From Sphingomonadaceae bacterium (GTDB lineage: Bacteria > Pseudomonadota > Alphaproteobacteria > Sphingomonadales > Sphingomonadaceae): DNA of 45,639 nt. The notes under the pieces are model-generated. The model was not told the DNA's origin. It worked only from the letters and a program-made list of their open reading frames with translations, and searched no databases. The stretch spans positions 1 through 45,639 of the forward strand of contig CANEVG010000002.1 in assembly GCA_947442095.1 (NCBI GenBank). The letters are read 5' to 3'. Every line of letters starts with the position of its first letter. Position 1 is the first letter of the stretch. Position numbers and translations under genes: made by a program. Shown piece after piece: positions 1 through 45,639 of this stretch.

Positions 1-15
1 ATGGAGGGGAACAGA

Positions 16-1203
16 ATGCGCAAGCGGACCTTGGCGGTGTTGGCTGTGGGGGCATTGGGGCTTGGCGGACTGGGGTGGTTTGCCAGTCTGGACGCGGAGA
101 CACAGGGTCTGCTGGCCGCTTTGCCGACAGACCGTGATGTTCTGATGTGGAGCGTGCCGCAGCGCGATGCGGCGTTCCGAGCGATGGACCGGCTTCCGGT
201 TCTGGCCGAGGCGCGGGAAATCATGCCTTCGGGCCAGCCGCTGCCGCTACCTGCGGGGAGGCCGCTCACCATTCCGGGGGTGGACGAATACATGGCCAGC
301 CAGCGTGCGGCGGGGCTAGTGATCGTGCAGGAGGGGAAAGTGCGGTTCGAGCGCTATGGGCTGGGCTTTGGTGCAGGCGGGCGCTGGACCAGTTTCTCGG
401 TCGCCAAGTCGTTCACCTCCACGCTGGTAGGCGCAGCGATCAAGGACGGCGCGATCCGCAGTCTCGACGACAAGGTGAGCCAGTATATCCCGGATCTCAA
501 GGGATCGGCCTATGACGACGTCACCGTGGCGCAGCTCCTGACCATGAGTTCGGGCGTGCGCTGGAACGAGGACTACGAGGACCCCAAGGCCGACGTGGCG
601 ATGTTCAACAACGCCGAGCCCGAGACGGGCATGGACGCGACAGTGAGCTATATGAGGAAGCTCCCCCGCGCGCATCCGCCAGGCACGGTCTGGCATTACA
701 ACACCGGCGAGACCAATCTGATCGGCGTGCTCGTCTCCTCGGCGGTGAAAAAGCCGCTGGCGCAGTATCTGGAGGAGAAGATCTGGAAGCCCGCAGGCAT
801 GGAGGCCAAGGCGACATGGCTGCTGGGCAAGACGGGGCACGAGATCGCGGGCTGCTGCCTCCAGGCCGCGACGCGCGATTTTGCCCGGATGGGCCTGCTG
901 GTGCTGGCGAACGGGGCTGCGGGCGGCCAACAAATCGTGCCGCCAGACTGGTTTGCGGCCGCCACGCACAAACAGAAAGACATCGGCGAGCCAGGCAAGG
1001 GCTATGGCTATCAGTGGTGGACCTATGACGACGGCACGGTCGCGGCGCAGGGCATCTTCGGGCAGGGCATCTTCATCGATCCAGGGCGCCGGCTGGTGAT
1101 CGCCAGCAACGCCAACTGGACCCGTGCCACCGAAGGTCCGGAAGGCGATGCGCGCGAGGCGTTCTACCGCAAGGTGCAGGCGCTGATCGATGCGGGCGGG
1201 TGA
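16..1203 (+). CDS. Serine hydrolase, class C beta-lactamase-like family
   Basis: ORF 1..1203; SxxK motif in 'SFSVAKSFTSTLVG', 'WHYNTGETNLIG'; N-terminal hydrophobic signal/anchor. ATG at 16 preceded by GGAGGGGA suggests this start rather than base 1. Confidence 0.85.
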   Translation: MRKRTLAVLAVGALGLGGLGWFASLDAETQGLLAALPTDRDVLMWSVPQRDAAFRAMDRLPVLAEAREIMPSGQPLPLPAGRPLTIPGVDEYMASQRAAGLVIVQEGKVRFERYGLGFGAGGRWTSFSVAKSFTSTLVGAAIKDGAIRSLDDKVSQYIPDLKGSAYDDVTVAQLLTMSSGVRWNEDYEDPKADVAMFNNAEPETGMDATVSYMRKLPRAHPPGTVWHYNTGETNLIGVLVSSAVKKPLAQYLEEKIWKPAGMEAKATWLLGKTGHEIAGCCLQAATRDFARMGLLVLANGAAGGQQIVPPDWFAAATHKQKDIGEPGKGYGYQWWTYDDGTVAAQGIFGQGIFIDPGRRLVIASNANWTRATEGPEGDAREAFYRKVQALIDAGG

Positions 1204-1261
1204 TGGACAAGCCCTCGTGGTTGGCCCACCATGCTGCCGTATCATGGGGGGGAGTGGCACA

Positions 1262-2917
1262 ATGCGCAGGCTTGGAATCGGCTCGGCTCTTGGGCTTTTG
1301 GCAACGGGCACAGCGCAGGCGGAAGCACCGAAGCTGGCCCCCATTCCTGCCGCACAGGCTCCCGGCTACGAGCGCATCCGCGAGGTGGACCTGCGGGCTG
1401 ACCTTACCTTCATCGCCTCGGACGCTCTGCTTGGCCGCATGTCGCTGCAGCCAGGCGATGATGCCTCGGTGGAGTGGATCGCAGCCGAATTTGCCAAGGC
1501 CGGGCTGAAGCCCGCCGCCACGGACGCCAGGGGCCAGCCGAGCTTCTTGCAGCGCGTGCCGCTGATCGAATACCGCGCCAATTCCGCCGCCAACGCGCTC
1601 ACCTTGCGGCTCGGCACCACGGAGCAAAGCTGGAAGGCGCCCGAAATCATCGGCGGTTTTCGCGACGATGCGGACATCACGGCACCGCTCGCCTTCGCGG
1701 GCTTCGGCATCACCGCCCCAGGCGTGGGCTACGATGACTACAAGGGCCTCGATGCGGCAGGCAAAGTGGTCGTGGTGTTCGAACACGAGCCGCAGGAGAA
1801 CGACCCCCGCGCCCGCTTCGGCGGCACGGGCAACACGCGCTATGCCACAAACCGGGTCAAGGCGCTCAACGCGCAGGCGCACGGCGCGCTTGCGATGATC
1901 GTGATGGCGGAGCCGGGCCGCAAGCACCCCTCGAACCTTGAACGCGTCAATCGCATCGGCGGCAGTGCCAAGCGCGTGCCGCCCTTGCCCGGGCAGGCCC
2001 TGACAGGCGACGAATTGCACATCCCGGTGCTAACGGTTTCCGACGCCGTGGCCGGGCAGCTGCTGGCGAAGGCGGGGATGACGCCCCAGGCGCTGCAGAC
2101 CGCGATCGACAAGGACTTTGCGCCGCAGTCCCGCGCGCTTCCCGATACGACGGTTTCGATCCATCTGGAGAATACCGCCCGCACGCGCGGCACATCGGCC
2201 AATGTCGTCGGCCTGTTGCCGGGTTCGGACCCCACCCTAGCCGCCGAAACCGTGATCATCAGCGCGCACCACGATCATGATGGCAGCGCGGGCCCCGAAA
2301 TCTGGCACGGCGCAGACGACAACGGCTCGGGCACGGTCGGCGTGGTTGCGCTGGCCCGCGCGTTCATGGCGAACCCGGCGCGGCCCAAGCGCTCGATCCT
2401 GTTTGCCGTGTTTGCAGCGGAGGAGCGCGGGCTGCTCGGTGCCTACCACATGGCGATGCACCCGCTGCGCCCGCTCGCCACCACGCGCGCGATGATCAAT
2501 TTCGACATGATCGGCCGCAATGAAACACCCAGCGACCAGACCACCGGGCTGATCGAGATCCCGGCGGATACGACCAACCGTCTCAACCTGATCGGTGCGA
2601 GCTATAGCCCGGACTTTGACCGCACCGTGCGCGCCGCCAATCGCAGCGTGGGGCTCGATCTCGATGACCGGTTCGACCGCGACAACGCGCTCAACGTGTT
2701 CTTCCGCAGCGACCAGTTTCCGTTCGTGCTGAAGGACATTCCGGCGATGTGGTTCTTCACCGGGTTTCATCCAGACTATCACCATACGACCGATACGGCA
2801 GACCGCATCAACTATACCAAAATGACGAAGATCGTGAAGCTAAGCTATCTCTCAGCATGGCGCTTCGCCAACAATGCGGCGGGGCCAGCCTTTGTGCGCG
2901 ATCCGGCGGGACAATAG
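1262..2917 (+). CDS. M28 family metallopeptidase with PA-like insert, secreted
   Basis: ORF 1190..2917; internal ATG at 1262 begins a signal peptide (MRRLGIGSALGLLATGTAQA); 'ISAHHDHDG', 'GADDNGSG', 'FAAEERGLLGA', 'HHTTDTADRIN' metal-ligand motifs of M28. Confidence 0.88.
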   Translation: MRRLGIGSALGLLATGTAQAEAPKLAPIPAAQAPGYERIREVDLRADLTFIASDALLGRMSLQPGDDASVEWIAAEFAKAGLKPAATDARGQPSFLQRVPLIEYRANSAANALTLRLGTTEQSWKAPEIIGGFRDDADITAPLAFAGFGITAPGVGYDDYKGLDAAGKVVVVFEHEPQENDPRARFGGTGNTRYATNRVKALNAQAHGALAMIVMAEPGRKHPSNLERVNRIGGSAKRVPPLPGQALTGDELHIPVLTVSDAVAGQLLAKAGMTPQALQTAIDKDFAPQSRALPDTTVSIHLENTARTRGTSANVVGLLPGSDPTLAAETVIISAHHDHDGSAGPEIWHGADDNGSGTVGVVALARAFMANPARPKRSILFAVFAAEERGLLGAYHMAMHPLRPLATTRAMINFDMIGRNETPSDQTTGLIEIPADTTNRLNLIGASYSPDFDRTVRAANRSVGLDLDDRFDRDNALNVFFRSDQFPFVLKDIPAMWFFTGFHPDYHHTTDTADRINYTKMTKIVKLSYLSAWRFANNAAGPAFVRDPAGQ

Positions 2918-2969
2918 AGCACTGGCACAAGCCAACCTATCCGGTCGGCATCTGAAATTTCATTGACAC

Positions 2970-2988
2970 TTTGGACGGGCCGTCCAAA
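2970..2988. promoter_or_regulatory. Perfect 9-bp inverted repeat, candidate operator upstream of fpr
   Basis: TTTGGACGG-G-CCGTCCAAA, directly after TTGACA (2963-2968); 30 bp before the fpr ATG. Confidence 0.5.
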
Positions 2989-3018
2989 TGACCGCCATCC
3001 TCTATATCATAACACGCA

Positions 3019-3840
3019 ATGAAGGGCGGACTTGTGGCCGACCAGATATCCCTTGAACCTACCTCCAGCCTTTCAGTCGAGACGGTCGTGTCCGTCCAGC
3101 ACTGGAACGATCACCTGTTTTCCTTCACGCTCACGCGCCCGCCAAGCTTTCGCTTCCGCTCGGGCGAGTTTGTGATGATCGGGCTGATGGGGGACAACGG
3201 CAAGCCGCTGCTGCGCGCCTATTCCGTGGCATCCCCAGCTTATGACGAGGTGTTGGAGTTCCTCTCGATCAAGGTGGAGGATGGTCCGCTCACCTCGCGC
3301 CTCCAGAAGATCCAGCCGGGTGATGAGATGTTCCTTGGCCGCAAACCGACCGGCACGCTGGTGGCCGATGCGCTGCTGCCAGGTCGCCGCCTGTTTCTGC
3401 TCGGCACAGGCACCGGCCTTGCGCCATGGATGTCGTTGATCCGCGATCCCGATATCTACGACCGGTTCGAACAGATCGCCGTGGTCCATTCGGTGCGCCG
3501 CGTTTCCGATCTCGCCTACCGCGAGATGCTCGAAGGCGGGCTGGCGGACGATCCGCTCGTCGACGAAATGGCGTCTGGGCGCTTCACTTATATCCCCACC
3601 GTGACACGCGAACCCTTCCACACCAGCAAGCGCATCGAGGGCCTGATGCTCGATGGCACGCTGTTCAAGGGCACGCTGGGCGACCCCAAGAGCTTTGACC
3701 ACACGCAGGACCGCGTGATGCTGTGCGGCTCGATGGCCATGATCAAGGAAGTGGCGGCGATGCTCGACGGGATGGGCTTCACCGAAGGCTCCAACTCGCA
3801 GCCGGGCGAATATGTTATCGAACGCGCCTTCGTTGGATAA
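3019..3840 (+). CDS. fpr: Ferredoxin--NADP+ reductase
   Basis: 'RAYSVASPAYDEVLEFLSIKV', 'LLGTGTGLAPWMSLIRDP', C-terminal 'YVIERAFVG'; FAD/NADP-binding signatures of the bacterial Fpr class. Confidence 0.88.
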   Translation: MKGGLVADQISLEPTSSLSVETVVSVQHWNDHLFSFTLTRPPSFRFRSGEFVMIGLMGDNGKPLLRAYSVASPAYDEVLEFLSIKVEDGPLTSRLQKIQPGDEMFLGRKPTGTLVADALLPGRRLFLLGTGTGLAPWMSLIRDPDIYDRFEQIAVVHSVRRVSDLAYREMLEGGLADDPLVDEMASGRFTYIPTVTREPFHTSKRIEGLMLDGTLFKGTLGDPKSFDHTQDRVMLCGSMAMIKEVAAMLDGMGFTEGSNSQPGEYVIERAFVG

Positions 3841-3873
3841 GGGGTTCGGGAACCTCGGCGGCTGAACCGCGTT

Positions 3874-4527
3874 GTGGGAGAGTTGACGGAGACACAGCTG
3901 TGCTGCGCCTGCTTATTCTATCGCTCTGTGCTGCTGTTGGGCCTCACCCTTGCTGGATACCCCGCTATGGCCACGCCGGAACCGCCTTTCACCGTCAAGA
4001 TGATGGAAGGCGATTTTTCCGTGCGCGATTATCCTGCGCTGATCGTCGCGGAAGTTTCTGTGGAGGGGGACCGCTCCAGCGCGGCGAGCAAGGGGTTTCG
4101 CCTGCTTGCAGGCTATATCTTCGGCGGGAACACCCGCAAGGCCAGCATTGCCATGACCACACCGGTGCTACAGGAGCCAGCGGGGGGCGCGAAAATCGTC
4201 ATGACAGCCCCGGTTCTGCAAAGCGGCGGCGGCAAGACTTGGAAGGTGCGGTTCGTGATGCCCGAGGGCTCCACGCTGGAGAACTTGCCGAGGCCAATCA
4301 GTTCGAAAGTGCGCCTCCTTGCTCAGCCCCGCACGCAGATGGCTGTCGTGCGGTTCAGCGGGCTCATCTGGCCCAGCACGATAGCCGCCAAGACTGCAGC
4401 GCTGGAGGACTTCGTCCGGTCCCATCATCTAAAAAGTATCGGCCCGGCATCGCTGGCACAGTACAATCCGCCATGGACACTGTGGTTCCTGCGCCGGAAT
4501 GAGGTGATGATCCCGGTTGCGCCGTGA
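3874..4527 (+). CDS. SOUL family haem-binding protein
   Basis: 'FSVRDYPALIVAEV', 'GFRLLAGYIFGGN', 'IAMTTPVLQ', 'IVMTAPVLQ' typical of SOUL/HBP; GTG start; N-terminal hydrophobic segment. Confidence 0.85.
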   Translation: MGELTETQLCCACLFYRSVLLLGLTLAGYPAMATPEPPFTVKMMEGDFSVRDYPALIVAEVSVEGDRSSAASKGFRLLAGYIFGGNTRKASIAMTTPVLQEPAGGAKIVMTAPVLQSGGGKTWKVRFVMPEGSTLENLPRPISSKVRLLAQPRTQMAVVRFSGLIWPSTIAAKTAALEDFVRSHHLKSIGPASLAQYNPPWTLWFLRRNEVMIPVAP

Positions 4528-5058
4528 TCAGCCTGACGTGCCCGGACGCTCGAGCAGAATGAGGGTGACATCGTCCTCGGGGTGCTCTGCGTAGCGCTTG
4601 AAGCCGAGTTTTGCTGCTATCGCCAGCGAAGCGAGATTGGTCTCGTTGATCATGCAGGACACGCGCCGCCCGGGATATGCGGCATCGAACCAGGCCAGCG
4701 CGGCGTGTGCGGCCTCGCTCGCGATCCCCTGCCTCCAGATGTGGCGCGCAAAGATCCAGCCGATCTCGGGGGTATCATCGAGCCCGTTGGCAAAGCCCCG
4801 CCACGAGTGAAACACGCCGCAAATACCAAGCACCGTGTCAGTCCCCCGCGAACGGCAGACAAATGTGCCATAGCCAAAGAGCGCCCAAGAGCCCGCATTG
4901 CGGCACAGGCGGTTGAACTCTGCGGTAGGATCGGTGGGCTGGACAGCGAGATGGCGGCGCACCTCCTCGTCGCCCAGCAGCTCGATCAGCGCCGCATGAT
5001 CGCGGGCCGCCGGCTGCCAGAGGTCAAGGCGTTCGGTGGAAAGGACAAGCGGGTTCAC
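4528..5058 (-). CDS. GNAT family N-acetyltransferase (RimJ/RimL-like)
   Basis: 'LSTERLDLWQPAARDHAAL', 'EIGWIFARHIWRQGIASEAAHAALAW', 'NLASLAIAAKLGFKRYAE'. Confidence 0.82.
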   Translation of the reverse strand: MNPLVLSTERLDLWQPAARDHAALIELLGDEEVRRHLAVQPTDPTAEFNRLCRNAGSWALFGYGTFVCRSRGTDTVLGICGVFHSWRGFANGLDDTPEIGWIFARHIWRQGIASEAAHAALAWFDAAYPGRRVSCMINETNLASLAIAAKLGFKRYAEHPEDDVTLILLERPGTSG

Positions 5059-6365
5059 AAGGTACGGTCTATCGCGTGGATTGCCACGCCGACAAGCCCG
5101 CCAACGAGCGTGCCATTAATGCGGATGAACTGCAGATCGCGCCCGACAGCGCCTTCAATCCGATCGGTGACGGTCTGCGCATCCCAGCGGCGCACGGTTT
5201 CGGACACCAATCGCACGATGTTCTCGCCATAGCGCGTGGCAACACCCACCAGAGTCCGCCGGGAGAATCGGTTGACCAGCACCTGCAGCCGCCCATCCTG
5301 CTGCAGGGCGCGACCCAGCTCGGCAAGCGATTCGCCGATCTGGCCATTAGGATCGCCACTGCCGGATTGATCTCTGCCGGATTGATCTCTGCCGGATTCA
5401 CCATGGCCACGAACGGTGCGCAGCAACTGCGCGCGGCCCCGCTCCCACAGGCCATCGAGCCACGCCGCAAAAGCCGGGTTGGCAAGGACTTCACGTTTCA
5501 TGGCCTCGACCCGCGCGTGCATGTCCGCATCGTGCACCAGCGCGTGGGCAAGCGCTTCGATGCCCTCCTCGATCTTGCGGCGCAGCGGATGGTCCTCGAT
5601 GACCACGGTTTCGGCGAGCAGCTTGTACAGTCCTTCGAGGATACCGGTCGCGAGCCGTTCATCGAGCCCGGTCCAGCGCATCAGCGTGTTCGCCTTGTCG
5701 TGGATCATCGTCCGGAGGAGATCCTCGTTGGCCTCGATCGCTTCAGCGGCTCGGCGGATCAGGCTTTCGATCAGCGGCATGTGCCGCCCTTCGGCAATCA
5801 TCGCCGTCAGCAGATTGCCCAGCAGCGGCGCGAGCGCCAGCCGCTCGATCCTGGTGCGAAGTGCGGACTTGACCAGCCCGCCGAGCTTCTCCTGATCGAG
5901 CGATTCCAGCACATCGGCGAGCAGGCTTGCAGCCCCGCCGCTGAGGCGGTTTGCACCGCCGCGGGGATTGGCGAGATACTGCCCCGCAGCTTGGGCCACG
6001 TTGAGCCCCTTGAGCCGCCGCGCGACGACCTGCGGCGTGAGAAAATTGCTTTTGAGGAAAGCCGCCATCGTATCGGCGATACGGTCCTTGTTTTCTGGAA
6101 TGATGGCGGTGTGAGGGATCGGCAAACCCAACGGGCGGCGAAACAGCGCCGTGACCGCAAACCAGTCCGCCAGCCCGCCGACCATGGCCGCCTCGGCAAA
6201 CGCCCGCAGAAAACCCCAGGCGGTATCGATGGACTCCAGGTGCCGAGCTGCAAGGAACAGCGCTGCCATAAGCAGCAGCAGGACTGTGGCAAACAGCCGC
6301 ATCCGAAAAGCCGGATCGACCAGGCCTCCGGGCGGCGGAGTAAATGCAGCCCTAGGTGCGCTCAC
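5055..6365 (-). CDS. DUF445 domain membrane protein
   Basis: 'EAAMVGGLADWFAVTALFRRPLGLPIPHTAIIPENKDRIADTMAAFLKSNFLTPQVV' and C-terminal 'IRINGTLVGGLVGVAIHAI' characteristic of DUF445; GTG start. Confidence 0.87.
   Translation of the reverse strand: MSAPRAAFTPPPGGLVDPAFRMRLFATVLLLLMAALFLAARHLESIDTAWGFLRAFAEAAMVGGLADWFAVTALFRRPLGLPIPHTAIIPENKDRIADTMAAFLKSNFLTPQVVARRLKGLNVAQAAGQYLANPRGGANRLSGGAASLLADVLESLDQEKLGGLVKSALRTRIERLALAPLLGNLLTAMIAEGRHMPLIESLIRRAAEAIEANEDLLRTMIHDKANTLMRWTGLDERLATGILEGLYKLLAETVVIEDHPLRRKIEEGIEALAHALVHDADMHARVEAMKREVLANPAFAAWLDGLWERGRAQLLRTVRGHGESGRDQSGRDQSGSGDPNGQIGESLAELGRALQQDGRLQVLVNRFSRRTLVGVATRYGENIVRLVSETVRRWDAQTVTDRIEGAVGRDLQFIRINGTLVGGLVGVAIHAIDRTL
5361..5398. 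repeat. 15-bp tandem repeat inside the DUF445 gene
   Basis: GCCGGATTGATCTCT at 5361-5375 and 5376-5390 then GCCGGATT; encodes SGRDQ SGRDQ SG on the minus strand. Confidence 0.9.
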
Positions 6366-9300
6366 TCTGCCGGATAAGCCTCGTCTGCTGCGCGCCTGTC
6401 ACGGGCGGCTTCACGCGGATCGTAAGACAGGAGTCGGCGCCCGATCCACGGACCGACCCGTTTTTCGAGCCCGTCCGCCAAGCTGAATCCTGCAGGCACG
6501 AGCAGCAGCGTCAGCAAGGTGGAAAGCGCCAGTCCGCCGATCACGACAATGCCCATCGGGGCACGCCAGCCACCATCGCCACCAATCGACACGGAGGTCG
6601 GCACCATGCCGGCGATCATCGCCACCGTAGTCATGACAATAGGCTGCGCACGCTTGTGCCCGGCTTCGGTGATGGCTGTCAGCTTATCCACGCCGCGCGC
6701 CATTTCCTCGATTGCGAAATCGATCAGCAGAATGGAATTCTTGGCAACGATCCCGAACAGCATCAGCACGCCGATGAACACTGGCAGCGAAAGGGGCTGT
6801 CCGGCCACCACCAGCAGGAGCAGCCCGCCCAACGGGGCGAGGAACAGCGAACCCATGTTGACCAGCGGCGAGATAAAGCGCCGATAGAGCAGCACAAGTA
6901 CCGAGAACACCAGCAACACGCCGGCGGCAAGCGCGACCATGAAGTTGAACAGCATTTCCGCCTGCCAGCGATCCTCGCCAGCGGCGGCGTTGGAAACCCC
7001 CCGAGGCAGGTTTTTCATGATTGGCAGGTTCTTGATTGCATTGTCGGCCGTGCCTTTGACCACACCTTCCGGCAGATCAGCACCCACGAACACCCGGCGG
7101 TTCTGGTTGTAGCGCTGAATGCTGGTCGGTCCTGAACCAAAGCTGATCGTGGCCACACGCGAAAGCGGAACCGAGCCGCCGGTAATCGTGGGTACTGGCA
7201 GGTTCTCAAGCGTGGAGAGATCACGACGCGAGGCCACCGGCAGCTTTACCCGGATCGGGATCTGACGATCAGACAGCGAAAACTTGGCGCTATTCTGGTC
7301 GATCTCGCCTTGTGTGGCAATGCGGATCACCTGGCTGAGTTCCTGCGTTGTTACACCCAGCGAAGCGGCGAGATCGAGATGCGGCGTGATGATGATCTCC
7401 GGACGGCGCAAATCTGCACTGATCCGCGGGGCCGAGACTTCCTTGAGTTGGCTCATCTGCTCGACCAGCGTCTGCGCCGTCTTCTGCAGCAGTTCAGGAT
7501 CGGAGCCGGAAAGCATCACGCTGATGGGCCGCCCCGATCCGCCGCCGGGCCCTCCGCCATTCATCTGCATAAAGCTGACACGTGCATCGGCGACCTTCTG
7601 CAACCGCGGTGCCAGTGCACGCTCAAACTCGAGACTCGTGCGTTCACGGTTCTTCTTGAGTTCCAGGAAGACCCGGCCACTACCCTCGTTGATCCGTTCA
7701 AGCGCAACGTCGATCTCGGGCTCATCCTTCACGAGCGCGAGCACTTCATCGACTTTGCGCTCGGTCTGTTCGATGGTCGTACCGGGCACCATTTCAATTG
7801 TGATGCGGCTGAAATCGCCATCGGTATCGGGAAAGAACTGCGTGGGGATCATAACGAAGAGCACGGCTGTCAGCCCGAGAGCTCCCAGACCGACGCCCAT
7901 CATCCATAAGCGGTGATCGCGCAGCCGTGCGCGGAGCCAGCGGCGGGGATACTGGGCACGATAGCCGGTCACTCCGGCGGTATCGAGTGACCATGTCAGC
8001 ACTTTCATATAGCGCTGTATCCATGGCCCGTTGCCGTGCTCTTCCTCGCCATGCGCGCGCAGAAAATAGGCCGCGATCATCGGGGTGATCATGCGCGCCA
8101 CCAGCAGGGAGAACAACACCGCGATCACCACCGTGAGGCCGAAGTTCTTGAAGAACTGGCCCGAGACCCCTGGCATGAGCGCGACGGGCAGAAACACCGC
8201 CACGATCGAGAATGTGGTTGCCACGACTGCAAGGCCAATCTCGTCCGCTGCATCGATTGCCGCCTGATAGGCCGATTTGCCCATACGCATGTGGCGTACG
8301 ATGTTCTCGATCTCCACGATCGCATCGTCGACAAGCACGCCCGCCACCAACCCCAGCGCCAGCAGCGACAGGGTGTTGAGCGTGAAACCGATCAGGCTCA
8401 TCAGCCAGAACGTGGGAATTGAAGAGAGCGGGATCGCAATGGCCGAAACGATCGTCGCGCGCCAATCGCGCAAGAAGAAGAACACCACGATCACGGCCAA
8501 TACAGCGCCTTCGACCATCGCCGACATCGAGGATTTGTACTGATCCTTGGTGTAGCCGACGCTGGAGAACAGCTGGGTGAAGTGCACCTTGCCGCCTTGC
8601 TCCTGCTCAATCTTGGCCAATTCCTTGACGGTATCGTCGAACACGCTGACGTCGGATTCGCCTCGGGCGCGGGCAATGCTGAACGTGACCACCGGCTTGC
8701 CGTTGTTCTTGGCGATCGAGGTGATCTCGCTGAAGCCGTCCCGCACATCCGCCACATCGGAGAGGCGGATGGTGCGCCCGCCCGCGATACCGATTTCGGT
8801 GCGCGACAGATCATAGGCGCTGGCCGCATTGCCCAACACGCGAACCGCCTGGCGTGATCCGGCCACTTCAGCGCGGCCGCCTGCGGCATTGAGATTGACC
8901 TGACGCAGCGCAGCATTGATCTGCGTGGCTGTGACACCTTGCGCTTTCATCCGCATCGGATCGAGCGTGACCGCGATCTCACGGTTCACGCCGCCATTGC
9001 GCTCCACTTCAGCCATGCCCGGAACCGACAGCAGCCGCTTGCGCACCAGATCGTCGATGAACCACGAGAGTTGCTCGATCGTCATGTCATCGGCCGACAC
9101 CGCAAAATAAGCGATGGCGTCAGACGATGTCTGCGCCTTGATCACCTGCGGCTCGAGAATGCCTTCAGGCAGATCGCCGCGCACCTGATCGACCGCGTTC
9201 TTCACTTCGTTCACAGCGGCGTTGATATCGGTGCCGATGGTGAACTGGACCATCGTCTGGCTGGAGCCTTCGGTGGCCGTCGAACTTAGCGTATCGACGC

Positions 9301-9535
9301 CGGCAATCGTGCGCACGGCGGATTCGATGCGCTGGGTGATCTGGTTTTCGATCTCAGTCGGCGCCGCACCCGGCTGGGCGATCGTGACGATCACCATCGG
9401 GAATTCGATATCGGGCTGATCCTGCACCTTCATGCCGAGGAAGGCGACGATCCCGGCCAGCGTCAGGCCAAGGAACATGACGATCGGCACGACCGGGTTG
9501 CGGATCGACCAGGCCGAAATGTTGCGGAAGTTCAT
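6362..9535 (-). CDS. Efflux RND transporter permease (HAE-1/AcrB-like)
   Basis: ORF 6362..9649; natural start ATG at 9535 ([19 protein letters not shown]). RND motifs '[18 protein letters not shown]'-type region, '[14 protein letters not shown]', long permease of about 1057 aa. Confidence 0.92.
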
Positions 9536-9551
9536 ATGCGGCCTTTCCGGC

Positions 9552-10778
9552 TCATGCGCCGGGGCGCGGCATGGCGGCAGATGGCTTGACCACCACGGGC
9601 CGGACCGGATCACCGGGGTTGAGGAAGCCGCCGGCGCGCATGACGACACGCTCGCTTCCGGAAAGGCCCTCGATCACCACAATACCCTGCGCGGTCACCT
9701 CACCGGTCTTGACGGCGCGGCGTTCCACCTTGTTGTTGCCGCCCACCACATAGACAAATGCGCCCTTCTGATCGGACAGGATAGCGGATTCAGGCAGGAG
9801 CGGCGCCGATACCGTACCGCTGCGGATCTGGGCGCTGGCGAAGCCGCCGGGGCGCAGCGCGGCGTTATAGGCCAGAGCGATGCGGGCAACACCTTCACGG
9901 GTCTGCGTGTCAATCGTCGGCGAAAGCTGCCAGATCTGGCCAGTGAACGGCTGGCTCATGCCCACGGGCATGACGTCGGCAGATTGGCCCACTGTCAGGC
10001 GCGCCAGATCGTTTTCGGCGAGGCGGGCCTGCATCTCGAACTCGCCATCTTTGGCAATGCGGAACAATACACCGCTGCCCGGGCTGACAATCTGCCCGGG
10101 CTCAACGCCGCGCGTCAGCACCAGGCCGGCAGCGGGTGCAATGATGTTGAGACGTGCATTGCTAGCCTGAAGCTGGCCAAGCGCCGCTGCAGCAACACGG
10201 ACCTGCGCCACCGCAGCATCGCGCGTTGCCGCAAGCCGGTCCACGTCAGCCTTGGAAATGAAACCGCGTTCGACCAGCTTTAGCGCCCGATCAAGGTTCG
10301 CCTGCGCGATCCGCGCATTGGCGCGCTGCACTTCGATATTGGCAGCCTGGCCTGCAATTTGCTCCACCTGAACCGAACGATCGACCACCGCCAGAACCTG
10401 CCCGGCCCGTACCCAGTCACCGGCATCGACCAGCACGCGTTCGACCTGACCACCTTCGCCGGCAACGCCGACCGGCATTTCGCGGCGCGCCGCGATAGTT
10501 CCGCTGGCGGTGATCGTGCCCGTCACGCTGGTGCGACCCGGGGTGATGACACTGACCGACTGGGACTGCCCGCCCTTGCCTGCACCGGCACTCGGGACAG
10601 CGGGCGCGCGGTGCATGAGGTACCACGCAAGGCCAAGGGCCAGCACGATCAGAACTGCAACAAGAATGACCCTTACCCGGCTATCGCCGGGCAATGACGA
10701 AGGACCGAAGCCATCGTGATCGATAGCCGGTTCCGGAGCGGACTGAAGACCGGGTTTGATCGTCGATTCATAATTCAT
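9552..10778 (-). CDS. Efflux RND transporter periplasmic adaptor (MFP/HlyD family)
   Basis: ORF 9552..10853; probable start 10778 (MNYESTIKPG). Single TM, lipoyl-like 'VLVDAGDWVRAGQVLAVVD', 'IIAPAAGLVLTRGVEPGQIVSPG'; immediately upstream of RND. Confidence 0.9.
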   Translation of the reverse strand: MNYESTIKPGLQSAPEPAIDHDGFGPSSLPGDSRVRVILVAVLIVLALGLAWYLMHRAPAVPSAGAGKGGQSQSVSVITPGRTSVTGTITASGTIAARREMPVGVAGEGGQVERVLVDAGDWVRAGQVLAVVDRSVQVEQIAGQAANIEVQRANARIAQANLDRALKLVERGFISKADVDRLAATRDAAVAQVRVAAAALGQLQASNARLNIIAPAAGLVLTRGVEPGQIVSPGSGVLFRIAKDGEFEMQARLAENDLARLTVGQSADVMPVGMSQPFTGQIWQLSPTIDTQTREGVARIALAYNAALRPGGFASAQIRSGTVSAPLLPESAILSDQKGAFVYVVGGNNKVERRAVKTGEVTAQGIVVIEGLSGSERVVMRAGGFLNPGDPVRPVVVKPSAAMPRPGA

Positions 10779-10861
10779 GTCGTTCACGTGCCTTCGTCCC
10801 GGTCGGACCACCTTAACGCCGCAGGCAAGGAAATACCCTGCGTTTGCGCTCACGTTCGCCC

Positions 10862-10887
10862 AAGTGTATTACAGGTGTATATCACTT
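10862..10887. promoter_or_regulatory. Candidate repressor operator (interrupted inverted repeat)
   Basis: AAGTG-TAT-TACA-GG-TGTA-TAT-CACTT: 9 of 12 positions per half are self-complementary around a central GG; overlaps the predicted spacer and -10. Confidence 0.5.
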
Positions 10888-10894
10888 ATCGCAA
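10866..10894 (-). promoter_or_regulatory. Predicted sigma70-like promoter of the MFP-RND operon
   Basis: Minus strand reads TTGCGA-(17 nt)-TAATAC; -35 at 10894..10889, -10 at 10871..10866, about 88 bp upstream of the predicted MFP start. Confidence 0.5.
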
Positions 10895-11111
10895 GCGCGG
10901 GCTCTTTAGCATAGGCCCGTTCCGCGTCGGTCTTAACCGTCCATCCGACGAGGCGCAATTATGCCTCGACCAAGCGGATGTTTACTCTGGACGACCGTTG
11001 CTGCGATGCAACCGAATTCGATCTGGTGAAGGCGCCTCCTCGTGCAGGGCCGGGCGACCCGGGCTTGGCTTCGAGGCCGGGGCACGTGCGGATCAGTAAA
11101 TCGCGAACCAC

Positions 11112-11141
11112 AAAGAAAAGCCGCCCCGTTCTCGGGGCGGC
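11112..11141 (-). terminator. Rho-independent terminator of sciP
   Basis: GCCGCCCCG-TTCT-CGGGGCGGC perfect 9-bp stem; on the minus strand followed by TTTTCTTT; lies 50 bp past the sciP stop. Confidence 0.8.
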
Positions 11142-11191
11142 CATCTTCTTGGGACACGTCGCGCTAGCAAGGCGGCGAAAACCACGCTGGA

Positions 11192-11491
11192 TCAGTATTT
11201 GAGCTGGCGCTCGTACAGATCGCGGTAGTGCTGAATGCGCGTGACCCGAAGACCTTGCATGCCGGAACGATCCACAGCCCGCTGCCAGGACGCGAATTCC
11301 TCGAGCGTGAGGTTGTAACGCTGGCACACCTCATCGATCGTTAGCAGACCACCGTTAACCGCAGCCACCACTTCGGCCTTGCGGCGCACCACCCAGCGGG
11401 TTGTGGACGGCGGCGGAAGGCTATCAATGGACAGCGGCTCACCAAGAGGGCCAATAACTTGCGACGGCTTGATTTTCTGGTTCTCAATCAT
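11192..11491 (-). CDS. sciP: SciP-like CtrA inhibitor (DUF1153)
   Basis: ORF 11192..11566 with internal ATG at 11491: 'TTRWVVRRKAEVVAAVNGGLLTIDEVCQRYNLTLEEFASWQRAVDRSGMQGLRVTRIQHYRD' matches my memory of Caulobacter SciP/DUF1153. Confidence 0.85.
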   Translation of the reverse strand: MIENQKIKPSQVIGPLGEPLSIDSLPPPSTTRWVVRRKAEVVAAVNGGLLTIDEVCQRYNLTLEEFASWQRAVDRSGMQGLRVTRIQHYRDLYERQLKY

Positions 11492-11583
11492 GGCAATTCT
11501 CGTCTGGTCGGCGCCGCGCAGCGGCGTTCGGGGCTGGCCTTTCAATGCCCCGCTCGCCGTTTCCATTCGCTGAAGAGGCGGGG

Positions 11584-11598
11584 TTAACGGTCACTTTA
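11584..11598. promoter_or_regulatory. Candidate CtrA-like site upstream of sciP
   Basis: TTAA-CGGTCAC-TTTA, one mismatch from TTAA-N7-TTAA; about 93 bp upstream of the sciP start. Confidence 0.35.
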
Positions 11599-11966
11599 GA
11601 TTGCGCTTCAACGCTATTGAGCAACGCTGCAGCCGAAGAATGGAAGCTGGCCCGCTGTCCTTCCACACTAGGTTCCAGCGCGGCGTCTGCTCCCGAAAAA
11701 GTTCCCGCAAGGACACGTCGCGTGTCGTGCGCAGCAACAAGCCGAGCGCAGAGTTCGCTCCAGCCAAGGGGGCGCAACCCCTGGCGCGGATCGCCCGGCT
11801 CCGGTGGCCGTGAATCGGTAAACCTCATGTCCATGAGGGGGCCTCTAACCCAGCCAGGTATAAAGGACGGTAAAGGCAGCCTTCATCAAGAGTTAGGTTT
11901 TGGCTGGACCGAACCGATTGCAGCTGGCCGTTTTTTGCCCTGCCACTGCGGCACAAAACCGCCTAT

Positions 11967-13184
11967 GTGGCCAATATGCTGAATTCTACAGGCCCGCATA
12001 GCGCTCACGCCACGGCTGCCAGCGACACCCAGGGCCTCGCTTTTGACCAGGGCGCTGCCGCAAACCTTTTTGCATTTTCCTCTGGTTCCCGCCCGCGGCG
12101 AATCGTTGTGGCCATGTCTGGCGGGGTCGACAGCTCAGTTGTGGCCGGGCTTGCGGCGGCGAGCGGCGCCGAAGTCATCGGTATCACCCTGCAGCTTTAC
12201 GACTATGGCGCAGCGACCGGCCGGAAGGGCGCATGCTGCGCCGGGGACGACATTCGCGACGCGCGTGCCGTCGCCGACCGTCTGGGCATCGCACACTATG
12301 TGTTCGACCATGAGTCGCGTTTCCGGGAGGACGTGGTAGACCGGTTTGCCGAGGATTATCTGGCCGGACGCACTCCGATCCCGTGCATTCGATGCAACAT
12401 GGGGCCCAAGTTCACCGATCTTTTCGCAATGGCCCGCGATCTGGGCGCGGATTGCCTTGCCACCGGGCATTATGTTCAGCGGATCGAGGGCGTAAACGGA
12501 CCCGAACTCCACCGCGCGGTGGATCCGGCCCGCGACCAGTCCTACTTTCTGTACGGGACGACCGACGAGCAGCTCGCCTTCCTGCGTTTCCCGCTGGGCG
12601 GCCTGCCCAAAAGCGACGTGCGCGCCATCGCAGCAAGCCTCGGCCTTGGCGTGGCAGCCAAGCCCGACAGTCAGGACATCTGCTTCGTGCCCGACGGCGA
12701 TTATGCCGCAATCGTGACCAAAGTGCGGCCTGAAGGCGCAGCTCCGGGCGACATCGTCCATGCCGCGACCGGCGAAGTGCTCGGCGCGCATCGCGGGGTG
12801 ATCCACTACACCGTAGGCCAGCGGCGCGGGCTGGAAATCGGCGGACAGGCAGAGCCGCTTTATGTGATTGCGCTCGATGCGCCGGGCCGGCGCGTGCTGG
12901 TCGGCCCCAAGGCGCTGCTAGCCGTCGGTGCAGCTTTAATCTGCGAAACCAACCGGATCGGCCCGGTGCCAAAGGGCACGCCGCTGACCGCCAAAGTGCG
13001 CTCGCTGGCCAAGCCGGTCCCGATTGTGCTGGAAGGCGTACCGGGCGAGGGCGTCACGTGCACGATGCGGTTCATTCAGCCGGAATTCGGCGTGGCTCCA
13101 GGCCAGGCGGCGGTGCTTTATGCGGGTGAGCGTGTTATTGGTGGTGGTTGGATCGAAAGCACGACGCCTTGGGTTGGCAGCTGA
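11967..13184 (+). CDS. mnmA: tRNA 2-thiouridine(34) synthase MnmA
   Basis: '[19 protein letters not shown]' PP-loop, 'PIPCIRCN', 'CLATGHYVQ', 'DQSYFLYG', '[15 protein letters not shown]', '[12 protein letters not shown]'. Start may be 11976. Confidence 0.94.
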
Positions 13185-13188
13185 TCCG

Positions 13189-13563
13189 TCAGCCTTTCCA
13201 TGGCTCCAGCACGCAGCCCCAGCCTTTGCGGTAGGTTGCGGTCTGCCGCGCGACGAGCGGGAACCGCGCGGTTACGCTGCGCTCGGTCGCATCTTCCGAG
13301 AGGGTGATCAGGCCCATGCCGGGTTCGAAATCCTTGCGGCAATCGCCAAGTTGGCGCCCGCCGACAAAGCGGCACGAACACGCCACACGCGCACCAAACG
13401 CGGCCCCTGTCAGCGCATAGCCATGCAGTTGCGGCCAAGCAAAAGCACCCGCTCCCGCCACCAGCAGCAGCACAAGCAGAGCCCAGCGCGGCACTCGGCT
13501 GCGGCGAGGCTGCCCGGAAAGGGACGGCTGATTTGAGGATGAGGACGGTTTCGCCATTGCCAT
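13189..13563 (-). CDS. Hypothetical single-TM, cysteine-containing secreted/anchored protein
   Basis: ORF 13189..13596; TM 'RVPRWALLVLLLVAGAGAFAW' then 'ARVACSCRFVGGRQLGDCRKD ... TYRKGWGCVLEPW'; good coding look, start uncertain. Confidence 0.6.
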   Translation of the reverse strand: MAMAKPSSSSNQPSLSGQPRRSRVPRWALLVLLLVAGAGAFAWPQLHGYALTGAAFGARVACSCRFVGGRQLGDCRKDFEPGMGLITLSEDATERSVTARFPLVARQTATYRKGWGCVLEPWKG

Positions 13564-13595
13564 TGGGGGTCGATCTGGAGGAAGGCTGGCCGCCA

Positions 13596-14717
13596 ATGGC
13601 CCGCAATGTTTTCGCCTTTATCGCTCCGCTCATGCTTGCGCCAGCCTTGTTCGGTTGCAGCGCTTCAGCCCCGATCACGACACCGCCGCTCTCGCCTGAA
13701 GCGCTGGCGGCAGTTGTCCACAACCCGACGGTTCCGCGTGAGGCGCTGGCGAGGGCGGTCGATGCGCTGTTCACCGATCCGGCAGCGCAGGAGACCCGCG
13801 CGGTCATCGTGATACAGGACGGTCGCGTGCTCGCGCAGCGTTATGCCCCCGGCTACCACGAGAACACCCGCTTTGTGAGTTGGTCGATGGCCAAGTCAGT
13901 CACCGGCGTGATGATCGGCATGCTGATTTCCGATGGGCGACTGCGGCTGGACGAACCCGCGCCGATCCCGGCCTGGCAGCGCCCAGGCGATCCGCGGGGC
14001 GAGATCACGCTGCGTCAACTGCTGCAGATGCGGTCCGGCTTACGCCACGGCGAGGCAGTTCTGCCACCCTTCCAATCGGATGAAGTGCGCATGCTGTTCC
14101 TTGACGGGCGCGATGCCATGGCGCGCTACGCCGAAGACCAGCCGCTGCAATTCGAGCCGGGACAAAAGTGGGTCTATTCCAGCGCGACCAGCGTGATTCT
14201 GGCTGATCTCGCCGCCCGCGTGCTCTCCCCCGCGCCCGATCCGGAAAGCCGCCGCCACGCTGTAGCCGATTATCTGCGCACGCGCCTCTTCGAACCCGTG
14301 GGCATGCATTCGATGCTGCCCGAATTCGATGCATCGGGCACGCTGATCGGCGGCAGCCTGATCCACGGTACGGCGCGCGACTGGGCACGCTTCGGCGAAT
14401 TCATGCGCAACCGTGGGGCAGTCTCGGGTGCGCAACTCCTGCCGCGCCAATGGATCGATTTCATGGTCACGCCCTCTCTGCGCGAGGCGCAGTACGGCGC
14501 GCAGATCTGGCTCAACCGCACGCCGACAACGGGCAAACCCGCGTTGTTTCCGGATCGCGGCCCACGTGATCTATTTGCCTGCCTCGGGCATCTTGGCCAA
14601 TATGTGCTGGTATCCCCATCGCGCCGGCTGGTCGTGGTCCGGCTGGGCAAGACGCAAGAAGACAAGCTTGATCCAGTGACGAGCCGGCTCGGCGAACTCG
14701 TTTCGCTGTTCAAGTAG
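13596..14717 (+). CDS. Serine hydrolase, class C beta-lactamase-like, probable lipoprotein
   Basis: Start at ATG 13596: 'MARNVFAFIAPLMLAPALFGCSAS' lipobox; 'SWSMAKSVTGVMIG' SxxK; 'WVYSSATSVILADL'; 'GHLGQYVLVSPSRRLVVVRLG'. Confidence 0.85.
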   Translation: MARNVFAFIAPLMLAPALFGCSASAPITTPPLSPEALAAVVHNPTVPREALARAVDALFTDPAAQETRAVIVIQDGRVLAQRYAPGYHENTRFVSWSMAKSVTGVMIGMLISDGRLRLDEPAPIPAWQRPGDPRGEITLRQLLQMRSGLRHGEAVLPPFQSDEVRMLFLDGRDAMARYAEDQPLQFEPGQKWVYSSATSVILADLAARVLSPAPDPESRRHAVADYLRTRLFEPVGMHSMLPEFDASGTLIGGSLIHGTARDWARFGEFMRNRGAVSGAQLLPRQWIDFMVTPSLREAQYGAQIWLNRTPTTGKPALFPDRGPRDLFACLGHLGQYVLVSPSRRLVVVRLGKTQEDKLDPVTSRLGELVSLFK

Positions 14718-14727
14718 AGCGCCTTGT

Positions 14728-15711
14728 TCAAGTAGAGCGGGCCGGGCCGCCTTGCACCATGAGTGCCGGACTCTCCCCATCGGGACCCGCCGTCAGCAGA
14801 TCGCTCGCCCCCAGCGCCGGCTCATCGACAAGGCCTTCCGGATCGGGGTGAATCAGGATTTCGATCCCGGGAAACGCGGCAAGCAGTTTGTCCTCGATCT
14901 CATCCATCACGCGGTGGGCTTCGGTCACGGTCATGCGGCCATCGACCCAGACGTGAAACTGCACGAAATCGCGATTGCCACTGGTGCGGGTGCGCAGGTC
15001 GTGGAGGCCCTTCAGCTCCGGATGCTGGGCCACGACTTCCAGAAACCGCTCGCGCTTTTCCAGCGGCCATTCGTGATCCATCAGCTGTTCGATCGCGGCC
15101 TGCGATGCCCCCCATGCCCCCCAGCCGAGCCATAGAGCAATGCCGAAGGCAAATACGGCATCAGCCCCCGCCAGACCAAGCCAGTGATCAAGCGCGAGCG
15201 CAGCGATGACCGCCAGATTGAGCAGCAGGTCGGACTGATAGTGCACGTTGTCGGTTGTGATCGCGAGGCTGCCGGTGGCGCGGATCACGCGGCGCTGATA
15301 GGCCAGCAGCGCAAACGTTGCGGCCATGGCAATGCCCGAAACCAGAACGCCGGTTTCCGCTTCTGCCGGACGAACGCCGCCCAGAAAGGATTCGATCGCC
15401 CGGTACGCAATCCCCAGCGCCGAAAGCGAGATCAGCACCACCTGGAACATCGCCGCCAGCGATTCCGCCTTGCCGTGGCCGAAGCGGTGGTTGGCATCCG
15501 CCGGCTGCGCGCCGATCCAGACGCCGAGCAGCGTGGCCAGACTGGCAATCAGATCGAGCCCGGTATCGGCAAGGCTGCCAAGCATGGCCGTCGATCCGGT
15601 CGAAATCACCGCATAGGCCTTCATGCCCAGCAGCAGCAGGGCCACCGCAATGCTGGCATAAGCTGCCCGGCGATTAAGGGCGCCGTGATCGGGGCTGCTG
15701 GTCATGTCCAT
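14728..15711 (-). CDS. Cation diffusion facilitator family transporter (FieF-like)
   Basis: 'GSTAMLGSLADTGLDLIASLATLLGVWIGAQPADANHRFGHGKAESLAAMFQ', 'DNVHYQSDLLLN', 'GLHDLRTRTSGNRDFVQFHVWVDG'. Start taken at MDMTSS. Confidence 0.9.
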   Translation of the reverse strand: MDMTSSPDHGALNRRAAYASIAVALLLLGMKAYAVISTGSTAMLGSLADTGLDLIASLATLLGVWIGAQPADANHRFGHGKAESLAAMFQVVLISLSALGIAYRAIESFLGGVRPAEAETGVLVSGIAMAATFALLAYQRRVIRATGSLAITTDNVHYQSDLLLNLAVIAALALDHWLGLAGADAVFAFGIALWLGWGAWGASQAAIEQLMDHEWPLEKRERFLEVVAQHPELKGLHDLRTRTSGNRDFVQFHVWVDGRMTVTEAHRVMDEIEDKLLAAFPGIEILIHPDPEGLVDEPALGASDLLTAGPDGESPALMVQGGPARST

Positions 15712-15728
15712 GGGCTGGTTCTCATGCC

Positions 15729-16343
15729 TCAAGGGTAAAGCAGCGAACTGCTCCACAAGCCGCCTTCGGGCCGGACGAAGCGGCGACGCTCGTGCAGGCG
15801 GAAGCTGCGGTCCTGCCAGAACTCGATCGCGCGAGGGGTTACACGGTAGCCGGACCAATGCGCGGGTCGCGGCACATTGCCATCGGGATATTCGGCGCTG
15901 AGGGCATCGACCCGCGCGAGATAGGCCTCCCGCGAAGGCAGCGGACGCGACTGATCGGACGCTGCCGAACCGAGCCTCGACTGGGGGTGGCGGCTGGCGA
16001 AGTAGGCGTCAGCCTCGGCCGGGGTCACTTCGGTGACCGCGCCTTCGATGCGGATCTGGCGGCGCAGGCTCTTCCAATGAAACAGCAGGGCGACTTCCGG
16101 ATTGGCGGCCAGCTCTCCGCCCTTGCGGCTTTCGAAATTGGTATAGAACACGAAGCCATCCGGGCCATGACCCTTGAGCAGCACCATCCGCACCGATGGC
16201 AGCGCGCCCGGTGTCGCGGTGGCGAGCGCCATGGCATTGGGATCGTTGAGTTCCCTGGCCTGCGCTTCGGCAAACCAGGCCTCGAAAATGGCGAAGGGGT
16301 CGCGGTCGGGGATCGCGTCGGAATCGGGGGTCTGGGTTGCCAC
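15729..16343 (-). CDS. pdxH: Pyridoxamine 5'-phosphate oxidase
   Basis: C-terminal part of the 545-aa minus ORF: 'PNAMALATATPGALPSVRMVLLKGHGPDGFVFYTNFESRKGGELAANPEVALLFHWKSLRRQIRIEG', 'WSGYRVTPRAIEFWQDRSFRLHER'. GTG start at 16343 inferred (VATQTPDSDAIPD). Confidence 0.9.
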   Translation of the reverse strand: MATQTPDSDAIPDRDPFAIFEAWFAEAQARELNDPNAMALATATPGALPSVRMVLLKGHGPDGFVFYTNFESRKGGELAANPEVALLFHWKSLRRQIRIEGAVTEVTPAEADAYFASRHPQSRLGSAASDQSRPLPSREAYLARVDALSAEYPDGNVPRPAHWSGYRVTPRAIEFWQDRSFRLHERRRFVRPEGGLWSSSLLYP

Positions 16344-16505
16344 TGATGCTGTCCTGTAAGCCTGGCCGATGGGCCTGAAACGGCATCCGGTGCGTTGATG
16401 GGGATCAATCACAAGGGCGCCCAAAGCTGGCATGGCCCTAAACCATGACACTCCTACTGCAAAGCGAGCCTTGCGGGTAACCCCGTGCAACCCTAACTGA
16501 GACTT

Positions 16506-17471
16506 ATGGCAGATCCATATTCCATCCTCGGTGTGCCGCGCAGCGCGAGCGAGAAGGACATCAAGTCCGCCTATCGCACACTGGCCAAGGAGCTTCACCC
16601 AGATCGCAACGCGGGCAAACCCAATGCGGCAGAACGCTTTGCCGAAGTCACCCGCGCTTACGACCTGCTGTCCGACAAGGACAAACGCGCCCGGTTTGAT
16701 CGGGGTGAGATCGACGGTGATGGCAATCCCGCTGCGCCTTTCGGCTTTGGCGGCGGTGCAGGGGGCGGCGGTGCAGGGGGCGGCGGTTTTGGCGGGACGC
16801 AGCGCGGCTATCGCCACGATGGTTTCGAGGGCTTCGGGCAGGGCGGGCAGGAAGGGGGCGATCTCGGCGACATCTTCGAAGGCCTGTTCGGCGGCCGCGG
16901 CGGCATGGGCGGCGGCGGTGCAGGTCCCGGTGCGCGCCGCAGACCAGCGCCGCGCGGTGCCAACGTGACGTATGCGCTCAAGGTGCCATTCGACGAAGCC
17001 GCGCGCCGGGAAAGCCAGCGGGTGACGCTGGGTGACGGCAAGACCATCGATCTGAAGCTCCCGCCCGGCCTCGTCGATGGGCAGCAGATGCGCCTTGGCG
17101 GCAAGGGTGAGCCAGGCCCCGGCGGCTTCGGCGACGCCATCATCACGATCGAGATCCTGCCCAGCCCGTTCTTCACGCGGGAAGGCGACAATATCCGGCT
17201 GGATGTGCCGATTTCGCTCGATGAAGCCCTTGCCGGCGCGAAAGTGCGCATTCCCACAGTCGAAGGGCCAGTGATGATGACCGTCGCGCCCGGCAGCACC
17301 AGCGGCAAGACCCTGCGCCTCAAGGGCCGCGGCTTCACGCGCAAGAACGGCGAGCGCGGCGATCAACTGGTGACCCTACTGATCGACGTGCCAGGCGATG
17401 ATGCGGATCTTGTCGCCCGGCTTGAAGGCTGGCGGGACAGCCGCGATCTTCGCGGCAAGTTCGCTGTCTGA
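16506..17471 (+). CDS. DnaJ-family chaperone without zinc finger (CbpA/DnaJ C-terminal type)
   Basis: J domain 'MADPYSILGVPRSASEKDIKSAYRTLAKELHPDRN', Gly-rich linker, DnaJ C-terminal domain 'GKTLRLKGRGFTRKNGERGDQLV'; no CxxCxGxG repeats. Confidence 0.92.
   Translation: MADPYSILGVPRSASEKDIKSAYRTLAKELHPDRNAGKPNAAERFAEVTRAYDLLSDKDKRARFDRGEIDGDGNPAAPFGFGGGAGGGGAGGGGFGGTQRGYRHDGFEGFGQGGQEGGDLGDIFEGLFGGRGGMGGGGAGPGARRRPAPRGANVTYALKVPFDEAARRESQRVTLGDGKTIDLKLPPGLVDGQQMRLGGKGEPGPGGFGDAIITIEILPSPFFTREGDNIRLDVPISLDEALAGAKVRIPTVEGPVMMTVAPGSTSGKTLRLKGRGFTRKNGERGDQLVTLLIDVPGDDADLVARLEGWRDSRDLRGKFAV
16752..16790 (+). repeat. In-frame 15-bp tandem repeat in the DnaJ Gly-rich linker
   Basis: GGCGGTGCAGGGGGC at 16752-16766 and 16767-16781, then partial GGCGGTTTT. 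Confidence 0.8.
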
Positions 17472-18534
17472 GGCCTTGATACCGGATACCCCTGAAACGG
17501 AGCGGCCGCCCGGAGGCGGGACGGCCTATGTGCCGCCGGTTGATCTTTCACCCGAAGCGAGGCGGCGCGATGCGCTTACGGCAGGTAGAGCGAAGGTGCC
17601 ATCGACATCGGCCGGGGCAGTTCCGGCACGCCCCTTGCGCATTGTGCGCCGCGTATGGAACGGCGTGTTCAACGACGGGTTCATCCATGCGGGGAATTTC
17701 GCCTACATGGTGCTGATCGCGCTGTTCCCCTTTTTCATTACCGGCGCAGCACTGTTTTCCGTTCTCGGCCAAGGGAAAGACAGCAGCGCCGCGATCGCCA
17801 CGGTGCTGACAGCGCTGCCGCCCGTTGTGGCGAATGTGCTCTCCCCCGTGGCCCATGCGGTGATTGAAGCCCGGACAGGGGGGCTTCTGTGGATCGGCGG
17901 CCTGTTCGGTCTGTGGACCGTGAGCAGCCTGATCGAGACCATCCGGGATCTGCTGCGCCGCGCTTATGGCACACCCGCCGGTCAGGCTTTCTGGCGCACC
18001 CGATTGAAGTCTACCGGAATGGTCATCGGCGCCGTGATCCTGATCCTGCTCTCGATCACCGCCCAAGTGGTTATCGGAACCGTACAAGAAACCATGCTGG
18101 TGTGGCTTCCGAATGCAACCGGCTGGATCAGCGGCCTTGCGCTTTCGCGGTTCGTGCCCGCGCTCGTGCTGTTTGGCGCGTTGTGGCTGCTGTTCATATC
18201 GCTGACACCGGGCGCCTATGCCCCGCGGATCTATCCCAAATGGCCGGGCGCACTGCTGGTGACAGGGTGGTGGCTGCTGGTGACCACCTTCCTGCCCAAG
18301 ATGCTGCGACACCTGTTCACCTACGATCTGACATACGGAAGCCTGGCAGGGGTGATGATCGCACTTTTCTTTTTTTGGCTGATTGGCCTAGGGATGGTTG
18401 TCGGTGCGGAACTCAACGCTGCTCTGGCCGAAACGCCCGAGGAGCATGATATGCCAAGGCAGGCAGATGACTGGGCGGGCGCGCGGCCTGCAGCGACAGA
18501 TGATACAGGATTAGTGAAGCAAGAGGGCGCATGA
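17398..18534 (+). CDS. YihY/BrkB family membrane protein
   Basis: 'GNFAYMVLIALFPFFITGAALFSVLG', 'LWTVSSLIETIRDLLRRAYG', 'YDLTYGSLAGVMIALFFFWLIGLGMVVGAELNAAL'. True start may be TTG 17476. Confidence 0.86.
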   Translation: MMRILSPGLKAGGTAAIFAASSLSEALIPDTPETERPPGGGTAYVPPVDLSPEARRRDALTAGRAKVPSTSAGAVPARPLRIVRRVWNGVFNDGFIHAGNFAYMVLIALFPFFITGAALFSVLGQGKDSSAAIATVLTALPPVVANVLSPVAHAVIEARTGGLLWIGGLFGLWTVSSLIETIRDLLRRAYGTPAGQAFWRTRLKSTGMVIGAVILILLSITAQVVIGTVQETMLVWLPNATGWISGLALSRFVPALVLFGALWLLFISLTPGAYAPRIYPKWPGALLVTGWWLLVTTFLPKMLRHLFTYDLTYGSLAGVMIALFFFWLIGLGMVVGAELNAALAETPEEHDMPRQADDWAGARPAATDDTGLVKQEGA

Positions 18535-19364
18535 CGGGACTTATGAAGGGAAAGCGCGGCCTGATCATGGGCCTCGCCAATGACAAGTCGCTCGCATGGG
18601 GGATCGCCCGCAAGCTGGCCGAACAAGGTGCGGAACTTGCCTTTTCCTACCAGGGAGATGCGCTGGAAAAACGCGTGCGTCCGCTGGCAGCCAGCGTGGG
18701 CAGCGATTTTCTGATCGAGTGCGACGTCTCCGACATGGCCGCGCTCGACACCGCATTCGATACGCTGGCAGCGCGCTGGCCCACGATCGACTTCCTCGTC
18801 CACGCTATCGGCTTTTCGGACAAGACCGAACTGCGCGGGAAGTTCATGGACACTTCGCTCGACAACTTCCTCATGACCATGAACATCTCGGTCTACAGCA
18901 TGGTTGCCGTCACCCGGCGCGCGGCGGCGATGATGCCGCAGACCGAGGATGCGCAAGGCAACAAGCAGGGCGGCGGCGCAATCCTGACGCTGACCTATTA
19001 CGGCGCCGAAAAGGTTGTGCCGCATTACAACGTGATGGGAGTGGCCAAGGCGGCGCTGGAGGCGAGTGTGCGCTATCTGGCCAACGATTGCGGGCCACAG
19101 GGCATTCGCGTCAACGCGCTTTCGGCTGGCCCGATCAAGACGCTGGCAGCCAGCGGCATTGGCGATTTCCGTTACATCCTGAAGTGGAACGAGCTCAATG
19201 CACCGCTGCGGCGCAATGTGACCATCGAAGATGTCGGCGGCGCGGGGCTTTACCTGCTGTCAGACCTCGCTTCGGGCGTCACCGGTGAAGTCCATCATGT
19301 CGATTCGGGCTATCACACCGTGGGCATGAAGCAGGAAGACGCCCCCGATATCGCACTGGGGTAA
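18531..19364 (+). CDS. fabI: Enoyl-[acyl-carrier-protein] reductase
   Basis: 'GKRGLIMGLANDKSLAWGIARKLAEQGAELAFSYQGD', 'YYGAEKVVPHYNVMGVAKAALEASVRYLA', 'IRVNALSAGPIKTLAASGI' (Y-x6-K FabI pattern). Confidence 0.94.
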   Translation: MTGLMKGKRGLIMGLANDKSLAWGIARKLAEQGAELAFSYQGDALEKRVRPLAASVGSDFLIECDVSDMAALDTAFDTLAARWPTIDFLVHAIGFSDKTELRGKFMDTSLDNFLMTMNISVYSMVAVTRRAAAMMPQTEDAQGNKQGGGAILTLTYYGAEKVVPHYNVMGVAKAALEASVRYLANDCGPQGIRVNALSAGPIKTLAASGIGDFRYILKWNELNAPLRRNVTIEDVGGAGLYLLSDLASGVTGEVHHVDSGYHTVGMKQEDAPDIALG

Positions 19365-19367
19365 GCC

Positions 19368-19949
19368 TCAGGGTTGGGGCGGCGTTGCCAGCGGTGCGTT
19401 GGGCGAGGAGGGCGCTGCTGGCAGGGTTTCGCCTTCGCGCTCGCGCTTGAGCTTCGCCTCGTATTCCTTTTCCAGCACTTCCACACGAGCCTGTTCGGCG
19501 GCGGTATCGGCGTCGATGGACTGGGTGCGTTTGGCGCGCTCGGCCTCGATCAGCTTTCCGAACTGCACATCGCTGGCCTGCTTCTTTTCAGCGTAAGCGC
19601 TGTTGATCAGCTGCGCCATGCAGCCGGTAGCCCCGCCCGCGCCCACTGGCGAGCAGGAATTGACCCCGAAGGAACCCGCCGTCTCGTAAGCCTTGACCCG
19701 CTGGGTCCAGCCCTGATTGACTGCGGCATTGGGATTTTCCCGAAGCGGCGCCGGGATGCGGAACCGCTCTGCTTCGTCTTTCCGCGCGCAGACTGTGATC
19801 GAACCATCATTCGATGCCGGGCATGGATCATCGCCATAAACGATCAGCTGGTTGATCTTCTCGCGAGTGTCGTCTTGCGCCGCAACCGGAAGCTGAGCCG
19901 CAAGCAATGCGGAGACGATGAGAACAGCGGCGGATTGGTAGCGCTTCAT
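19368..19949 (-). CDS. Secreted hypothetical protein with two cysteine pairs
   Basis: Signal peptide 'MKRYQSAAVLIVSALLAAQLPVAAQ'; 'VYGDDPCPASNDGSITVCARKDEAERFRIPAPLRE'; 'NSCSPVGAGGATGCMAQ'; charged C-terminus. Confidence 0.75.
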   Translation of the reverse strand: MKRYQSAAVLIVSALLAAQLPVAAQDDTREKINQLIVYGDDPCPASNDGSITVCARKDEAERFRIPAPLRENPNAAVNQGWTQRVKAYETAGSFGVNSCSPVGAGGATGCMAQLINSAYAEKKQASDVQFGKLIEAERAKRTQSIDADTAAEQARVEVLEKEYEAKLKREREGETLPAAPSSPNAPLATPPQP

Positions 19950-20048
19950 CGCGGATACTCCAGCTTCTATCAGGCCGACGCCTATAGGGCTTCGGCGTCG
20001 TTAACGGTAGCTGAAGCCGGTGCCATCGGGCGTGTCAAATCAAGTCTC

Positions 20049-20564
20049 TCAGATATGTTTCGAAACCGCGATGGCAGCGCGGCAGCCCATCCGGATCGCC
20101 TGAAACAGCAAGGGGTAGGCTGGCGCACGCTCAGCGCCTGATGCAACGGCAGTATCAAGATGCTCGCGCTCGTCATCGCGAAACTCGCGGATCATCGCGC
20201 CCAGTTCCGGGTCTTCATCGCCCAGTTGCTCCAGCTGCTCGGTATAGTGCCGATCGATCTCGGTCTCGATCGCGGCCGTGCAGGCCATCGCCGCTTCCGG
20301 CCCGATCAGCGCGGTTGCTGCACCCAATGCAAAGCCGGCGGCAGACCAAAGGGGCTGCAGCACGGTCGGACGAACCCCGCGCGCGACGAGCAGGGCATCA
20401 AACCGTGCACGGTGGCCCGCTTCCTGCTCCGCCATCGCGGCGATTTCACCCGCGTGAGGGCCGCGATCACCCATGACCGCCAGCTGTCCGGCATAGATCC
20501 GGGTTGCGCCGAATTCGCCTGCCTGATTGACCCGCAGCATCTGCGCGCGTGCGTTGTTCATCAT
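20049..20564 (-). CDS. coq7: Demethoxyubiquinone hydroxylase family protein
   Basis: 'MLRVNQAGEFGATRIYAGQLAVMG', 'EQEAGHRARFDALL', 'IRMGCRAAIAVSKHI' di-iron COQ7 features; ORF trimmed from 20669. Confidence 0.9.
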   Translation of the reverse strand: MMNNARAQMLRVNQAGEFGATRIYAGQLAVMGDRGPHAGEIAAMAEQEAGHRARFDALLVARGVRPTVLQPLWSAAGFALGAATALIGPEAAMACTAAIETEIDRHYTEQLEQLGDEDPELGAMIREFRDDEREHLDTAVASGAERAPAYPLLFQAIRMGCRAAIAVSKHI

Positions 20565-21049
20565 ACGACCCCTTGCTTGCGGCGGCCGAGCAGCGCGAAC
20601 ACAAGCGCCGCGCTGGCCACCGAAATCAGAAAGTTGAAGCCGGCCAGGCTGATCCCCAGCAGCGTCCACGGCGCAACATCACAGCGGATAAGCGGCGCGT
20701 TCATGATCGCAGCAAGCGGATCATTGCCGAGGTTGGACGAGGAACAAGCGGTCAACCCTTCCCACCAGCCATACTCGACACCGGCGTGAAATGCTCCGAT
20801 CAGGCCGCTGATGAGCATGGCCAGCCCAGCCAGCCGGACCAGCGCATCGCCCAGCCGCGTACCGCGCGCCGTCGATGCAGCACCTGCCAGCGCAATGGCG
20901 GCAAAATGGGGGTATCGCTGCCACCAGCACATTTCGCATGGGGGCAGGCCGAAGCCAAACTGCGCCACGTAAACCGCAGCGATGAGCGCGCACGGCACGG
21001 CCAGTGCTACCATGTAGGCCTTGGAGGACGACAAAACCGCCTGCTGCAT
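20561..21049 (-). CDS. Disulfide bond formation protein B family
   Basis: 'PPCEMCWWQRYPH' CxxC, several TM helices, 'YGWWEGLTACSS'. Confidence 0.86.
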   Translation of the reverse strand: MQQAVLSSSKAYMVALAVPCALIAAVYVAQFGFGLPPCEMCWWQRYPHFAAIALAGAASTARGTRLGDALVRLAGLAMLISGLIGAFHAGVEYGWWEGLTACSSSNLGNDPLAAIMNAPLIRCDVAPWTLLGISLAGFNFLISVASAALVFALLGRRKQGVV

Positions 21050-21058
21050 GTGCCTGCC

Positions 21059-22399
21059 TCAGCGCCTCCGCGCCGCGAGCGCCTGTGGCGCCGTGCGTCC
21101 CAGTGTCTGCAACGCATAATAGAGCTGGAAGTCGTCGATACCCTTGGTCTTGAGCTCCTCGGGCGTCATCTTGAAACGCGGATCGGGGATCTTGTCGCGC
21201 TCCAAATCCTTGTCGTCCTTGATCTCGTTTATCAGATGCCCGCGCAGATCGCTCTCCCGGTAGAACCGCTGGGCGCGCTTGCGTAAGTCCGGATCCGAAA
21301 TCTGCGGTACGGCGACATCGGGATCGATCCCACCTTCCTGGACCGAGCGGCCCGACGGCGTGTAATAGCGAGCAGTGGTCAGCTTGAGCGCGGTGTCGCG
21401 CGTCAGCGGCATCAGCGTCTGCACGCTGCCCTTGCCGAAGCTGCGCTGACCCATCAGAACAGCGCGGTGCTGATCCTGCAGCGCACCCGCCACGATTTCC
21501 GAGGCGGAAGCCGAGCCTTCATTGATCAGCACGACCATCGGAATGCCCTTGGCGATATCGCCGGGCGTCATCGATTCAGCGTTGTAGGTCTCGTTGTCGC
21601 GCGGATAGCGGCCACGCTGCGACACGATCACGCCGCGATCAAGGAAGAGATCGGACAAGGCAACCGCCTGATCGAGCAGCCCGCCCGGATTGCCGCGCAA
21701 ATCGAGCACCACACCGCCGATCCGGCCGCCGGTCTTGGCCTTGATCTGCTTGAAGGCGTCCGAAACCTCGCTGCCGACATTGGCGCTGAAGCTGGAGACC
21801 GAGATCACACCGATGTTGCCCTCGACCTTCCAGTCAACCGGCTTGAGTTCGATGATCTGGCGGGTAATGGCAACCTCGATCGGCTCGTCCCGTCCGGTGC
21901 GGAACAGCGTGAGGCGGATCGAAGTTCCCGGCGGCCCGCGCATCTGGTCGACCGCCTCGTCCAGCGTGCCGCCGTAAATCAACTTGCCGTTGATATGCGT
22001 GATGAAATCGCCAGCCTTGACCCCAGCTGCATCGGCCGGGCTGCCCTTGGTCGGCGCAATTACCTTGACCGCGCCGTCGTCCATCGTGACCGAAAGACCG
22101 AGCCCGCCGTAGGATCCGTCGGTCTGCGTGCGCAGGTTCTCGAAATCGCGGGCATCGAGATAGGAGCTGTGCGGATCAAGTGCCGCGAGCATGCCGTTGA
22201 TCGCGCCCTTGATCAGCTTGTCATCGTCCACTGGCTCGACATAGCTGGCCTTCACGCGTTCATAAATCGCAAGCAGCTTGCCAAACTCAGGGCCTGACCG
22301 AGCATCGACCGCCGCCAGCCCAGTGGTCGCCGCCGGAATGAGCGCCACCGCGCTGACAAGCGCCGCCGCGCGGAGAAGGGAAGCAAACTGAAACGCCAT
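21059..22399 (-). CDS. S41 family C-terminal processing peptidase
   Basis: 'AALDPHSSYLDARDFENL', PDZ 'SPADAAGVKAGDFITHING', 'VVLDLRGNPGGLLDQAVALSDLFL', 'NEGSASASEIVAGALQD', 'GQRSFGKGSVQ'. Confidence 0.94.
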   Translation of the reverse strand: MAFQFASLLRAAALVSAVALIPAATTGLAAVDARSGPEFGKLLAIYERVKASYVEPVDDDKLIKGAINGMLAALDPHSSYLDARDFENLRTQTDGSYGGLGLSVTMDDGAVKVIAPTKGSPADAAGVKAGDFITHINGKLIYGGTLDEAVDQMRGPPGTSIRLTLFRTGRDEPIEVAITRQIIELKPVDWKVEGNIGVISVSSFSANVGSEVSDAFKQIKAKTGGRIGGVVLDLRGNPGGLLDQAVALSDLFLDRGVIVSQRGRYPRDNETYNAESMTPGDIAKGIPMVVLINEGSASASEIVAGALQDQHRAVLMGQRSFGKGSVQTLMPLTRDTALKLTTARYYTPSGRSVQEGGIDPDVAVPQISDPDLRKRAQRFYRESDLRGHLINEIKDDKDLERDKIPDPRFKMTPEELKTKGIDDFQLYYALQTLGRTAPQALAARRR

Positions 22400-22495
22400 G
22401 ATCGTCTTTCGCCATAAATTGCGAGGCTTGATAGCGCTTCTATAGAGCCGCGGAGATTAACGCCAGATGGGGTGACCGCATGGGAAATGCGGCCA

Positions 22496-23734
22496 TCACC
22501 CGCTGATAAGCGCAAGGGGATTCACCGGCGTGCCATCTTTGCGCAGTTCGACTGTCACGGTCGGCCGACCGGGACCGGCGAGACCGAGCGGCGAGCCCTG
22601 CAAGACCCGCGCAGACACGCCGACATCAAGACGGCCCAGATTGGTGATAAGCGACGTCCATCCGCCATCGTGGTCGATGATTACGATCCGGCCATAGCCG
22701 CGATAGTCCCCGGCAAAGGCCACTCTTCCAGCCGCAGGCGCCACGATCTGGGCGCTGGCGACTGGCGCGAGCGTGATGCCCACGGCGCGCGCGCCATCAC
22801 TGGAACCGGAACCAGCCGCATCGCCGAAACCGGACACGATGCGGCCGCTGACTGGCATTATCCATGCAAGGCTGGCACTGGCTGCGGGTGTAGGCGGAGC
22901 GTCATTGACGACCATCAAGGAGCCCGGCCGGTCGGGCCGTGGGACCGGGCCGGGCAACGCGGCGAGCTCGCTGCGCAGCGAACCATCAGCCCGCAACCGC
23001 TCCATCAACGCCGAAAGGTCACGCGCTTCCTCCGCAAGCGCCAGCGCGCGATCGGCCTCTCGGCTGGCGATGCCCTGTGCGCTTCGCGATTCGATGCGCT
23101 GGCGGCTTTCCACAGCAGCAAGTTGCTGACGCCGCACGGTGAGCGCCTGTTCGCTCGCCTTGAGCTCCACGGCCGCAGCCCGTGCCTTGTCCTGCAGTTG
23201 CCGGCCGCGCACGATCTCCGAACGCAGCCCGGCAGTTCGGCGCTGGACTTCGGGCAGCATGGTTTCCAGCACGGCGCGCAGATAAACCGTTTCCTGCAAC
23301 GAATCCGAGCGCATCAGGCTAAACACGAGCGGTCGGCGCGCCATCAGTTGCAGCGCCGCAGTAAGACGAACGACTGGCTCCTGCCGCTGCGCTATCCCCA
23401 TCCGCAAGGCTTCGCGCTGCCGGTCGATCTGCTGCACGCGCGCCTGTGATAGGGCGATCTCGGCCTCAGACTGCTGAATTCGCGCAGCAACCGCCGCCGC
23501 TTCGCGCGCAGTGCGATCCGCCGCAGCTGTCGCGCGCCGCGCCGCCGCCTCAAGCTCGTCGCCGCGCCTCTGCGCCCCTGCCAAGGCGCGTGTCGCCTCG
23601 CGGAGCGCATTGCCTGCCTGATCGGCGTTCTCAAACGGCGCGTCCTGCGCAAAGCTCTGCCATCCGGCCAGACAGGCCAGCGCCAACAGAAAGCCGATAA
23701 AGGCCAATCTTGATGTCATTGGGCGTGACGTCAT
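22496..23734 (-). CDS. EnvC-like murein hydrolase activator / degenerate M23 peptidase domain
   Basis: Long coiled-coil N-terminus, C-terminal 'PAAGRVAFAGDYRGYGRIVIIDHDGGWTSLITNLGRLDVGVSARVLQGSPLG' M23-like domain. Confidence 0.86.
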   Translation of the reverse strand: MTSRPMTSRLAFIGFLLALACLAGWQSFAQDAPFENADQAGNALREATRALAGAQRRGDELEAAARRATAAADRTAREAAAVAARIQQSEAEIALSQARVQQIDRQREALRMGIAQRQEPVVRLTAALQLMARRPLVFSLMRSDSLQETVYLRAVLETMLPEVQRRTAGLRSEIVRGRQLQDKARAAAVELKASEQALTVRRQQLAAVESRQRIESRSAQGIASREADRALALAEEARDLSALMERLRADGSLRSELAALPGPVPRPDRPGSLMVVNDAPPTPAASASLAWIMPVSGRIVSGFGDAAGSGSSDGARAVGITLAPVASAQIVAPAAGRVAFAGDYRGYGRIVIIDHDGGWTSLITNLGRLDVGVSARVLQGSPLGLAGPGRPTVTVELRKDGTPVNPLALISG

Positions 23735-23743
23735 GATGCGCCG

Positions 23744-24169
23744 CTACCCTTCCCGGTGGTAGGGATGACCAGCAAGAATACTGGTCGCGCGCCAGAGCTG
23801 TTCGGCCAGCATCGCACGCGCCAGCATGTGCGGCCAGGTCGCGTTGCCGAAGGCCAAGAGCAGATCGGCCTTTTCGCGCAACGCTGTATCATGCCCATCG
23901 GCCGCACCGATCAGAAAGCGCGCTTCGCGCACGCCATCATCGCGCCAGCGCCCGAGGACTGTTGCAAAGGCGGTCGAGGTGAGTTGTTCGCCGCGCTCAT
24001 CCAGCACGGCCGTGCGGAACGGCGATGTGGCGGCGGCGGGAACAGTGCCGCCCCGGTCGGGCAGTTCGGTCACCTTGAAGCCCCATGAAAGGCGCTTGGC
24101 ATAGCGATCCACCAACTCCGCCTCGGGCGAGCGGCCAATCTTTCCGCGGGCGATCACGTGCAGCAGCAT
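23744..24169 (-). CDS. rlmH: 23S rRNA (pseudouridine(1915)-N(3))-methyltransferase RlmH
   Basis: 'MLLHVIARGKIGRSPEAELVDRYAKR', 'LDERGEQLTSTAFA', 'RFLIGAADGHD', C-terminal 'RATSILAGHPYHREG'. Confidence 0.94.
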   Translation of the reverse strand: MLLHVIARGKIGRSPEAELVDRYAKRLSWGFKVTELPDRGGTVPAAATSPFRTAVLDERGEQLTSTAFATVLGRWRDDGVREARFLIGAADGHDTALREKADLLLAFGNATWPHMLARAMLAEQLWRATSILAGHPYHREG

Positions 24170-24254
24170 GATCCTGCCCTAGCGCAGAATGGCGGCGCAA
24201 TGAATCCCCGCCAGCCCTGAACTTTTGCGCGATCTGTGGAGCGTTTGATGCTGT

Positions 24255-24662
24255 TCAGGCCGCGCCTTGATCGCCGAACGCCCACATGCGCTCAAGGTTG
24301 TAGAAACTGCGCACTTCGGGGCGGAACACGTGGACGACAATATCGCCCGCGTCGATCAGCACCCAATCCGCTGCAGGCAGGCCCTCGATCCGCACGCGGC
24401 CGAAGCCGCCATGCTTGATCCGCTCGGCCAGCTTCTGTGCCATGGACGCGACCTGCCGGGTTGAGCGGCCTGAGGCGATCACCATGTGATCTGCAACCGA
24501 GCTTTTGCCCTCAAGCGGGATCGTGACCACCTCCTGCGCCTGATCATCGTCGAGCGAGCGCAGCACCAGATCGAGCAGCGATCCGGGCTCGGCCGCAATC
24601 GTGGCGGAGGCGGGATTGGGGGTGACGCCGGTATCGGTCGGCAGGGGCTGAACGCTTGTCAT
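24255..24662 (-). CDS. rsfS: Ribosome silencing factor
   Basis: 'ADHMVIASGRSTRQVASMAQKLAERI', 'WVLIDAGDIVVHVFRPEVRSFYNLERMW'. Confidence 0.94.
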   Translation of the reverse strand: MTSVQPLPTDTGVTPNPASATIAAEPGSLLDLVLRSLDDDQAQEVVTIPLEGKSSVADHMVIASGRSTRQVASMAQKLAERIKHGGFGRVRIEGLPAADWVLIDAGDIVVHVFRPEVRSFYNLERMWAFGDQGAA

Positions 24663-24812
24663 GGGGGTTAAAATGGACTCCGTAGCTGATTGGGATTGGG
24701 CGAGATGATCAGAAATAGTGCGGCAGCCCGTATGGACGAGGGGGCAGCCAGCATAGAAGATTCGTGGAACCGGCCTGGCGACAAGCAGGGGCTATTGGGA
24801 AGCAAAACCCGC

Positions 24813-25508
24813 TCAATGCGAACAGGCTCCGTCCGCACCGCCTGCAATCAGTCGACAGGTCAGCATGTCACGCTGGCGGGTGCGATCAAACCGGCGATAC
24901 CAGTCGGGATCGGCGGCGCGGATGGCCGAGGCCGAACGTCCATCAGGATCGAAACGCAAGGTTGTCAGCGCCGGGGCGCTCCGGTTTGCGCCGTTCAAAT
25001 CCTGGCTGTGCCGCCGGCGCCAGCGGCGCAGCCAAGCCATGGCGGGGCTCGCCATTGCACGAGCGTCATACCCCGGACGGGCGATTACGGCAATCGGCAT
25101 CTCACGCGCGATCGTGCGCCACCCGCGCCAGCGATGGAATTGCGCAAGATTGTCCGACCCCATCAGCCATACAAACCGCCGTTTTGGGTAGCGCCGCTTG
25201 AGTTTGCGCAGCGTATCAAGCGTGTAGCGCGTACCCATTTCGGCTTCGATCGCGGTGACGCGAATCGGCGCGCGCCGCGCCATTTGCCGTGCCGACCCGA
25301 CCCGAGCCACCAACGATGCCATGCCTTCGGCAGGCTTGAGAACGTTGCCGGGCGAGACCAGCCACCACACCTCATCCAGCCCCAGAGCATCGCACGCAAA
25401 CAGACTGATCCGCCGATGCGCACCATGCGCCGGATTGAAACTGCCTCCGAGCAGGCCGGTCAACTGGCGTTTCAGGGGCGGATCTGCCCAGAGCCGAGCA
25501 CCAGCCAT
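24813..25508 (-). CDS. nadD: Nicotinate-nucleotide adenylyltransferase
   Basis: 'TGLLGGSFNPAHGAHRRISLFACDALGLDEVWWLVSPGNVLK', 'YTLDTLRKLKRRYP', 'VWLMGSDNLAQFHRW'; start uncertain. Confidence 0.92.
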   Translation of the reverse strand: MAGARLWADPPLKRQLTGLLGGSFNPAHGAHRRISLFACDALGLDEVWWLVSPGNVLKPAEGMASLVARVGSARQMARRAPIRVTAIEAEMGTRYTLDTLRKLKRRYPKRRFVWLMGSDNLAQFHRWRGWRTIAREMPIAVIARPGYDARAMASPAMAWLRRWRRRHSQDLNGANRSAPALTTLRFDPDGRSASAIRAADPDWYRRFDRTRQRDMLTCRLIAGGADGACSH

Positions 25509-26764
25509 TTGTAGGTGGTGAGCCCCTCAAGCGCGACTGGCCCACGCGCGTGCAGCCGTCCGGTGGCGATGCCGATTTCGGCGCCGAGGCCGAACTCGCC
25601 GCCATCGGCAAACTGGCTGGATGCGTTGTGCATCACGATGGCGCTATCGACGGCGCCGAGGAACCGCTCTGCTGCATCAGCATCGCCGGTCACGATGGCA
25701 TCGGTGTGGCCCGAGGCATGGCACGCGATATGCGCCAGCGCGGCGTCCAGGCCGTCGACCACGGCGACGGACAGCACGGCATCGAGATATTCGGTATCCC
25801 AGTCGGCTGGATCGGCAGGCTTAATCCGCGGGTCGATCGCACAGGCCCGCGCATCGCCGCGCAGTTCGCAGCCGGCTGCGAGGAGAGGCTCAACCAGCCC
25901 ATGTGGATCAGGAAACAGCGCATCGATCAGCAGCGTTTCCATAGATCCGCAGACCCCGGGCCGCCGCAGCTTGGCGTTGAACGCGATATCGCGCGCCATT
26001 GCCGGATCGGCCGCACGGTCCACGAAGGTGTGATTGATGCCATCGAGATGCGCGAGCACCGGCACGCGGGCATCGGCCTGCACCCGCGCGACCAGGCTCT
26101 TGCCGCCGCGCGGAACGATCATGTCGATCAAACCGCTTGCAGCCAGCATGGCGCCGACAGCGGCGCGGTCCTGTGTAGGCACAAGCTGCACGGCATCGGC
26201 GGGCACGCCGCCTGCTGCCAGGCCTTCTGCCAATGCCGCATGAATTGCCCGGTTTGAATGGACGGCCTCGCTGCCGCCGCGCAGCAGCACGGCGTTGCCT
26301 GAGCGCACGCAGAGCGCGGCGGCATCAGCAGTCACATTCGGGCGGCTTTCGTAGATGATCCCAATGAGGCCGATGGGCACCCGCACGCGGCGGAGCACCA
26401 TGCCATTGGGCCGGCGTGTTTCATCAATGATCCGGCCGACCGGGTCATCAAGCGCGGCCACTTCAGCCACGCCTGCAGCCATAGCCTCGATCCGCGCCGG
26501 ATCCAGCCGCAGCCGATCGATCATAGCACCCGAAAGGCCTGCCGCAGCACCGTTCGCAACATCGACCGCATTGGCTTCGAGAATCTGCGGAGCGGCACGG
26601 CGCAGCGCGGCCGCAGCCTGTTCAAGGGCCGCCTGCCGGGCGATCGACGGCATGGCTGCCAGCCCGCGCTGTGCGGCACGGGCATCGCGCGCCAGGCGCT
26701 CGATCAGGACAGCGGCATCGATGGCGGGCTCGGTTTCACGAGCAGGTATGGGAAGAGCGTTCAT
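25472..26764 (-). CDS. proA: Glutamate-5-semialdehyde dehydrogenase
   Basis: 'VRVPIGLIGIIYESRPNVTADAAALCVRSGNAVLLRGGSEA', 'DMIVPRGGKSLV', 'RRPGVCGSMETLLI', 'EFGLGAEIGIATGRLHARGPVALEGLTTYKW'. Confidence 0.95.
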   Translation of the reverse strand: MNALPIPARETEPAIDAAVLIERLARDARAAQRGLAAMPSIARQAALEQAAAALRRAAPQILEANAVDVANGAAAGLSGAMIDRLRLDPARIEAMAAGVAEVAALDDPVGRIIDETRRPNGMVLRRVRVPIGLIGIIYESRPNVTADAAALCVRSGNAVLLRGGSEAVHSNRAIHAALAEGLAAGGVPADAVQLVPTQDRAAVGAMLAASGLIDMIVPRGGKSLVARVQADARVPVLAHLDGINHTFVDRAADPAMARDIAFNAKLRRPGVCGSMETLLIDALFPDPHGLVEPLLAAGCELRGDARACAIDPRIKPADPADWDTEYLDAVLSVAVVDGLDAALAHIACHASGHTDAIVTGDADAAERFLGAVDSAIVMHNASSQFADGGEFGLGAEIGIATGRLHARGPVALEGLTTYKWLVLGSGQIRP

Positions 26765-27119
26765 TCCCTGGCTTCTACCACTGTCCAGGGCCGCTGTCAG
26801 CCCGACTAGGCCGGCGCCTCGTTACCCGCTGCCGAGTCGCTTAGAGAACACCGCCGAGGGCGCATCCGGCTCCGAGTCGAAATCCGGAATCGTGACCGGC
26901 AGATCACACCTTTAACGCTTCATCGCCGGACTCGCACGACTCAACCTGCCAGAGGCCCTGTGGATTCGACCCATGATGCCACTGTGGTTAAGCCGCCGAG
27001 GATTCGCGGGTGCATGAATTCGCCGCGTTCGGACGGGGGTCGCCATCTTACCGACTACAACACGGCGCAAGGCAGCTTCGCCTCAGGACGGCGGTCGTCC
27101 GCAGTCCCGCTGGCGGCGG

Positions 27120-28268
27120 TTGGTTGAGCGCGTGCACAGCTGGTTCCCGGACCGCGAGTTCTTCATGCGCTCCAACGGCCATGTGCGCTTTATCCGCCTT
27201 TCGGCGCAATTCCAGATGCGCATGGCCGGCGCGGTGGCTGGCGCGGTTCTCTTGTGGGCCGTCATGATGGGCTGGATGGTGTTGGCGCAGGCCCTGGCTG
27301 CATATGGCCATGCCTCGTTGCTGGAGCGCGAAGCTGCTGTCGCAACGGCTGAAAGCCGAGTCGCGCAATACCGTTCGGGGCTTGGCGAAGTGGCAAGCGA
27401 TCTCGCCAAGCGGCAGGAATTTATCGAGAAAAGTGTGCAGGGCGCGATTGGCCCGATGCCGGCTTCGCTTCCCTCAGGCACCGTTTCGGATAGCAGTGAT
27501 GAAGCCGCCAAGACAGTGCGGAAGATTTCCCGGATACTGCCCGAAGCGGCAGGTCTGGCCAAGATTGAAGCCCGGCAACTTGCCTTTATCGAGAAGCTCA
27601 CGCGCTATGCCGATGCCCGTTCGGCCCGCGCCGAGACCGCCATTCGCCGCCTTGGGCTGAACCCGGGCATCATCGCGACAGGAGACAGGCGCGCCATGGG
27701 CGGCCCGCTTATCCCCATGTTTACCGGGGCGGGCAATCATCTTGATCCGCGGTTTGCCCGCTTTGGCGCCAGCCTGGCCCGGATGAGCGCGGTGGAACAT
27801 GCCCTCGTGCGCATTCCGAATACGCTGCCCGCCAGCCTCGAGTACATCTCGAGCGGCTTCGGCTTTCGTCTCGATCCTTTCACCGGGGGCGGCGCATTCC
27901 ATGCCGGCCTCGATTTCCGCGGCCCCATAGGCGCGCCGATTCTCGCAGCGGCAGCCGGAACTATAAGCTTTACCGGCATCAAACAGGGCTACGGCAACTG
28001 TGTGGAGATTAGCCACGGTAACGGGCTGATGACCCGCTATGCTCACATGTCGCGTATCGCGGCCCGCGTCGGCGAGGCTGTTGGCCCCGGCAAAGTGATC
28101 GGTGCGATTGGCAGCACTGGTCGGTCGACCGGACCTCACTTGCACTTTGAAGTGCGGATCAACGACCGACCGCTCGATCCGCGCCCGTTCTTGGAGGCGA
28201 TGCCGCATGTTTTCAAAAAAACCAACCCGGGAACCGGAGCATCTGCCCCGGTCAGCTCAGCAAGGTAA
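27120..28268 (+). CDS. M23 family metallopeptidase
   Basis: 'GFGFRLDPFTGGGAFHAGLDFRGPIGAPILAAAAGTISFTG...GYGNCVEISHGNGLMTRYAHMS', 'GRSTGPHLHFEVRIN'; TTG start, upstream start uncertain. Confidence 0.92.
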   Translation: MVERVHSWFPDREFFMRSNGHVRFIRLSAQFQMRMAGAVAGAVLLWAVMMGWMVLAQALAAYGHASLLEREAAVATAESRVAQYRSGLGEVASDLAKRQEFIEKSVQGAIGPMPASLPSGTVSDSSDEAAKTVRKISRILPEAAGLAKIEARQLAFIEKLTRYADARSARAETAIRRLGLNPGIIATGDRRAMGGPLIPMFTGAGNHLDPRFARFGASLARMSAVEHALVRIPNTLPASLEYISSGFGFRLDPFTGGGAFHAGLDFRGPIGAPILAAAAGTISFTGIKQGYGNCVEISHGNGLMTRYAHMSRIAARVGEAVGPGKVIGAIGSTGRSTGPHLHFEVRINDRPLDPRPFLEAMPHVFKKTNPGTGASAPVSSAR

Positions 28269-28629
28269 CGCCATGGGCGCCACGACTTTCTCCGTGCTGG
28301 GGGCCGATCTGGCCGTGAAGGGTGACATAACCGCCAGCGCCGATCTGCATATCGACGGCCATATCGCAGGCGACATCACGTGTGCCGCTCTCGTGCAGGG
28401 CGAAGCCAGCGTGATCGAAGGCGAGATCCGGGCACAGACCGCGCGGCTGGCCGGCACAGTCAAGGGCGGGATCGAGGTCGGCCAGCTGGTCGTGCTCAAA
28501 TCAGCCCGGATTCAAGGGGATGTGAAATACGATATGCTTACGATCGAACAGGGCGCGCATATCGACGGGCGGTTGAGCCATGGGTTGGATCCGGTCGACC
28601 ATGAGACAGCGCTGACTTTGGTGAGCTAA
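28207..28629 (+). CDS. Bactofilin (polymer-forming cytoskeletal protein)
   Basis: 'FSVLGADLAVKGDITASADLHIDGHIAGDITCAALVQGEASVIEGEIRAQTARLAGTVKGGIEVGQLVVLKSARIQGDVKYDMLTIEQGAHIDGRL' repeating beta-helix pattern; start at MFSKKPTR inferred, overlapping the M23 gene end. Confidence 0.92.
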   Translation: MFSKKPTREPEHLPRSAQQGNAMGATTFSVLGADLAVKGDITASADLHIDGHIAGDITCAALVQGEASVIEGEIRAQTARLAGTVKGGIEVGQLVVLKSARIQGDVKYDMLTIEQGAHIDGRLSHGLDPVDHETALTLVS

Positions 28630-28700
28630 CCCCAATACCGTTCGCTTAAGGTAATCTCTGCTTTGGCTTTAGCCGGTGCTGGGCACCGGGAGGCATTGGC

Positions 28701-29737
28701 GTGGCACGGACAGTCGCGGAACGTCCTTCGAGTCCCTGGATCACATCAGCCTGGGTGTGATTGCGCGTACATTTCCGTTGAGCGCGGTTCGTGCAGCGCT
28801 GGTGGCGACCGGCAAGGAGAGCGTACGACAGCGCGATCTGCCGGCGCAGGTAGTGGTCTGTTATGTGACCACTTTGGCGCTCTCCATGCAGTCTTCCTAT
28901 CGCAAGGTCCTGCGCTGCCTGATTGAAGGCATGCATTGGCTTGACCGTTCGTCGACGATCAAGGTGGCCGGCAAGTCGGGGATTTTCCAGGCCCGCACGC
29001 GGCTTGGCTGGGTATCGATGCGCGCACTTCATGATGCCGCGGTGAAACAGATTGTCCAGAAGACGACGAAGGGTGCCTGGTATCGCGACTGGCGACTGGT
29101 TAGCCTCGAGGGGTGTAGGCCTCGACGTCGCTAACAAGACGGTCAATGAAGCGGCCTTTGGTCGCCCTGGCGCCAGCCGGGGAAGCAGTGCCTTTCCGCA
29201 GTTTCGCTTCGTCTCACTGGTGGTGAACGGCACTCCTATCGTCTTTGCCTCGGAGATGGCTGGCTAGCCACCCACGAGACCCTTCTTGCCAGGACAGTGG
29301 TTGCCAGACTGGGCAAGGGCATGCTGTGCTTGGCAGACCGCGCTTTATTCAGGTTCGCTCTGTGGGCACAAGCCCAGGAGAATGGCGCCAATCTGCTCTG
29401 GCGTATCAGGCGGAACCTGCGGCTGTCGCCTGATACACGATTGGCCGATGGCTCATATCTGAGCCGCATCTATTCTTCACAGTGGGATTTTCGGCACAAA
29501 ACCAACGGCATGGTGGTGCGCGTCATCGATTACGCGCTCGGCGGCGTTGCTCATGCCGAGCCGGTCTACCGACTGGCCACCACCGTCCTTGTTCCAGAAC
29601 AGGCGCCAGCGCCAGGGCTGGCAGCACTTCACCATGAGCGCTGGGAAATCGAGACCGCCTTTGATGCACTCAAGACCCATTTGCGCGGCGCCCGCATCGT
29701 TCTGCGGTCCAAGACCCCCGACCTTGTTCGCCAGAGC
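28701..29737 (+). pseudogene. Decayed IS4-family transposase, frameshifted and C-terminally truncated
   Basis: Pieces in three frames read 'ARTVAER / FESLDHISLGVIARTFPLSAV...MQSSYRKVLRCLIEGMHWL...KVAGKSGIFQARTRLGW...GAWYRDWRLVSLEG / LDVANKTVNEAAFGRPGASRGSSAFPQFRFVSLVVNGT / KGMLCLADRALFRF...HERWEIETAFDALKTHLRGARIVLRSKTPDLVRQ'; breaks near 28725, 29115, 29265. Confidence 0.88.
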
Positions 29738-29819
29738 AATGCGTGTCCTTACGTGGACAGTATTGGAGCTGGAGGCAGTTGCATTTCCACAGCGCCTCAT
29801 CCGACGGATTGCCAAGACC

Positions 29820-29852
29820 AAACAAACCCCCCTTCCGGAGCCCGAAGGGGGG
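29820..29852 (-). terminator. Rho-independent terminator downstream of trcR
   Basis: CCCCCCTTC-(8 nt)-GAAGGGGGG 9-bp stem; minus strand continues TTTGTTTGG; 35 bp beyond the DUF1013 stop. Confidence 0.72.
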
Positions 29853-29886
29853 TCTTGCTTATTGTCCGGTATTCGCGGCCGAGACT

Positions 29887-30594
29887 TTAGCTGTCTGAAA
29901 GGCCTTCGGCGCGGCGCGCTTCGAGCCAGGCAGCGGCCTCGGCCTCCTGCGCGGCCTGCGAGGCCGCCTTGGCATGGGCCTGCCGCTCGGCGCGGAGTTC
30001 TTCGATGAGCGCCTCGCGGTCGTTGCCCAGCCGCAGGTTGCTTGCGGTTTCGTCTTCTTCGATCCCGGCTTTCTTGGCAGCTTTGGCCACCAGCGCATCA
30101 AGCTCGCGCTGCGAGCAAAGGCCCAAGGTAACCGGGTCCTTGGGGTTGATATTGGCGATGTTCCAATGGCTGCGATCGCGAATTGCGGCAATGGTGTTGC
30201 GCGTTGTGCCGATCAGCTTGCCGACTTGTGCGTCAGAAATCTCAGAATGGTTGCGCAGAATCCAGGCGATGCCGTCGGGCTTGTCCTGCCGCTTCGAGAC
30301 CGGCGTGTAGCGCGGCCCTTTGGTGCGGCTGACCGAAATCGGCGCCTTCTGCATCTTGAGCCGGTACTCGGCGTTGACCTGTCCGCGCTCGATCTCGCTC
30401 TGGGTAAGCTCGCCCGAGTGCACCGGATCGCGTCCGGTGTACTTAGCGCCTGCAAGGTCATCGGCCATCGCCTGCACTTCAAGAATATGCAGGCCACAAA
30501 ACTCGGCGATCTGCTCGAACGTCAGCGCGGTGTTGTCGACAAGCCATGATGCCGTGGCATGGGGCATCAGCGGATAAGTGGACTGGTTGCTCAA
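29887..30594 (-). CDS. DUF1013 protein, cell cycle transcriptional regulator TrcR-like
   Basis: 'LMPHATASWLVDNTALTFEQIAEFCGLHILEVQAMADD', 'YTPVSKRQDKPDGIAWILRNHSEISDAQVGKLIGTTRNTIAAIRDRSHWN'; TTG start. Confidence 0.9.
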   Translation of the reverse strand: MSNQSTYPLMPHATASWLVDNTALTFEQIAEFCGLHILEVQAMADDLAGAKYTGRDPVHSGELTQSEIERGQVNAEYRLKMQKAPISVSRTKGPRYTPVSKRQDKPDGIAWILRNHSEISDAQVGKLIGTTRNTIAAIRDRSHWNIANINPKDPVTLGLCSQRELDALVAKAAKKAGIEEDETASNLRLGNDREALIEELRAERQAHAKAASQAAQEAEAAAWLEARRAEGLSDS

Positions 30595-30629
30595 GGGGAG
30601 CCCCTCTGGAGAGCCTCAACAACGAGGCG

Positions 30630-30662
30630 GAAACAATAAGGGCCGCCCCTTGCGGAGCGGCC
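30630..30662 (-). terminator. Rho-independent terminator of quinone oxidoreductase gene
   Basis: Minus strand GGCCGCTCC-GCAA-GGGGCGGCC followed by CTTATTGTTT; 70 bp past the stop of the 30733 gene. Confidence 0.7.
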
Positions 30663-30732
30663 ATCTTGTGTCCGGTGTAGGCGAGCAGGGCTCACACGGC
30701 AAGCCTAATCGGGCTAAATTCCTGCCTTCGGG

Positions 30733-31737
30733 CTATTCGCTGACAGTCAGAACGATCTTGCCGATATGGGCACCGGCCTCCATCCGCGCATGGGCGGCGG
30801 ATGCCTCGCGCAGCGGAAAGGATTGGTCCATGACTGGTCGAAGCAGACCTTCAGCCACCAGCGGCCAGACCGTCTGGTGGATTTCATCCGCCAGCAAGCC
30901 TTTGAATTCATTTGATCTGGGTCGCAATGTAGACCCGGAAAGAGTTAGCCGGCGGCGCATCACTTCAGCCATGTTGATCTCTGCGCGCACACCGCCCTGC
31001 ACCGCAATCGTCACGTGCCGCCCATCATCGCCAAGGCACTTGAGGTTGCGCCCCACATAGTCGCCCGCAACCATGTCTAGCACAAGGTGCACGCCCTTGC
31101 CGTCAGTGATCCGTGCCACTTCCTCAACGAAATCCGTGGCCTTGTAGTCAATGGCATGCGCCGCGCCGAGGGCCAGCGCGGCTGCACATTTTTCTGGTCC
31201 GCCACATGTCACGATGACTGTAAGGCCGAACAGCTTGCCTAGAAGGATCGCCGTAGTCCCGATCCCGCTGGTGCCGCCGTGCACCAGCAAGCGCTCGCCC
31301 TCGGTCGCCCAGCCACGTTCGAACACATTGTGCCAGACGGTGAACAGCGTCTCGGGCATGGCAGCCGCCTGATCTGGCGCAAGGCCATCCGGCACCGGCA
31401 GGCACAGGGACGCCTCGGCAAGGCAGTATTCGGCGTAGCCACCGCCCGATACAAGCGCGCAGACCATCTGACCAAGGAATGGTGTTGTGACGCCCGCCCC
31501 CATGACAACAACCTGTCCTGACACCTCGAGTCCCGGGATCGGCGAAGCCCCTGGCGGCGGCGGATAGAAGCCCTGACGCTGGATCACGTCTGGCCGGTTG
31601 ACCCCTGCGAAGGCGACCCGCAAAAGGACCTGCCCCGGTCCGGGGACAGGCACAGGCAGCGTTTCCGGACGCAGCACCTCAGGCCCGCCGGGCGCATCGA
31701 AACCTATTGCGGTCATCGTTGCTGGTAACGGCTTCAT
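30733..31737 (-). CDS. NAD(P)H-quinone oxidoreductase (PIG3/zeta-crystallin-like MDR family)
   Basis: 'VAFAGVNRPDVIQRQGFYPPPPGASPIPGLEVSGQVV', 'LLVHGGTSGIGTTAILLGKLFG', 'ARMEAGAHIGKIVLTV'. Confidence 0.9.
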   Translation of the reverse strand: MKPLPATMTAIGFDAPGGPEVLRPETLPVPVPGPGQVLLRVAFAGVNRPDVIQRQGFYPPPPGASPIPGLEVSGQVVVMGAGVTTPFLGQMVCALVSGGGYAEYCLAEASLCLPVPDGLAPDQAAAMPETLFTVWHNVFERGWATEGERLLVHGGTSGIGTTAILLGKLFGLTVIVTCGGPEKCAAALALGAAHAIDYKATDFVEEVARITDGKGVHLVLDMVAGDYVGRNLKCLGDDGRHVTIAVQGGVRAEINMAEVMRRRLTLSGSTLRPRSNEFKGLLADEIHQTVWPLVAEGLLRPVMDQSFPLREASAAHARMEAGAHIGKIVLTVSE

Positions 31738-31852
31738 GCCATGCCCCCCTGAACCGGCGCGACGCAGCCAATTGCTGCCGCAGATTGGTAAATTGTCAGA
31801 AGTGCCAAGTACCCACGCATCCGGTTGACAGCAAGGCTCAAGCGGTCACAAA

Positions 31853-32113
31853 GTGAACGCCATGGAACTTGACGAGCGTCCGCGCCCTACAGGCGATACG
31901 GCCAGCCTTCTGGCAACGGAGCCGCTCGACAGGTATTCGCATCACGAGTTGACCGAAAGAATCGCCCTGCTCGAAGCGGAAATTCGCCGAGTGGCCGCAC
32001 ACCGCGACAAGGCAGCCGCACACCGCCTTGCGGCCGACTCCCTATTTGGTTCACCCCCTGTTGGTTCCCCCCCGCCTGAGGGTAGTGGCCCACCTAAGGG
32101 TAGTGGATTCTGA
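31853..32113 (+). CDS. DUF1192 small protein with repetitive C-terminal tail
   Basis: 'EPLDRYSHHELTERIALLEAEIRRVAAHRDKAAAHRLAADSLF' resembles DUF1192; divergent from the quinone oxidoreductase. Confidence 0.75.
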   Translation: MNAMELDERPRPTGDTASLLATEPLDRYSHHELTERIALLEAEIRRVAAHRDKAAAHRLAADSLFGSPPVGSPPPEGSGPPKGSGF

Positions 32114-32296
32114 TGCTTGCCGCCCTTCACCTAGCGGGGCGGCATACCCATATTGTGCACGGGCCGGTTGATGCACTCGGCCGACGGTCATTTTCCCGCG
32201 CTCCCTGTTTAGCCATGGTTAATCGGAAGCGTGCTTTCCTCCCGCAAGGGAACCACCCTGGGCTGGCAGTCTGCCGGCTCGCCAGAAAGAAGCGCC

Positions 32297-34672
32297 ATGC
32301 CAAGTTTCGCCCAAAGCCTTGAAAAGACGCTACATTCGGCGCTCAGCAACGCATCGGAACGCAGTCATGAATATGCGACTCTCGAGCATCTGTTGCTGGC
32401 CCTGATCGACGACGCCGACGCGGCGCAAGTCATGCAGGCCTGCGGTGTCGATCTGGGCGATCTGGGCGATGTCGTGCGGCAGTACCTCGATCAGGAGTAC
32501 CAGTCGCTCAAGACGCAGGACAAGGCCGATCCGCAGCCGACCGCCGGCTTTCAGCGCGTGATTCAGCGTGCGATCCTGCATGTGCAGTCCTCGGGTAAGG
32601 ACACTGTCACGGGCGCCAACGTGCTGGTCGCGCTGTTCTCCGAGCGCGATTCCTACGCGGTCTATTTCCTGCAGCAGCAGGACATGAGCCGGCTCGATGC
32701 GGTGAGCTTCATCAGCCACGGCATCGGCAAGGGTGGTCGTCAGGTGGAAAATCGCAATCCCAAGGGTGCTGAAGAGGCCCAGCCCCAGCAGGAAGAAAAG
32801 TCCGAGGCCAAGGGCGGTAACAAGAAAGAAACCGCGCTCGACCAGTTCACCGTCAACCTCAACGAGAAGGCGCTGAACGGCAAGGTCGATCCGCTGATCG
32901 GGCGCGGGCCGGAAGTGGACCGCACGATCCAGATCCTGTGCCGCCGGTCCAAGAACAACCCGCTTTATGTAGGCGATCCGGGTGTGGGCAAGACCGCGAT
33001 TGCCGAGGGCCTTGCGCGCAAGATTGTGGAGGGCGATGTTCCCGAAGTGCTCAACGAAGCGGTGATCTACTCGCTCGACATGGGCGCGCTGCTCGCTGGC
33101 ACGCGCTATCGCGGCGATTTCGAGGAGCGGCTCAAGCAGGTCGTCTCCGAACTCGAGAAAATGCCGCACGCAATCCTGTTCATCGACGAGATCCACACCG
33201 TGATCGGCGCGGGCGCAACCAGTGGCGGCGCGATGGACGCCTCGAACCTCCTCAAGCCCGCGCTTTCGGGGGGCACGATCCGCTGCATCGGCTCGACCAC
33301 CTACAAGGAGTTCCGCAACCACTTCGAGAAGGACCGCGCGCTGCTGCGCCGGTTCCAGAAGATCGACGTGAACGAGCCGACCATCGAGGACACGATCAAG
33401 ATCCTGAAAGGCCTGCGCACTGCGTTCGAGGACCATCACAAGGTCCGCTACACGCCCGATGCGATCAAGACCGCGGTGGAGCTTTCGGCGCGCTACATCA
33501 ACGACCGCAAGCTGCCGGACAAGGCGATCGACGTGATCGACGAGGTTGGCGCAATGCAGATGCTGGTGCCGCCGTCGAAGCGCAAGAAGGTGATCACCGC
33601 GCGCGAGATCGAACAAGTCATCGCGACGATGGCGCGCATCCCGCCCAAGTCGGTCTCGAGCGACGACAAGAAAGTGCTCGAGCATCTCGACCGCGATCTC
33701 AAGCGGCTGGTGTTCGGCCAGGACAAGGCCATCGAAGTGCTGGCGAGCGCGATGAAGCTCAGCCGCGCAGGCCTGCGCGATCCGGACAAGCCCATCGGCT
33801 CGTTCCTGTTCTCGGGCCCCACCGGCGTCGGCAAGACCGAAGTGGCGCGCAGCCTTGCCCAGATCATGGGCATCCCGCTGCAGCGCTTCGACATGTCGGA
33901 ATACATGGAGCGCCATTCGATCAGCCGCTTGATCGGTGCGCCCCCGGGTTATGTCGGCTTCGATCAGGGCGGGCTGCTCACCGATGCCATCGACCAGCAA
34001 CCGCACTGCGTGTTGCTGCTTGACGAGATCGAGAAGGCACACCCCGATCTGTTCAACATCCTGCTGCAGGTGATGGACAACGGCCGGCTCACCGATCATC
34101 ACGGCAAGACTGTGGATTTCCGCAACGTCGTGCTGGTGATGACCACCAATGCCGGCGCCTCTGACATGGCGCGCAATGGCATCGGCTTCGGCGACGTGTC
34201 GAAGGCGGATGCGGGTGACGAAGCGGTCAAGAAGATGTTCAGCCCGGAGTTCCGCAACCGGATCGACGCGATTGTACCGTTTGCCTACTTGCCGCCCGAG
34301 GTTGTCAGCCGGGTGGTCGACAAGTTCATCCTCCAGCTCGAACTCCAGCTGGCTGACCAGAACGTGCACATCCAGTTCGACAGCGATGCACGCGCCTGGC
34401 TGGCCAAGCAGGGCTATGACCGGCTCTATGGCGCGCGACCGATGGGCCGCGTGATTCAGGAGAAGGTCAAGAAACCGCTGGCCGAGGAACTGCTGTTCGG
34501 CAAACTCGCCAATGGCGGCGAGGTCCACGTCAGCCTCAAGGAAGAGGAAGGCAAGGACACCGCGCTCTCGTTCGAATTGACCCCGGCCGCGCCGAAACTG
34601 GTCAAGAAGAAGGCACGCAGAGGCAAAGCCGGTTCGGCCACGGCAGAGGAGCCGAACGCCGACGAGGCGTAA
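32297..34672 (+). CDS. clpA: ATP-dependent Clp protease ATP-binding subunit ClpA
   Basis: ATG at 32297 'MPSFAQSLEKTLHSALSNASERSHEYATLEHLLLALIDD'; Walker A 'GDPGVGKTAIAEGLA' and 'GPTGVGKTEVARSLA'; 'YMERHSISRLIGAPPGYVGFDQGGLLTDAI'. Confidence 0.96.
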   Translation: MPSFAQSLEKTLHSALSNASERSHEYATLEHLLLALIDDADAAQVMQACGVDLGDLGDVVRQYLDQEYQSLKTQDKADPQPTAGFQRVIQRAILHVQSSGKDTVTGANVLVALFSERDSYAVYFLQQQDMSRLDAVSFISHGIGKGGRQVENRNPKGAEEAQPQQEEKSEAKGGNKKETALDQFTVNLNEKALNGKVDPLIGRGPEVDRTIQILCRRSKNNPLYVGDPGVGKTAIAEGLARKIVEGDVPEVLNEAVIYSLDMGALLAGTRYRGDFEERLKQVVSELEKMPHAILFIDEIHTVIGAGATSGGAMDASNLLKPALSGGTIRCIGSTTYKEFRNHFEKDRALLRRFQKIDVNEPTIEDTIKILKGLRTAFEDHHKVRYTPDAIKTAVELSARYINDRKLPDKAIDVIDEVGAMQMLVPPSKRKKVITAREIEQVIATMARIPPKSVSSDDKKVLEHLDRDLKRLVFGQDKAIEVLASAMKLSRAGLRDPDKPIGSFLFSGPTGVGKTEVARSLAQIMGIPLQRFDMSEYMERHSISRLIGAPPGYVGFDQGGLLTDAIDQQPHCVLLLDEIEKAHPDLFNILLQVMDNGRLTDHHGKTVDFRNVVLVMTTNAGASDMARNGIGFGDVSKADAGDEAVKKMFSPEFRNRIDAIVPFAYLPPEVVSRVVDKFILQLELQLADQNVHIQFDSDARAWLAKQGYDRLYGARPMGRVIQEKVKKPLAEELLFGKLANGGEVHVSLKEEEGKDTALSFELTPAAPKLVKKKARRGKAGSATAEEPNADEA

Positions 34673-34706
34673 GGCTCAAATCTCGCGAGCCTCAGGAAAC
34701 GGAGAG

Positions 34707-34741
34707 AGGGGCGGTGGTCACAGAGCCATCGCCCCTTTTTC
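34707..34741 (+). terminator. Rho-independent terminator of clpA
   Basis: AGGGGCGGTGG-TCACAGAG-CCATCGCCCCT followed by TTTTT; 35 bp past the clpA stop. Confidence 0.82.
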
Positions 34742-34770
34742 GTTACCAATGCAGTTCGTGGAGCACGTCC

Positions 34771-35751
34771 TCAGCGGCCTTGCGCCTCGGCGGCCAATTG
34801 TGTGCGGACTTCCTCGGCGCGCTTGGTCAGAAACGCCACACGCTCATCCGTGGACATGTATGGGCCATAAATCCCCAGCAAACGCGATATCGGACCATTG
34901 GTCTTCCTCAAGCGCGGGATACTGGCCGCAGCAGCAGTGGTCGCGAATCCGGCCCGCGCCATCAGCAACACGGCCAGGCTGTCGGCTTCGATTTCGATCC
35001 GCTGGCGGGCGGCGCGATCCTTGATATGCGCTTCCTTGCCCGGGCCGGTGTGCTCCAGAATAACGTGGGCCAGTTCATGGGCCAGCACAAAGGCGAGCTC
35101 TGCATCGTCTTGCAGCAGCGCTTCCAGCCCGGAGTTCACCTGAACCCGCGACCCGAATGTCGTCGCATCGACGGTTTTCCGGTTGATCATGAACAGGCTG
35201 GCGGTGCAGCCGGCTTTCCCGGTCAGATGAAAGTCGCGCGTCTGCCCTTCGTGCTCAGCCTTGATCTCCATGGTTGGCGCTTGGATGCCTGCGTAAAGCG
35301 CATCCCAGAACGCCTTGCGCGCGTCCGGCCCCGCATCGGTCAACGGCCAGGATATGCCGCCCACCGCTTCGATCCAATCTCCCTCGCGAAGGCCGGACTG
35401 GTCGGCTACACTGCCCGGAATGACCCCCAATGCGGTTGGATAATCCCGCAAGCCGAGAGACTGAGCCTGCGCCGTGCGGACGGCCGGACTGGAGCGATCA
35501 TCCAGCCGGGCGACGACGAGACCATAAGTCATCTCCTGCTTTGGGCAGGATGCCAGATTGGCCAATCGCAACTTGTGCATAATCCCGGCCACGCGCAGTT
35601 CCCGCTTGTGCCAGGCGCGCAAAGCTTCAGGGCTTGGCGCATCTGCGGCCAGTGCCGGGACATGAGCGAACATCACAAACGCTGCAACAGTGCAGAACGC
35701 TTTGATCACACTGGTTTTCCGTTCTTGAAGGGGTTTCTGCCTGAACAACAC
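34771..35751 (-). CDS. Secreted M48-like metallopeptidase with N-terminal PDZ domain
   Basis: Signal peptide; PDZ 'TALGVIPGSVADQSGLREGDWIEAVGG'; zinc motif 'FVLAHELAHVILEHTG'; 'RIEIEADSLAVLLMARAGF'. Confidence 0.85.
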   Translation of the reverse strand: MLFRQKPLQERKTSVIKAFCTVAAFVMFAHVPALAADAPSPEALRAWHKRELRVAGIMHKLRLANLASCPKQEMTYGLVVARLDDRSSPAVRTAQAQSLGLRDYPTALGVIPGSVADQSGLREGDWIEAVGGISWPLTDAGPDARKAFWDALYAGIQAPTMEIKAEHEGQTRDFHLTGKAGCTASLFMINRKTVDATTFGSRVQVNSGLEALLQDDAELAFVLAHELAHVILEHTGPGKEAHIKDRAARQRIEIEADSLAVLLMARAGFATTAAAASIPRLRKTNGPISRLLGIYGPYMSTDERVAFLTKRAEEVRTQLAAEAQGR

Positions 35752-35831
35752 CCGATGCCGCGAACTGCTATATCCCAGCCTGCACCACTTTCCATCTAGA
35801 ACTAACTGTTCGGCTGGCTCATTCCATCAAG

Positions 35832-36836
35832 ATGGCCGGATGTTTCACGTGGATCAAAGCGGAGCCAATGGGCATCCGCGTGGTACCGGCGGATGCGTGG
35901 ATCGATCCCTCGCGTGCGGTGGCGCGGGCGCTAGTTACGCACGGACATGCCGATCATGCGCGGGGCGGGCATGGGCAGACTATCGCAACGCCTGCCACGC
36001 TGGCAATCATGGGGGTACGCTATGGCGTGGCGGATGGGGCGGTCCAAGCCTGCTATCATGCGCCTGTCGCGCTGGGCGGCGGCGTTACCGCCACGTTCCT
36101 GCCTGCGGGGCATGTGCTGGGTTCGGCGCAGATCCTGCTCGAGTACGCGGGCGAGCGGGTAATCGTGACCGGGGACTACAAGCGCAGCCCCGACCTCACG
36201 TGCCTGCCCTTCGCGGTCACGCCCTGCGACCTGTTCATCACCGAAGCCACGTTCGGCCTGCCGGTCTTCCGCCATCCGCCAATTGCCGATGAAATCGCGC
36301 GGCTGCTGGCGGCGCGCGCGGCCAATCCGGAACGCTGTGTACTGGTCGGTGCCTATGCGCTGGGCAAGGCGCAGCGGGTGATTGCCGAACTGCGCGCGGC
36401 GGGCTGGGATGAACCGGTCTACCTTCACGGCGCGATGGAAACGATGTGCCGGCTCTATGAGGCGCAAGGCGTGCCGCTCGGCGACTTGCGTCCCGCAGCA
36501 GGCGTGCCCAAGGCCGAGCTGGCGGGTGCCATCGTGATCTGCCCGCCTTCTGCGCTGAACGACCGCTGGAGTCGCCGCCTGCCCGATCCCCTGACGGCGA
36601 TGGCAAGCGGCTGGATGCGCGTGCGCCAACGCGCCCGCCAGCGCGGGGTGGAACTGCCACTGGTCATCTCGGACCATGCCGACTGGGACGAACTCACCAC
36701 GACTATTACCGAGGTGAACCCCGCCGAGACCTGGATCACCCATGGCCGCGAGGAAGCACTGCTGCGCTGGTGCGAACTGCACCAGCGCCGCGCCCGCGCG
36801 CTGGCGCTGACGGGATACGAGGACGAGGATGATTGA
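35832..36836 (+). CDS. Ligase-associated DNA exonuclease (MBL fold)
   Basis: 'ALVTHGHADHARGGHGQT', 'FLPAGHVLGSAQILLEYAGERVIVTGDYKRSPDLTC', 'ALGKAQRVIAEL', 'SDHADWDELTTTI', followed by ATP-dependent ligase. Confidence 0.9.
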   Translation: MAGCFTWIKAEPMGIRVVPADAWIDPSRAVARALVTHGHADHARGGHGQTIATPATLAIMGVRYGVADGAVQACYHAPVALGGGVTATFLPAGHVLGSAQILLEYAGERVIVTGDYKRSPDLTCLPFAVTPCDLFITEATFGLPVFRHPPIADEIARLLAARAANPERCVLVGAYALGKAQRVIAELRAAGWDEPVYLHGAMETMCRLYEAQGVPLGDLRPAAGVPKAELAGAIVICPPSALNDRWSRRLPDPLTAMASGWMRVRQRARQRGVELPLVISDHADWDELTTTITEVNPAETWITHGREEALLRWCELHQRRARALALTGYEDEDD

Positions 36837-36855
36837 GGGGCGCGGTCGTGATTCC

Positions 36856-36908
36856 TGGAGGGTGCCGCTCCGCCACCCTCGGTGGTCCCCCTCCCCGTTC
36901 CGGGGAGG
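36856..36908. repeat. GC-rich double-hairpin intergenic element (REP-like)
   Basis: CCACC-CTC-GGTGG (36873-36885) and CCTCCCCG-TTC-CGGGGAGG (36890-36908); style matches intergenic repeats I associate with sphingomonad genomes. Confidence 0.55.
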
Positions 36909-36914
36909 TATCTA

Positions 36915-38510
36915 GTGCAGCGCTTTGCCACGCTCCTCGATGGCCTGCTGCTCACCCTGTCGCGCAACGGGAAGCTGGCGCTGATCGCGGACTACTTGCG
37001 CGAGACGCCCGATCCGGATCGCGGCTGGGCGCTGGCGGCGCTGACCGGCGCGGTGGACTTTCCCGCCGTAAAGGCCGGGACGGTGCGCAGCCTGATGGCC
37101 GAGCGGGTCGATCCCGTTTTGTGGGCGCTCTCGCGCGATTTTGTCGGCGATACGGCGGAGACGGCAAGCTTGCTGTGGCCCGAGCCTGAGCCTGCTCCAC
37201 AAGGCGCAGCGCCCACTCTTGGCGAGATCGTCACAGCACTCAGCATCGCCACCCGCGCGAGCGCGCCCGCCTTGCTGGCCAGTCTCCTCGACCGGCTCGA
37301 CACGGCCGGCCGCTACGCGCTGATCAAGTTCGCCACCGGCGCGCTGCGGATCGGCATATCGGCGCGGCTTGCGAAAGTGGCCTTCGCGCAAGCGTTTGCG
37401 GTGCCGGTCGATGAGGTCGAGGAGTACTGGTACGGCCAGAGCCCGCCCTATGCGCCGCTGTTCCTGTGGGCGACCGGCGCGTGCCCGCCCCCACGCACCG
37501 ATCTGCTGCCGCTGTTCCGATCCTTCATGCTGGCCCATCCACTCGAGAACGAGGTCATCAGCCTCGACGACTATGTGGCGGAGTGGAAATGGGACGGCAT
37601 TCGCGTGCAGCTAGTCCATGTGAACGGCGAGACCCGCGTCTATTCGCGCGGGGGTGACGAGATTTCCGCAAGCTTCCCCGAAATCGCTGGAGCGTTGCCT
37701 TTCCCAGCCCTGCTCGATGGCGAGCTTCTGGTGCGCGGCGACCAGCAGGGTGGGGAGGCAGGCGGCGCAGCCAGCTTTAACGCCTTGCAGCAGAGACTAG
37801 GCCGCAAGACGGTCTCCAAGGCCGTGCTGGCCGAAGCCCCTGCCTTCGTGCGGCTCTACGATGTGCTGATCGATGGTGGCGAGGACTTGCGCGAGCAGCC
37901 CTGGACTTCCCGCCGCGCCCGGCTTGAAGCGCTGATGCCACGGCTCGATCCGAAGCGGTTCGACCTTTCGGAGACAATAGCCGCAGCCAACATGGAAGCC
38001 CTTGCGGAGATTCGCGCTGGTGCACGCAATGCCGCGATCGAGGGCGTTATGCTCAAACACCGCGCCTCACCTTATGTAGCGGGGCGACGCGCAGGCCTGT
38101 GGTACAAGTGGAAGCGCGCGCCGCTGCTGGTCGATTGCGTGCTGATGTATGCGCAGCGCGGCTCGGGCAAACGGTCGTCGTTCTATTCCGATTTCACGTT
38201 CGGCTGCTGGGACGGCGATCCCGATGCGGGGGCCGAGCTGTTGCCCGTTGGCAAGGCCTATTTCGGCTTTACCGACAAGGAGCTGAAGTGGCTCGACCGG
38301 CATGTGCGCCAGAACACTGTCGCCAAGTTCGGTCCGGTGCGCGAAACCGACAAGAGCCTAGTGTTCGAGGTGGCGTTCGATTCGGTCCACGCGAGCAAGC
38401 GCCATAAGTCTGGGGTCGCGATGCGGTTCCCGCGCATCAACCGGATCCGGCAGGACAAGCCGGCGCATGAAGCGGACCGGCTGGAGACCCTGCGCGCAAT
38501 GGTGACGTGA
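36915..38510 (+). CDS. ATP-dependent DNA ligase, LHR-cluster type
   Basis: 'DYVAEWKWDGIRVQLVH' (KxDG ligase active site), 'RVYSRGGDEISASFPEI', 'GRRAGLWYKWKR', 'GVAMRFPRINRIRQDKPAHEADRLETL'; GTG start at 36915 with GGGGAGG six nt upstream. Confidence 0.93.
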   Translation: MQRFATLLDGLLLTLSRNGKLALIADYLRETPDPDRGWALAALTGAVDFPAVKAGTVRSLMAERVDPVLWALSRDFVGDTAETASLLWPEPEPAPQGAAPTLGEIVTALSIATRASAPALLASLLDRLDTAGRYALIKFATGALRIGISARLAKVAFAQAFAVPVDEVEEYWYGQSPPYAPLFLWATGACPPPRTDLLPLFRSFMLAHPLENEVISLDDYVAEWKWDGIRVQLVHVNGETRVYSRGGDEISASFPEIAGALPFPALLDGELLVRGDQQGGEAGGAASFNALQQRLGRKTVSKAVLAEAPAFVRLYDVLIDGGEDLREQPWTSRRARLEALMPRLDPKRFDLSETIAAANMEALAEIRAGARNAAIEGVMLKHRASPYVAGRRAGLWYKWKRAPLLVDCVLMYAQRGSGKRSSFYSDFTFGCWDGDPDAGAELLPVGKAYFGFTDKELKWLDRHVRQNTVAKFGPVRETDKSLVFEVAFDSVHASKRHKSGVAMRFPRINRIRQDKPAHEADRLETLRAMVT

Positions 38511-38554
38511 GCGGGCCGTTTCCCATAGCGGCTGCCGGCGCGTATGAACCTGCC

Positions 38555-39193
38555 ATGCTTCGCTATGACCGCCCTCGCCGCCAGTTCGCCGTCGTTCTGG
38601 CTGGCCTTGCCGGTTTCGTCGATGCGGTCGGGTTCATCTCGGCCAGTGGCTACTTCGTCTCCTTCATGTCGGGCAACACCACGCGGCTTGGGGTGGCGCT
38701 GGGGACCGACCCCGCGCAGGCACTGCTGCCCGCGCTTCTGATCATCGGCTTCCTTGGCGGCGTCACGGCCGGGGCGCTCATCGCCCTGCGCGCAGGACAG
38801 CTGCGCAAGCCTGCCGTCCTTGCATGTGTCGCCGTGCTGCTGTTGGCCGGAGCCGGAGCGCGCGCGGTTGGGTCCGAATGGCTTATGCTGCTGGCGCTTG
38901 TCCTCGCGATGGGCGCCATCAACAACACCTTCCAGCGCGGCGGCGAGGTGACCGTGGGGCTGACCTACATGACCGGTGCGCTGGTGCGGCTGGGGCAGGG
39001 CTTTGCGCTGTGGCTGGCGGGCAAGGCAGAACGTGGCTGGGCAGCGTGGGGCGCGCTATGGGCCGGATTGCTCTGCGGCGCGGTGCTCGGCGCTTTCCTG
39101 CAGAGCCACCTGCCGATGGGCTGCCTGTGGATCGCAGGCATCGGAGCGGCGCTCCTGGCGCTGCTGGCGCTCAGGCTTCCGGCGGAATCCTGA
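38555..39193 (+). CDS. YoaK family protein (DUF1275)
   Basis: 'AGLAGFVDAVGFISASGYFVSFMSGNTTRLGVALG', 'GAINNTFQRGGEVTVGLTYMTGALVRLGQGFA'. Confidence 0.88.
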   Translation: MLRYDRPRRQFAVVLAGLAGFVDAVGFISASGYFVSFMSGNTTRLGVALGTDPAQALLPALLIIGFLGGVTAGALIALRAGQLRKPAVLACVAVLLLAGAGARAVGSEWLMLLALVLAMGAINNTFQRGGEVTVGLTYMTGALVRLGQGFALWLAGKAERGWAAWGALWAGLLCGAVLGAFLQSHLPMGCLWIAGIGAALLALLALRLPAES

Positions 39194-39458
39194 ACAGCTT
39201 CTCGCGTGAAGTAGCGCCGCGCAACAGATTGATTTCCGAAGGTGAAACGCCCAGCGCAACTGCCAGCAATCTGGCCACTGCGGCAGTCGCCTGGCCGTTC
39301 TCCGGCTTGCTCCGCACTTTCACCAGCACGCGCCCGACCGCGATTTCGATCCCCTCGCTGCGCGCGCCGGGTGTCACCCGCACGGCCAGCCGGCCCGCCG
39401 CATCGGCGAGCGCGCGCAAGTTTACCGTAGGCGGGTGTTCAGTCCGGGGCCGGGCCAT
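39171..39458 (-). CDS. DUF167 family protein (YggU-like)
   Basis: 'LAVRVTPGARSEGIEIAVGRVLVKVRSKPENGQATAAVARLLAVALGVSPSEINLLRGATSREKLFRI'. Confidence 0.88.
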   Translation of the reverse strand: MARPRTEHPPTVNLRALADAAGRLAVRVTPGARSEGIEIAVGRVLVKVRSKPENGQATAAVARLLAVALGVSPSEINLLRGATSREKLFRIPPEA

Positions 39459-40014
39459 CAGCTTCCAGCGCAGCGCGATGCGCGCGCGCATTGGCGACAT
39501 AGTGCCTCACGCCAATCTGCATTTCGGTCACCGCCAAATCGGTCAGATCGCGCATGAACGCCGCGGGGCGGCCGCCCCAGAGTTGGCGCGCAGCAATGCG
39601 TTTGCCCGGGGTGAGCAACGCACCGGCAGCAAGCATCCCGTCGCTTTCGATCACGCAGCCATTCATCACCGTGGCCGAGAGGCCCACAAAACCGCGATCG
39701 AGGATCGTGCAGCCATGCATCATGACCATGTGGCCGACGAGCACGTCCTCGCCAATCAACGTGGGGAAGCCCTCGGGGTGCCGGGGATCGGGGCTGTCGC
39801 AATGGATCACGGTCCCGTCCTGGATATTGCTGCGCGCACCGATCACGATGCGGTTCACATCAGCGCGGAGCACGCAGTTGTACCAGACCGAAGCCTCCGG
39901 CCCGATCTCGACATCACCGATGATCCGGCAGCCGGGCGCAATGAAAGCGCTGGGATGGATGCGCGGGGCCTTGCCGTTGATCGCGGCGATCGTAACATCA
40001 GGGATCGGGTTCAT
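39439..40014 (-). CDS. Gamma carbonic anhydrase family protein
   Basis: Left-handed beta-helix hexapeptides 'VEIGPEASVWYNCVLRADVNRIVIGARSNIQDGTVIHCDS', 'VLVGHMVMMHGCTILDRGFVGLSATVMNGCVI'. Confidence 0.92.
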   Translation of the reverse strand: MNPIPDVTIAAINGKAPRIHPSAFIAPGCRIIGDVEIGPEASVWYNCVLRADVNRIVIGARSNIQDGTVIHCDSPDPRHPEGFPTLIGEDVLVGHMVMMHGCTILDRGFVGLSATVMNGCVIESDGMLAAGALLTPGKRIAARQLWGGRPAAFMRDLTDLAVTEMQIGVRHYVANARAHRAALEADGPAPD

Positions 40015-40017
40015 AGG

Positions 40018-42237
40018 TCACATCCTGAAGATATTGTCCCACCGCACGTAGGGCAAAATCGATGAACGGTCATCGGTCCACGCCTGCGCACCATCAGGGG
40101 CTTTGAGCCCGATCCAGGGGTGGGCCGGATCGTGTGCGGCCAACCGGTCCAGCCGCGCCGGTGTGGGCGCCATCGCGACCCAGTATGATCGGTTGATGCC
40201 TCGCGCAGGGTTTGCGGCGTCATCCCGCAGCCGCACCGCCCATCCTTGTGCTGCGCCCAGCTCCGCCACAACCGGCCGCAGATCAAGAAAGCGGTTGGAG
40301 ATGTGCATGAGCATCACGCCATCGGGCGCGAGAGAGCGGGCGTAAACCCCCAAGGCTTCCCGCGTGATAAGGTGCAGGGGTATCGAATCCGATGAAAACG
40401 CATCGACCAGCAGCACATCGAAGCTGCCGGGCGCGATCCTTGCGAGTTCCAGCCGCGCGTCGCCGATCACCACCGGCGATTGCGGCGCGCATTCATCCAG
40501 AAACGTGAACCGGTGCTGCTTGCGCGAAATGTCGGCCACAACCGGATCGATTTCGAAGAACGTCCAGACTTGCGCCGGACGCTTGTAACAAGCGAGTGTC
40601 GCCGTCCCTAGGCCGACCACGCCGACCCGGTCACGCTCGCCCGCCGCCAGCAAGGCAAGCCCGGCGCCGCCGGTGGGTCCGTAATACGTCGTCGGCTGCT
40701 GGTGACGCGCCGCGTCAGTCCATTGCAGACCGTGCAAGGTCGTGCCGTGGTTGAGCATTCGCGCCTTCCGGGCCTCGCTTTCCCGCACCGTGTAGATGCC
40801 GAAATAGCTGCGCGTGCGGGCATGGGAGAGGCTGGTGATGATGGTTTCCATCCCGCCGCGCCCCACCAGCATCAGTAGCAGTACGGCCACGAACGCCCAG
40901 CGAGACCAAGCCACCATCACCCCGCAAATCGTAAGCGCGAATGCGAGGAACAGCGCGGTCAGATACTGGCCCTGCAGTTCCATCCGCAACATCCCCAGCG
41001 CCAGCGCAAACGCGCAGGCCATCAACAGCACGATGCTCAGCGTCCGGGTCCGCCCAGCCAATTCGGGTGTTCTTATCCAGCCCTGTAGCGGAAGTCTTGG
41101 CACCAGTAGCGCCGAGGCGACCAGCAGAATCGGATGCTCCCAGACCCAATCGAACACCAGCGGCGCGATCAGCGCGCAAAATACCCCGCCCAGCGCGCCT
41201 CCCGCACTCATCATGATGTAGAACAGCGTCAGGTGCCGCGGCGAAGGCCGCGTGTCGTTCAGCCGGGTGTGCAGCGCGACCGCAACCACAAACAGCAGCA
41301 CCACAGCCGCTCCGGCTTGCGCCAGACTGCCAGAGGCGTGGAGGCTAATCGAGAACCCGCCGCCAACCAGCAGCACGAGCGGCGCAATCCGGCTGATCCA
41401 GTTGGCAAGCGTGCGGTTGGTGGCAAACGCCACAACAAAGCTGAGCAAATAGAGCCCGAGCGGGATTACCCACAACAGCGGCATAGCGACGATATCGGTG
41501 GTGAGGAACGTGGTGGTTGAAAGCATCAGCCCCGATGGTACTGCTCCCAGCGCCAGCCACAGCAGCATCTGGCTGCGCGTGACCGGTTCATCGGCGACAC
41601 CTTCGCCAGAAGCACTTTCAGGCTGGCCAGCCACGGCTGGAGAATGGCGCCGCGCCCATGCGCTGGCGGCGACCAGCACTACCAGCAGTGCAAAACCGCC
41701 GGCCCACACCAGCGCTTGCGTCTGCAGCGGCAGCAACGGTTCAAGCACTAGCGGATAGGCGATCAGGCCCGCAAAACTGCCAAAGTTCGACGCGGCATAG
41801 AGCGCATAAGGATCACCGGCAGCAAGATCGGACGAATACCAGCGCTGCATGAGCGGTGCCTGCGCCGAAACCACGAAAAACACGGGCCCGATCGACAGCG
41901 CAAACAACGCAGGAACCCATAATGCCTCCCATCCCGGCGTGGGCGGCGCCAGCGGGACGAGATGCACGGGCAAGGTCAGCGCCGCAAGGGCGAGCAGCGA
42001 GACATGAATCACCGCTTGCACCCGCACTGAAAAACGGCCGAGCCAGTGCGCGTAGGCATAGCCGCCCAGCAGCAGCGCCTGATAGACCAACATCGCGCTG
42101 TTCCAAACATTGGGTGCGCCGCCCAGCCGGGGCAAAGCAGCGCGGGCCACCATCGGCTGGACCATGAACAGCAGGAAACTACCCACCACGATCGTGATCA
42201 TGAACAACGGGCGCGCGGCCCTTTGCGGTGCAGTCAT
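40018..42237 (-). CDS. Fused multi-TM / spermidine synthase-like protein
   Basis: Many TM helices N-terminally, then 'GVVGLGTATLACYKRPAQVWTFFEIDPVVADIS', 'VIGDARLELARIAPGSFDVLLVDAFSSDSIPLHLITREAL'. Confidence 0.87.
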   Translation of the reverse strand: MTAPQRAARPLFMITIVVGSFLLFMVQPMVARAALPRLGGAPNVWNSAMLVYQALLLGGYAYAHWLGRFSVRVQAVIHVSLLALAALTLPVHLVPLAPPTPGWEALWVPALFALSIGPVFFVVSAQAPLMQRWYSSDLAAGDPYALYAASNFGSFAGLIAYPLVLEPLLPLQTQALVWAGGFALLVVLVAASAWARRHSPAVAGQPESASGEGVADEPVTRSQMLLWLALGAVPSGLMLSTTTFLTTDIVAMPLLWVIPLGLYLLSFVVAFATNRTLANWISRIAPLVLLVGGGFSISLHASGSLAQAGAAVVLLFVVAVALHTRLNDTRPSPRHLTLFYIMMSAGGALGGVFCALIAPLVFDWVWEHPILLVASALLVPRLPLQGWIRTPELAGRTRTLSIVLLMACAFALALGMLRMELQGQYLTALFLAFALTICGVMVAWSRWAFVAVLLLMLVGRGGMETIITSLSHARTRSYFGIYTVRESEARKARMLNHGTTLHGLQWTDAARHQQPTTYYGPTGGAGLALLAAGERDRVGVVGLGTATLACYKRPAQVWTFFEIDPVVADISRKQHRFTFLDECAPQSPVVIGDARLELARIAPGSFDVLLVDAFSSDSIPLHLITREALGVYARSLAPDGVMLMHISNRFLDLRPVVAELGAAQGWAVRLRDDAANPARGINRSYWVAMAPTPARLDRLAAHDPAHPWIGLKAPDGAQAWTDDRSSILPYVRWDNIFRM

Positions 42238-42258
42238 GCCTTTGTGTTTCCCCAGGAA

Positions 42259-42807
42259 TTAATCACGACGAAGCCAGCTGTCAGCAAATCTACTCCGGTG
42301 GATGCAGTAGAGAATATGCAGACGCAGCGGATCGCCCTCGGGCACTTCGGGATGGTCGAAGTCTTCATCCGGATACCGGGTCATGCCCAGCCGCTCCATC
42401 AGGCCCCAACTGCGCGTGTTGGCCAGATTGGTGATCGCCATGATCGCGGGCACCGGAAGGTTGGCCCAAGCCCATGCCAGCGAGGCCACTGCCGCCTCGC
42501 GTGCGTAGCCCTGCCCCCAGGCGTGATGTGCCATCCGCCAACCGATTTCGTGTTCGAAAATGGGCGAACGAGGCGGCAGGATGCCGCAGAAGCCGATGAA
42601 ATCACCGTTGATCTTGCGTTCGAGCGCCCAGAAGACATGCCCGTGCTCGGCTTCGATGGCGATCATCCGGTCCACTGCTGCATCACTCTCGGCGTCGGTC
42701 AGCGGCGGCAGGTACTCCATCACACGCAGATCACGGGCCATGGCCCGGAACGGGACGCGGTCCGCGTCGCGCCAAGGGCGCAGAATCAGCCGCGCAGTCT
42801 CGATCAT
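42259..42807 (-). CDS. GNAT family N-acetyltransferase
   Basis: 'IETARLILRPWRDADRVPFRAMARD', 'EIGWRMAHHAWGQGYAREAAVASLAWAW', 'NTRSWGLMERLGMTRYPDEDFDHPEVPEG'. Confidence 0.88.
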   Translation of the reverse strand: MIETARLILRPWRDADRVPFRAMARDLRVMEYLPPLTDAESDAAVDRMIAIEAEHGHVFWALERKINGDFIGFCGILPPRSPIFEHEIGWRMAHHAWGQGYAREAAVASLAWAWANLPVPAIMAITNLANTRSWGLMERLGMTRYPDEDFDHPEVPEGDPLRLHILYCIHRSRFADSWLRRD

Positions 42808-42813
42808 GTGCGG

Positions 42814-43809
42814 CTAGGCATCCATCAGGCGCGCCGCGTGCAGCGCATGGTACGTCAGCACGCCGGAGCAGCCAGCGCGCTTGAAGGCCAGCAACGTCTC
42901 CAGCACCAGCGCGTCGCGGTCGCCAGCCCCTGCGGCCACCGCCGCTTCGATCATCGCGTATTCGCCGCTTACCTGATAGGCGAAGACCGGCACCTGAAAC
43001 GCCTCTTTCACGCGCAGCGCGATATCGAGATAGGGCAGACCTGGCTTGACCATCACGCTATCGGCGCCCTCGGCAAGATCTAGCTCGACCTCGCGCAGCG
43101 CTTCCTCTGCATTGCCTGGGTCCATCTGGTAGGTTTTCTTGTTGCCCTTGAGCAGCCCGCGCGAGCCCACCGCATCGCGGAACGGGCCATAGAACGCGGA
43201 GGCATATTTGGCCGCGTAGGACATGATCTGGACGTTGATGTGCCCGCCATCTTCCAACGCCTCGCGGATCGCGCCGATCCGGCCGTCCATCATGTCGGAC
43301 GGGGCAATGATGTCCGCGCCGGCCGCCGCCTGGTTGAGGCTCTGGCCCACCAGCACTTCAACGGTCGCGTCGTTGAGGACATAGCCCTCCTTGTCGATCA
43401 GCCCATCCTGTCCGTGGCTGGTATAGGGATCGAGCGCCACGTCAGTCAGCACGCCGAGCGATTCCCCGCAGGCATCCTTGATCGCCTTGATCGCACGGCA
43501 CATCAGGTTGTCCGGATTGAGCGCCTCTTCGCCCATCTCGCTGCGCCGTTCGGGCTGCGTGTTCGGGAACAGCGCAATGCAGGGAATACCCGCTGCCGCC
43601 GCTTCCCGTGCGCGCTCGGCCACCAGATCGACCGACCAGCGCGAAACCCCTGGAAGCGAAGCAATCGGATCCTCCACACCGTGCCCCTCGGTCACGAACA
43701 GCGGCCAGATGAGATCGGCGGGGGTGACGAGCACCTCACGGTGCAGGGCGCGGCTCCACGCGGTGGCGCGGGTGCGGCGAAGGCGAAGATTGGGATATCC
43801 GGCAGACAT
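42814..43809 (-). CDS. hemB: Delta-aminolevulinic acid dehydratase (porphobilinogen synthase)
   Basis: Start at MSAGYPNLRLRRTRAT; 'LTDVALDPYTSHGQDG' (non-cysteine-ligand variant), 'IIAPSDMMDGRIGAIREAL', 'SYAAKYASAFYGPFRDA', 'MVKPGLPYLD'. Confidence 0.95.
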   Translation of the reverse strand: MSAGYPNLRLRRTRATAWSRALHREVLVTPADLIWPLFVTEGHGVEDPIASLPGVSRWSVDLVAERAREAAAAGIPCIALFPNTQPERRSEMGEEALNPDNLMCRAIKAIKDACGESLGVLTDVALDPYTSHGQDGLIDKEGYVLNDATVEVLVGQSLNQAAAGADIIAPSDMMDGRIGAIREALEDGGHINVQIMSYAAKYASAFYGPFRDAVGSRGLLKGNKKTYQMDPGNAEEALREVELDLAEGADSVMVKPGLPYLDIALRVKEAFQVPVFAYQVSGEYAMIEAAVAAGAGDRDALVLETLLAFKRAGCSGVLTYHALHAARLMDA

Positions 43810-43865
43810 GGTCACGGTTCTAGGCGCAGAGCGGGCTTGGGGCAACCGGCGCGGTTCAGGTTCGC

Positions 43866-45494
43866 CTACTTTGCAGTCCCGATGAGGGTTCCGGGTTTGA
43901 CCGACAGCAGGGCCTGCAGCCGTGCCTTGAAGGCTGCAATCTGCTTCGGATCGACGGCAGCCTGCTGCTGTACCATGCTCACCGCGATCGGATTGACTGG
44001 CTGCCCGCCGCGATAGACCTCATAATGCAAGTGTGCGCCCGTCGACAGGCCCGTAGAGCCGACATATCCGATAATCTGGCCGCGGCGCACGGCCAAACCG
44101 TTTGCGACAGCGATGCGGCTCATGTGTCCATAGCCGGTGGCGATGCTGCCACCATGGTCCAGCCGCACGTAATTGCCATGCCCGCCGTGCCAGCCGGCAT
44201 AAGCCACAAGCCCATCGCTGACTGCATAGATCGGCGAACCCCAGGAGGCAGCGAAATCGATGCCCGAATGCATGCGGGCGTAACCCAGGATGGGATGGCG
44301 CCGCATGCCATAACCAGAGGTGATGCGGCCTGCAACAGGCGCGCCGAACAAGCCGCTACCGCTTGCGAGCCCCGCCCCGGTCAGCGCGGCTAGAGATGTG
44401 AAACTGCCGTCGGTGCCCCAGCGCAGCAGCTGCGCACGTGGCTGGCCATCTCGCAGCATACCGGCGTAGAGCAGATCACCTGCCTGACCCTGACCATCTG
44501 CTGCGTGCTTGTAGGAAACGACAAGGTCGAACTCGTCGGTTGGCGCAAGCTCGTCAAACGCGACCGCCTGATCGAGAGCGCGCAGATAATCCTGCACCGC
44601 GCTCGGTGGAGCACCGGCCGCGCGGACCGAGCGATAAAGGCTGCTGCCGACCACGCCGCGAAGCCTCAGCGGTGTCTGATCGACCGCTATCGGCGTGCGA
44701 GACAAGGTCAGGCCGCCGCCCTGACGGGCAATCACAAGTGCAAGATCAAAACGTGGACGGAAAGTGATGGCGGTAAGCGGGCGCGGGTCCGAAGGGCTCG
44801 CGCGCTCGCCAAGCGTGATGTTGAAACGCGTTCCGGGGGCAATGTCTGTCAGCGGGACGGCGCTCGCCACCATGGCGGCCACTTGTCCCGCATCGCCATA
44901 CCCGACACCGGCGCGCTGCAACATTCGCGGCAGGCTGTCGTCCTCGCCAATGGTCGCCGCAAGCTGGATGACGGGCCGTTCGGGCGCTGCAGCCAAACGG
45001 ACCACAGGCTCGCCAGCAGCAAAATGACGCCCCTGAGCCGCGCCAGCCGCAAACGGGCGCAACGATTGTGCGCGAAATTCGGCCCGAGCCGCTTCGTCAA
45101 GCGCCATCAGCGGTGCCGCTTCGAGCGGCGCGAAGCTGGGCCAGAACATCATCGAGAATGCAATCAGGCCGACCAGCATGCCAAGCCCGCGAAACCACTT
45201 TGCGCTGCCAACATGCTCTGCAAGATCAGGGGCCAGATGGCGCTTGTCGGCCCAGACCTCGACTCTACGGCACCAGCTATCCCAGCGCCGCGCGAGCGGG
45301 TGCGCACTGTCGCGGATCGAAGGGCGCGGCGGAGGCGGAGCAGGATTCTCGATTCGCGGCAGTATCGGCGCACGGCGCGCAGGCGCTGCACCGGGCCGCG
45401 CCCGGCCGAAGGTCACGCCGCTGGCAAGCCCGAAGTCTTCGCGCGGGATCAGCATCCCGGTCGTTTCCCTTTTCGCTGCCAGCATTGGCGGCAA
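43866..45494 (-). CDS. M23 family metallopeptidase with N-terminal TM anchor
   Basis: 'GYGMRRHPILGYARMHSGIDFAASWGSPIYAVSDGLVAYAGWHGGHGNYVRLDHGGSIATGYGHMSRIA', 'GLSTGAHLHYEVYRGGQPVNPI'; TM 'LGMLVGLIAFSMMFWPSF'. Confidence 0.93.
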   Translation of the reverse strand: MPPMLAAKRETTGMLIPREDFGLASGVTFGRARPGAAPARRAPILPRIENPAPPPPRPSIRDSAHPLARRWDSWCRRVEVWADKRHLAPDLAEHVGSAKWFRGLGMLVGLIAFSMMFWPSFAPLEAAPLMALDEAARAEFRAQSLRPFAAGAAQGRHFAAGEPVVRLAAAPERPVIQLAATIGEDDSLPRMLQRAGVGYGDAGQVAAMVASAVPLTDIAPGTRFNITLGERASPSDPRPLTAITFRPRFDLALVIARQGGGLTLSRTPIAVDQTPLRLRGVVGSSLYRSVRAAGAPPSAVQDYLRALDQAVAFDELAPTDEFDLVVSYKHAADGQGQAGDLLYAGMLRDGQPRAQLLRWGTDGSFTSLAALTGAGLASGSGLFGAPVAGRITSGYGMRRHPILGYARMHSGIDFAASWGSPIYAVSDGLVAYAGWHGGHGNYVRLDHGGSIATGYGHMSRIAVANGLAVRRGQIIGYVGSTGLSTGAHLHYEVYRGGQPVNPIAVSMVQQQAAVDPKQIAAFKARLQALLSVKPGTLIGTAK

Positions 45495-45639
45495 GAATGC
45501 CGGCGCCGCCCTGTGCGAACGCCCGCAAATCCCTGCACACCTAAGGTTAATTCAGCGTAAATCGGGGTATGTCAGGGTCTGGAGCATGAACCCGCTGGCT
45601 CCGGAAACCGTTTGGAGTTCAGGGTTTGCCGGCTTGGTG

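Follow-up and report, generated by a model that had tools for sequence, protein, structure and literature searches.

Which protein recognises the inverted repeat that stands before the efflux operon at this locus? In the window, meaning the whole stretch of 45,639 nucleotides that was analysed, the repeat lies between sciP and an operon encoding the periplasmic adaptor and permease of an RND pump, and no TetR gene is found next to that operon. Here we argue that a GntR repressor of the YtrA subfamily, the product of one unlinked gene, uses the dyad as its operator, a reading to which we assign a probability of about 0.86. The argument draws on the following features, the last of which lies outside the window.

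10862..10887, no strand: predicted operator dyad AGTG-N16-CACT, a YtrA-type GntR site (pattern counts and weight matrix)
10889..10894, minus strand: -35 element TTGCGA (TTGC kept at a constant distance in relatives)
10866..10871, minus strand: -10 element TAATAC, within an operator half-site (sequence read-out and conservation)
9552..10787, minus strand: RND periplasmic adaptor gene (PF16576/PF13437; TIGR01730 RND_mfp), starting at GTG 10787 or ATG 10778
6362..9535, minus strand: AcrB-type RND permease gene, next in the adaptor operon (PF00873 ACR_tran)
11192..11566, minus strand: sciP, CtrA inhibitor (PF06627; NF051866 SciP)
contig C214:3536-3907: ytrA, 124 aa, PF00392 only

As the upstream neighbour of the efflux operon, sciP marks a conserved intergenic region; it is not proposed as part of the circuit.

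The dyad and the promoter beneath it

The dyad, AAGTGTATTACAGGTGTATATCACTT, spans positions 10862-10887. On the minus strand, which reads GCGCTTGCGATAAGTGATATACACCTGTAATACACTTGGGCG, TTGCGA (10894-10889) is followed after a 17-nt spacer by TAATAC (10871-10866), and these positions place the dyad over both the spacer and the -10 element. The preliminary description had proposed exactly this sigma70-like promoter and this overlap, and the coordinates bear it out. The promoter call is supported by relatives: in the consensus of 29 genus sites, GCTTGC.g..gGTGattTA...atGTAATACAcct, the -35 TTGC again stands at a 17-nt spacing, and the upstream regions of 58 orthologs yield the motif rGTG-N3-TA-N6-TAA-Y-ACA with TTGC at a constant distance.

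The conserved core of the relatives' sites is GTG-N3-TA-N6-TA-N3-CAC, that is, a 24-bp AGTG-N16-CACT repeat whose half-site spacing is kept across the genus. In the dyad as originally lettered, the inner TACA/TGTA letters are conserved only in part, and the two TAT triplets are mutually non-complementary. A genome scan, suggested at the outset as a check, finds the original pattern once in 3.4 Mb at up to three mismatches; at the same threshold about half of the matches in the genus fall in the same sciP/efflux intergenic region. A relaxed 10-base core gave 15 matches in the window's own genome vs 47 in the reversed control, mostly chance matches, and the 24-nt consensus was therefore used instead. 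At this Novosphingobium-like efflux operon the inverted repeat is real and conserved, a site of a predicted repressor type.

Farther upstream of the efflux promoter lies a second conserved block (10929-10975, minus strand, GTCGAGnnnnAATTGCnACTnGTCG), found in clade genomes with and without ytrA. It includes TTGCnA-17-TATTGC in several relatives and could serve as a distal promoter or else as a further operator.

The ytrA gene and its own promoter

Five GntR genes are present in the genome, only one of them YtrA-sized. Its product consists of a GntR domain (residues 17-79) and about 45 further residues, the build of a short protein of the GntR family whose C-terminal domain is small. Among solved structures, those nearest to it belong to short GntR regulators, including 2ek5 and 6sbs. 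The other four genes encode longer proteins of about 240-290 aa, and a FadR- or HutC-type GntR was set aside on this ground. The named records that match the YtrA protein best come from Novosphingobium, Sphingomonadaceae and Erythrobacter, and on this basis the genome is assigned to a Novosphingobium-like sphingomonad. Operons that join ytrA to ABC transporter genes are typical of the subfamily without defining it. In the C214 neighbourhood no ABC transporter gene shares an operon with ytrA, which is flanked by a POT-like transporter gene and an ihfB-like gene. The earlier suggestion that the regulator is encoded elsewhere agrees with the unlinked position of this sole YtrA-type gene.

Directly before the ATG of this gene stands CGCTGTATTATGGCACTGCATCACCC. 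Among the genome's matches to the strict consensus it ranks second, and apart from the window site nothing but the ytrA promoter comes within one mismatch of that consensus. The site is weak, scoring 11.4 bits, and one of its halves reads CTG. A related motif precedes the ATG in 30/30 ytrA orthologs of the genus; it is perfect in G033, strong in G046 and degenerate in many. By its sequence, then, the predicted regulator has a site at its own promoter, as autoregulation would imply.

Matches with two mismatches were rejected as targets, being no commoner in the genome than in the reversed control; those on contigs C72 and C389 apparently lie inside coding frames. The strict pattern yields no target in the window's genome beyond the pump and ytrA.

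Site and regulator across relatives, and the rival readings

Among 58 genomes of the genus, the site is present in 27 of the 30 that carry ytrA and in 1 of the 28 that do not. The exceptions are G046, whose YtrA has diverged, G028 and G010, whose printed sequences show degenerate sites, and G042. With a weight matrix trained on the genus sites, the family set yields the site in 71/87 genomes with ytrA and 1/10 without it. Over all 155 family genomes the counts are 99/117 and 2/38; the two genomes with a site in which ytrA was not found are G042, which is 73% complete, and G171, which is split into 380 contigs. No recognisable site precedes the adaptor in 18 of the 117 ytrA-bearing genomes. Family-set genomes of this kind include G155, G245, G178 and G247.

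Raw p-values for this co-occurrence are weakened by shared ancestry. On the adaptor trees, ytrA requires 9 changes in the genus and 13 in genus plus family. Independent supported pairs number 3 concordant and 0 discordant in the genus, and 5-6 concordant and 0 discordant in most pairings of genus plus family; the direction is consistent and the tree-aware sign test marginal (median p 0.06). One sister pair amounts to a natural experiment at the level of sequence. G033 and G048 both have GCGCTTGCGACC, after which the operator follows in G033 and none follows in G048, which lacks ytrA as well as the site, though its -35 stretch remains.

In relatives, regulator and pump can also be neighbours. 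G202 and G198 belong to two more distant genera. In both, a few genes separate ytrA from an OMF-adaptor-RND operon, and strong sites are found at the ytrA promoter as well as at that of the operon. An ABC ATPase gene directly follows ytrA in each, joined in G198 by a likely permease gene. In Tsuneonella suprasediminis, 1.6 kb separates ytrA from an adaptor gene downstream of it, and a 19-bit site precedes ytrA. The adjacent regulator that the preliminary description missed at the efflux operon thus exists in relatives, where it is YtrA.

The strict consensus has 30 matches in 60 genus genomes vs 1 for the reversed control. Some lie outside the pump and ytrA promoters: between genes resembling lepB and pgi in G008 and likewise in G143, both Novosphingobium-like (L300, L012, site 1501), the G143 match coming from the search with the dyad pattern at up to three mismatches; between UrcA-like and metallophosphoesterase-like genes in G043, G056 and G041 (L310, L311, L315), with only the metallophosphoesterase-like side clear in L315; and once upstream of a DUF2807-like lipoprotein gene in G020 (L304, site 1501), the closest relative sampled. 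These gene names come from translations read by eye rather than from a family search.

The assignment to YtrA is based on the AGTG-N16-CACT spacing, which equals the published YtrA type, on the motif at the ytrA promoter and on the way in which the presence of the site tracks that of ytrA. The same observations bear on the other explanations. The preliminary description held the dyad to be a TetR/AcrR-type repressor site. Efflux operons are often under TetR control and the genome holds 18 TetR genes, but the motif occurs at 0/18 of their loci, the best of which scores 5.7 bits vs 30.7 bits for the window operator (with the window site left out of training). No contig with a TetR match carries a consensus match at up to two mismatches, and it is ytrA that the site follows across genomes. 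A TetR/AcrR protein is thus an improbable binder, and the geometry once taken for its signature is, in its spacing, that of a YtrA-type GntR site.

There is likewise only a slim chance that the operator belongs to some other, undetected regulator that shares the distribution of YtrA, with YtrA itself a passenger. Co-occurrence alone does not name the binder, and the genome is 87% complete, so that a further regulator could be missing from it. This explanation has to contend with the YtrA-typical spacing and with the copy of the motif at ytrA's own promoter, throughout the genus orthologs and in G198 and G202. Very improbable indeed is a chance dyad, or a conserved promoter without an operator. 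The TAATAC part of the motif is the -10 element itself, but the spacer half of the dyad, GTG-N3-TA on the left, is conserved to the same degree as the -10; the single match to the original pattern in the window (up to three mismatches) compares with a mean of 0.01 expected from dinucleotide shuffles; and G048, without ytrA, has lost the site and kept the -35 stretch.

The proposed circuit and known systems

Under the YtrA reading, a dimer would contact the two outer half-sites, GTG and CAC, which lie some two helical turns from each other, across the spacer and the -10 element. Bound there, it would block sigma70 RNA polymerase from the adaptor-RND operon. YtrA would also repress itself through the weaker site that immediately precedes the ytrA start codon, and repression is assumed to be relieved by envelope or antibiotic stress. 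Sequence establishes the site, its place on the promoter, its conservation, its co-occurrence with ytrA and the motif at the ytrA promoter; binding, repression and inducer are inferred.

We see about even odds for a broader scheme, in which a YtrA-type GntR heads a small envelope regulon in Sphingomonadaceae (with Erythrobacteraceae). The regulon would comprise the RND pump, the regulator itself and, in some lineages, lepB, UrcA and the DUF2807-like lipoprotein gene. YtrA may have started out next to a cluster of ABC and RND genes and later become unlinked, keeping the pump as its main target in a role that is usually TetR's. The analysis gives a conserved sphingomonad RND pump a likely regulator and offers for direct testing a 124-aa protein paired with a 26-bp site, where the usual TetR guess would probably have pointed to the wrong gene. 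With the terms tried, the literature search found no paper on a YtrA-RND pair.

TetR/AcrR operators of RND pumps resemble the proposed arrangement, being palindromes over an efflux promoter that work alike; the protein family is different, and the TetR loci of the window's genome are without the motif. The YtrA of Sulfolobus acidocaldarius (PDB 6sbs), of the same subfamily, represses itself and one membrane-protein locus according to the account in PMC6746942, which gives it a core motif of 14 bp, in contrast to the 24 bp of the window site.

In Bacillus subtilis, YtrA is a GntR repressor of its own ytrGABCDEF operon and one further locus, with induction by cell-wall antibiotics (PMC7828314, PMC12772383). 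Repression of itself and a further locus is also what is proposed for the window's YtrA, whose target would instead be an RND pump and whose gene does not stand beside ABC genes; in G198 and G202, ytrA does adjoin an ABC ATPase gene.

Bacterial YtrA motifs are described in PMC6746942 as typically 24 bp with distant half-sites. The same source cites GGTG-N16-CACC as the operator of a YtrA-like GntR protein of Xanthomonas citri (Zhou et al., 2017). Although X. citri belongs to another bacterial class, its operator and the window site are alike 24 bp long and palindromic, with N16 between widely separated GTG/CAC half-sites.
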